The translations under genes and the position numbers were made by a program. A model generated the notes under the pieces. The model had not been told where the DNA came from. It ran no database searches and saw only the letters and a program-made list of their open reading frames with translations. A DNA stretch of 41,001 bases, taken from positions 1 through 41,001 of the forward strand of contig JADGHL010000035.1 in the NCBI GenBank assembly GCA_019686135.1. Direction: 5' to 3'. How positions within the stretch are numbered: position 1 is the stretch's first letter; every line of letters starts with the position of its first letter. Positions 1-41,001 of the stretch are shown piece after piece. Source of the stretch: Myxococcaceae bacterium. GTDB taxonomy: Bacteria > Myxococcota > Myxococcia > Myxococcales > Myxococcaceae.

Positions 1-737
1 GTGGTGGAGGCCACCGCCGGAGGCGTGGGCGCCACGGGAGGTTCTGCGACGTTCCGGTCGCCGCCGGGGACGGGCAGAGGGGCCGGGGTCGAAGGCGCCG
101 TCGCCACTTTGGGCGGCAGCGGCCAAGAGAGCGTCTCGCCCGGACGGAGCATCCGCTCGCGGCCATCGGTGGCGCGGAAGCGGATGCTGCCTTCGTGCAG
201 CGTGACCTGACCGCCGTGCGCGCCCTGCGAGATGGTGAAGCGGGTGCCGAGGATCTCGATCAGACCGTCGGAGACGAACACGCGGGCGGGGGGCTCACCG
301 GCGTGGCGCTTGTCCACCGAGACCTCCACCGTGCCGGACATCACTCGGACGCCCTGCGGTTCCCGTTTCAGCGCCGCGCCCAGGTCGGCGATGACGTGGA
401 TCCGCGAGCGGGGATCCACCACCTGCACGGGGGCGGTGGCGATCACCGCGTCGCCCTGCGCGCGCAGCAACTCCCCGGCCGCGCCCTGTTCCGCGACGAA
501 GCCGTTCACCGCCGCTGGGCCGCGCGCGGGGCGGGCGATGACGTAGACGACCAGCGCGACGGCCGCCACCGCCGTGGCCAGCCCCAGCGTCCAGGTCGGC
601 AGCACGAACCGGCGGCGGCGCTCGAAGGCCGCCTCGACGCGCGCGCGGATCCGGCGTTCGGCATCCGGCGGCAGCGTGCGTGTCTCCCGCGCCCGTTCGG
701 CCTCCTTCAACGCCTGCTGAAAGTTGCGCTCACTCAC
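1..737 (-). CDS. FecR-like membrane regulator (probable anti-sigma factor), C-terminus beyond window
   Basis: The GTG start at 737 overlaps the end of the sigma factor gene by 8 nt, so the two are translationally coupled. The visible 245 residues show a basic, charged N-terminal cytoplasmic part (about 1-44), one membrane helix (about 45-66, rich in A and V), and a periplasmic FecR domain. That domain includes the family hallmark GTRFTI near residue 155 and a following segment with VTLHEGSIRF. A Pro/Ala-rich tail begins near residue 200 and the stop lies outside the window. FecR-type proteins sense a periplasmic signal and control the adjacent ECF sigma factor. No TonB receptor is next to it here, so the signal is unknown. 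The family assignment is clear; the anti-sigma role is inferred from the gene pairing. Confidence 0.85.
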   Translation of the reverse strand, partial: MSERNFQQALKEAERARETRTLPPDAERRIRARVEAAFERRRRFVLPTWTLGLATAVAAVALVVYVIARPARGPAAVNGFVAEQGAAGELLRAQGDAVIATAPVQVVDPRSRIHVIADLGAALKREPQGVRVMSGTVEVSVDKRHAGEPPARVFVSDGLIEILGTRFTISQGAHGGQVTLHEGSIRFRATDGRERMLRPGETLSWPLPPKVATAPSTPAPLPVPGGDRNVAEPPVAPTPPAVAST

Positions 738-1308
738 GGTTCACCTCCGCCTCCTCGCCGCCGACATCCCAGCCAGCGGCGCGCACCTTGTTCCACGCCC
801 GGCTGAGCAGCTTGGAGACATAGCCTTCGCTCATGTGCAGCGCGCGGGCGATCTCCCGCTGCGGCAGCCCATCGAGCACCTTCATGCTGAGGACAATCCG
901 CTCCTTCGGCGGCAGCGAGGCGATCAGCTTCTCCGCCTCCCGCGCGGTCTCGGACAGCTCCAGCCGGGTGTCCGCGCCGACCTCGTCCTCCGGTTCCCGG
1001 TCTTCGGAGACCATCTGCTCCAGAAAACCGAGCCACGACCGCTCCCGACGGAGCTTCGAGAGCGCGGCGTTGGTGGTGACGCGGTAGATCCACCCGCCCA
1101 GGTCCTCGTGGTCGGTGAGCACCGGCAGCTCCTGGAGCAGCTTCATGAAGACCTCCTGCGTGAGGTCCTCCGCCCAGGTCTCGCTGCCCCGCCCATAGCG
1201 GAGCCCCAGCCGGAAGACCTTGTGCCGATGCGCCCGGAAGCACGCTTCGAAGGTCGCCCGCTGATCGTCGGTGAGGGTCAAATCCAACGCGTAGGCGCTC
1301 GCGAACAT
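730..1308 (-). CDS. ECF-family RNA polymerase sigma factor
   Basis: About 192 residues, normal for an ECF sigma-70. Region 2 is visible as AEDLTQEVFMKLL in the first third. It is followed by GWIYRVTTNAALSKLRRE, the end of region 2 that contacts the -10 element. A short acidic linker leads to region 4, with LPPKERIVLSMKVLDGLP and the helix-turn-helix REIARALHMSEGYVSKLLSRA. The ATG at 1308 was preferred; an in-frame GTG at 1323 would add five residues, and neither has a good ribosome-binding site. The gene is followed by an overlapping FecR-like gene, the usual sigma/anti-sigma arrangement. A GGAAC at 1364-1368 (minus strand) resembles an ECF -35 element and could mean autoregulation, but no convincing -10 was seen. 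Confidence 0.92.
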   Translation of the reverse strand: MFASAYALDLTLTDDQRATFEACFRAHRHKVFRLGLRYGRGSETWAEDLTQEVFMKLLQELPVLTDHEDLGGWIYRVTTNAALSKLRRERSWLGFLEQMVSEDREPEDEVGADTRLELSETAREAEKLIASLPPKERIVLSMKVLDGLPQREIARALHMSEGYVSKLLSRAWNKVRAAGWDVGGEEAEVNRE

Positions 1309-1390
1309 CTGTAGAAAGACCACGCTCGCGGGCGGCGGATCTTTCCTGGCAGAAAGTCCAGACGTTCCGGGAGTCTACGGTGCGTTCGAG

Positions 1391-2356
1391 TCAGAAGGCT
1401 ACCGCGGCCGCCAGGCTGGTCTCCAGGCGCGCGTCCCCGCGCTGGAAGAGGGGCTGTCCATCCAGCTGGTGGATCACCCTGGCGCCGTAGCCAGGTGTCA
1501 GGTCGAGGCCGATCCGGAACCAGCGGCCGAGCTTCCAGCGCACCGACATGGGCACCAGGCCCACGAAGTCGAGCACGGTGCCGCTCTTCGTGCCGGTGGC
1601 GGGGCGCTTGTACTCGAACGCGTGCGCCACCACCCCCGCCGCCAGACCCACGTCGACGTCGATCCACTTCGACCGCAACAGTCCGACCTTCGGACCCGCG
1701 GCGATCTGGAATTCATGAAGGTCGAGGTCGGGGCTGATGGGGCGGTCGTACGCGAGCAAAAGCGCCATGCCGGCCTTCTGCCGGGTCATCAGCGCGATGG
1801 ACGCGCTCACCTGCGGATCCACGCCATAGCCCCGCCACAGAGCGCCCGCGCCCACCGAGAGATCGACGAACAGCGGCTCCGGCGGCGGCGCGGGGACCTC
1901 GATTTCCGGAGGAGGCGGCGGCTTGCGCAAGGGGCCGGGCGCGCGGGCCTTCTGCCGAGCGTGCTCCACCGCCTCCACGCGGCCGCGGCACAGATCGACG
2001 ATCTTCTGGGCGATCTCCAGCTGGAGCTCGCGCGCGGTACCCGCGCCCAGGGTCACCTTCCCGCGCTCCTCCTCGCCCCCGCCCACCGCGGTGAGCGTCA
2101 CCGCGCCATCCGCCTCCTCCAGCCGCACGCGCACGTCGGGTTCGGACCACGAGGCTGCGACCGCGAAGCCCTCTTCGATGAGCCGCAGCACCACGCGCGA
2201 CTCCAGCGTCAGCGCGTCGATGCGTTCGCTCGTCTGCGGCGATAGCGCGCGCAGATCGACCGAGACGGTGATGGGCTCCGGGCGTGCCGGGGCCTCGGCG
2301 GCGTGCACCGGGAGGGTCGCGATCGCCGCGAACGCCAGCACGAGCGGCGCCTTCAT
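1391..2356 (-). CDS. Exported protein with Pro-rich linker and outer-membrane beta-barrel-like C-terminal half
   Basis: 321 residues from the ATG at 2356, chosen because a signal peptide (MKAPLVLAFAAIATLPVHAA) starts exactly there; the frame is open further upstream but reads as low-complexity noise. Residues about 25-135 form a periplasmic alpha/beta-looking domain. A proline-rich linker (KPPPPPEIEVPAPPPEP) follows, then about 165 residues of alternating hydrophobic strands ending in a terminal Phe, typical of a small outer-membrane barrel. I do not recognise the family. It lies 20 nt downstream of terC and 67 nt upstream of the sigma factor, all on the minus strand. It may therefore be co-transcribed with the sigma/FecR pair and belong to the same envelope response; that is inference. 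Confidence 0.7.
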   Translation of the reverse strand: MKAPLVLAFAAIATLPVHAAEAPARPEPITVSVDLRALSPQTSERIDALTLESRVVLRLIEEGFAVAASWSEPDVRVRLEEADGAVTLTAVGGGEEERGKVTLGAGTARELQLEIAQKIVDLCRGRVEAVEHARQKARAPGPLRKPPPPPEIEVPAPPPEPLFVDLSVGAGALWRGYGVDPQVSASIALMTRQKAGMALLLAYDRPISPDLDLHEFQIAAGPKVGLLRSKWIDVDVGLAAGVVAHAFEYKRPATGTKSGTVLDFVGLVPMSVRWKLGRWFRIGLDLTPGYGARVIHQLDGQPLFQRGDARLETSLAAAVAF

Positions 2357-2376
2357 GCCCACCGGCTCTACCATGC

Positions 2377-3369
2377 TCAGTGCGTGACGTGCCGCTTCGA
2401 GGAGCTCTCGTCGCGCTGCGCGCCCTGTGTGGAGCCAGGCAGGCGTTCGGACGGCGTCTCTTCCGGCGCGTTGCGGTGCAGCAGGCTGGCCACGACCGCG
2501 GCGCCGATGCACACGACGATGATGGCGATCGACAGCCACGAGGGGATGTGGACCCATCGGTCGCCAATCAGCTTGAGGCCCGCAAACGCCAGCACCGCGG
2601 AGAGCCCGAAGTGGAGGTACTCCAGATCGGCGATCGCCCGGGAGAGCACCATGAACAAGGAGCGCAGCCCGAGGATGGCGAACGCGTTGGAGCTGTAGAT
2701 GATGAACTTCTCGCGACTGACCGAGAACGCCGCGGGCACGGAGTCCACCGCGAACATGATGTCGGTGAGCTCCAACCCCAGCACCGCCAACAACAGCGGG
2801 GTCGCCAGCCTGCGGCCGTCCTGGACGACGAAGAAGCGGTTACCGTGGACCTGCGGGGTGAGCGGCAGGTGCTTCGAGAGCCACCGCACCGCCTTGTTCT
2901 CCTCCTCCTTCTCCGGAGCCTCGAAGAAGACCTTGACCGCCGCGTAGAGGAGGATCGCGCCGAAGATCCACGCGACCCACTCCCAGCGTTCGATCGCCTC
3001 GGTCCCGAGAAAGATGAAGATCATCCGGAAGATCAGCGCGCCGAAGATGCCCCAGGAGAGCACCGTGCGCTGGCTGGACTGCGGGATCTTCAGCGACTGG
3101 AAGATGACGAGGAAGACGAAGAGGTTGTCGACCGAGAGGGACTCTTCGATTAGGTACGCGGCGACGTAGTTGGACGCCTTCTCCGCGCCCATGGTCGCGT
3201 AGACGAAGCCCGCGAACCCGAGCCCGATCGTCACCCACACCACCGCCCAGACCACCGAGCCCCGATGGGAGTCGCCACGCTCGCCGCGGTGAAGGAACAG
3301 ATCGACCGCCAGGCCGGTGAAGAGCACACCGGCGAAGACCAGCCAGATCCACAGCGGCTCTCCGAACAT
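2377..3369 (-). CDS. TerC/Alx-family integral membrane protein
   Basis: 330 residues from the ATG at 3369. The open frame starts 36 nt earlier, but the hydrophobic N-terminus and a nearby GGGAA sequence favour this start. Eight or nine membrane helices are visible. The two family signatures with conserved acidic residues are present: EESLSVDNLFVFLVIF in the first half and ELTDIMFAVDSVPA in the second. A short charged C-terminal tail follows. TerC/Alx proteins are inner-membrane proteins linked to tellurite resistance and to manganese or other metal-ion handling, including metalation of exported proteins. No tellurite-resistance genes are nearby, so a metal-ion role is more likely than tellurite. 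The family call is certain; the substrate is not. Confidence 0.93.
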   Translation of the reverse strand: MFGEPLWIWLVFAGVLFTGLAVDLFLHRGERGDSHRGSVVWAVVWVTIGLGFAGFVYATMGAEKASNYVAAYLIEESLSVDNLFVFLVIFQSLKIPQSSQRTVLSWGIFGALIFRMIFIFLGTEAIERWEWVAWIFGAILLYAAVKVFFEAPEKEEENKAVRWLSKHLPLTPQVHGNRFFVVQDGRRLATPLLLAVLGLELTDIMFAVDSVPAAFSVSREKFIIYSSNAFAILGLRSLFMVLSRAIADLEYLHFGLSAVLAFAGLKLIGDRWVHIPSWLSIAIIVVCIGAAVVASLLHRNAPEETPSERLPGSTQGAQRDESSSKRHVTH

Positions 3370-3515
3370 GGCGTTCCCAACTTGCCCATCCGGGGGAAGA
3401 TTCACAACGCCGTTGATGGGGGCGGGATCCCCGCGCGAAGGCGGCGATCAACTTTTCGCGCGTGCGCGACCGGAATTTGGACGGCCCCGGCGATCCGCGC
3501 GACAACGCGCAGCGC

Positions 3516-3794
3516 ATGGCAGACATCATCGACCTCACGCTCGTCGCCGACGCCCGGAAGTACTTCGAGAAGCTGCTGCACACCCGTGGGATCGGCTACT
3601 TCCTCCGCAAGGAGGGCGGGCGGCCGTTCGAGATCGAACCCGCGAAGGTCGAGCTGGTGGTCCGCACCGCCGCCCGCGCGCGGCCTCCGCATCTGCCGAA
3701 GCCGCCCCGGCCGGCCGTCGAGTACTGCCGCAAGCAGATCCGCCGCGAGCTCATCCGCCGCGTGGTGGAGGAGATGCTGATGACCGGGCTGTAG
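3516..3794 (+). CDS. Small hypothetical protein
   Basis: 92 residues from the ATG at 3516. An in-frame GTG at 3462 would add 18 polar residues; neither start has an obvious ribosome-binding site. The protein is basic and apparently soluble, with a compact N-terminal segment (ADIIDLTLVADARKYFEKLL) and a helical C-terminus containing one Cys (VEYCRKQIRREL). There is no signal peptide or membrane segment. The family is not recognised. It is divergent from terC and 115 nt upstream of the MshEN-domain gene on the same strand. Codon use matches the genome, which supports it being real. Confidence 0.6.
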   Translation: MADIIDLTLVADARKYFEKLLHTRGIGYFLRKEGGRPFEIEPAKVELVVRTAARARPPHLPKPPRPAVEYCRKQIRRELIRRVVEEMLMTGL

Positions 3795-3840
3795 CGCGGT
3801 TTTCCGGAATCGCGTCCCGCCCCCGTCCAGACCATGGCTT

Positions 3841-3858
3841 CGCCGCGCGAACGCGGCG
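3841..3858 (+). terminator. Perfect GC hairpin between two plus-strand genes, possible terminator
   Basis: A perfect 7-bp inverted repeat (CGCCGCG / CGCGGCG) encloses a CGAA tetraloop, 47 nt after the stop of the small gene ending at 3794 and 52 nt before the next start. Only a weak T run (CCCGTTT) follows. It could be a weak intrinsic terminator or a structured 5' leader of the MshEN gene. Confidence 0.35.
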
Positions 3859-3909
3859 AGAATCCCGTTTCACGGAGCGCAGATTGGGCCGGCGCTCCCC
3901 GACCGAACC

Positions 3910-4788
3910 GTGCCGCCGGTAAAGAAGAAGCTGGGCGAAATCCTGCTCGAGATGGGCGCCATCGACCCACTGCAGCTGCAGTCGGCGTTGGGGTACCACC
4001 AGCAATGGGGTGTGCCGCTCGGCCAGGCGGTCGTGGAGAAGAAGTTCTGCTCCCCGGACGACGTGTTGCGCGCGCTGTCGCTGCAGTCCGGCCACCCCGT
4101 GCTCCGCCTGGACGGGCTGCCGCTCGATCCGAGGCTGGCCAGCGTGGTCCCGGTGCGTACCGCGGAGAAGCTGCGCGCGGTCCCGCTGCGGCTGGAGGGC
4201 AAGCGCAAGGAAGTGCTGGTCGTCGCGGTCGCCGCGCCCGGCGGGCTGGAGACGCTGGATGCGCTGCAGGCCGTCTCCGGCAAGCAGCGGCTGGTCGTAC
4301 ACATCGCGCACGACGCGGAGATCGAGCGCGCCATCGGCAAGCTCTACTACGGCCGCGAACCCGAGAAGCCCGCGCCGCCGCCGGTGGTCCCGCTCTCGAA
4401 GGTGGGGATCCAGAACGAGGTCGAAATCGAGTTTTCGCCGGTCGATGAGGTGCCGGTGAAGCCTTCGCGTCCGGTGCTCCTGTTCGGCTGGCACGAGGCG
4501 TCGATGCGGGCGCTCAAGACGATGATCGAACGCGCCGGAATCCAGGCGTCGCCGATCAGCGAGGACGAGCTGTTGCAGCTGACCGCCGAGGACGTGCTGA
4601 TCGCCTCCACCCTCGGCCTGCACACCGCGCTGCCCGCCGGCGTGCGGCCGTCGGCGAAGCTCATCATCTGCGGCGTCCGCGAGGACCTCGACGTCCAGGA
4701 CGCTCGCGCTCTGGGCGCGAGGATCTACCTCCGGCCGCCGTTCTCCACGGAGCAGCTGGAGGGCGCGGTCCGCCGCTGCGTGGGCTGA
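3910..4788 (+). CDS. Stand-alone MshEN (GspE/PilB N-terminal) domain protein
   Basis: 292 residues with a GTG start. Residues 7-60 contain two tandem copies of the MshEN nucleotide-binding motif found at the N-terminus of GspE/MshE/PilB-type ATPases: LGEILLEMGAIDPLQLQSAL and PLGQAVVEKKFCSPDDVLRAL. The domain continues to about residue 150. A Pro-rich linker and a second alpha/beta domain of about 110 residues (VLLFGWHEASMRALKTMIERAG onward, a receiver-like pattern without obvious phosphorylation residues) replace the ATPase domain. In the family the motif binds c-di-GMP or ATP. Here the leading Arg of motif 1 is Lys, its last Gln is shifted, and motif 2 has Pro for Arg and Lys for Gly, so ligand binding is doubtful. 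Similar stand-alone proteins occur in myxobacteria. A regulatory or scaffold role is inferred. Confidence 0.78.
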   Translation: MPPVKKKLGEILLEMGAIDPLQLQSALGYHQQWGVPLGQAVVEKKFCSPDDVLRALSLQSGHPVLRLDGLPLDPRLASVVPVRTAEKLRAVPLRLEGKRKEVLVVAVAAPGGLETLDALQAVSGKQRLVVHIAHDAEIERAIGKLYYGREPEKPAPPPVVPLSKVGIQNEVEIEFSPVDEVPVKPSRPVLLFGWHEASMRALKTMIERAGIQASPISEDELLQLTAEDVLIASTLGLHTALPAGVRPSAKLIICGVREDLDVQDARALGARIYLRPPFSTEQLEGAVRRCVG

Positions 4789-4793
4789 AAGTG

Positions 4794-5135
4794 CTATTCC
4801 GCGTCCGCAGGACGCATCGCCCCGTCACTGGAGTAGCTCCGGTACTCCAGCTCGAACCGCCGTAGGTGGCGAAGGTCCGCCAGGCTGATTGCGTCCTCGG
4901 CGACGACATCCACGCCGTCCGTCTCGATGCCCGCAGTCCCCTTCAGCCCTCCTTCGAGACTCTCTGCCCACACTTCGACCGACTGGCGAATGGCATCGTT
5001 CAGCCACGCTTCGACCGGGATGACCACCTTGACGCTGAGCCGGTATGTCTCCCCGTGCGAGAGCTCAGCTTCGACCGGATCCAAGGCAAAAAGGATTTCA
5101 CTGACGTGCTCGCTTACAACGGATGTTGAGCACAT
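4794..5135 (-). CDS. Hypothetical protein with atypical codon use
   Basis: 113 residues, ATG at 5135. The protein is acidic, with a predicted mixed beta/alpha pattern: a LSVKVVIPVEAWLNDAI segment and a C-terminal LRRFELEYRSYSS. It has no signal peptide or membrane helix. It uses TTT, CTT, TTG, AGT and CTA codons that are rare in neighbouring genes, which suggests a more recent acquisition. It converges on the MshEN gene with only 5 nt between the stop codons, leaving no room for a terminator. Family not recognised. Confidence 0.55.
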   Translation of the reverse strand: MCSTSVVSEHVSEILFALDPVEAELSHGETYRLSVKVVIPVEAWLNDAIRQSVEVWAESLEGGLKGTAGIETDGVDVVAEDAISLADLRHLRRFELEYRSYSSDGAMRPADAE

Positions 5136-5157
5136 TCGATCCGGACGCCACCATTGT

Positions 5158-5506
5158 TCACCGGAGCACTCTCATCTCCGTGGCCCCACTGGTGCCCGCC
5201 TGGCCCTCTCGTGCCTTGGCCTGAAGCAACGAGGGCTGGGGCGCCAGGTAGTCCACCAACCCGGCGATCACCGCCTTCGAGAACGCGTCGACGGTGCGCT
5301 GTGACCGCGGGCGGCGAGAGCTTTGCGAGCGCGCTCGGCCACGCCGTGTCGGTGACCAGCGTACCCTCCGCATCGATGTCTTCGGACGGCCGCAGCGGCG
5401 GATCGACGACGCGCGGCGGATCGGTTTCGCCCAGCGGACCGGTGACCGCGTAGAGCGCGGCGCAGATGGAGGAGGTGACCGCGAAGGTGACGGCGTGGCG
5501 AATCAA
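5158..5506 (-). pseudogene. Frameshifted small exported or membrane-anchored protein gene
   Basis: Two overlapping frames join into one plausible protein. The upstream frame (TTG at 5506) gives a basic start and a hydrophobic segment (HAVTFAVTSSICAALYAV), then a typical periplasmic linker as far as LAKLSPPAVT near 5305. From there coding character switches to the -1 register relative to the stop at 5158, giving TVDAFSKAVIAGLVDYLAP and a polar tail. One extra base near 5295-5310 would explain the break. The joined product would be about 115 residues, of no recognised family. It lies 80 nt downstream of the substrate-binding lipoprotein gene and could be the last gene of that operon. A sequencing error is a real alternative. 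Confidence 0.5.
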
Positions 5507-5586
5507 CCGCGGCTCCGGGGTGGGCGAGCGTGTCCTGCAGACGGCATGCCGCGTCCGTCAGGCCGCACCCCGGCGCGCGCGGGCCA

Positions 5587-7005
5587 TCACCCTCCCGGCG
5601 GGTCCCGCACCTCGTCGGTGTCGAACTTCTGCCCGGCCACGTTGATCGACCACACCTCGATGCGGGCGGCGGCCTCACCGGTGGTGGCGTTGAAGTTCAG
5701 GTTCCCGCTCGTGCCGACGATGTCGATGTCCATGCCGTTCTGCAGCTGGCTCCGAGCGGAGATGAACTGGCCCGGCGACAGCTGCAGCTGCGGTCCGCTG
5801 GACAGATGGGTCAACCCCTCCGCGATGCGCGGGCCGCTGATCTCCCCCGAACCGTCCTGCGCCGCCCAGGCCGCGCCGAGCGCGGTGACGTATATCGCGT
5901 CGTAGCTGTTGGCGGTGAAGGAGTACTGGCTCGGGTTGACGCCGTACTTCGAGATGAAGTTGCCCTCGAACTGCGCGTAGGCGGGAGAGTTGGCCAGCGC
6001 GCCGGACGCGGGGGCGCTGCCGAGCGCGCCGTCGATCTCGTCGAGCTGGTTGACCGAGGAGAACAGCGCCGGGTCCTTGGCGCTGTCGGTAAAGAACCAC
6101 CGGTGGCCGTCCGCCTTGACCAGGTGTTGCGTGGTCGCGGCGGCGTTGAGGATCCGCGCCGCGTCGTCCGGGAACGCCACCAGGATGGTCAGGTCCGGAT
6201 CGAAGTCGTTGAGCTGGGAGATCACCGTGTCGATGGAGCCGCCGCGTTCATACGAGAGCGGCTTCACCGTCTTGGCCTGCTGGAGCGCGTCGATCAGCAC
6301 GAACGACAGCCCGTTCCCATACGGGTCGTTGAGGTAGACGATGCCCACCTTGTTCACGCCGGTGAACCGGCCCCGCGTGTCATTGAGCAGCGTGTCCGCG
6401 AGCACCGCGCCCTGGATCGCGTCCGACGGAGCGGTCCGCCACACCAGGCCCACCTTCCCGCCGTGCGTGTCCTGAAGGTCGGTGATGGCCGGGCTGGTCG
6501 AGGTGGCGGTCATCACCAGGATGTCGCGCGGGACGGTCACCGTGGAGGCGGCGATGGTCTGGCCCGAACCGGAGGTGAACAACGTGACGATGTGCTTCTC
6601 GTCCGACAGCCAGGTGGCCATCGACTGCAGCTTGTCCGAATCGCCGGCGGTGTCGCAGACGTGGAGCACGAACGGCCGGCCGGCGACACCCTCGTTGGAG
6701 TTGATCTCATCCAGGGCCATCACGAACGCGTTGAGGCCCTGCTGTTCGGACTGGTCGAGCTGTCCGCCGGGCGTGAGCGGGAGCGCGGCGCCGAAGGGGA
6801 TCGCGTTCGGCTCGTCGCGGCCGTAGACCGTGCCGCAGCCCGGCGGCGTCTTGTTTGGAAGGCAGTAGTGTTCGACGCAGATCCGACCTTCGCCGCAATC
6901 GGCGTTGGTGTCGCACTCCTCGAAGCCGGTGGCGGTGGTGAGCGTGCACCCGGCGCACAGGGAGGCGGCGAACAGGGGGACGACGAAGCGGACCATCGGC
7001 GTCAT
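5587..7005 (-). CDS. Lipoprotein, type-1 periplasmic-binding-protein fold (LivK/Peripla_BP_6-like)
   Basis: 472 residues. The start at 7005 overlaps the stop of the upstream gene by one base (TGATG), so the pair is translationally coupled. A signal peptide ends in a lipobox (SLCAGC) with the lipidated Cys at residue 20. A Cys cluster follows (CDTNADCGEGRICVEHYC, then PGC), a spacing common in myxobacterial lipoproteins. From about residue 65 there is a branched-chain-amino-acid-type receptor domain. Its segments include LTPGGQLDQSEQQGLNAFVM, ALDEINSNEGVAGRPFVLHV, IAASTVTVPRDILVMTATST and VGIVYLNDPYGNG. No permease or ATPase gene is adjacent, so it may act as a ligand sensor or with transport genes elsewhere. 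The fold is well supported; the ligand is unknown. Confidence 0.88.
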   Translation of the reverse strand: MTPMVRFVVPLFAASLCAGCTLTTATGFEECDTNADCGEGRICVEHYCLPNKTPPGCGTVYGRDEPNAIPFGAALPLTPGGQLDQSEQQGLNAFVMALDEINSNEGVAGRPFVLHVCDTAGDSDKLQSMATWLSDEKHIVTLFTSGSGQTIAASTVTVPRDILVMTATSTSPAITDLQDTHGGKVGLVWRTAPSDAIQGAVLADTLLNDTRGRFTGVNKVGIVYLNDPYGNGLSFVLIDALQQAKTVKPLSYERGGSIDTVISQLNDFDPDLTILVAFPDDAARILNAAATTQHLVKADGHRWFFTDSAKDPALFSSVNQLDEIDGALGSAPASGALANSPAYAQFEGNFISKYGVNPSQYSFTANSYDAIYVTALGAAWAAQDGSGEISGPRIAEGLTHLSSGPQLQLSPGQFISARSQLQNGMDIDIVGTSGNLNFNATTGEAAARIEVWSINVAGQKFDTDEVRDPPGG

Positions 7006-7847
7006 CAGAACCGCACCTCCACGCCCGCGCCGCCTGCGGCGGGGATCAAGCTCACCTCGGTGGAGGTCTTCGCCACATCGCCCCCCTTCGGATAGAAGAC
7101 CACCGCCAGGACCGCGGCCACGAGGCCCACGCCCATGCTGGCGTCGGCGATCAGCGCCTGGGTCGTGGTAGTGGACTGCAGGCGCCGCTTGTCCTCCACG
7201 GTCTCGGCGTGGTCGAACGCGTTGCGGCTGGCGCGCGCGTTCAGGCCGAAGATCGTGCCCGAGACCATGCCGGCCACCGCGACGCCGCCGAGCGCGAAGC
7301 CGGCGATCTTCCCGTTGCGCTGGGCCCGTGCGCGCGCCTCGGCGGCGGCCTGTTCGCGGGCCCTGAGCTCCTCCTCCGCCCTCTGCTTCGCCGCGGCCTC
7401 TTCGGCGGCACGCGCCTTCGCCGCCTTTGCTTCGGCTTCGATCCGCGCCTGCTCCTCGGCCTGCTTCTTCCGCGCCTCGTCGCGCTGGGCGATCAACCCC
7501 CGAAGCCGGTCGATGGCCAGCGCGCTGCGCTTGAGCAGCGTGGGGTCGGTGCCCTCCGTGCTTCCGACGTAGCGCTGGTAGTACTCGAGCGACAGTTCCA
7601 GCTCGCCGGCCTGGTCGTACGCGCGGGCGATGTTGTAGATGATGCGCGGGTTCGGGTCGTACGGGTACGCCTCGATCAGCTTCTCCGCCGACTCCTTGTA
7701 CTTGCCGGTCGCGTAGAGCCGCTCCGCCTCCTTGACCAGCCGGTTGAAGGCCGCCTTCGACGAGGAGGCGAAGGCCACCGTCGGAAGAACCATCAACCAC
7801 GCCGCGAGGAGCAGGCGAACGAGCACCGGGAGGTTCGCGTGGCGCAT
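7005..7847 (-). CDS. TPR/coiled-coil membrane protein
   Basis: 280 residues, ATG at 7847. A signal peptide or N-terminal anchor (residues about 8-27) is followed by tetratricopeptide-like helices: LVKEAERLYATGKYKESAEK and NPRIIYNIARAYDQAGELEL. A long Ala/Glu/Lys/Arg coiled coil spans about residues 115-180. Two hydrophobic helices are near 182-205 and 235-255, and the tail is short and beta-rich. This layout is common in myxobacterial genomes, often beside PEGA or lipoprotein genes. It is coupled to the downstream substrate-binding lipoprotein, which suggests the two work together in the envelope. No enzymatic motif is present. The function is unknown. Confidence 0.8.
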   Translation of the reverse strand: MRHANLPVLVRLLLAAWLMVLPTVAFASSSKAAFNRLVKEAERLYATGKYKESAEKLIEAYPYDPNPRIIYNIARAYDQAGELELSLEYYQRYVGSTEGTDPTLLKRSALAIDRLRGLIAQRDEARKKQAEEQARIEAEAKAAKARAAEEAAAKQRAEEELRAREQAAAEARARAQRNGKIAGFALGGVAVAGMVSGTIFGLNARASRNAFDHAETVEDKRRLQSTTTTQALIADASMGVGLVAAVLAVVFYPKGGDVAKTSTEVSLIPAAGGAGVEVRF

Positions 7848-7891
7848 GGGGGAAGCCTAGCGCAGATCGCTTCGGCTACGATGTCCGCCGA

Positions 7892-8452
7892 ATGGCCCGC
7901 TACTGCGCCGCGTGCGCCGAAGACGTCGCGCCGATCGACGATCCCGCTTCGCAGCTGGTGCGGTGTCCCGGTTGCGGATTGGCGCTGGGGACGATGGCCG
8001 GGAGCGGCCAGAAGGACGTGGCCAGCGCGGAGCCGTGGTTCAAAACGGTGCTGGTGGCCGAGGACACCCGGCTCACGCGGGAGATTGTCAAGGTAGGGCT
8101 GGTGGAGGCGGGGCTCGCCGGGCACGTCTTCGTCGCCGAGGACGGCCAGCAGTTCCTGCGGCTCTTCACCGAACACGCCTACCGCGATCAGCCGGTCGAC
8201 CTGTGCATCTTGGATCTCGAGATGCCGGTTCTGGACGGCGCCTCCACCGCGGTGGCGATGCGGGCCATCGAGCAGGGCTGCGCGGCGCGGCCGGCGCCGG
8301 TGATCTTCTTCACCGGGCATCCGATCAACGACAACATCCGCAGCTACCTGCGGTTCTGCAAACCGGCGCACTACCTCAACAAGGGGCAGGACGCGTCGCC
8401 GCCCCGGATCGTCAAGCGCCTGCGCGAGGTGATGCGGGCGCTGCAGATGTGA
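7892..8452 (+). CDS. Response regulator: N-terminal Cys4 zinc-ribbon-like module plus receiver domain
   Basis: 186 residues, ATG at 7892, divergent from the TPR gene across 44 nt. Residues 1-35 carry two CxxC pairs (C5/C8 and C25/C28), a rubredoxin/zinc-ribbon-like knuckle. Residues 52-186 are a receiver domain with acidic E57/D58, phospho-acceptor D108 in CILDLEMP, T141 in FFTG, and the conserved Lys at 164. There is no output domain and no neighbouring histidine kinase, so signalling probably goes through protein interaction, perhaps using the Cys4 module. The receiver assignment is firm; zinc binding is inferred from the Cys spacing. Confidence 0.9.
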   Translation: MARYCAACAEDVAPIDDPASQLVRCPGCGLALGTMAGSGQKDVASAEPWFKTVLVAEDTRLTREIVKVGLVEAGLAGHVFVAEDGQQFLRLFTEHAYRDQPVDLCILDLEMPVLDGASTAVAMRAIEQGCAARPAPVIFFTGHPINDNIRSYLRFCKPAHYLNKGQDASPPRIVKRLREVMRALQM

Positions 8453-8486
8453 CGACGGGGCGGCGCACCGGGCACGCCGCCCCGTT
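8453..8486. terminator. Strong bidirectional hairpin between convergent genes
   Basis: A perfect 10-bp inverted repeat (CGGGGCGGCG at 8456-8465 with CGCCGCCCCG at 8475-8484) encloses a 9-nt loop. It sits exactly between the stop codons of the converging genes ending at 8452 (plus) and 8503 (minus). The flanks are only weakly T-rich, but position and stability fit a shared terminator. Confidence 0.7.
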
Positions 8487-8502
8487 CGTCCGGAGGTCGC
8501 CG

Positions 8503-9129
8503 TTACTGCCGCTGCTGCGGCGACGACGGCGGCTCGGGCATGGTGCCGCGCGGCTGGTTCATGTCGGGCGGCTGGCGGAGCGGCTCGCGCGGCTCCTCGT
8601 CACGCGCTCCGCCCATGTCGTTCGTGCCCGCGCCGCCCACGCCCTGCTGCATCGGCGGGGTCATGAACGCGCGCGTGCTCACCAGCTTCCATTCGTTGCC
8701 CTCGCGGCGGGCGATCACCACCGCGCGGCCCGGGCCGTTGGCGTGCGCCTGCTGCGCGCCGGTGACCTGGAAGCGGCAGTCGATCATCGCCGCCCGGTCG
8801 TCGATCGGCAGGATGTCCGTGACGGTGAGGTTGACCTGCGCGCCGCGCAGCATGTCCTGGAAGTTCTGCTGGAACTGGCTGCGGATGGCCGCCGGCCCCC
8901 TCGCCACATCCCCCATGGCGTCCATGCGCGAACCGTCGGCGGTGTACAGCTTGGCGAGCGCGTCCGCGTCGGCCTGATTGAAGGCGCGTTGGTACTTCTG
9001 CGCCAGCGCCTCGAGCTCTGTCCGGTCCTTCTGGGACACCGACTTCGCCTGCTTGCTCTCGCGCGCCGTCGCCGCGCCCGCCGTGCAGACCAGCAGCGCC
9101 GCGCACAACCCCATTGCCTGCTTCATCAT
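8503..9129 (-). CDS. Secreted NTF2-like (DUF4440/SnoaL-type) protein
   Basis: 208 residues. The start at 9129 is chosen because a signal peptide (MMKQAMGLCAALLVCTAGAA) begins there, preceded by GGAGAGGGGG, a good ribosome-binding site. After cleavage an NTF2-like cone fold runs from about residue 30 to 155, with the typical opening YQRAFNQADADALAKLYTAD and closing VVIARREGNEWKLVSTRAFM. The remaining tail is low-complexity (Pro, Gln, Gly, Met), probably disordered. NTF2-like proteins of this type are small-molecule binders or enzymes, and no catalytic residues can be assigned. It is transcribed in the same direction as pckG, but a terminator separates them, so it is probably a single-gene unit. 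Confidence 0.82.
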   Translation of the reverse strand: MMKQAMGLCAALLVCTAGAATARESKQAKSVSQKDRTELEALAQKYQRAFNQADADALAKLYTADGSRMDAMGDVARGPAAIRSQFQQNFQDMLRGAQVNLTVTDILPIDDRAAMIDCRFQVTGAQQAHANGPGRAVVIARREGNEWKLVSTRAFMTPPMQQGVGGAGTNDMGGARDEEPREPLRQPPDMNQPRGTMPEPPSSPQQRQ

Positions 9130-9245
9130 GCTTGCCCCCTCTCCGCCCGGCTTCGAGCGTGCCGGAAGGGTGGCGTCGCAAAGAAGCAGAGGCACCGGGA
9201 CCGAAGCCCGAGCGCGCCAGGCCGCCTGCCCACCCGGCCGGGGAC

Positions 9246-9282
9246 CCGCAAAACCAAAGCGCGCCCCCGGAAGGGCGCGCTT
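9246..9282 (-). terminator. Rho-independent terminator of pckG
   Basis: Read on the minus strand: a perfect 10-bp stem (AAGCGCGCCC/GGGCGCGCTT; arms 9273-9282 and 9257-9266) with a 6-nt loop, followed by the T-rich run TTGGTTTT. It starts 40 nt after the pckG stop codon, in the right orientation. Confidence 0.85.
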
Positions 9283-9322
9283 CGCTCTACTCACGACCAA
9301 CCAGTCACTACGAACCGGATGG

Positions 9323-11116
<1,794 letters not shown>

Positions 11117-11326
11117 GCTCGATTCCTTCCTATGCTTTCGGTTGGCGGAGGCTCGGCGCCCGAATCAGCGGCCGCCGAGTGTTAGTCCCTTTTCTGATTC
11201 GAGATCCGCCACGAATAAGAGGTTCTGTCATCAACTGAAACGACGCAACCGCGCCCCGGAGATGACGAACTAATCCCGGAGAGAAGCGTGGATGAACGGG
11301 TAGGTGCCGCGGAGCGTCAGGGCCGC
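11117..11326 (-). promoter_or_regulatory. Leader/promoter region of pckG
   Basis: A 210-nt gap between the miaE stop and the pckG start. It contains the longest A/T-richer stretch of this part of the window (about 11178-11250), where a promoter would be expected, and ends with the strong AGGAAGGAA ribosome-binding site. No consensus -10/-35 pair with correct spacing could be assigned, and no known riboswitch was recognised. Confidence 0.4.
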
Positions 11327-11947
11327 TCAGTGGATCGCCGCGCGCACGCCGATGTCGGCGATCACCTGCGCCTCGAGCTCGAGCAGCGCCTCCAGCCGCG
11401 AATGCACCTCGACCTCCGGGTGCGCGCTCAACGCGAGCCGGACGAAGAGGGCCTGGTGGCCGTCCTCGCTCTGCGCCAGCTCGCGGTAGAAGCGCGCCAG
11501 CCGCTCGTCGCCGCGGTCGGCCAGTCCCCGGGCCAGCAGGGCCAGCCGCTCGCACGAGCGCGCTTCGATCACCGCCGCCACGAGCAGGCGATCCAGCCGG
11601 CGCGCCTCGCGCGGGGTGCGCACGAACGCCTGCAGTCGCTGCGCGTACGGATCGCCCGCGTCCCGGGTCAGCCTGAGCCCGCGCGCGGCGATGAGCTCCA
11701 GCACCTTCGCGAGGTGCGCGCTCTCCTCGCGGGCGAGGCGGGCCATGGTCATCGGCAGCTCGGGGAGCTCGGGGTAGGATTGTAGCAGCGACAGCGCGTT
11801 GGCCGCCGCCTTCTTCTCGCAGTGCGCGTGGTCGATCAGCACCTCGTCGAAGTGCGACAGCGCGTTCGGCAGCCACGCCGGATCGGTCGTGCAGCGGAGC
11901 AGGACCGGGCCAACGCCGGAGAGCGGCCTGAAGTTGTCCGCGGTCAT
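11327..11947 (-). CDS. miaE: tRNA-(ms2io6A)-hydroxylase
   Basis: 206 residues, ATG at 11947, overlapping the upstream GNAT stop by 4 nt. It is a ferritin-like four-helix di-iron protein that hydroxylates the isopentenyl group of ms2i6A at position 37 of UNN-decoding tRNAs. The paired carboxylate/His motifs are in the expected order: HCEKKAAANALSLL (E44), LAREESAHLAKVL (E74, H78), EARSCERLALLA (E128, E133) and SEDGHQALF (E161, H164). It is the last gene of a five-gene minus-strand operon that also holds gluQ, so two anticodon-loop modification enzymes are co-expressed. The upstream enzymes MiaA and MiaB are not in the window. The family assignment is confident. Confidence 0.93.
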   Translation of the reverse strand: MTADNFRPLSGVGPVLLRCTTDPAWLPNALSHFDEVLIDHAHCEKKAAANALSLLQSYPELPELPMTMARLAREESAHLAKVLELIAARGLRLTRDAGDPYAQRLQAFVRTPREARRLDRLLVAAVIEARSCERLALLARGLADRGDERLARFYRELAQSEDGHQALFVRLALSAHPEVEVHSRLEALLELEAQVIADIGVRAAIH

Positions 11948-12786
11948 CCGTCCACCACCACCAGCCGCTGCGGCCTTCCGGCCATGAAGCCGACCTTGCG
12001 GACCACACGGGCGAGCGACTCGTTGGATTCGTCCACCCGAAGCGTCAGCCGCGGCAGCGACGAGAGCAGGTGCCGGCAGATCTGCCCGAGCGACAACGTG
12101 GCGTGTCCGCGCCGCCGCTCGGCCGGGAGCGTGTACAGCGCCTCCAACTCGGCGCCGTACTGCGAGCGGCTGCCCACGTCGATCTTGAACACCAGCCGGC
12201 CGTCGAGCTCGAGCACGTACGTGCGCCGCCCGCGGACCCGCTGCAGCACGCGCGCGGTGTAGCCCTCCGGATCTTCGGCGAGCGGATCGCGCCCCAGCGT
12301 TTCCTTCACGCACGCTGCGGCGAGCGGGATGAGCTGCGGCAGATCGTTCTCCACCGCCAGGCGCAGCGTGGGGTTGGTGAACGGCCCGAGATCGTCCGCG
12401 CTCACCTTGAACAGCCGCTGGCCCAGCGTGGTGCGCGCCTTCCCGGGCGCGAGCAGCCGGACGATCCCATCGACGGTGCTGGCCTCGCCCATCGCCGCAC
12501 GCAGCGACACCTTGCCCACCAACGTCTCGGCGATCGCGATCGCCTCCTGGCCGTCGTTGGCGGAGGGGATGACCAGCCCGCCGTCGCCGCCGACGAAGAG
12601 GGCGGCGCACAACGTGTCGTCCCGGAAGCGGCCGTAGAAGGTGAACGGGCGCCGGCCCGGGCCCGGGACGATCCCAAACTCCTCGACGATGCCGAGCAGA
12701 TAAAGGTTGTGCGGCGCGTCGCGGGTCAACAGCGCCTTGAGGGCGTCGAGGTGTGAAGGCCCCAGCTCTGCGACGGAGAGGCTCAT
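11944..12786 (-). CDS. GNAT-family acetyltransferase, two-domain
   Basis: 280 residues, ATG at 12786. The N-terminal half (SVAELGPSHLDALKALLTRD onward) is a divergent GNAT-like or DUF4081-type domain. The C-terminal half is an FR47-like GNAT domain with the acetyl-CoA-binding motif A in ALYTLPAERRRGHATLSLGQ, and the closing motif ESNESLARVVRKVGF. The substrate is unknown. The stop overlaps the miaE start (ATGA) and it starts 15 nt after the AgmX-like gene, so it is an integral part of the operon. The coupling to miaE makes a link to tRNA or translation conceivable but unproven. Confidence 0.85.
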   Translation of the reverse strand: MSLSVAELGPSHLDALKALLTRDAPHNLYLLGIVEEFGIVPGPGRRPFTFYGRFRDDTLCAALFVGGDGGLVIPSANDGQEAIAIAETLVGKVSLRAAMGEASTVDGIVRLLAPGKARTTLGQRLFKVSADDLGPFTNPTLRLAVENDLPQLIPLAAACVKETLGRDPLAEDPEGYTARVLQRVRGRRTYVLELDGRLVFKIDVGSRSQYGAELEALYTLPAERRRGHATLSLGQICRHLLSSLPRLTLRVDESNESLARVVRKVGFMAGRPQRLVVVDG

Positions 12787-12801
12787 TCGGGCGGGCGCAC
12801 C

Positions 12802-13476
12802 TTACCAGCGTTCTTCGCCGCCATCGGCGGCTTCCTTCGTGAAGGAGAACGGCCAGCTGACCGTCGCCTTGCCGCCACCCTCGGGCACCGGGAAGCGGGC
12901 GTCGGTGAGCGCATCCAGAAAGCAGCTCTGCACCCACGGGTCGACGATGGTGGACGACTGGATCTCCCCGTCGTCGAAGTGGCCGCTGAGGCTTTGGCCG
13001 ATGACCGTGAAGCGCAGGGTCACTTTCTGCGGCGGCGGAAAGCGATCGGCCGCGTCTTCGAAGCACTGGCGGATGAGCGGCTTGACCGAGTCGATCGCCG
13101 TGCGGATGGCGCGCTCGTCCAGACCGCCCCGGGCATAGGGCGGCGCCGCCGGCGCAGGCCGCGTGTGACCTCCGACGAGAGGTGCCGGCATCGGCGCGGC
13201 GGGCGAAGGCTGAACCCGCGATGGGTCCGTCGTCACGCCTGCGTCCTTCGCCACACGCGCCGCAAGCTCCGCGGGCCCGGGCGTGGTGGCGGCGGCTGCA
13301 GGCGCGTTGGGGGCAGGGCGCGGCGCTGGACGAGGCGTCGGCTCCGTCGGCTCGTCGTGCACGGTCGAATCGATGCGCGTGGCACGTTCGCGCGGCGGAG
13401 CCTTCGTCAGCCACAGGCCCACGCCGCACAGCGCGACGAAAGCGACGACCAGAAGCGGCAACAGGCGGCGGCCCAC
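12802..13476 (-). CDS. Membrane-anchored AgmX/PglI C-terminal-domain protein
   Basis: 224 residues with a GTG start at 13476, 3 nt after the gluQ stop, with a GGGGGTGTGAG sequence as ribosome-binding site. One N-terminal membrane helix (residues about 4-23) is followed by a Pro/Ala-rich periplasmic linker to about residue 115. A C-terminal domain of about 100 residues follows, with the two Cys typical of AgmX/PglI-type domains: LIRQCFEDAADRFP and VDPWVQSCFLDALTDARFP. The domain is TonB-C-like in pattern (VTLRFTVIGQSLSG, ending with PFSF). AgmX-type proteins are associated with gliding motility complexes in Myxococcus, but many paralogues have other roles. No motility genes are near. Confidence 0.8.
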   Translation of the reverse strand: MGRRLLPLLVVAFVALCGVGLWLTKAPPRERATRIDSTVHDEPTEPTPRPAPRPAPNAPAAAATTPGPAELAARVAKDAGVTTDPSRVQPSPAAPMPAPLVGGHTRPAPAAPPYARGGLDERAIRTAIDSVKPLIRQCFEDAADRFPPPQKVTLRFTVIGQSLSGHFDDGEIQSSTIVDPWVQSCFLDALTDARFPVPEGGGKATVSWPFSFTKEAADGGEERW

Positions 13477-13479
13477 GGC

Positions 13480-14448
13480 TCACACCCCCAGGGCCGAACG
13501 GATCTGCGCTTCGCTGGTGACGATGGGCGCGCGCGGGAGATCCTCCAGGCGGAAGCGGGCCACCAACTCGGCGGCGCTCACCGGGCCTTCGCCGAGCCCG
13601 CTCCACGCCGCCAACAGACCGAGCACGCGCTCGGGAGGCACGCCCGCCTCGCGCAGCTCCGCGACGGTGAACGCTCCCTCGCGCTTGGCGAGGCGCTTGC
13701 CGTCGGTGCCGAGGACGAGCGGTACGTGGGCGTACGCGGGGAGCGGCTCGTACCCGAGCGCTTCGTACAAGAGCCGCTGTCGCGGCGTGGACGCGAGCAG
13801 ATCGTCCCCGCGAAGCACGTGCGTGATGCGCGACGCGTGGTCGTCCACCACCACCGCGAGCTGGTAGCTGGCCACGCCGTCGTTGCGGCGGATGACGAAG
13901 TCCCCGACGTCGGAGCGCACGTCCTGACAGAACCGGCCCTGCAACAGGTCGTCGATGCACACCGTCCCTGCGCGCGGCCGGAACCGGATCGCCGGCGTTC
14001 GGAGGGCGCGGCGGTGTGTCCGCTCGGCGTCACTCAGCGAAGCGCAGGTCCCCGGATAGACGGAGCCTTCGTCCAGCGGCCCGTGGGGCGCGGACGCGGC
14101 GCGGGCGATCTCCTGGCGCGAACAGAAGCACTCGAACAGAAGCCCGGCGGCGCGGAGCCGTTCGAGCTCGGCGTCGTACAGGGCGGTCCGCTCACTCTGG
14201 TAGAGCGGCACCTCGTCCCAATCCAACCCCAGCCACTCGAGGTCGCGGAGGATGAGGGAGGCGAACTCCGGCCGGCACCGCTGCCGGTCTAGGTCCTCCA
14301 TCCGGATGAGAAAGGTGCCGCGCGAGGAACGCGCCCACAGCCAGCCCAACAGCGCGCTCCGGACATTGCCCAGGTGCATGCGACCCGTCGGCGACGGCGC
14401 GAAGCGTCCGCGGTGCACCCCGGCCGAAGACAGGGCGGAGCCGGCCAC
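13480..14448 (-). CDS. gluQ: Glutamyl-queuosine tRNA(Asp) synthetase
   Basis: 322 residues with a GTG start 3 nt after the PEGA gene. It is a truncated glutamyl-tRNA synthetase paralogue with only the Rossmann catalytic domain, which attaches Glu to the queuosine base at position 34 of tRNA(Asp). The opening GRFAPSPTGRMHLGNVRSAL carries the HIGH-type motif (HLGN at 25-28). The zinc site characteristic of GluQ is present (C107, C109, Y131, C135). The KMSKS-equivalent is GTDGKRLAKREG near residue 250. The C-terminal anticodon-binding domain of true GluRS is absent, which supports gluQ over gltX. Queuosine biosynthesis genes are not in the window. Confidence 0.95.
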   Translation of the reverse strand: MAGSALSSAGVHRGRFAPSPTGRMHLGNVRSALLGWLWARSSRGTFLIRMEDLDRQRCRPEFASLILRDLEWLGLDWDEVPLYQSERTALYDAELERLRAAGLLFECFCSRQEIARAASAPHGPLDEGSVYPGTCASLSDAERTHRRALRTPAIRFRPRAGTVCIDDLLQGRFCQDVRSDVGDFVIRRNDGVASYQLAVVVDDHASRITHVLRGDDLLASTPRQRLLYEALGYEPLPAYAHVPLVLGTDGKRLAKREGAFTVAELREAGVPPERVLGLLAAWSGLGEGPVSAAELVARFRLEDLPRAPIVTSEAQIRSALGV

Positions 14449-14451
14449 CTG

Positions 14452-15732
14452 TCAGTTGGCGCGCTTGAGCGGCGTGCGCTTCTTGGGCGTGAGCGGCTTG
14501 CGCTCCTCCTTCTGGGCCGTGCCGCCCTTGTCACCGGCCGCGGTGTCCACGCCGAGCAGATCCGCCGACTCGGCCGCCTTCGGGAGCTGGCCGTAGCGTA
14601 CTTCCGCGATCTTCACGCCACCGCCCTTGAACTCGTTGGAGACCGGCCCGGGGACTCGCGTGTCGGTGCCGACCTTGAGACCCTCCTTCGCGAGCGAGCC
14701 GACCAGGTTGTAGAACTCCATGCCCGCCGAGAGCAGCTCGGTGTCGAAGGTCGACCGCGGCAGCCGCTTGAGCGCGCCGGACTTCGTCTCCAGCACGAAG
14801 CTGTCGAGCGCGAGGTTCTTCCCCTCGCGGGAGAGCGCCCCGAAGATCAGCAGGTCCGCCTGCGCCGCCTGCGCGTACTGCTTCGCCGCGTCGATCACCC
14901 CCTGGTCGAGCCGGTTCTGCGAGAGCGTCGCGAGCATCTTCGACTCGGGATCCTGGCCGGTGGCCTGGCCGAGCACCTTCACGGTCTTTTTCGCTTCGAT
15001 CCGGGCCACCCCGCCGATCGCCTCCCCCGAGGGGAGCTGCACGCGCCAGACGTGGACGCCGGGCGGAACGTCGTTCACCTGCAGCGGCGTGGAGCCGAGC
15101 GCCACCCCGTCCACGGTGACCGCCGCGCCCATCGGCGAGGACTCCACGAGCAGCGTGCCCTTGTTGCCCTTCATCAGCGCCGCGCGGGCGTCATTGACCA
15201 CGCGGGTGAAGAGCGCGGAGGTCTTCGCCAGCGGCAGCTCGCGGTTCGGCGCCAGCGCCAGCGCCGTGTCCAGCGACCGCGCGCCGTCCTCGTCGCGGCC
15301 GGTGAGATACTGGATCGCCGAGAGCAACACCCACGCGTCCTGGTACTCGCCGACATCCGTCAGCCCCGGCGCGCCCTTCTCGTAGGCGGCGAGCGCCTTG
15401 TGGAGCGCCTCCTCGGCCGCGCGGAACTTCCGCTTCGCGCGGAGGTCTTGCGCCTCCTCGACCGCCGCCCGGGCCTGTTCCAGCGCATCCTTATAAGGAT
15501 CCTCGTGCGGGGCGCTGGCCTTCGTTGCGTCGCCAATGAGGGCAAAGCCGTCGGCGTTCTTGAGCTCGTTGGAGAGCATCCCGGCGGCCTTGGTGCCCGC
15601 GCGCTGGGGCACGTCGCCGGAGAGCGCGGCGAACGGCACCACCGCCACCTTCGGGGCTTCCTTCTCCTGCGCGAGGACCAGCGTGGAACAGAGGACGACT
15701 GCGGCAAGAATGGGGGCGAACGTCTTCTTCAT
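14452..15732 (-). CDS. Exported PEGA-domain protein
   Basis: 426 residues, ATG at 15732, chosen for the signal peptide (KKTFAPILAAVVLCSTLVLA) there. After the signal comes KVAVVPFAALSGDVPQ, a TolB/CsgG-like opening strand. A helical, TPR-like region (about 55-170, RAAEEALHKALAAYEKG) follows. A PEGA domain at about 190-250 shows GTLLVESSPMGAAVTVDGV, LGSTPL and VPPGVHVWRVQLP. The C-terminal region is mixed and the tail very basic. PEGA domains bind surface or periplasmic ligands. It is the first gene of the minus-strand operon with gluQ, AgmX-like, GNAT and miaE, and is probably driven by a promoter in the 98-nt divergent gap to the response regulator. The function is unknown. Confidence 0.85.
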   Translation of the reverse strand: MKKTFAPILAAVVLCSTLVLAQEKEAPKVAVVPFAALSGDVPQRAGTKAAGMLSNELKNADGFALIGDATKASAPHEDPYKDALEQARAAVEEAQDLRAKRKFRAAEEALHKALAAYEKGAPGLTDVGEYQDAWVLLSAIQYLTGRDEDGARSLDTALALAPNRELPLAKTSALFTRVVNDARAALMKGNKGTLLVESSPMGAAVTVDGVALGSTPLQVNDVPPGVHVWRVQLPSGEAIGGVARIEAKKTVKVLGQATGQDPESKMLATLSQNRLDQGVIDAAKQYAQAAQADLLIFGALSREGKNLALDSFVLETKSGALKRLPRSTFDTELLSAGMEFYNLVGSLAKEGLKVGTDTRVPGPVSNEFKGGGVKIAEVRYGQLPKAAESADLLGVDTAAGDKGGTAQKEERKPLTPKKRTPLKRAN

Positions 15733-15830
15733 CGCGGCGGACACTACCTTAGGGTCTGCCCAGGGCAGAACGATCGTTTTGATCCGGCTCACGGATTGAA
15801 GACGGACGCTCGAGCCCCTACCTTCATTCC

Positions 15831-16220
15831 GTGAGCCTGCTTCGGACCCGGCGCATCCTCGTTCTGGACGACGACGAAGCGCAACGTGACGTGCTCTCCG
15901 AGATCCTCGGACTGGAGGGCGCCGAGGTGCTGAACGCAACCACCTGGGAGGAGGCCGCCCGCCTGCTGTCGGACGGGGCGGACCTGGTGTTGATGGATCT
16001 GCACGGCGTGGACGCCGATCGCCTGATGCGGCATCTGCGCGCCACCGGGTCCGCGCCGAAAGTGCTGCTGGTGAGCGGGGACGCCACGCTGCGCCAGCAG
16101 GCCGAACGTCTCCAGGTGGACCGTTGGCTGGCCAAGCCGTACGACGTCGATCAGCTGCTGGACGCGGTGAAGGACCTGTTGGCTCCGGCCGAAGGCGGGC
16201 CAGAGCATCCTTCCCCCTGA
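15831..16220 (+). CDS. Single-domain response regulator (receiver only)
   Basis: 129 residues with a GTG start at 15831. A complete receiver domain: acidic triad D13-D15 (ILVLDDDEAQRDVL), phospho-acceptor D56 (LVLMD), S82 (LLVSGD) and K102 followed by Pro (LAKPYD). There is no output domain. It is followed after 35 nt by the metallophosphoesterase and the coupled cyclase gene, on the same strand. Control of nucleotide signalling by this receiver is a reasonable inference. No histidine kinase is adjacent. Confidence 0.93.
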   Translation: MSLLRTRRILVLDDDEAQRDVLSEILGLEGAEVLNATTWEEAARLLSDGADLVLMDLHGVDADRLMRHLRATGSAPKVLLVSGDATLRQQAERLQVDRWLAKPYDVDQLLDAVKDLLAPAEGGPEHPSP

Positions 16221-16255
16221 GCTTCGGCGATTGAGGCTACGCTCGGACGGACACC

Positions 16256-17167
16256 ATGCGGTTTCTCCACCTCTCGGACGTCCACGTCACCCAGGACTAC
16301 TTCCGCGTGCCCTTCCGCAAGCTGGGGTGGCGGCGGGCGATCGCCCTGCTCGAGCTGTCGATCGGCGGGCGGGCGAAGCGATACGCCGGCGCGCGGGAGA
16401 CGATCTCCCGAATCCTCGAGGAGCGGCACCAGCACGGGGTGGACCACGTCATCCTCTCGGGCGATCTCACCGCCTACGCGACGGAGTGGGAGTTCGAACA
16501 GGCGCGTCAGGCGATCGGCGCGCTGGGGGAGGACCGTTCGAAGATCACCATCATCCCCGGCAACCACGACGTGTACACGCCGGGCGCGTACAACACGCGC
16601 CGCTTCGAGCGGTACTTCGGGCACCTGCTCCACAGCGATTTGCCCGAGTACTGCCGCGACGGCGCGTTCCCCTTCGTGCGGCTCCTCGGAGACGAGGTCG
16701 CGGTCGTCGGCCTGATGAGCGCGCGCGTGCCGCCGATGCCGGGCTTCTCCTTCGGCGTGGTCGGGCGCAAGCAACTGACTGCGCTGCGCGATCTGGTGCA
16801 CGACGAACGGCTGGCGCACCGGGCGATCCTCGTGGTGGTCCACCACGCGCCGATCGCGCCGTCCGGCCGCAAGGACCGCTTCCTCCACGGGCTGATGGAC
16901 GCGGACCTGTTGTTCAAGATCCTCCCCGGTCCACGCTTCGCGGTGCTGCACGGCCACATCCACAAGCGCTACCACCACGCGGCCACCGACAAGCGGCCGC
17001 ACACGTTCGGCGCCGGATCCTCCACCGAGGGCGGACACGAGGGCTACTGGGTGATCGACGTGCGCGACGGGCGGATCGCCGGCGGGGTGATGCACACGCC
17101 GCGGCTGGGAGAGCCGGTTGGAGCGGCGGTCGAAGAAGGGGCGGGCGTAGTAGAAACCCACCCATGA
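16256..17167 (+). CDS. Calcineurin-like metallophosphoesterase (CpdA/Icc-like)
   Basis: 303 residues, ATG at 16256. All dimetal phosphoesterase motifs are visible: D8-V-H10 (FLHLSDVHVTQDYF), GDLT with D70, GNHD at 102-105, VVHHAP, and the C-terminal GHIHKRYHH. The pattern fits class III-type phosphodiesterases such as the cAMP phosphodiesterase CpdA, although cAMP specificity cannot be read from the sequence. The stop overlaps the start of the cyclase-domain gene by 4 nt (ATGA), so a nucleotide-degrading enzyme and a nucleotide cyclase would be made together. That context raises the likelihood that a cyclic nucleotide is the substrate. Confidence 0.9.
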   Translation: MRFLHLSDVHVTQDYFRVPFRKLGWRRAIALLELSIGGRAKRYAGARETISRILEERHQHGVDHVILSGDLTAYATEWEFEQARQAIGALGEDRSKITIIPGNHDVYTPGAYNTRRFERYFGHLLHSDLPEYCRDGAFPFVRLLGDEVAVVGLMSARVPPMPGFSFGVVGRKQLTALRDLVHDERLAHRAILVVVHHAPIAPSGRKDRFLHGLMDADLLFKILPGPRFAVLHGHIHKRYHHAATDKRPHTFGAGSSTEGGHEGYWVIDVRDGRIAGGVMHTPRLGEPVGAAVEEGAGVVETHP

Positions 17168-18789
17168 GGCAGCCCGCAGCGATCGCGCCCGAACCCGACG
17201 AATCCGAGCTCCGTTTCCTGCGGGCGCTCAACCAGCGCGTGGACGATCTGTTGGAGCAGTGCCTGCGCGGCCGCGAGAACCTCGCGCAGTGCTTCCGCCG
17301 GCTTCTGCCCGAGCTCATCCGCCTCACCGGCGCGAGCGCCGTGGCAATCACCACCCGGAACGAGGATCTCGAGGAGGAGACCTGGGCGCACGGCAGCTTC
17401 GGGGCGATCGCTCCGTCGAAGGCGCTCGCCGATCATCGGTAGGGCGTCCACCGGTTCGAGAGCGGGACGCTGGCCACGCAGCCGCTGGATGTCGCCGGTC
17501 AGGAGGTGGGGCGGATCGGCCTTCTCTTCGAGGGCGATCGCACCGGGGCCCACGAGGCGGCGCGCCTGTTGCGGATGCTGGACACCATCGCCGAGGAGCT
17601 GGACTCGGTGCTGATGATGGTCCACACCGCCTCGGAGAAGCACCAGATCATCCTCCAGGTGAACGAGCTGCTCTCCAACCCGGTGTTCGAGTCCGGGATG
17701 GATCAGGCGGTGCGGGCGATGGCCGAGCGGGTGCATCTGCCCGGGCTGTTGCTGGTGTTCCGCGACGCGGTCGACTCCGACGTGCTGCACTACCGCAGCT
17801 ACGTGCGTGGCCGGCTCGAGTACGAGTCCTCGGAGCGGCCGTGGAAGGATCTGGACGCGGCGATCGCCTCGTGGGGCGGGGAGCTGATCGCCCGGGAGGA
17901 CCGGCGGCTGCGCGAGGTGATCGGCTCACACCGTTCGGTGGAGGCGCTGTTGATCACCGGCGCGTCGCAGGCCCGGCCGCTGGGGAAGATCCTCGTGTGG
18001 TCGGACGCTGACGGCTTCTCCGCCTTCAGCATCGACCTCATCCGCGTGCTGGCGTCGACGCTCTCGCAGCGCCTGATGGACTACAACCGCGAGCGCATCC
18101 ACCTGTCGCAGTTCTTCTCCAACCGCGTCATCGACGAGCTGCTCCAGGATCCGAACTACGCCGCGCGCTACCTCTCGCCGCGCGACGAGGAGGTGGGGAT
18201 CCTCTTCGCGGACATCAACGGCTTCACGCGCATCTGCGAGCAGGTGCTGGAGTCGCCCGCGCGGATCGGCCGCTTCGTCGATCGCTGGAGCGACGGCGTG
18301 GTCGACCTTCTGTGGGAGCACGGCGGCGTGTTCGACAAGATGGTGGGCGACTGCGTGATCGGCCTGTTCGGTCCGCCGTTCTTCCGCACCTCACGGGTGG
18401 AGCGCGCGGAGTCCGCGGTGCGCGCAGCGCTGGCGATCCAGGCGTTCACGCGGAAGATCAGTGACGAGCTGCCCGAGGTGGAGCGGATCCGCGAGGTCCT
18501 CGGGACCGAAGGGCTGGGCGTGGCCATCGGCATCAACCTCGCGCCGTCGTACTGCGGCCTGTTCGGGCCGAACCAGATGTACACGGCCTTCTCCACCGGC
18601 ATGAACCAGACGGCGCGGCTGCAAGCGCTGGGAAGCTTCCGCGAAGTGCTGGTGATGGACTCCGTCCGCAAAGCGCTGGAACACAGCCGCGACGAGTCGC
18701 TGCGCCAGCTCCGCTACGGGCCGCTCACCGAAACGCCGGTGAAGAACGTGAGTCAACCTCTCCGTCACTACCGCTTACTGCCGAGCTGA
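17164..18789 (+). pseudogene. GAF-like plus class III adenylate/guanylate cyclase gene interrupted by an in-frame TAG
   Basis: One reading frame from the ATG at 17164 to the stop at 18789 would code for 541 residues, but codon 93 (17440-17442) is TAG. Coding character, frame and domain continuity hold on both sides. Residues about 15-190 look like a helical plus GAF-like sensory region spanning the stop. Two further segments lead to a class III cyclase domain (about 335-525). It has metal-binding D350 (ILFADINGFT) and D396 (FDKMVGDCVIGLFG), and transition-state N481 and R485 (MNQTARLQ). Several residues around the base-specificity loop are unusual (STG where GDP is common). A GTG at 17506 could restart translation and give a 427-residue protein that keeps the cyclase domain. 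Confidence 0.82.
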
Positions 18790-18861
18790 TCCGGGCGCTG
18801 GTCCGCAGACCCGCCCGGCCGAAGGCCGACACAAACGACCCATGACGCACGACATTCGCGG

Positions 18862-19245
18862 CTACGCTTCGAGCGTCGTGCCTGCGTAGCGCCGCATGAA
18901 GTGCGTCCAGCCGCGCGAGTCGACCTGAACTTGCCACTCCGAGTTGCGCAGCAAGGGGATGCGCGGGCTGATGAACTCGGCGAGGTGATCTGCAGCGCGG
19001 TTCGGCGTGAGCCCCGGCGCGCGGAAGGCGATGCGGAGGAAGACGTCCAGCGTCGGGGTCACGTCCACCGAGGCGCAGATGCGCAGCTTGCCCACGGTCC
19101 TTTGGTACGCGGGGTTCTGGCCCGGTCGGAGCTCGGGCCGTGCGCGCAGCTCCGAGAGCATCACCCAGTTCTGCGGCGCCAGGACGAACGCGAGCAGATC
19201 CGCGCTCGCTTCCTCAAGGCTGTCGTGCTCGAGACTCGTCTGCAT
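18862..19245 (-). CDS. Hypothetical protein
   Basis: 127 residues, ATG at 19245 preceded by GAGGGAGGG, a good ribosome-binding site; the frame is open further upstream but reads as noise. It is soluble with no signal peptide. The opening is helical and acidic (SLEEASADLLAFVLAPQNWV), the centre is beta-rich (LRICASVDVTPTLDVFLRIAF), and the end is SEWQVQVDSRGWTHFMRRY. Family not recognised. It converges on the cyclase gene across 72 nt and is preceded by a 218-nt non-coding gap in which only a weak promoter-like sequence was seen. Confidence 0.65.
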   Translation of the reverse strand: MQTSLEHDSLEEASADLLAFVLAPQNWVMLSELRARPELRPGQNPAYQRTVGKLRICASVDVTPTLDVFLRIAFRAPGLTPNRAADHLAEFISPRIPLLRNSEWQVQVDSRGWTHFMRRYAGTTLEA

Positions 19246-19463
19246 CCCGGCCCTCCCTCGAACGGATGCGGACAGAATTTGCCAAAGGGTTTCGACGCGC
19301 AAGGTCCGCCCCGGCTTTCGCCGCGCGGCTTCGCGCAGCCGACACCGCGCGTGGTGCGGCAGGACTTGACCGCGCCGCCGTCGTGGATCCGCGGGGCTCT
19401 TCCGACTTTGCCGCGGGTGTTGACCGCGTTTTTTCGGCGCCCGCCTGATGGGCCGCCGGGCCG

Positions 19464-20894
19464 TCACAGGCTCAGCGCCGCGGCGGCCTTCACGCAGTCG
19501 AGCACCGAGACGCCGCGGTAGGGATTCCCGGCGAGGTGGAGGCCGGGGTGCTGCTTCAACGCGGCGTCGATCCGTGCCATCCGCGCGAGGTGGCCGACCT
19601 CATATTGCGGGAGCCCCGGGTGCCAGCGGATCGCCTGCACGAAGTCGGGCGGCTGACGCACGCCGAGGATTGCCTCCAGCTCTTTGAGCACCAGCGCCTC
19701 GAGCGCCGCGTCGTCCAGCGCGACCCGTTCGGGGTGCTTCGCTCCACCGACCATCACGGTGAACAGCGTCGCGCCCGGCGGCGCACGGTGGGGGAAGAAG
19801 GACGAGACGTAGAGCGCGCCCAGGATGCCGCGCTGCTCCGCGGAGGGGACCAGGAAGCCGAAGCCGGTGGGCGGGTTCGGCAACGACCTGAAGCCGACGT
19901 GGACCGCTGCGATCGGCGCGTAGGGGATGGACGAAAGCTCCTGCGCGAGGAGCGGATCGACGGACGCGAGCAGCTCGGAGGCAACCGGTGCGGGCGTGGC
20001 CACGATCACGTGATCCACCTTCAGCTCCGTCGCACGTGCTGAACCGTCGTCGGCAACGAAGCGAAGTGCACTGTCGTTGGCCCGCTCTCCGGCAGTTCCG
20101 GACGGCGGCGCCGTGGGCCCCCAAGCGTCCGCCACGAGGACCCGCCAGCCCTCCGCCGTGCGGGAGAGCCGGCGAACGCGCGTGCGCAGCCGAAGCCGTG
20201 GCCCGAGCGCGGAGGCGAGCGCATCCACCAGCACCTGCATGCCGCGATCGAAGGTGGTGAGCACGCCGCTCAGGCCTTTGGCCGCACGCGCAGCCGCCGC
20301 GGCCTTCATCGACCGGCCCTCGCGCATCATCCCCAGAAGCAGGCTCCGGTGCCGGCGCTCCAGCTCCACCATCTGGGGGAAGGTGGCGTGGACGCTCAGG
20401 CGCTCCACGTCGCCGGCGTAGATCCCGGTCTGCACCGCGTCGACGAGGATCGACGTCGCGTGGGCGCCGACGTGGCGGCGCGCGAAGCTGCCCAGCGACT
20501 CGTCCTCCGCGTGACCGCGCGGCGAGAAGAGCTCGGCCGCCATCCGCAGCTTCGTCGACAGCGGCACCACGTCCGACTTCAGCAAGGCCGGCGGCGACGA
20601 CGGCACGGCGTGCAACGCGCCGCGCGTGTAGACGAAGCGGTGCTTCGCGGTTGGATCCGCGCTCCGCAGCCGCTCGCGCAGCCCGAGCACGTCGATGAGC
20701 TCCAGCATCGTGGGCTCGCGCAGAAGAAAGCCCACCGCCGCGGTCTCCAGCAGAAAGCCGTCCCGTTCGATGGTGCCGAGCACACCGCCCGGCCGGTCCG
20801 CCGCCTCGAAGACCTCCACGTCGACCCCGCGCCGCTTCAGCGAGAACGCCGAGGCCAGCCCCGCAATCCCGGCACCGATCACCGCGACCTTCAT
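19464..20894 (-). CDS. hemG: Protoporphyrinogen oxidase, FAD-dependent (HemY type)
   Basis: 476 residues, ATG at 20894. It oxidises protoporphyrinogen IX (or coproporphyrinogen in the related pathway) late in haem biosynthesis. The FAD dinucleotide-binding motif is at the N-terminus (VIGAGIAGLASAFSL, GxGxxG at 7-12), followed by the Glu-containing EVFEAADRPGG. The family C-terminus is present (LHLAGNPYRGVSVLDCVKAA). Length matches oxygen-dependent HemG/HemY enzymes such as that of Myxococcus. The next gene in the same direction is pdxH, whose stop is 15 nt before this start, so the two are probably co-transcribed. Protoporphyrinogen and coproporphyrinogen specificity cannot be separated by eye. 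Confidence 0.93.
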   Translation of the reverse strand: MKVAVIGAGIAGLASAFSLKRRGVDVEVFEAADRPGGVLGTIERDGFLLETAAVGFLLREPTMLELIDVLGLRERLRSADPTAKHRFVYTRGALHAVPSSPPALLKSDVVPLSTKLRMAAELFSPRGHAEDESLGSFARRHVGAHATSILVDAVQTGIYAGDVERLSVHATFPQMVELERRHRSLLLGMMREGRSMKAAAAARAAKGLSGVLTTFDRGMQVLVDALASALGPRLRLRTRVRRLSRTAEGWRVLVADAWGPTAPPSGTAGERANDSALRFVADDGSARATELKVDHVIVATPAPVASELLASVDPLLAQELSSIPYAPIAAVHVGFRSLPNPPTGFGFLVPSAEQRGILGALYVSSFFPHRAPPGATLFTVMVGGAKHPERVALDDAALEALVLKELEAILGVRQPPDFVQAIRWHPGLPQYEVGHLARMARIDAALKQHPGLHLAGNPYRGVSVLDCVKAAAALSL

Positions 20895-20909
20895 CTGGCA
20901 TCCACCCCG

Positions 20910-21500
20910 CTAGGGATTGAGGCGCTCCAGCTCCCACGCGTCCTTGTCCGACGCACGCCGGTAGACCTCCCGGTCGTGCAGACGGCTGGCGCGGCTCTTC
21001 CAGAACTCGATCCGATCCGGCACCACGCGGAAGCCGGACCAGTGCGGCGGACGCGGGATCGGCCTGCCTTCATAGAGCCGCTCCAGCTCGGCCACCCGCG
21101 CTTCCAGCTCCTCACGCGAGGCCAAAAGCTCGCTCTGGTGCGAGGCCCACGCGCCGATCTGCGAGCCCCGCGGACGGCTGGCGAAGTACGCATCGGCCTC
21201 CGCGTCGTCGACCTTCTCCGCGCGCCCTTCGATTCGCACCTGCTGCTCGAGCTTCGGCCACCAGAAGCTGAGCGCCGCGTACGGCCTCGCGAGCAGGTCG
21301 CGGCCCTTCCGGCTCCGGTAGTTCGTGTAGAAGACGAACCCGCGCGGGTCGAACGACTTGAGGAGCACCACGCGGCTCGAGGGCCGGCCGTCGGGCCCCA
21401 CCGTCGCCAGCGTCATCCCGTTCCAGTCCTCCGGGTACGCGGCCTTCGCGGCTTCGACCAGCGCGGCGAATCTCTGGAAAGGATCGTCAGGGGCTTTCAT
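20910..21500 (-). CDS. pdxH: Pyridoxamine/pyridoxine 5'-phosphate oxidase
   Basis: 196 residues from the ATG at 21500 (a GTG directly before it is also possible). It is an FMN enzyme that makes pyridoxal 5'-phosphate. Signatures: MTLATVGPDGRPSSRVVLLK (FMN phosphate site), FVFYTNYRSRKGRDL, WWPKLEQQVRIEG, the PLP-site segment SRPRGSQIGAWASHQS, and the C-terminal PHWSGFRVVPDRIEFWKSR ending LERLNP. Length and motif order are canonical. It is the first gene of the pdxH-hemG pair and is divergent from glgA across 76 nt. Confidence 0.97.
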   Translation of the reverse strand: MKAPDDPFQRFAALVEAAKAAYPEDWNGMTLATVGPDGRPSSRVVLLKSFDPRGFVFYTNYRSRKGRDLLARPYAALSFWWPKLEQQVRIEGRAEKVDDAEADAYFASRPRGSQIGAWASHQSELLASREELEARVAELERLYEGRPIPRPPHWSGFRVVPDRIEFWKSRASRLHDREVYRRASDKDAWELERLNP

Positions 21501-21576
21501 CACCCGCCAAAATGACGCACCGGCCCGTGTTTTTGCAGCGGATTCACCGCGGGCCTGCTGGCAAGTTCATGACCGG

Positions 21577-23064
21577 ATGAAGATCCTCTTCCTGTCGTCC
21601 GAGGTGGTCCCCTATTCGAAGACCGGCGGGCTCGCGGACGTCGCCGGTGCGCTGCCGGCCGCGCTGGCGGAAATCGGTCACGAGCTCCTCGTGGCCACGC
21701 CGCGCTATGGGCACATCCAGCCGCCCGATGGGCTCGAGGCGCTCGACCCGCCGCTGACCTTGCGCTTCCCCTTCGGCCCACAGGCCGCGCACTACGCGCT
21801 GCACGGGCGGGCGCCCAACCTCCGGGTCCTCTTCATCGGCAACGACGCCTTCTTCGCCCGGCCGGGCATCTACAACGATCCCTCCGGCAGCGACTTTCCG
21901 GACAACCACCGCCGCTTCGCCTTCTTCACGCTCGCGGCGCTCTCCGGCGCGCAGCACCTGGGCTTCGTGCCGGACATCGTCCACTTCAACGACTGGCAGA
22001 CGGGGCTCGGGCCGCTGGCGCTGCGGCGGGGCTATGCGGGCACTGCGCTCGCTCGCGCGAAAAGCGTCTTCACCATCCACAACCTCGCCTACCAGGGCCT
22101 GTTCCCAAAGCGCGTGATGGAGGATCTGGGCCTGCCGTGGGACGTGTTCACGCCGGAGGGCCTCGAGTTCTACGACCACGTGAACTTCCTCAAGGCCGGG
22201 CTGGTCTGGGCCGACGCGCTCACCACCGTCTCGCCGCGCTATGCGCAGGAGATCCAGACGCCCGAGGCGGGTTACGGGCTGGATGGGCTCCTCCGCCGGC
22301 GCACGGGCGATCTGCACGGGATCCTCAACGGGATCGACGCGCGCGAGTGGAATCCGGCGGAGGATCCGTACCTCCCGGCGCGCTACGACCAGGACGCGCT
22401 CGATGGAAAGGCCACCTGCCGCCGCGAGCTGCTTTCGCGCTTCGGGCTGACGACAACGGATGGGCCCGTGTTCGGGATCGTCAGCCGGCTCGCGGGGCAG
22501 AAGGGCTTCGACATCCTCATCCCTGCGCTCGAGCACGCGCTCGGCGAAGACATTCGGCTCGTGGTGCTGGGCTCCGGCGAGGCGCGCTACGAAGCGGGCT
22601 TCCGCGCGCTCCAGCAGCACCATCCGGACAAGGTCGGGCTTCGCTTCGGGTTCGACGTCGCGCTCTCGCACCTCGTGGAGGCGGGCGCCGACTTCTTCCT
22701 GATGCCCTCACTCTACGAGCCGTGTGGCCTCAACCAGCTCTACTCGCTGCGCTACGGGACCGTCCCGGTGGTCCGCGCGGTGGGCGGGCTGGACGACACG
22801 GTGGTGGACGTCGACGCCGACTTGGCGCATGGGACCGGTATCAAGTTCGGACCGTACGACGCCGGCGCCGCGGCGCACGCGATCGGCCGCGCGCTCGAGC
22901 TGTGGCGCGATCCGCCGCGGCTGAGAGCGGTGCGCCGCCGCGGGATGCACCAGGACTTCTCGTGGACCCGCTCGGCCCGGGCGTATGAGGCGCTCTACCG
23001 CTCGCTCGTCCGCCCGGAGAGCGCCGCGGGCCAACAACTCCCGGCGGCCCGCAAAGCGCAGTAG
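21577..23064 (+). CDS. glgA: Glycogen synthase (ADP-glucose, GT5)
   Basis: 495 residues, ATG at 21577. The start is fixed by the invariant N-terminus MKILFLSSEVVPYSKTGGLA with K15 of the KTGGL sugar-nucleotide site; the frame stays open upstream but reads as noise. Other signatures: DIVHFNDWQTGLGPL, KSVFTIHNLAYQG, FGIVSRLAGQKGFDIL, and PSLYEPCGLNQLYSLRYGT with the catalytic Glu. It extends alpha-1,4-glucan from ADP-glucose in the cytoplasm. The Ser/Thr kinase gene starts 9 nt after its stop, so the two are almost certainly co-transcribed. Control of glycogen metabolism by that kinase is plausible but unproven. Confidence 0.97.
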   Translation: MKILFLSSEVVPYSKTGGLADVAGALPAALAEIGHELLVATPRYGHIQPPDGLEALDPPLTLRFPFGPQAAHYALHGRAPNLRVLFIGNDAFFARPGIYNDPSGSDFPDNHRRFAFFTLAALSGAQHLGFVPDIVHFNDWQTGLGPLALRRGYAGTALARAKSVFTIHNLAYQGLFPKRVMEDLGLPWDVFTPEGLEFYDHVNFLKAGLVWADALTTVSPRYAQEIQTPEAGYGLDGLLRRRTGDLHGILNGIDAREWNPAEDPYLPARYDQDALDGKATCRRELLSRFGLTTTDGPVFGIVSRLAGQKGFDILIPALEHALGEDIRLVVLGSGEARYEAGFRALQQHHPDKVGLRFGFDVALSHLVEAGADFFLMPSLYEPCGLNQLYSLRYGTVPVVRAVGGLDDTVVDVDADLAHGTGIKFGPYDAGAAAHAIGRALELWRDPPRLRAVRRRGMHQDFSWTRSARAYEALYRSLVRPESAAGQQLPAARKAQ

Positions 23065-23073
23065 GTTCGCCGT

Positions 23074-23991
23074 GTGGCGCAAGAATCCGAGCTGGGCGGT
23101 TACCAGATCGTCGGCCGGCTCGCGGTCGGGGGGATGGCCGAGGTCTACCAGGCCCGCGCGAAGGCGACGACGCAGCGTTCTCCGGGCGAACCGGACGAGG
23201 TCGTCCTCAAGCGGCTTCTGCCCACGTTTCGCAACGACGGCGCGTACGTGAAGCACTTCGTCGACGAGGCGAAGCTCACGGTGCGGCTGCGGCACCCGAA
23301 CATCGTCCGCACCTTCCGCTGCTTCAAGGCCGGCGCCGACTACCTGATGGTGCAGGAGCTCGTCTCGGGCCGTACGCTCGGGTACATGCAGGACCTGTTG
23401 ATCAAGGCCGGCACGCCGATGCCGCCGGCGGCCGCCACGTACATCGTCTACTGCCTGCTCAAGGCGCTCGACTACATCCACCGCGCGCGCGTCGGCGAAG
23501 GGGGGACGAACATCGTCCACCGCGACGTCAACCCGGCCAACCTCCTCCTCTCGGTGCAGGGCGACGTGAAGCTCACCGACTTCGGAGTGGCCGACGTGGA
23601 GGGTCACATGGGCGGCGAGGCGGGCGCGCTTCGCGGGACGCTGCCGTACATGAGCCCGGAGCAGGTGCTCGGCCAACCGGTGGATCAACGCTCGGATCTC
23701 TTCTCGGCGGCCATCATCTTCTGGGAACTCTTCGCCAACCGACGTCTCCACGACGCGGACAACGAGCTGGACCTGATGCACCAGGTCCGCGACGCGCGCA
23801 TCCCGCTCCTCCACCGTGTCGCGCCGAACGTCCCTGAATACGCCGCTCAAATCGCCCGCAAAGCGCTCTTCGCCGACAAATCTCTCCGCTTCCAATCGGC
23901 CAGCGAAATGGCGCGCGCGCTCGAGCTTCTCGCCGCCCGCAACGGCTGGCCACTCACCGTCGAAGCTCTCCGTCCGCTCCTCGGCGGCTGA
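23074..23991 (+). CDS. Soluble eukaryote-like Ser/Thr protein kinase
   Basis: 305 residues with a GTG start, a minimal kinase domain with no membrane helix or sensor domain. The Gly-rich loop GRLAVGGMAEVY is at 14-25, the ATP-anchoring K46 is in VVLKRL, and the alpha-C Glu is near E65. The catalytic loop HRDVNPANLLL (149-159) has D151 and N156, but the usual Lys after HRD is Asn. DFG is at 169-171, and the APE equivalent is SPE in LPYMSPEQVLG. HRDVxPxN loops of this type are common in myxobacterial kinases. It follows glgA by 9 nt, and a protein phosphatase gene lies 740 nt downstream on the same strand. An active kinase is likely; the substrate is unknown. Confidence 0.93.
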   Translation: MAQESELGGYQIVGRLAVGGMAEVYQARAKATTQRSPGEPDEVVLKRLLPTFRNDGAYVKHFVDEAKLTVRLRHPNIVRTFRCFKAGADYLMVQELVSGRTLGYMQDLLIKAGTPMPPAAATYIVYCLLKALDYIHRARVGEGGTNIVHRDVNPANLLLSVQGDVKLTDFGVADVEGHMGGEAGALRGTLPYMSPEQVLGQPVDQRSDLFSAAIIFWELFANRRLHDADNELDLMHQVRDARIPLLHRVAPNVPEYAAQIARKALFADKSLRFQSASEMARALELLAARNGWPLTVEALRPLLGG

Positions 23992-24059
23992 GCGCTTCTG
24001 CGGCCGCAGTGCAGACCTCGGGCGTGGTTCGTGGTGGCGGGTGAGTGGGGACCAGGGTG

Positions 24060-24086
24060 ATCCTCCGGCGCTTTGCGCCTCCGGAT
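24060..24086 (+). other. Imperfect hairpin after the kinase gene
   Basis: Arms ATCC/GGAT and GGCGC/GCGCC separated by a symmetric TCC/TCC internal loop and a TTT apex, 68 nt after the kinase stop. There is no T run after it, so it is at most a weak terminator. The surrounding 155-nt gap is notably G/T-rich on the plus strand and contains no gene. Confidence 0.3.
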
Positions 24087-24149
24087 GGGTTCCCAGGTTG
24101 GTCTGTGCTCTTGCGGTGGGTTGGGGGGCCCGCCTAGTCAGCGGGGGTG

Positions 24150-24653
24150 ATGGTCCGGTTCGGCGCAGCGTTCTGGGTGGAGGTGGCGGTCGTCTCCTGG
24201 GTCTGTCTTCTGGGGCTCTCCGGGTGTCCCCGGAATCTCGGGGCGAATGCGGTGGATGAGGCGGTGCGCGTGGAGGCACTCTCGGCTCGCTTCACTCCGG
24301 GCGACCGCGGCGACTTCGAGGCCACGCTCTCTGTTTCCGGGGCGGGACTTCAGGCGGGCGGTGTCGTCGGCCTGCAGTGGGAGATCTGGCTGGATAACCG
24401 GTGGTTCGCCGCGGGGACTCAGCAGCTCGCGGAGTCTCTGCCCGATAAAGGCCGGAACACCTTCGTCGTTCGCCTGCCGGTCGTCTTCCGCCGCGGCGCT
24501 CCTGCTTCGGACGAGCCGACCTCCATGGAGGTCGGGATTCGCGGCGGCCTCCTCGTTCAGACCGGCGGCGGTGTTCAGCGCCTTCCTTTCCAATACCGCA
24601 CCCGCCTCGAGGTCCGTTACGCGCCCAGCGTCGATCTGGAGGCGGGGTTGTAA
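24150..24653 (+). CDS. Putative lipoprotein with LEA14/WHy-like beta domain
   Basis: 167 residues from the ATG at 24150 (a GTG at 24147 is also in frame), after a GCGGGGG sequence. An N-terminal hydrophobic signal ends in a lipobox (LGLSGC, Cys at 26). The mature part is beta-rich: VRVEALSARFTPGDRGDFEA, LQWEIWLDNRWFAAGTQQL, TFVVRLPVVFRR. It resembles LEA14/WHy-type periplasmic immunoglobulin-like domains that occur as lipoproteins in many bacteria. That match is by pattern only. It sits between the kinase and phosphatase genes on the same strand. Confidence 0.7.
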   Translation: MVRFGAAFWVEVAVVSWVCLLGLSGCPRNLGANAVDEAVRVEALSARFTPGDRGDFEATLSVSGAGLQAGGVVGLQWEIWLDNRWFAAGTQQLAESLPDKGRNTFVVRLPVVFRRGAPASDEPTSMEVGIRGGLLVQTGGGVQRLPFQYRTRLEVRYAPSVDLEAGL

Positions 24654-24734
24654 AACTCCTTTTGGGTTCGGGAGGAAACCGGCGCCCGGCGGCGCGGATA
24701 ACCTGGTTCGTCCGCCTCGCTTCGGAGGGTACTC

Positions 24735-25388
24735 ATGAACGTCACCTCGCCCCGGCCCGCTTCGGTCGTCGTTCCCCGGGCAGCTCCGGCTGCTCGCGCT
24801 TCGGCCGCGCACGATGGCGGCTTCCTCCACGACGTCGGACACTTCTTCGACCATCTGAAGGACGAGTTCGAGAACGCGGGCGGCCGGCTGATTGGCGAGA
24901 TCGAAAAGCTGGGCATCCGCTTCCCGGTCGAGCACTACAAGGCGCAGGTCTCTCCGGGGCTTTGGCGTGGATCGCGGCTCGATGACCGTGGCTGGGCGGA
25001 GCTCAAGGCGATGGGCATCAAGGCCACGGTCGATCTGCGCGCCGAGGAGTCCGGCGAACCGGAGGTGGCGGCGAAGTACGGCATCCGCACGCTCCGCATC
25101 CCCATCACCGACAACACGGCGCCCACCACCGGGCAGGTGAAGACCTTCCTCGACTTCGTCACCCGGCCGGAGAACCAGCCGGCGTATGTGCACTGCGAGG
25201 CCGGCGTGGGTCGCACGGGCGTGATGGTCGCCGCGTACCGCATGGCGGTGCAGGGCTGGAGCGCGGACGAGGCGATCGCCGAGGCGAAGCAGTTGGGCCT
25301 GTCGATGCCCAGCCAGAAGGACTTCCTCCGCCGCTTCGCCCGCGACCTCGCGGCCGGCCGGATCGAAGGCTACGGCAAGGCGGCGTGA
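24735..25388 (+). CDS. Dual-specificity/tyrosine-type protein phosphatase
   Basis: 217 residues, ATG at 24735 with GGAGGGT upstream. Residues about 1-65 are a Pro/Ala-rich then helical extension (FLHDVGHFFDHLKDEF) with no signal peptide. The phosphatase domain follows: SPGLWRGSRLDDRGWAELK, VDLRAEESGEPE with the general-acid loop region around PITDNTAP, and the P-loop HCEAGVGRTG with nucleophile C154 and R160. The domain is of the DSP/PTP (Siw14/PFA-like) kind. These act on phosphoproteins or inositol polyphosphates, and the actual substrate is not readable. It shares strand and neighbourhood with the Ser/Thr kinase. It converges on the transporter gene with only 3 nt between stops. Confidence 0.92.
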   Translation: MNVTSPRPASVVVPRAAPAARASAAHDGGFLHDVGHFFDHLKDEFENAGGRLIGEIEKLGIRFPVEHYKAQVSPGLWRGSRLDDRGWAELKAMGIKATVDLRAEESGEPEVAAKYGIRTLRIPITDNTAPTTGQVKTFLDFVTRPENQPAYVHCEAGVGRTGVMVAAYRMAVQGWSADEAIAEAKQLGLSMPSQKDFLRRFARDLAAGRIEGYGKAA

Positions 25389-25391
25389 CGC

Positions 25392-26720
25392 TCAGTTCAC
25401 CCGCCCGTTCGTGGGCGCGGTCGCCGCCGCCAGCGCGGGCCCGGCGCCCTTCGGCTTGAGCACCTTCACGCGATCGAGCCGCGCGCCGTCCTTCGCCTGC
25501 ACGATCAACTGCCACCCATTGTAGACGAACCGTTCGCCCACCTCGGGCAGCGCGCCGGCCAAAGACGAGAGAAAGCCGCCCAGGGTCTCGTAGTCGCCCT
25601 CGGGGATCTGGATGGAGAACGTCTGCGCGAAGTCGCCGATCTCCATCGACGCGTCCACCAGCCACGAGCCGTCCGGCTGCTTCTCGACCTCCTTCTCCAC
25701 CACGGTGAACTCGTCGCCGATGTCGCCGACGATCTCGCGGAGGATGTCCTCCAGCGTCACCACGCCCATGAAGCCGCCGTGCTCGTCCACCACCACCGCG
25801 AGGTGGATCTTCTTCTGCTGCATCTCGCGCAGAAGGTCGCCGATGGGCTTTACCCACGGCACGAACGTCGCGGGGCGGATGATGTCCTGCAGGACGATCA
25901 GCTCGGGGTGCTGCAGGAGCGGGATCAGATCGCGCGTGTGCAGGATGCCGACGATGTGATCGAGATCGTCCTTGTAGACGGGCAGTCGCGAGTGGCTCTC
26001 CTCCGCCAACAGCCGCAGCATCTCCACCGGCGGCGTGGTGATGTCCAGGGACACGACCTCGGTGCGCGGCACCATCACGTCGCGGCAGCGCTTGTCGGTG
26101 AGCTCGAAGATGGACCGGATCAGCGCCGGCGCGCCCTCGTCCACCTGGTGTGCCGCGGCCTGCGCCTCGAGGAGCTTCTCGAGCTCCTCCAGCGGCGGCG
26201 GCGGGCTCTCGAACCGCACCCGCCCGCCGAACGGCCGGAGGATGAGGTTGAGCCCGCCCACCACCAGCCGGAGCGGCGGGTAGAAGAAGAACACCATCGT
26301 GGAGACGAGCCCGGACAGCCTCAGCGCCCAGATGTCCGGCGCCGAGTTGGCGATCGCGCGCGCGCTCACGTCGAGGCCGCTGGCCAACACGCCCACCAGC
26401 AACACACCCAGCAGCGGCGTCAGAAGCCCCAGCCACGGCGCGCTCCCCAGCGTGGAGAGATCAAACATCCGCGGCGGAGCGATCGCCCCCACGCCCGCGG
26501 CCAGAAAGCCGAAGAGCACCATCCCCACGCGGATCGCCGCGGCGGTCGCTTCGCGCTCGGCCTTGAGCTGCATCAGCCGCTTGCCTGCCCGCGGGTTGTT
26601 CTTCGACAGCTCCCGGGCGCGCATGTCGCTCGTTCCGTACAGCGCGGACTCCGCGGCGGCGATCAACGCGCGGATGAGGATGAATCCCGTGCAGGCGAGC
26701 CAGAGGGCCCAGGTGGGCAT
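25392..26720 (-). CDS. CorC/HlyC (CNNM-type) transporter with CBS pair
   Basis: 442 residues from the ATG at 26720; an in-frame TTG two codons earlier is less likely. The N-terminal DUF21/CNNM domain has four membrane helices (residues about 1-165), beginning with TGFILIRALIAAAESALYG. Two CBS domains follow (about 205-325: VMVPRTEVVSLDI, HIVGILHTRDLIPLLQ, HLAVVVDEHGGFMGVVTLED). The C-terminal CorC_HlyC domain (about 340-425) contains EGDYETLGGFLSSLAG. Members are Mg2+/divalent cation exporters gated by nucleotide at the CBS pair; many are still annotated as hemolysins. It is divergent from purS across 103 nt. Confidence 0.95.
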   Translation of the reverse strand: MPTWALWLACTGFILIRALIAAAESALYGTSDMRARELSKNNPRAGKRLMQLKAEREATAAAIRVGMVLFGFLAAGVGAIAPPRMFDLSTLGSAPWLGLLTPLLGVLLVGVLASGLDVSARAIANSAPDIWALRLSGLVSTMVFFFYPPLRLVVGGLNLILRPFGGRVRFESPPPPLEELEKLLEAQAAAHQVDEGAPALIRSIFELTDKRCRDVMVPRTEVVSLDITTPPVEMLRLLAEESHSRLPVYKDDLDHIVGILHTRDLIPLLQHPELIVLQDIIRPATFVPWVKPIGDLLREMQQKKIHLAVVVDEHGGFMGVVTLEDILREIVGDIGDEFTVVEKEVEKQPDGSWLVDASMEIGDFAQTFSIQIPEGDYETLGGFLSSLAGALPEVGERFVYNGWQLIVQAKDGARLDRVKVLKPKGAGPALAAATAPTNGRVN

Positions 26721-26795
26721 AGCCAAGGTACTTATCGCGTGTTATCGGACCGCACCACTGAGCACGATCGGTCGGCCGCAAAGCCGCACCACGGC

Positions 26796-26813
26796 GGCCC
26801 CGGTGTCGGGGTC
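26796..26813 (+). other. Hairpin just upstream of the purS ribosome-binding site
   Basis: GGCCCCG and CGGGGTC (7 bp including one G-T pair) close on a GTGT tetraloop and end 1-2 nt before the GGAGGAG of purS. A hairpin this close could affect ribosome access or simply be chance in GC-rich DNA. No recognised purine riboswitch or PurR box is present. Confidence 0.3.
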
Positions 26814-26823
26814 TGGAGGAGAG

Positions 26824-27063
26824 ATGGTCGCGCGTGTCTTCGTCACCCTGAAACCGGGCGTGCTGGATCCTGCCGGCAAGGCGGTCGAGCGCAGCCTGCA
26901 GACGCTCGGGTACTCGGAGGTGGGCGCGGTGCGGCTGGGCAAGTTCATCGAGCTGCAGCTGGATGAGGCGGATCCGGCGAAAGCGAAGGCCCGCGTCGAG
27001 GAGATGTGCAGAAAGCTCCTCGCCAACACGGTGGTGGAGAACTTCAGGGTGGAGATCGCATGA
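26824..27063 (+). CDS. purS: Phosphoribosylformylglycinamidine synthase subunit PurS
   Basis: 79 residues, ATG at 26824 with an excellent GGAGGAG ribosome-binding site. Family signatures: [20 protein letters not shown] at the start, then [12 protein letters not shown] and [15 protein letters not shown] at the end. PurS bridges PurQ and PurL in the bacterial three-subunit FGAM synthase, the fourth step of de novo purine synthesis. The stop overlaps the purQ start by 4 nt (ATGA). Presence of purS agrees with the short form of purL found 6 kb downstream. Confidence 0.97.
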
Positions 27064-27716
27064 AGGCCGGCGTGGTCGTCTTCCCGGGCTCCAACTGCGA
27101 TCACGACGCCTGGCATGTGATCAAAGACGTGCTCGGCCAGCAGGCGGAGTTCCTCTGGCACAAGGACCGCGACCTCAAGGGGTGCGACCTCATCATCATC
27201 CCGGGCGGCTTCAGCTACGGCGACTACCTCCGCTGCGGGGCGATCGCCCGCTTCTCCCCGGTGATGGACGAGGTCGTCTCCTTCGCGAAGAAGGGCGGCC
27301 GGGTGCTGGGCATCTGCAACGGCTTTCAGATCCTCACCGAGGCGGGCCTGCTCCCGGGCGTGCTGCTGCGCAACGCGTCGCGGAAGTTCATCTGCCGCTG
27401 GGTGGACCTCAAGGTGGAGAACGTCTCGTCGCCGTTCACGCGCAAGCTCGAGAAGGGCCGGACCCTGCGCATCCCCATCGCCCACGCCGAGGGGAACTAC
27501 TACGTCGACGACGACGGCCTGAAGCGGCTGGAGGACGAGGGCCGGGTGGCGTTCCGCTACGTCGAGAACCCCAACGGCGCGCGCCACGACATCGCCGGCA
27601 TCCTCAACGAACGGGGCAACGTGCTCGGGATGATGCCGCACCCGGAGCGCGCGTCGGAGAAGATCCTCGGCAGCGACGATGGCCGGGCCATCTTCGAGTC
27701 GCTCCTCGAGAGCTGA
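27060..27716 (+). CDS. purQ: Phosphoribosylformylglycinamidine synthase subunit PurQ
   Basis: 218 residues. It is a class I glutamine amidotransferase that supplies ammonia to PurL. The nucleophile is C86 in [10 protein letters not shown], with catalytic H194 and E196 in [10 protein letters not shown], and the N-terminal [13 protein letters not shown] is typical. The start overlaps purS by 4 nt. The length is normal. The downstream gene starts 44 nt later on the same strand, with no obvious terminator between. Confidence 0.98.
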
Positions 27717-27760
27717 CCGTCGTTGAACCTTTCGCGCTGCGTCCCCACGTTGCCGACAGG

Positions 27761-28297
27761 ATGGGACGCACCCACGAGCTTCGGCTCCCTTTCAGGATCC
27801 GCCTGGCGCGCGCGGACGATCTGCGCGCGCTCGAGTGGGGCGGGGAGTTCTGGTCGCACCGCGCGCTGATTGAGGACGCCTTCGCACGGCAAACGCGTGG
27901 CGAGGTGGCGATGCTCATCGCCGACGTCAACGACTACCCGGGCGGCCAGGCATGGATCGACTTCGCCCGGAAGGCGGACGAGGGTATCGCGGTCATCTGG
28001 GCGGTGCGCGTCCACCCGATGCTGCGGCGCCAGGGACTCGCGCTCCGGCTGATGATCGCCGCCGAGGAGGCGATCGCCCGGCGCGGTGTGGGCCTCGCCG
28101 AGCTCGGCGTGGAGCCCCACAACCATCCGGCGCGATCGCTCTACCGCCGGCTGGGCTATCGGGAGGCCGGCGCGCAGACCGAACGCACGCGCTGGGTCCG
28201 CCCGGATGGCCGGCCGCTGGAGCTCTTCGTGCGCGTGCGGCTGATGCGGAAGGAGCTGCCCCGCCACGCCACCGTCGTGCGACGGACAGGATCGTGA
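27761..28297 (+). CDS. GNAT-family N-acetyltransferase
   Basis: 178 residues, ATG at 27761. A single GNAT domain has motif A in AVRVHPMLRRQGLALRLM (RRQGLA is the CoA pyrophosphate loop) and motif B in HNHPARSLYRRLGYREAG, characteristic of amino-group acetyltransferases. The charged C-terminal tail (LMRKELPRHATVVRR) is unusual. It lies 44 nt after purQ and 90 nt before the PIG-L deacetylase gene. That second gap holds a 6-bp CCGCCC/GGGCGG hairpin (28336-28358), so the operon may have an internal boundary here. It could belong to purine genes by position only, or to the following sugar-modification genes. Confidence 0.88.
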   Translation: MGRTHELRLPFRIRLARADDLRALEWGGEFWSHRALIEDAFARQTRGEVAMLIADVNDYPGGQAWIDFARKADEGIAVIWAVRVHPMLRRQGLALRLMIAAEEAIARRGVGLAELGVEPHNHPARSLYRRLGYREAGAQTERTRWVRPDGRPLELFVRVRLMRKELPRHATVVRRTGS

Positions 28298-28387
28298 CCG
28301 GCGGCGCATCGGGCGTTGAGGGTTGGACGTCGTAGCCGCCCGGCGCGCCGCTGGGCGGTTCGCACCTCCGGTTCCACCCTCGCGGCC

Positions 28388-29215
28388 ATGCAGCGGGCGA
28401 GCGACAGCGTCGCGGACGATTGGGCCGGGTCCATCGTCTTTCCGCCGGGGACGTGGATCCTCGCCGCGCACCCGGACGACGAGACCATCGGCGCAGGTGT
28501 CACCCTCGCGGCCAGCCCCGGCTGCGGCGTGCTCCACCTCACCACCGGCGCGCCGGTCTCGGCGCGATGGCGGCCCGTGGGCGCTCCGGCATCGCGCGCG
28601 GACTACGCGGCGGTGCGGCAGGCGGAGGTGCGGGCGGCGCTCGCGCTGGCCGGAATTCCACCCGCGCGGATCCGCGCGCTCGGCGGCGAGGACGGCGACG
28701 CCATCCGCCAGGCCGGCGCGCTCGCGCGGTTGCTCGCGATCGAGCTCGACGCGCTGGGGTGTACGCGGCTGGTAACCCATCCATATGAGGGCGGGCACCC
28801 GGACCATGACGCCGCGGCGCTGGTGGCGCGCCTCGCCATCCACGCGCTCGAGCGCGACGGGCGCCGTCCCCCGGCGCTGTGGGAGATGACCTCGTACCAC
28901 CGCTTCGGCGACGCGCTCCGGTCCGGCGTGTTCCTGTCGTCGCAGGGCGACGAACGCATCCGGTGGCTCTCCGCCGAAGACCTCGCCTTCAAGCGCCGGA
29001 TGCTGGCGGCGTTCACGTCCCAGCGCGAGACGCTGGCGCAGTTCCCCGTGGTGCCCGAACGCTTCCGGCCTGCGCCGCGCTGTGCGTTCGCGCTTCCGCC
29101 GCACCCGGGCACGCTCTGGTACGAACGGATGGGCTGGATGAGCGGCGCCATCTGGCGGGACCACGCGCGCCGTCACCTGCGCGCCTTCGGGCTGAGCGAG
29201 GACGCGTGGCTCTGA
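28388..29215 (+). CDS. PIG-L/LmbE-family deacetylase
   Basis: 275 residues, ATG at 28388. The zinc-binding signature AHPDDETIGAG is at 27-37, with the second metal ligand in HPYEGGHPDHDAAALVA. PIG-L/LmbE proteins remove the N-acetyl group from GlcNAc in lipids or small molecules (GPI precursor, mycothiol, bacillithiol, some antibiotics and glycans). The C-terminal part is longer than in BshB. The stop overlaps the glycosyltransferase-fusion start by 10 nt, so the two are translated together. That makes a GlcNAc-transfer plus deacetylation pathway likely. Confidence 0.92.
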   Translation: MQRASDSVADDWAGSIVFPPGTWILAAHPDDETIGAGVTLAASPGCGVLHLTTGAPVSARWRPVGAPASRADYAAVRQAEVRAALALAGIPPARIRALGGEDGDAIRQAGALARLLAIELDALGCTRLVTHPYEGGHPDHDAAALVARLAIHALERDGRRPPALWEMTSYHRFGDALRSGVFLSSQGDERIRWLSAEDLAFKRRMLAAFTSQRETLAQFPVVPERFRPAPRCAFALPPHPGTLWYERMGWMSGAIWRDHARRHLRAFGLSEDAWL

Positions 29216-31293
29216 CGGTCCTCAACGTGGCGTTCCCGTTCGCGCCGGTGGGGCCCGCCGCTGTGGGCGGTGCCGAACAGATCCTCACCGCGCTCGATGC
29301 CGGGCTCACGCGTCGCGGGCACCGCTCCCTGGTCATCGCCTGCGAGGGGTCGCAGGTCCAGGGCACGTTGTTCGCCACGCCTGCGCCGGGCGAACGGATC
29401 GACCGCCGCGCCACCGAACGCGCCTGGGCGCTGCACCGTCTCGCCATCGAGGAGGTGCTCCGCTCCACGCGCGTGGACGTCGTGCACTTCCACGGGCTCG
29501 ACTTCCACGCCTACCTCCCGGATCCGCTGCCGCCCGCGGCGCTGGCGACGCTGCACCTGCCGCCCGGCTGGTACGACGACGCCATCTTCGCGTTGCCCGA
29601 ACGCGGCGTGGAGCTGGTCTGCGTCTCGGACACGCAGCGCGCGAGCTGTCCTGCGCATGCGCGCATCGTCGCCACCATCCCCAACGGCGTCGCGGTGGAG
29701 GCGTTCCACGGCGCGGTGCGGCGGCTCGGCTTCGTGGCGATGCTGGCGCGCGTCTGTCCGGAGAAGGGCTTCCACCTCGCGCTGGAGGCGGCCCGCCGCG
29801 CGGACGTGCCGTTGCTGATGGCCGGCAGGGTCTTCGGCTACCCGGCGCACCAGCGCTACTTCGACGAGGAGATCGCCCCGAGGCTCGACCGCCGGCGGCG
29901 CTTCATCGGACCGGTGGGGCCGCGGGCGCGGAGGCGGTTGCTCGGGCTCGCGCGCGCGCTGCTCGTGCCCAGCCTCGCGCCCGAGACGAGCTCGCTGGTG
30001 ACGATGGAGGCGCTTGCCAGCGGGACCCCGGTCATCGCCTTCCGCCACGGCGCACTCCCGGAGTTAATCGACCACGGCGTCACCGGCTTTCTCGTCGACG
30101 ATCTGGACGGGATGGTGGAGGCGCTCTCGCGGATCGACGAGATCGATCCGAAGCTCTGCCGTGCCCACGCGCGGCTGCGCTTCTCCGTTGAGGCGATGAT
30201 CGCCCGCTACCTGGTGCTGTACGCGCAGCTCGCCGAGCGCGCGCGCACCGCCGCCGCCCGCGTCGCGCCGTCGCTGTCACCCGGATCGGTCGGGCTCCGC
30301 GCCGAGCGGGTTGACGACCGCGCCGGGCTGCAGAAGCTCGAGCCCCAATGGCGCGCCCTGTGGCGGCGCGCGCTGGGGGCCACTCCGTTCAACCACCCCG
30401 ACTGGCTGATCCCCTGGTGCGTGCACTTTGGGCGGCGCGCTGTCAACGCGGTGGCGCTGTTCCGCGGGGACACGCTGGTCGCTCTCGCGCCGCTGGAGGT
30501 GTGGAACGAGGGCGGGGTGCGCGTGCTCAAGTTCCTCGGCGCGGGGATCAGCGACGCGCTGGATGTGCTGGTGGACGGAGACGACGCCGCGGCGCTCACC
30601 CGCGCGCTGTGGGCCGCGCTCATGGACGACAAGAGCCGCTTCGACCTGTGCGAGCTCTCACCGGTCCCCGCCGACTCTCCGCTGCGGTCGGCGGCGCTGC
30701 CGGCGCGGTGGACCCGCTGCGAGGTGTCGCCGCAGCTGCACATCGTGGGCGGCCGGTCGCTGGAGGAGGTCGTGCCGCGGCCGCTGTGCACCGCGGTCCG
30801 GTACAACGCGCGGCGCCTCCAGCGCGAGGCGGGCGTGCGCTTCGAGTCCGCGACGGAGGACACGGCGCCAAAGTTCGTCGAAGCGCTGGCGGCATTGCAC
30901 CGGGCGCGGTGGGCGCGCCGCGGAGAACCCGGGGTGCTGGCCGATCCGCCGGTGGCGGCGTTCCACCGCGAGGTGGCCCCGCGCTTCGCCCGTCTGGGGA
31001 TGTTGCGGATGGAGGCGTTGCGCGTGGACCAGGCCTTCGTCGGCGTGCTCTACGCGTTCAGCGCGCGCCGGCGCTGCCACTACTACCTGAGCGGGTTCGA
31101 TCCCACCTGGGAGCGGCGCAGCCCGGGGTCCGTCCTCATCGGCCGCGCCATCGAGTGGGCGATGGCGGCGGGCGATCAATTCTTCGACTTTCTCCGCGGC
31201 GCCGAACCGTACAAGTACCGCTGGGGCGCCACCGATCGCCCTCTGTGGCAGTGCGCGTTCGAGGCGGCCGTGGCGCAGGGGGCGGCGCGATGA
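29206..31293 (+). CDS. Fusion protein: GT4 glycosyltransferase plus CelD/GNAT-6-type acyltransferase
   Basis: 695 residues from the GTG at 29206; the frame runs unbroken through both parts. Residues 1-345 are a GT4 glycosyltransferase. They show the N-terminal nucleotide-sugar loop AAVGGAEQIL (G21-E24), VVHFHGLDFHAY, PNGVAVEAF, MLARVCPEKGFHLAL, and the E-x7-E signature (E260, E268 in PETSSLVTMEALASGTPVIA). A short Ala-rich linker follows (about 345-362). Residues 363-695 are a CelD/BcsL-type GNAT (GNAT_6) domain: LEPQWRALWRRALGATPFNH, VALFRGDTLVALAPLEVW, YLSGFDPTWERRSPGSVLI and DFLRGAEPYKYRWG. It probably forms a glycosidic bond and then acylates an amine, perhaps the one freed by the neighbouring PIG-L enzyme. 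The product is unknown. Confidence 0.88.
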   Translation: MALTVLNVAFPFAPVGPAAVGGAEQILTALDAGLTRRGHRSLVIACEGSQVQGTLFATPAPGERIDRRATERAWALHRLAIEEVLRSTRVDVVHFHGLDFHAYLPDPLPPAALATLHLPPGWYDDAIFALPERGVELVCVSDTQRASCPAHARIVATIPNGVAVEAFHGAVRRLGFVAMLARVCPEKGFHLALEAARRADVPLLMAGRVFGYPAHQRYFDEEIAPRLDRRRRFIGPVGPRARRRLLGLARALLVPSLAPETSSLVTMEALASGTPVIAFRHGALPELIDHGVTGFLVDDLDGMVEALSRIDEIDPKLCRAHARLRFSVEAMIARYLVLYAQLAERARTAAARVAPSLSPGSVGLRAERVDDRAGLQKLEPQWRALWRRALGATPFNHPDWLIPWCVHFGRRAVNAVALFRGDTLVALAPLEVWNEGGVRVLKFLGAGISDALDVLVDGDDAAALTRALWAALMDDKSRFDLCELSPVPADSPLRSAALPARWTRCEVSPQLHIVGGRSLEEVVPRPLCTAVRYNARRLQREAGVRFESATEDTAPKFVEALAALHRARWARRGEPGVLADPPVAAFHREVAPRFARLGMLRMEALRVDQAFVGVLYAFSARRRCHYYLSGFDPTWERRSPGSVLIGRAIEWAMAAGDQFFDFLRGAEPYKYRWGATDRPLWQCAFEAAVAQGAAR

Positions 31294-32129
31294 GGGTGGC
31301 CGCTCCCGTCGGCATCCGCTGGACCATCGGAGACGTCAGCGCGCGCGGCTTCGAGGCGCTCGGGTATTCCATCCGCGGCGCCTGGCGCATCTTCGGCGCG
31401 TCCGCGCGCTACGCAGTGTGTGTCAACACCGTGCCGCTGGAGGTGGCCCGCGCGCGGGTGGGGCCGCTGCCCGCTCCCGTGGAGTGGATCGACGCCACCG
31501 GCCTGGTTCCGCGCTGGCTGCGCGAACGGTTCGATCCGTCGATGGCCGAAGGCACCGGCTGGAAGTTCGCGCCGCCGCAGGTTTTCCCGGATCGGTACGA
31601 GCTCTCGCTCGACAACGACTGCATCCTCTGGGACCTGCCCGAGGCCATCGCCCGCTGGCTGTGGGAGGACGATCGCAGCTGTGTGATTGCCGAGGACGTG
31701 CGGCGGTGCTTGGGCCGTTTCGAGGCCCTCTGCGGACCGGAGCCGCGCAACTCGGGGATCCGCGGGCTGCCGCCGGGCTTCCCGCTCGAGCGCGCGCTCA
31801 AGTCGGTGCTGGCGCAGATCCGCGAACCGCTCACCTCCGAGCTCGACGAGCAGGGCATGCAGGTGGCCCTGGTCGAACGGAGCGGGAAGGTGAACGTGGT
31901 GCGCACCAGCGAGGTCACCATCTGCTCGCCCATCTGGCCACACCAGCCCTACCTCGGCCGCTGCGGTGCGCACTTCGTGGGCCTCAACGCGCGGTCGCTG
32001 CCCTTCCGCTACTACGGCCGCCCGGCCACCGAATGGGTCGAGGAGAACTGGCGGCGGCTGCGTCCCGAGCTCGACCGGATACTGGGCGACGGGGCGGAAC
32101 CGCCCAAAGCGGGCGCCCTGGGCGGTTAG
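31290..32129 (+). CDS. Orphan protein with DxD motif, possible GT-A-type glycosyltransferase
   Basis: 279 residues, ATG at 31290 overlapping the previous stop by 4 nt. There is no signal peptide. It shows features of a GT-A nucleotide-sugar transferase. The start is MRVAAPVGIRWTIGDVSARG, followed by strand-like YAVCVNTVPLEV. There is a possible DxD metal site (D108-N-D110 in YELSLDNDCILWDLP), an LDEQGMQVALVE segment resembling the acceptor-side DQ region, and GAHFVGLNARSLPF near the C-terminus. Sequence similarity to a named family is not recognised, so the call rests on motif order and on coupling to the PIG-L and GT4-CelD genes. It could also be a binding protein of the same pathway. Confidence 0.6.
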   Translation: MRVAAPVGIRWTIGDVSARGFEALGYSIRGAWRIFGASARYAVCVNTVPLEVARARVGPLPAPVEWIDATGLVPRWLRERFDPSMAEGTGWKFAPPQVFPDRYELSLDNDCILWDLPEAIARWLWEDDRSCVIAEDVRRCLGRFEALCGPEPRNSGIRGLPPGFPLERALKSVLAQIREPLTSELDEQGMQVALVERSGKVNVVRTSEVTICSPIWPHQPYLGRCGAHFVGLNARSLPFRYYGRPATEWVEENWRRLRPELDRILGDGAEPPKAGALGG

Positions 32130-32188
32130 CGGCCGGGGCGGATGCTTCCGCGGGAGCCCAAATCGCCCCGCTGTGTTATTCGCCCCGC

Positions 32189-32905
32189 GTGATCCGCGGA
32201 TGGAACCTGGCCCGCCTGTTCGCCCTGTGCGCCGTGCCCGCGCTCTGCGCGCCGGCGCCGGCGTTCGCCTGGCCCGTCGATGTCATCGTCGACCTCGAAG
32301 CGGACGCCGTGTCGATCCGCAAGCTCACCGCGCTGGGCTGGGCGGAGAGCGACAATCCGGCTGTCGTCGAAGCCGAACGGCTCCCCTCCGGCGAGCTCCT
32401 CCTGACCGCGAAGGGCCCGGGGCGCGCGCTCGTGCTGCTGTACGCCGAAGGGAAGTTCGCGGTGTGGCGCGTCCGGGTGGCGCCGAAGGGTGGGGCGGTG
32501 AAGCGTGAGGACGGGACGGCGGAGCTCGAGGCCGCGAAGGCCGCCTGTCCGAAGCTGGAGGCGACGTCCGATTCGCTGACCGCGCACATCGCCGATGAGC
32601 GCTGCCGGTCGGCGCTGCTGTCGCTCTTTCAGACCGACGCGTACGAGGCCCGCCAGCTGGAGCTCACCTTCGAGGTGCCCGTGCTGCAGGCGCAGCTCGC
32701 GGCGATCGACGAGGCGCTGAGGCCGCTCGGCGTCGACGGGCTGAAGCTGTCCTCGCGCGGCGCGGGCCTGGTCGTCGAAGGCACGGCGACGCCGGAGCAG
32801 AAGCGCAAGGCCCTGTGGGCCATCTTCAAGAACTCGGTCGGACGGGTCCCGTTCGACGACCGGCTCGAGGAGCCGAAGCCAGCACCTGAGCGAAGGACAC
32901 CATGA
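32189..32905 (+). CDS. Exported protein with CpaC/secretin N-terminal-like (pilus-assembly N) domain
   Basis: 238 residues, GTG at 32189. The signal peptide spans residues 1-27, with cleavage likely after AFA. Residues about 33-98 match the pattern of the pilus formation N-terminal domain found before secretins: [12 protein letters not shown], a [18 protein letters not shown] strand pair, and a closing VWRVRVAP. The rest contains two Cys (C114, C137 region) and a BON-like C-terminal alpha/beta segment ([36 protein letters not shown]). No secretin barrel is attached or adjacent. The stop overlaps the purL start by 4 nt (ATGA), an odd partner for an envelope protein. The direct repeat CGCCCCGC at 32164 and 32181 before the start is probably chance. 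Confidence 0.72.
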
Positions 32906-35118
32906 GCGCACACTCCCCCGAAGTCATCGCCCGCCACGGGCTCAAGCCGGACGAGTACGACCGGATCGTCCAGCACCTCGGCCGCGAGCCGAACCTGCTC
33001 GAGCTGGGCATTTTCAGCGTGATGTGGAGCGAGCATTGCTCCTACAAGTCCTCGCGCAGGCACCTCAAGCAGTTCCCCACCACCGGGCCGCGGGTGCTGG
33101 TGGGACCGGGCGAGAACGCGGGCGTGGTGGATCTCGGCGACGGGCTGGCGGCGTGCTTCAAGATGGAGTCGCACAACCACCCCTCGTACATCGAGCCCTA
33201 CCAGGGCGCGGCCACCGGGGTGGGTGGCATCCTCCGCGACGTCTTCACCATGGGCGCGCGGCCGATCGCCAGCCTCAACTCGCTGCGCTTCGGCGATCCG
33301 TCGCACCCGAAGACGGCGTGGCTGCTGGACGGCGTGGTGGCGGGGATCGCCGGCTATGGCAACTGCATCGGCGTGCCCACCGTGGGCGGCGAGGTCGCCT
33401 TCGACGCGTCGTACAACGGCAACTGCCTGGTCAACGCCTTCACCGTCGGCGTGATGCGCGCGGATCGGATCTTCAAGGGCACCGCCAGCGGCGTGGGCAA
33501 CCCGGTCATCTACGTCGGCTCGAAGACCGGCCGCGACGGCATTCACGGCGCGACCATGGCCTCGGCCGAGTTCGACGAGAAGAGCGAGGAGAAGCGCCCC
33601 ACGGTGCAGGTGGGCGATCCGTTCACCGAGAAGCTCCTGCTCGAGGCCTGCCTCGAATTGTTCGAGACCGACGCGCTGGTCGGTATCCAGGACATGGGCG
33701 CGGCGGGGCTCACCTCGTCGTCGGTGGAGATGGCCGGGCGCGCCGGCAGCGGGCTGCGGATCGACGTGGCGAAGGTCCCGCGCCGCGAGGAGGGGATGAC
33801 GCCGTACGAGATCATGCTCTCCGAGAGCCAGGAGCGGATGCTGGTGGTCGCCAAACGCGGCCGCGAAGCGGACGTCATCCGCATCTTCGAGAAGTGGGAT
33901 CTCGACGTGGCGGTGATCGGCGAGGTCACCGACACCGGCCGCCACCAGGTCTACGAGAACGGCGTGCTGGTGAGCGACATCCCGGTGGGCCCGCTCACCG
34001 ACGGTGCGCCGGTCTACGACCGCCCGACGAAGCGGCCCGCGGAGCTGGACGCGCTGCAGGCGTTCGATCCGCTGACTCTGCCCGCGTCGCTGGACCTGGG
34101 CGAGGCGCTGTTGAAGCTGCTGTCGAGCCCGACCATCGCCAGCAAGGAGTGGATCTTCCAGCAGTACGACCACATGGTCCGCCTCGGCGGCGTGGTGCAG
34201 CCCGGCAAGGGCGACGCCGCGGTGGTGCGCGTGGAGGGCACCCGGAAGGGGATCGCCATCAAGGCGGACTGCAACAGCCGCTACGTGTTCCTCGATCCGT
34301 ACGAGGGCGCGCGCCTGGCGGTGGCCGAGTGCGCGCGCAACGTGAGCGTCGTCGGCGGCGAACCGCTCGGGCTCACCGACTGCCTCAACTTCGGCAACCC
34401 CGAGCGCCCGGAGATCATGTGGCAGTTCGCGGAGGCCTGCCGGGGGCTTGCCGCCGGCTGTCGCGAGCTCGGCGTGCCCATCGTCTCGGGCAACGTCAGC
34501 CTCTACAACGAGACCGAGGGCAAAAGCATCCTGCCCACGCCCACTGTAGCGGTGGTGGGCCTCCTGCCGGATGTGACGAAGACGGTGGGGCAGTGCTTCC
34601 AGCGCGCGGGCGAGTTGATCGCCCTGCTCGGGACGACGAGGGGCCACCTCGGCGGCAGCGAGTGGTTGCACGTGTTCCACGGAAAGACCGCGGGCCGTCC
34701 GCCGCCGCTGGATGCGAAGGCGGAGCTGGCGCTGCAAGAGACCGTGCGTCAGCTCGTCCGCGCAGGCCGGCTCTCCTCCGCGCACGACTGCAGCGAAGGC
34801 GGCCTCGCGGTGGCGCTGGCGGAGTGCTGCATGTCCGACGCGGAGCGGCGCGTCGGCGCCCGGGTGACGCTGACGTTCGGCAGCGTCCCGCCGCACGCGT
34901 ACCTCTTCGGTGAGGACGCCACGCGCGTGGTGGTCTCCTTCCCGCCCGATCAACGCGACGCGGTGGAGGCCGCCTGCCGGAATGCGGGCGTTCCGTGCGC
35001 GGTCATCGGCGAGACCGGTGGCGATGCGCTCAGCGTGGAGGGTGTGTTCTCGCTGCCGACGCAGACCTTGAGCCGCGCGTACCGGAGCGGGATCCCGGCA
35101 GTGCTGGGGAGGAAGTAG
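32902..35118 (+). CDS. purL: Phosphoribosylformylglycinamidine synthase subunit PurL (small form)
   Basis: 738 residues, ATG at 32902, the length of the small PurL that works with PurS and PurQ. It converts FGAR, ATP and ammonia to FGAM. Signatures: [19 protein letters not shown] with catalytic H45, [58 protein letters not shown] in the first AIRS-like half and [16 protein letters not shown] in the second. The start overlaps the exported-protein gene by 4 nt, so purL is at the 3' end of a co-directional run that starts with purSQ. No purL terminator with a T run was found. Confidence 0.98.
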
Positions 35119-35128
35119 CTGCCCGGGT

Positions 35129-35670
35129 CTATGGCGCGTACGTGAGCGGCGGGATTCTCCGGGAGAGGACGTAGACCGCGACCGCCGCCACGCCGGCACG
35201 TGGAACAGAGCGACGTGCTCCGCGCCCCGGCCGCACAGAAGCTCGCCGAGGAGCGCGCCGGTGGTCGCCGCGCCGACGCCGGCCACTGCGCCGCGGAGCC
35301 GATCCGGCGCCACGTGGCGCAGCACTGCGACCGCGGCGAACTCGGGGATTAGATTCACACCGAGGTGGCTCACCAGGCACAGCCACTCGGGCGACGTGGA
35401 CGCGGCACCGTCGCCGCGCAGGACCACCACCGCGAAGAGGACGAAGGGCGCCTTGGCGAGCGCGAGCCACCGCGCGGGCACCCTGCCCGGGATGAAAGCG
35501 GCGAGCGCCGCGAACGCCTCGAGCGCGAACAGCAGGCCGACCCGCCCGGACCTCGAGTGGAGGAGTGCCCGGGCGCTGCCAACTGGGCGCGGACCGGGTA
35601 CGCCGGCGTCAGCGACGTCGTCGCCGCGCTGCTGTAGCGCGGCGGAGCAGATGGAGGCAGTGGGGCTCAC
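35129..35670 (-). pseudogene. Frameshifted multi-helix membrane protein gene
   Basis: The minus-strand frame from the GTG at 35670 codes for four clear membrane helices: GLLFALEAFAALAAFIPG, ALAKAPFVLFAVVVLRG, VSHLGVNLIPEFAAVAVLR and AGVGAATTGALLGELLCG. The segment HVALFHVP follows. Near 35195-35202 the register changes, and the next frame continues with a fifth helix (AGVAAVAVYVLSRR) to a stop at 35129. A single lesion would explain both parts; joined length is about 180 residues. The C-x(4)-HVxLFHV pattern and helix number recall small membrane anti-sigma or NrsF/DUF1109-like proteins, without certainty. The N-terminal 45 residues are less convincing and the true start may differ. It occupies most of the 630-nt gap between purL and the next plus-strand gene. 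Confidence 0.5.
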
Positions 35671-35748
35671 ACCGGCCTACCCCGGCATTCGCATCAGCCG
35701 GTCATGTCGCGGCGCCGCGGACTATCGTCGCGCGCCGGAGGTGGGCAC

Positions 35749-38094
35749 ATGGGTCTTCGCTTCCAGAGCGCGCGAGCGTTTCTATGCGCCGCAGCGCCGA
35801 TCGCGGCCCTGGTTGTGCTGAGCGGCTGCTTCGACGGCAAGGTGGGAGGCATCGACGCCGGCATTACCGGAGACGAGCCGAGCGCACCGGAAGCCGCCTG
35901 TGCGGTGGAGACCATCCTCCAGACGCGCTGTTCGTCCTGCCACGGCGCCACGCCCGCAGAGGGCGCGCCCATGTCGCTCACCTCGCTGGACGCGCTGCGC
36001 GCCCCGTCGCTCCGCGATCCGGCGCAGAGCTTCGGCCAGCGGAGCGTGGCGCGCATGCGCGACACCGTCTCGCCGATGCCGCCGCGCACCGCGACGCCCG
36101 CCACCGAACAGGAGATTGCCACGTTCGCAGCGTGGGTCGCGGGCGGCATGCCCGACTGCGACGGCGGGACGGGAAGCGACGGCGGCACCGGCTACAAGCA
36201 CCCGAACCTGATCCCCCAGGACCAGCTCTTCCAGTGCCAGGGCCTCGTATCGGACGCGCCTGGCCGGATCCGGCGCATCAACCGCTGGCAGTGGACGCGG
36301 AACGTGGGCGGATCGGTGACGCGCGAGTGGACGGGCTTCAGCTTCTATGACAACCCGCTCGATCCCGCCATCACCTCGCCCTACTGGAGCTACGCCGCGG
36401 ACGACACCGTCGACGACACGATGGTGGAGATCATGCTCCCGCTTCTGGGCGAGTACGGCGCCACGTGGGCCGGCCCGTACACCGGCAGCAACCGGCTCGA
36501 GCTCCTCCGCAACGACGCGTCGTTGCGCTGCATGTGGGAGGACGAGTCGCCGTCGCCGGACTGCATCGAACACTACGCCGCCACGTTGCTGGAGAAGGGC
36601 GTGCTCTACCGGCCGCCGAGGCCCGCCGAGCTGAGCCACCTGGTGGAGTTCGCCCAGGCGGTGCTCGCGCAGGAGATCCCCGATGGGACGCAGGATCCGC
36701 GCACGCACACCCTCTCACGCATCGTCGCCGCGGCGATGATGACGAGCGGCGCGCTCTTCCGCGAGGAGCTGGGCACGCCCGACGGCAACGGTCGCGTCCG
36801 GCTCACCGATTGGGAGCTGGGGCAGCAGCTGGCCTACGCGCTCGGCGATCGCGGCCCGGGTGCGGTGCCGCTGTGGCGCTACCCCGACTTCTCCGCGCCG
36901 CAGGAGGGCCACTACGCGGACGTGGCGAACGCCGCACGGGACGGGACCATCCGCGATCCGGCGGTGGTGGGCGCGTTGATCGACGCCAACTTCGGCGGGG
37001 TCGATCCGGAGCGTAGGGACCTCATCCAGGACCTCGACGAGAACCGCCGCTCGCGCCGGGGCGAGTACTGGCTGGGCGACGGCGCGGCGAACTTCTTCCG
37101 TCAGTGGCTCGGCTACACGAAGGTGGAGGAGATCTTCAAAGAGCGCCCCGAGGCCACGTCCGCGTACGACGACGGGAACAACAGCGGCTATCGCGCGCAG
37201 CTGTCCGCCTGGAGCCAGCTGATGGACGGCTACTACGGCTACGAGTCCACGCTGGTGCAGCAGATGGACGACTTCGTCGCGCGCGCCGTGGAGCCCGACG
37301 TGGACGTGCTCGCGACGCTGCTCACCACGCGCACGTTCTTCCTGGCCGCCACCGCGAACTCCGGGTTCGACGGCGACGCGACCCGCTACACCGGCCAGCC
37401 CTACAACACCGAGGTGGAGATCGACGCGAAGAACCCCGCCCAACGCTGGCAGACGCTCCCGGCCGACGAGCGTGCGGGCGTGCTCACCCACCCGGCGTGG
37501 CTGGCGGCGCACGGCGGCAACTTCGAAGACGATCCCTCCGCGGTCCACCGCGGGAAGTGGGTGCGCGAGAAGCTGCTGTGTCAGTACGTGCCCCCGTTGA
37601 GCGACGTGAAGGTGATGGCCAAAGTCGGACCGCACTCGCCGGACAAGAGCGCGCGCGCCCGGCTGTCGGAGGCGACCGCCAGCCCCGAGTGCCAGGCGTG
37701 CCACTCGCTGATGAATCCGATCGGCTTCGCCTTCGAGATCTACAACCACGCCGGCTACGTGCGCGTGCATGACCACGCGCCGGACGGCGGCTTCATGCCC
37801 CCCAGCGGCGCCGTGGAGCTGACCAACATGCCGGAGCCTGCGCTCAACGGGCCGGTGAGGGACGCGGTCGAATTGAGCGAGAAGCTGGCGCACTCGAAGC
37901 ACGTGAAGCGCTGCTTCATCCGCCAGGCCTTCCGCTACTACATGGGCCGCGACGAGAACCTCAGCGACGCGTGCACGCTCGCGAAGATGGAGCAGGCATA
38001 CGACGCGAACGGCGGCTCTTTCCGGTCGATGCTGAAGGCGCTGATGACCTCCGACACCTGGACCACCCGCCGGGCTCCGGCGAAGGGAGAGTGA
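35749..38094 (+). CDS. c-type-haem lipoprotein of the DUF1592/DUF1588/DUF1585 (planctomycete-cytochrome-associated) class
   Basis: 781 residues, ATG at 35749 with GGAGGTGGG upstream; an open frame 45 nt further up lacks this site. The signal ends in a lipobox (VLSGC, Cys 27). The haem site CSSCH is at 61-65 in the N-terminal cytochrome domain, and a second CxxCH (CQACH) is at 648-652. Between them lie regions typical of DUF1592 (HTLSRIVAAAMMTSGALFRE, FFRQWLGYTKVEEI) and DUF1588 (HPAWLAAHGGNFEDDPSAVH, RGKWVREKLLCQYVPPL, CHSLMNPIGFAFEIYN). A DUF1585 tail has SKHVKRCFIRQAFRYYMGR. The set is widespread in Planctomycetota and Myxococcota, normally followed by a DUF1552 gene as here. It is a probable envelope oxidoreductase; the reaction is not established. 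Confidence 0.9.
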   Translation: MGLRFQSARAFLCAAAPIAALVVLSGCFDGKVGGIDAGITGDEPSAPEAACAVETILQTRCSSCHGATPAEGAPMSLTSLDALRAPSLRDPAQSFGQRSVARMRDTVSPMPPRTATPATEQEIATFAAWVAGGMPDCDGGTGSDGGTGYKHPNLIPQDQLFQCQGLVSDAPGRIRRINRWQWTRNVGGSVTREWTGFSFYDNPLDPAITSPYWSYAADDTVDDTMVEIMLPLLGEYGATWAGPYTGSNRLELLRNDASLRCMWEDESPSPDCIEHYAATLLEKGVLYRPPRPAELSHLVEFAQAVLAQEIPDGTQDPRTHTLSRIVAAAMMTSGALFREELGTPDGNGRVRLTDWELGQQLAYALGDRGPGAVPLWRYPDFSAPQEGHYADVANAARDGTIRDPAVVGALIDANFGGVDPERRDLIQDLDENRRSRRGEYWLGDGAANFFRQWLGYTKVEEIFKERPEATSAYDDGNNSGYRAQLSAWSQLMDGYYGYESTLVQQMDDFVARAVEPDVDVLATLLTTRTFFLAATANSGFDGDATRYTGQPYNTEVEIDAKNPAQRWQTLPADERAGVLTHPAWLAAHGGNFEDDPSAVHRGKWVREKLLCQYVPPLSDVKVMAKVGPHSPDKSARARLSEATASPECQACHSLMNPIGFAFEIYNHAGYVRVHDHAPDGGFMPPSGAVELTNMPEPALNGPVRDAVELSEKLAHSKHVKRCFIRQAFRYYMGRDENLSDACTLAKMEQAYDANGGSFRSMLKALMTSDTWTTRRAPAKGE

Positions 38095-38096
38095 CC

Positions 38097-39497
38097 ATGT
38101 TCACCCGCCGCGCGTTCCTTCAGTCCGTCGCCGCCACCGGCCTGTTCGCCGCGCTCTACCGCGAGGCGTTCGCGCAGTCCGTCACGCCCCGGCGCCTGGT
38201 GCTGGTGCTCGAGTGCAACGGCATCTACCCGGAGGCGTTCCTCTCCGCCGGCACCCGCGCCGCGCTCGGCGCGGAGAAGATCGGCGGCCGCCATCACAAC
38301 TTCGGCGACAGCTACCCGGATTCGCCGCTCGTCCGGGAGGGAGACGACCTCTCCACCGCGCTCTGCCTTCAGCCGCTGGCCGGAAGCGGGGCGGAGATCT
38401 CGCTGGTGAACCGCTCGGCGGTGGTGCTCGGGTTGTCGTCGTTGATCACCGGCGGAGGGCACTCCACCGGCACGGGCGCGCTGAGCTGCGCGGTGGATGG
38501 CGCCGCCGCCACGTTCGATGCGGTGATCGCCCCGAGGCTCAAGGGCACCGCCCCGTTCGATGCGATCCGCTTGGGCACCAGCTCCTCGCTGACGCCGATC
38601 GCCTACCAGACCTGCGCGTACGGACCGCGGCGGCCGGCAGGCATCCTCGTGAACCCAGCGCTCGCCTGGAACACCATCTTCGGGTCGATCGCCGCGGGCA
38701 CCTCCGCCGGCCTCGAGCGCAGCATGCTCTTCGACTTCGCGCGCGACGACGTCGTCACTGCGCTCAAGACCTTCTCCGGCAACTCGCGCGAGCGCGCCAA
38801 GCTGGAGCGGTACCTCGAGTCACTGGAGAAGCTGCGCGCCCGCGAGGCCCAGCTCAAGAGCATGGCCGCGAAGGTGCAGCCGTTGTTGCCGCCCGCGCCG
38901 GCGGACAACCCGCTGTTGCAGGGAGGCGGCAGCCCGCCGGATTCGCTCAAGTGGCTGGAGGCGCAGTTCGAGATCGCCACCTCCGCGTTGCTGGGCGGGC
39001 TCACCAACCTGGTCGTGCTGGCGTCGGGCACCTCCGGGTTCGACGTGCACTACGACTCGATCATCCCCGACATCGGCCGTCATGACCTGCAGCACGGCAT
39101 CGACAACCCTGGCAACTACACCGCCATCGCCGCGGTCACGCGCAAGCACGTGGAGCTGGTGGCGAAGCTGGCGCGCGCGCTCGAGGCCACGCCGGAGGTG
39201 GGCGCGGACGGCACGATGCTCGACCACACGATCATCGTCTACATGTCCGACAACGGCGAACAGCACCACTCGGAGGCGCGCGAGTGGCCGAAGCTGATCG
39301 TCGGCGGCAACGCGCTGGGGATGAAGACCGACGGCCGCACCGTGATCTACCCGCGCGACGGCGCCGCGCGGAACCGGCAGGTCTCGAACCTCTTCAACAC
39401 GCTCGGGCACGCCTTCGGGGACAGCGACTTCAACACCTTCGGCGCGGAGGGCACGACCCGCATCGCCGCCGGGCCGCTGTCGGAGATCTGGGCGTAG
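38097..39497 (+). CDS. DUF1552-family exported protein
   Basis: 466 residues, ATG at 38097, 2 nt after the stop of the haem lipoprotein. The N-terminus has a Tat-like twin Arg and hydrophobic stretch (TRRAFLQSVAATGLFAALY), then cleavage after AFA. The domain includes RRLVLVLECNGIYPEAFLS, GGGHSTGTGALSC, FDAVIAPRL and IIVYMSDNGEQHHSE, matching DUF1552, an alkaline-phosphatase-like family with metal-ligand candidates (SDNGEQHH). These proteins occur almost always next to DUF1592/DUF1588 proteins and are thought to act together in the periplasm or on the surface. The biochemical role is unknown. Tat export would fit co-factor loading before transport. Confidence 0.9.
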   Translation: MFTRRAFLQSVAATGLFAALYREAFAQSVTPRRLVLVLECNGIYPEAFLSAGTRAALGAEKIGGRHHNFGDSYPDSPLVREGDDLSTALCLQPLAGSGAEISLVNRSAVVLGLSSLITGGGHSTGTGALSCAVDGAAATFDAVIAPRLKGTAPFDAIRLGTSSSLTPIAYQTCAYGPRRPAGILVNPALAWNTIFGSIAAGTSAGLERSMLFDFARDDVVTALKTFSGNSRERAKLERYLESLEKLRAREAQLKSMAAKVQPLLPPAPADNPLLQGGGSPPDSLKWLEAQFEIATSALLGGLTNLVVLASGTSGFDVHYDSIIPDIGRHDLQHGIDNPGNYTAIAAVTRKHVELVAKLARALEATPEVGADGTMLDHTIIVYMSDNGEQHHSEAREWPKLIVGGNALGMKTDGRTVIYPRDGAARNRQVSNLFNTLGHAFGDSDFNTFGAEGTTRIAAGPLSEIWA

Positions 39498-39535
39498 CGG
39501 CCGCCCGCGGCACGACACTTCGGTCCGGCGCGCGC

Positions 39536-39563
39536 TTGACCGGGTCGCGCGCGAGGATACGAA
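39536..39563 (+). promoter_or_regulatory. Candidate promoter giving a leaderless transcript
   Basis: TTGACC (39536-39541) and TACGAA (39558-39563) are spaced by 16 nt; the -35 matches consensus in five of six positions and the -10 in three of six. The GTG start codon at 39570 lies 7 nt after the -10, where transcription would begin, so the mRNA would have no leader. No ribosome-binding site precedes the GTG, which agrees. Confidence 0.42.
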
Positions 39564-39569
39564 ACCCGC

Positions 39570-40634
39570 GTGGACGCCCACCGCACCACCGTCGGCCACG
39601 GCCGCCGCATCGCCGCGCTCTTCAACGGCCGCGCGAAGCAGGTGACCCCCGGCGTGGTGCGCGCGCTCACCGACGCGCTCCCCGAAGCGCAGGTCTTCGT
39701 CTCGGACGATCTCCTGCAGGCCGAACGGCACGCGAAGTTGATCGCCGGGTCCGACGCCGAGGTGGTCCTCTCCGGTGGCGGGGATGGCGCGGCAATGCGA
39801 CTCATCCGCATGCTCCGCGCGCAGATCGGCTCCGCGCGGGCGCACCCGGCGCTGGGCATCCTCAAGTTGGGGACCGGCAACGCGTGGGCGCACACCACCG
39901 GCGCGTGCGGGTACCGCCGGCTCTTCCAGCTCCTCCCGCGGATGCCGTGGCCGCTGCCGCTGCGCCGCTTCGATCTCGTGACGGTGGAGGGGTGGGAGGC
40001 GCCGTTCGCCGGCGTCGGCTGGGACGCGCTGATCCTCAACAACTACCAGCGCAACCTCGACAAGCGCTCCAGTCAGATCTTCGGTTCGCGCCTGGCCACG
40101 CGGTTGCACAAGGGGCTCGGCGGCTATCTCTATTCGGCGGTGCGCTACACCGTGCCCAAGGAGTGGCGGTTGACCCACGAGCACGGCGCCGCGCGCGTCA
40201 CGCTGGAGGTGCCCTCGAACGAGCCGCTTTACACGGTGGATCCGCACGGGATCGTCGTTCAGCTGGCCTGGCGGTCGCCGCTCTACGAGGGCCCCGTCTC
40301 GGTGGGCGCGGCCGCCACCATCCCCGAGTACGGCTACGGCCTCCGGGCATTCCCCTTCGCCACGCGGCTCCCCGGGTTCATCAACCTGCGCGTCTACGAC
40401 CGCGCGGTGCTCGAGGCGCTGGGGAACCTCCCGCGGATCTGGAGAGGTGACCACCCGGTGCCGGGGATGCACGACTTCTTCGTCAAGCGCGCGCGAATGC
40501 GTTTCTCGCGGCCCATGCCGTTCCAGATCGGCGGGGATGCGTCGGGGCAGCGCACGGAGGTCGAGTACGGGGTGGCGAAGGAGCCGGTCAACTGCGTGGA
40601 CTGGGAAGCGGCGCTGGCGGAGGCGAGGCGCTGA
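39570..40634 (+). CDS. Diacylglycerol/lipid kinase-like protein (DAGK catalytic domain)
   Basis: 354 residues with a GTG start. The DAGK_cat signatures are present: the phosphate-loop-like ALFNGRAKQVTP, LSGGGDGAAMRLI with GGGDG at 69-73, and LKLGTGNAWAH at 99-107. The C-terminal half is the beta-rich domain of lipid kinases. There is no signal peptide. Members phosphorylate diacylglycerol, sphingoid bases or related lipids. The N-terminal domain is shorter and the C-terminal part (YGLRAFPFATRLPGFINLRV) diverges from YegS and DgkB, so the lipid is unclear. A probable leaderless promoter lies directly upstream. Confidence 0.88.
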   Translation: MDAHRTTVGHGRRIAALFNGRAKQVTPGVVRALTDALPEAQVFVSDDLLQAERHAKLIAGSDAEVVLSGGGDGAAMRLIRMLRAQIGSARAHPALGILKLGTGNAWAHTTGACGYRRLFQLLPRMPWPLPLRRFDLVTVEGWEAPFAGVGWDALILNNYQRNLDKRSSQIFGSRLATRLHKGLGGYLYSAVRYTVPKEWRLTHEHGAARVTLEVPSNEPLYTVDPHGIVVQLAWRSPLYEGPVSVGAAATIPEYGYGLRAFPFATRLPGFINLRVYDRAVLEALGNLPRIWRGDHPVPGMHDFFVKRARMRFSRPMPFQIGGDASGQRTEVEYGVAKEPVNCVDWEAALAEARR

Positions 40635-40667
40635 GACGCGCGGTGTCGCTCCGGGTACAACGGGGGC

Positions 40668-41001
40668 ATGGCCGTTCAACCCTTCGGTCCGCTGGGCCGT
40701 GGCCGCCCGCTCGGGACGGGCGGCGGCGCACTCTGCCTCGCGCTGGTGGCGCTGTCCTGCGCGACCCCGCGCGTCTCACCGGAGAAGAAGGTCCCGGCTG
40801 CCGCGCTGATCGTGGCCGGCGCGGCGAGCACTCCGGCGGACGTCGAACGGATCGAGCGTGCGTTCCACGTCACGTTCGGGGTCGATCAGGTCGAAGTGCT
40901 CGCGACTCGCGGCGGTGCCGCGCAGGTTTTCCAGCGGACGCAGGCGCTCGCCCGGACCATCGCCCCGGGCGGGCGGCTGTGGCTGGGGTTCGTCGGGGAG
41001 G
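40668..41001 (+). CDS. Possible caspase-like (peptidase C14-type) lipoprotein, cut by window end
   Basis: 111 residues visible from the ATG at 40668, 33 nt after the lipid-kinase gene. The N-terminus is hydrophobic and ends in a Cys that may be lipidated (ALVALSC, Cys 31, with a less typical lipobox). From about residue 45 the sequence AALIVAGAASTPADVERIER, then VEVLATRGGAA and PGGRLWLGFVGE, follows the pattern of a caspase p20 domain leading to the strand before the catalytic His. The usual SGHG is outside the window or altered (VGE here), so catalytic competence cannot be judged. Alternatives include another alpha/beta hydrolase-like fold. Confidence 0.5.
   Translation, partial: MAVQPFGPLGRGRPLGTGGGALCLALVALSCATPRVSPEKKVPAAALIVAGAASTPADVERIERAFHVTFGVDQVEVLATRGGAAQVFQRTQALARTIAPGGRLWLGFVGE

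Follow-up and report, generated by a model that had tools for sequence, protein, structure and literature searches.

An in-frame TAG interrupts a predicted tandem-GAF class III cyclase gene in a member of the Myxococcaceae

Gene layout of the locus

The window analysed here is an entire contig of 41,001 bases (C124), belonging to the 5.5-Mb genome of an uncultured Myxococcaceae-like bacterium; the genome is assembled in 245 contigs and is 97% complete. A reading frame on its forward strand runs from an ATG at 17164 to a TGA at 18787-18789 and, in sequence and translation, is open save for a single TAG at 17440-17442, which is codon 93. The features of the locus are as follows.

15831..16220, + strand: response regulator receiver protein, upstream
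16256..17167, + strand: calcineurin-like metallophosphoesterase with DxH, GD, GNHD and GHxH motifs; 4-nt overlap with the cyclase start
17164..18789, + strand: interrupted gene for a tandem GAF-class III nucleotidyl cyclase, 542 codons including the TAG and the final stop
17164..17442, + strand: first open frame, with a predicted 92-residue truncated product ending within GAF-A
17200..17673, + strand: GAF-A domain and long exit helix, residues 13-170 (structure models), broken by the TAG
17440..17442, + strand: in-frame TAG, codon 93; 8 of 18 relatives have Trp (TGG) here
17501..17505, + strand: AGGAG put forward as a ribosome site, unlikely at zero spacing to the GTG
17506..18789, + strand: 427-aa open frame beginning at the GTG after the TAG, with the end of GAF-A, GAF-B and the whole cyclase domain
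17674..18108, + strand: GAF-B region, residues 171-315 (structure models)
18172..18786, + strand: class III cyclase domain, residues 337-541, with D350, K392, D396, T478, N481 and R485 present

The cyclase ATG and the TGA of the upstream phosphoesterase have four nucleotides in common (ATGA, 17164-17167), which agrees with the overlap that the earlier note had described. GC at third codon positions is 0.88 before the TAG and 0.93 after it, and the coding signal is similar on either side. The earlier note's view of a TAG interrupting one otherwise continuous frame, with coding character kept on both sides, was therefore borne out; its coordinates are exact, chance does not account for the pattern, and relatives align across the stop as one protein.

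The phosphoesterase matches PF00149 with 56.7 bits and has complete metal motifs; NCBIfam gave only matches far below any cut-off, and PHROGs only generic phosphoesterase names. In the best 80 loci of a named genome collection, a phosphoesterase adjoins the cyclase in 25, lies further away in 3 and has no match in 48, with too little upstream DNA in the remaining 4. The 25 adjacent cases comprise 17 loci and 8 more (L094, L117, L118, L119, L121, L122, L123 and L125) in which the match ends less than 200 nt from the cyclase start region. It is a reasonable guess that phosphoesterase and cyclase form a putative maker-and-breaker, or on/off, pair for a cyclic nucleotide.

Three further observations concern other parts of the window. 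One polypeptide (28879-31293) carries glycosyltransferase domains (Glyco_transf_4, Glycos_transf_1) and a C-terminal GNAT domain (Acetyltransf_6), neighbouring PSCyt3/PSD2 (DUF1588/DUF1585) and HXXSHH (DUF1552) genes occupy overlapping open frames at 35704-39497, and an open frame at 24735-25388 resembles a dual-specificity/tyrosine phosphatase by eye, with an HCEAGVGRTG stretch.

The encoded protein and known cyclases

Pfam recognizes only the cyclase domain of the window protein (Guanylate_cyc, PF00211, 48.1 bits against a cut-off of 21.9), and all 43 members of the protein alignment match the same model. Pfam GAF models do not match the window protein and match the alignment weakly, PF01590 in 1/43 members (E 0.0043) and PF13185 in 1/43 (E 0.0088); in NCBIfam no model covers the cyclase. 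The sensory region was recognized by structure. With AlphaFold2 the read-through protein was modelled at a mean pLDDT of 92.3, and a second model restricted to residues 1-315 has a mean of 93.4. Structure comparison of GAF-A (model residues 14-157) with 3trc gave Z 13.5 and an rmsd of 3.1 Å over 131 residues, and the 1-315 model aligns with the tandem GAFs of PDE5 and PDE6 as two domains, with an rmsd of at least 10 Å that we would put down to domain orientation. The C-terminal domain superposes on 1wc1_C (Z 25.5, 1.6 Å over 187 residues) and 3r5g_A (Z 24.8, 1.8 Å over 188 residues). The GAF structure match and the PF00211 score support both parts of the earlier assignment, a GAF-like sensory region and a cyclase domain.

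Residues D350, K392, D396, N481 and R485 are invariant in 43/43 rows, and position 478 is Thr in the window protein. We take their catalytic roles to be those of the two metal-binding Asp (D350, D396), the purine-contacting Lys (K392) and the transition-state Asn and Arg (N481, R485). A Lys and Thr pair in class III cyclases points to ATP as the substrate, and its presence suggests that the window cyclase is probably an adenylate cyclase. There is no strongly hydrophobic 19-residue stretch in the protein (maximum mean hydropathy 1.28), and the predicted product is a soluble tandem-GAF class III cyclase.

The class III catalytic fold is common to the window protein, Spirulina CyaC (1wc1) and Pseudomonas aeruginosa CyaB (3r5g), but the window domain is only 23-25% identical to the catalytic domains of these enzymes, and their sensory parts differ from that of the window protein. 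The arrangement of two tandem N-terminal GAF domains and a C-terminal class III cyclase domain is shared with Anabaena CyaB2, in the source for which NKFDE is given as the signature of cyclic-nucleotide-binding GAF domains (PMC4411481). Unlike CyaB2, the window protein lacks NKFDE and has a stop codon in its GAF-A; a regular expression for the motif matched neither the window protein nor any of 42 homologues. Within the same bacterial family, the Myxococcus xanthus adenylyl cyclases CyaA and CyaB are osmosensors described as receptor-type (PMC7643160). That description sets them apart from the window protein, which has no strongly hydrophobic stretch. The available portion of the literature on Myxococcus adenylyl cyclases yielded no paper on this tandem-GAF cyclase gene family.

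Relatives across codon 93 and the source of the stop

The column of the TAG was inspected in an alignment of 18 close relatives, in the 80 loci and in 96 genomes of the family. The 80 loci are mostly from Myxococcaceae (Myxococcus, Corallococcus, Pyxidicoccus, Archangium, Hyalangium) and metagenome-assembled genomes so labelled, the more distant ones coming from other delta-proteobacterial MAGs and Elusimicrobia. Relatives match both flanks of the TAG as one protein, with only a one-residue length difference at the stop in some rows. The region is spanned unbroken in 79/80 loci, the remaining one, L135, being cut by a contig edge. The gene was found in 73/96 family genomes including the window's own (72/95 others), and none of the 71 other family genomes with a match spanning codon 93 has a stop there; G103, whose match starts at residue 251, is excluded from this count, and in G005 the one TGA within the match simply marks the regular end of the gene. 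The earlier note had named homologues with a natural end at codon 92 as evidence against an interrupted gene; none was found in the 80 loci or in the 96 family genomes. Since the spanning relatives carry no stop at codon 93, the gene is, judged from these comparisons, ancestrally one piece, with the window copy alone interrupted. A premature stop missing from the orthologues, here from 18 relatives, 79 unbroken loci and 71 spanning genomes, is the pattern of a nonsense pseudogene. The gene is single copy; no other cyclase match in the genome exceeds 33% identity, and these matches cover part of the length.

Of the 18 close relatives, 8 have Trp (TGG) at this column, 3 have Phe (TTC) and 7 have a gap; of the 80 loci, 19 have Trp (TGG), 3 have Phe, 31 have other residues and 27 (including L135) have a gap. 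Gln occurs in neither set (0/18 and 0/80). The earlier note had read the stop as CAG changed to TAG by one transition and had suggested aligning homologues across codon 93. A single transition still accounts for the stop, but that alignment, with Trp, Phe, other residues or a gap and never Gln, makes CAG an unlikely source. The simplest origin of the TAG is likely a G-to-A change in the Trp codon TGG; the ancestral Trp is likely rather than certain because the column lies in a loop of variable length. According to a study of pseudogenes, in-frame stops arise most likely from single transitions in codons such as UGG (PMC8629427), and the window gene is alike in that its one TAG falls where many relatives have Trp. 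It differs from such pseudogenes in showing no further decay so far and in that its lesion is probable rather than certain.

Consequences of the stop for the protein

In the structure models, codon 93 sits between a helix (84-90) and a strand (94-98) of GAF-A, and three strands of this domain lie beyond the end of the 92-residue product. The first 92 residues would be unable to form a full GAF sheet because strands 94-123 are missing. Translation from 17164 would end inside GAF-A, so the full sensor-cyclase would not be made.

After the TAG there are 448 codons, in which the 427-aa frame from the GTG is open and complete. The earlier note had proposed a restart at GTG 17506, preceded by AGGAG (17501-17505). 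This proposal is weakened by the position of the motif, which directly abuts the GTG; zero spacing is too close for normal Shine-Dalgarno pairing. The GTG is codon 115 and lies, in the model, inside the last strand of GAF-A (113-123). In the 18-relative alignment various residue pairs occur at the position of the AGGAG, which is therefore better read as ordinary coding sequence. Other internal in-frame starts are GTG 17608 (AGGAG, spacing 9) and TTG 17950 (GGAGG, spacing 5). GC-rich coding DNA often contains ribosome-site-like matches of this kind, and since only 2 of 10 checked ORF starts of the window carry a listed motif, the test is weak in both directions.

A real mutation or an error in the assembly

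The evidence on the stop favours a real and recent nonsense mutation, which we consider likely and which probably inactivates the cyclase. It would consist of a G-to-A transition turning a probable Trp codon into TAG in an otherwise intact, single-copy tandem-GAF cyclase gene, so that translation from 17164 would end after 92 residues inside GAF-A. The downstream cyclase frame would then probably be silent, or weakly expressed from internal starts without GAF-A control.

No second lesion was found in the 540 other codons of the gene, and the catalytic residues are intact, so the event must be recent, if real, or an error. The gene offers 136 possible one-step changes to a stop, from which neutral drift after loss is limited to about 0.07 substitutions per site (5% level), an approximate limit that takes no account of indels or mutation bias. 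Relaxed selection in the first 92 residues was hinted at by raw identities (0.43 vs 0.54); the relative rates speak against it, with the divergence of the N-terminal part being usual for the family (ratio 2.02, rank 8/35 in a relative-rate table whose row 1 is the truncated L135).

The other reading of some weight, though an unlikely one, is a mistake in assembly or base calling, or a base from a minority strain that entered the consensus, the organism's own gene being intact. The single lesion without other decay, the unbroken gene in every relative whose match spans codon 93 and the division of the assembly into 245 contigs would all agree with it, and the intact cyclase part also fits either a sequencing error or a product that is still expressed. 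On the other side, the change is of the common transition type expected of real nonsense mutations according to the pseudogene study (PMC8629427), and the assembly is not visibly error-prone. The latter was judged in a 441-kb genome sample, made up of the window and 20 further stretches, that was screened for stops with same-frame coding signal on either side. The screen returned 36 such stops, 8 of them with the first start codon at least 10 codons off; coding signal within the stop-to-start gap was present at 3 of these 8, the window TAG being the strongest. One of the two other gap cases parts a PAP2 gene from an aminotransferase gene and thus represents two ordinary neighbours. The 441 kb hold no other clear in-frame stop lesion, and L168 contributes one further candidate. 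At L168:19478-19480 there is a TAG with weak same-frame coding on either side (gap score 0.21), a Big_5 match upstream and no Pfam match downstream.

Split gene, restart switch and recoding

A functional split, in which a truncated GAF peptide would accompany a separately initiated, constitutively active GAF-B-cyclase, is improbable. The complete 427-aa downstream frame and the internal starts at GTG 17608 and TTG 17950 would permit it, yet the GTG 17506 is badly placed, a scan of 15600-19000 found no promoter-like site of the sigma-70 type, and the peptide would be left with an incomplete GAF sheet. The 79 unbroken loci and 71 unbroken family genomes also rule out a gene that is naturally split in its relatives. 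Slightly harder still to credit is a TAG tolerated as a low-level readthrough or restart switch, whereby most ribosomes would stop at 92 residues and a minority would yield the full-length protein or an unregulated GAF-B-cyclase, replacing a regulated cyclic-nucleotide level with a low, unresponsive one.

Least credible of all is that the TAG is translated as an amino acid, by readthrough or by recoding: the coding signal and homology do run on past the stop, and the loop at this position is a tolerant one that 7/18 relatives lack, but TAG works as a normal terminator in this genome. The strongly coding ORFs of the 441-kb sample (237 in number) end in TAG in 76 cases, TGA in 149 and TAA in 12, a usage opposed to that of a recoded genome, in which TAG is rare or absent as a terminator. 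In the window, the glgA-like gene (21358-23064), which the earlier note had cited as an example of normal TAG use, does end in TAG, as do the PEPCK, AIRS and DUF1552 genes. ARAGORN found no UAG-reading (CUA) tRNA at 42 Rfam tRNA places, an incomplete list with no Ser or Ile tRNA in it, and the RNA surrounding and following the stop has no notable structure (z -0.36). TAG recoding in this organism is very unlikely, as the earlier note had also held.

Implications

The gene is of a known kind and its nonsense codon looks ordinary, with no new reading of the genetic code. The case also serves as a caution: where relatives have Trp, an in-frame TAG is what a nonsense mutation is expected to leave behind, and it does not speak for recoding. 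Should the stop prove real, an annotation pipeline would give two unrelated-looking fragments, and this lineage would very recently have lost a cyclase that 72 of 95 other genomes searched in the family possess, or have uncoupled it from its sensor. More broadly, a predicted soluble tandem-GAF cyclase that lies beside a metallophosphoesterase in many myxobacteria offers a modest lead on cyclic-nucleotide signalling in this group.

Follow-up and report, generated by a model that had tools for sequence, protein, structure and literature searches.

A GT4 glycosyltransferase joined in one frame to a CelD-type acyltransferase in a Myxococcaceae genome, its split counterparts and a possible pathway

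A gene in the draft genome of a Myxococcaceae bacterium reads as two enzymes in one polypeptide, a GT4 glycosyltransferase followed by a CelD-type (PF13480) acyltransferase, and it directly follows a gene for a PIG-L de-N-acetylase. The question raised by this locus is whether the two halves are genuinely joined and, if so, what sequence of reactions they might carry out together. We use the term window to refer to the whole stretch of 41,001 nucleotides that was analysed; its relevant features are listed below.

27060..27716, + strand: purQ, left flank of the cassette
27717..32188, + strand: putatively inserted cassette (GNAT, PIG-L, fusion, F), approximately 4.4 kb, between purQ and gene X
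27761..28297, + strand: single-domain GNAT acetyltransferase, 45-46% identical to the GNAT that ends the Skermanella cluster
28388..29215, + strand: PIG-L/LmbE de-N-acetylase, with AHPDDE and HPDH motifs and a 10-nt overlap with the fusion
29206..31293, + strand: GT4 glycosyltransferase - CelD-type (PF13480) acyltransferase fusion, 695 aa (Pfam, codon-position GC, AlphaFold2)
29206..30240, + strand: GT4 (GT-B) domain, residues 1-345, with RVCPEKG from residue 182 and E260-x7-E268
30241..30291, + strand: linker, residues 346-362, approximately 17 residues
30292..31245, + strand: tandem GNAT region, residues 363-680 (Pfam, model)
30796-31215, + strand: PF13480 proper, residues 531-670 (Pfam)
31290..32129, + strand: protein F, orphan family, with a 4-nt overlap with the fusion
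32189..32905, + strand: gene X, exported-looking, right flank, found between purQ and purL in relatives
32902..35118, + strand: purL

The fused gene and its two halves

The interval 29206-31293 translates as a single stop-free frame of 695 aa. Two Pfam families above their curated cut-offs cover the N-terminal half (Glyco_transf_4 at residues 20-165; Glyco_trans_1_4 at residues 173-310, E 5.7e-18), and Acetyltransf_6 covers residues 531-670 (E 8e-34; 117.3 against 22 bits). Codon-position GC, taken in 150-nt steps, keeps the order pos3 > pos1 > pos2 unbroken through both halves and the linker, and so there is no change of frame. The frame stays open upstream, with a GTG at 28879, and the N-termini of homologues (VALTVLNV / MPLTVLNV / MALTVLQV) align with the start at 29206. 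The PIG-L frame opens at 28316, with a likely start at 28388, and its end at 29215 gives the 10-nt overlap. The gene structure described in the earlier note, with two complete domains, a short linker, no frame change and an overlapping PIG-L gene, is therefore upheld. A lost stop codon or a frameshift arising in sequencing or assembly would be conceivable for a window drawn from a 245-contig draft, but the unbroken coding pattern argues against such an origin, and it is ruled out by four other genomes that are fused alike, three of them single-contig assemblies; we leave it next to no probability.

In the AlphaFold2 model, the N-terminal half adopts a GT-B fold (mostly pLDDT 80-97), and after residue 363 two GNAT-like beta/alpha units follow in succession. 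The second unit is mostly at pLDDT 80-90 and the first only moderately predicted, while residues 476-528 fall below 50. The fold-search matches listed for the model belong to the GT4 half, and a sequence search gave no solved relative of the acyltransferase half; the predicted secondary-structure order of the latter fits two GNAT units. Together with the PF13480 match, this predicted topology is compatible with a GNAT fold for the C-terminal half, which has the SPG...FDFLRGAEPYKYRWGA stretch and belongs clearly to PF13480. This half is thus of the same family as the CelD/PF13480 acyltransferases, but is joined to a GT4 domain. Nine further PF13480 stretches occur in the same genome.

The GT4 half matches GT4 structures with Z scores of 28-41. 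The nearest solved structure is the glucosylsucrose synthase tll1591, TeGSS (Z 40.9, rmsd 2.2 A over 333 residues, 32% identity; phmmer E 5.8e-45), and tetrahydrobiopterin glucosyltransferases are also among the nearest. TeGSS (PDB 7FG9, 7FGA, 8X3Q) is a UDP-glucose:sucrose glucosyltransferase that requires Tyr18 for activity (PMC9909042). Its phosphate-binding Arg, Lys and Glu are conserved in the GT4 half: the donor-phosphate Arg/Lys lie in RVCPEKG at 182, and PETSSLVTME at 259 carries the E-x7-E, of which E268 is invariant in our alignment A1. However, Trp10 of TeGSS is replaced by Phe12 and Tyr18 by Val20, and TeGSS has no acyltransferase domain. Since the solved relatives move glucose and Tyr18 aligns with Val20, neither donor nor acceptor can be carried over from these relatives to the fusion.

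Fused and split relatives

Among 195 genomes of the window's phylum, the GT4 subfamily (membership at E <= 1e-60) is represented in six: the window genome, G039, G045, G085, G086 and G054. In four of these besides the window genome (G039, G045, G085 and G054) the fusion is also one frame, of 689-745 aa and 43-46% identical to the window fusion. The halves are therefore not separate genes in all relatives; five genomes from four genera retain the fusion, and both of its halves are conserved. The sixth genome, G086, has PIG-L and GT4 genes with no adjoining acyltransferase homologue. Trees of the two halves, read on the ingroup only (long-branch outgroup rows such as L022, L026 and L021 were left out), do not settle whether the fusion arose once. 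In G054 the linker is longer (about 61 aa) and repeat-like, with a SPPPSPSPLQGEG...SPPGGEGRG stretch (L047), and looks as if a short repeat element had been inserted between the domains. No fusion was found among the sampled 297 Acidobacteriota and 296 Actinomycetota genomes at strict thresholds, and no viral relatives were found. The Pseudomonadota were covered through plasmids; plasmid records gave no fusion, with just two covering 80% of the query, both of them split.

The PIG-L protein of the window matches PF02585 (50.8 against 28.2 bits) and has the AHPDDE and HPDH zinc motifs. It is linked to the fusion: PIG-L is a conserved neighbour, the catalytic motifs of both GT4 and PIG-L are intact, and the 10-nt PIG-L/GT4 overlap recurs in Skermanella, G045, G054 and G430, and is thus conserved across phyla. 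In G039 the PIG-L gene is convergent with the fusion. For two relatives (L077:10624-11490 and L078:7522-8445), AHPEDE replaces AHPDDE, at the presumed catalytic aspartate.

The same set of genes is present in unfused form elsewhere. On the Skermanella plasmids pSM-3 and pSR-3 the order is F (on the opposite strand), a PF13524 glycosyltransferase, a nucleotidyltransferase, PIG-L, GT4, GNAT_6 and GNAT, with overlaps of 10 nt for PIG-L/GT4 and 4 nt for GT4/GNAT_6. Acidobacteriota genome G430 has the glycosyltransferase, nucleotidyltransferase, PIG-L, GT4 and GNAT_6 in this order, the last two as separate, overlapping genes, while in KBS 96 and two Bryobacteraceae (Acidobacteriota) GT4 and GNAT_6 are convergent. 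These split sets resemble that of the window (GT4 47-55%, GNAT_6 31-42% and PIG-L 38-43% identity where present), often also in gene order, but in them the GT4 and the acyltransferase are separate and sometimes convergent. Skermanella also has F (57-59%), which occurs in KBS 96 and G480 as well, and the extra GNAT (46%). Elsewhere the set is partial: PIG-L is followed directly by GNAT_6, with no GT4 of this kind, in G027, G007 and G106, and no relative of PIG-L or GT4 lies within about 8 kb of the acyltransferase in G241 and G228.

Because separate sets exist in Skermanella and Acidobacteriota, the window gene is the fused version of an existing gene set, and its probable origin is a pair of overlapping genes of the Skermanella kind. 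The earlier note, which knew of separate genes for such steps and thought the fusion perhaps undescribed, was correct in the former respect. The latter is not established, since our literature coverage was partial; within the literature searched we found no prior description of the fusion, and nothing relevant on PF13480, on DUF4202/CgeB or on teicoplanin-type logic.

In the window the order is purS, purQ, GNAT, PIG-L, fusion, F, X and purL. In G010 and G009, purQ, X and purL follow one another directly and the cassette is absent, from which synteny we infer that the four genes came into the purine operon of the window lineage together, as one cassette. Each of the four has a counterpart in the Skermanella cluster. 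Three other genes of the window encode a dual-specificity/tyrosine phosphatase-like protein (24735-25388; PTP-NADK, Y_phosphatase2), a PSCyt3/PSD2 (DUF1588/DUF1585) protein with a weak cytochrome match (35704-38094) and an HXXSHH (DUF1552) protein that overlaps it (37971-39497).

A possible order of reactions

We consider the fusion to be a candidate two-headed enzyme, probably cytoplasmic, of a small glycoconjugate pathway. Its GT4 head would move a sugar from an NDP donor onto an acceptor, the sugar probably being an N-acetylhexosamine; PIG-L, encoded next to it, would strip the N-acetyl group; and the amine so exposed would receive a different acyl group from the tandem-GNAT head. Making donors or extending the conjugate may fall to F, to the extra GNAT and to a glycosyltransferase/nucleotidyltransferase pair whose genes lie elsewhere in the genome. 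We give this scheme, whose donor, acceptor, acyl group, order and product are inferred, about an even chance of being right. Transfer, de-N-acetylation and N-acylation is the reading best supported by the kinds of enzymes encoded and by the repeated pairing of PIG-L with GNAT_6; where GNAT_6 follows PIG-L and this GT4 is absent, the pair would deacetylate and then acylate. Also in its favor are the four fused relatives, the split sets of like order, the 10-nt overlap shared across phyla, the intact GT4 and PIG-L motifs, the nucleotidyltransferase that accompanies this GT4 subfamily (see below) and the insertion of the cassette as a unit. Membership of the fold family does not reveal whether acyl-CoA, acyl-ACP or aminoacyl-tRNA is the acyl donor. 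Counting against the scheme are the PIG-L/GT4 pair of G086, which lacks an adjoining acyltransferase, the convergent PIG-L of G039 and the solitary acyltransferases of G241 and G228.

Two proposals of the earlier note fared less well. Transfer of an amino sugar is not what the nearest solved structures suggest, as these use UDP-glucose with sucrose or tetrahydrobiopterin. Channelling from the GT4 to the acyltransferase is weakly supported because the presumed middle step is on another protein, and PIG-L remains the partner of the acyltransferase in genomes that lack this GT4 at the locus; a complex with PIG-L, or co-expression, would serve equally well. Fusion would rather keep the two activities in equal amounts or close together.

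Several known pathways follow related step logic. In the biosynthesis of bacillithiol (BshA/BshB) and mycothiol (MshA/MshB/MshD), a GT4 enzyme transfers the sugar, a PIG-L-type enzyme deacetylates it and the exposed amine is then modified, as proposed here, but with separate genes. In teicoplanin and A40926, GlcNAc transfer, deacetylation and N-acylation likewise succeed one another, but with a glycosyltransferase of a different family, separate genes and an antibiotic as acceptor. That the cassette itself belongs to a low-molecular-weight thiol pathway is suggested by the similar kinds of enzymes (GT4, PIG-L and GNAT) and by weak NCBIfam matches to BshA, MshA and BshB2, but these score far under the curated cut-offs (39.4 against 273.7, 39.1 against 462.5 and 28.2 against 195.25 bits, respectively). 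Moreover, no cysteine-adding enzyme is found among the cassette genes, and relatives have extra glycosyltransferases and epimerases near the nucleotidyltransferase of the module. Membership in the bacillithiol or mycothiol pathway is rejected on the equivalog scores (BshA, BshB2, MshA), and a thiol pathway of this general type is very improbable.

Two other alternatives retain the glycoconjugate setting. The fusion might be a by-product of overlapping genes within one pathway, with the acyltransferase head acting on a residue or at a stage other than the sugar moved by its own GT4. This would account for PIG-L/GNAT_6 pairs that lack the GT4 and for the GT4/PIG-L pair that lacks GNAT_6; the 4-nt GT4/GNAT_6 overlap of Skermanella also favors it, since one small change would fuse both genes, as do a linker conserved in neither length nor sequence and trees in which neither half shows a single origin. 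Retention of the fusion across four genera, with both halves conserved, argues the other way, and we regard the by-product explanation as a serious possibility that is nevertheless distinctly less probable than the scheme of transfer, deacetylation and acylation. Alternatively, PIG-L may act before transfer, on the nucleotide sugar or another precursor, so that transfer and acylation would be consecutive steps left to one polypeptide. This order would give the fusion mechanistic sense, and in most clusters the PIG-L gene lies ahead of that for the GT4 (gene order being weak evidence), but the characterised PIG-L enzymes of related pathways, MshB and BshB, act after glycosyl transfer, and we judge it unlikely. 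A conserved GT4-CelD-type fusion offers a tangible way into the PF13480 enzymes, few of whose substrates are known and for which our sequence search gave no solved relative.

The wider gene set and protein F

Close relatives (64-69% identity) of the nucleotidyltransferase of the Skermanella cluster are present in 13 of the 195 genomes, including all six that have the GT4 subfamily (uncorrected hypergeometric 2.4e-8, a value that ignores relatedness, many of the genomes being closely related, and is not to be read as a probability). In other genomes it is clustered with PIG-L/GT4/GNAT, and in the window genome it adjoins a PF13524 glycosyltransferase on contig C224. In several genomes, NAD-dependent epimerases, further PF13524 glycosyltransferases, a glycosyl-hydrolase-core-like protein and a DUF4202 protein are located nearby. 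This co-occurrence and clustering imply that the fusion may be one part of a larger glycoconjugate pathway, and the linked gene set defines a pathway that is testable in cultured bacteria. More tentatively, and with the balance against it in our estimation, the fusion, PIG-L, F, the extra GNAT, the PF13524 glycosyltransferases and the nucleotidyltransferase could form one undescribed system that has spread horizontally among the window's phylum (Myxococcota), Acidobacteriota and Alphaproteobacteria and whose product is a new N-acylated amino-sugar conjugate; F would then be a new glycosyltransferase family. On C224 of the window genome (G000; L088 8162-14554, L089 1971-7875), epimerases and three more PF13524-like stretches lie near the PF13524/nucleotidyltransferase pair, and the glycosyl-hydrolase-core-like protein is 73-78% identical between this genome and others.

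Four further members of the F family are 50-64% identical to the window copy (L044:5292-6107; L039:6134-6964; L074:6088-6924; L071:9382-10230), and two motifs, LDND and GIRGLPP, are invariant. No credible match to F came from PDB or Pfam, whether by sequence or by profile, and structure prediction from a two-sequence alignment reached only pLDDT 40. With its LDND motif, F is perhaps a new GT-A-like glycosyltransferase family. In G106 (L071, 6453-7736 and 9066-10230), a short GT4-like remnant (40% over 96 aa) comes after the F gene, and the two lie near a homologue of the phage recombination protein Bet, which suggests that this locus may be mobile.
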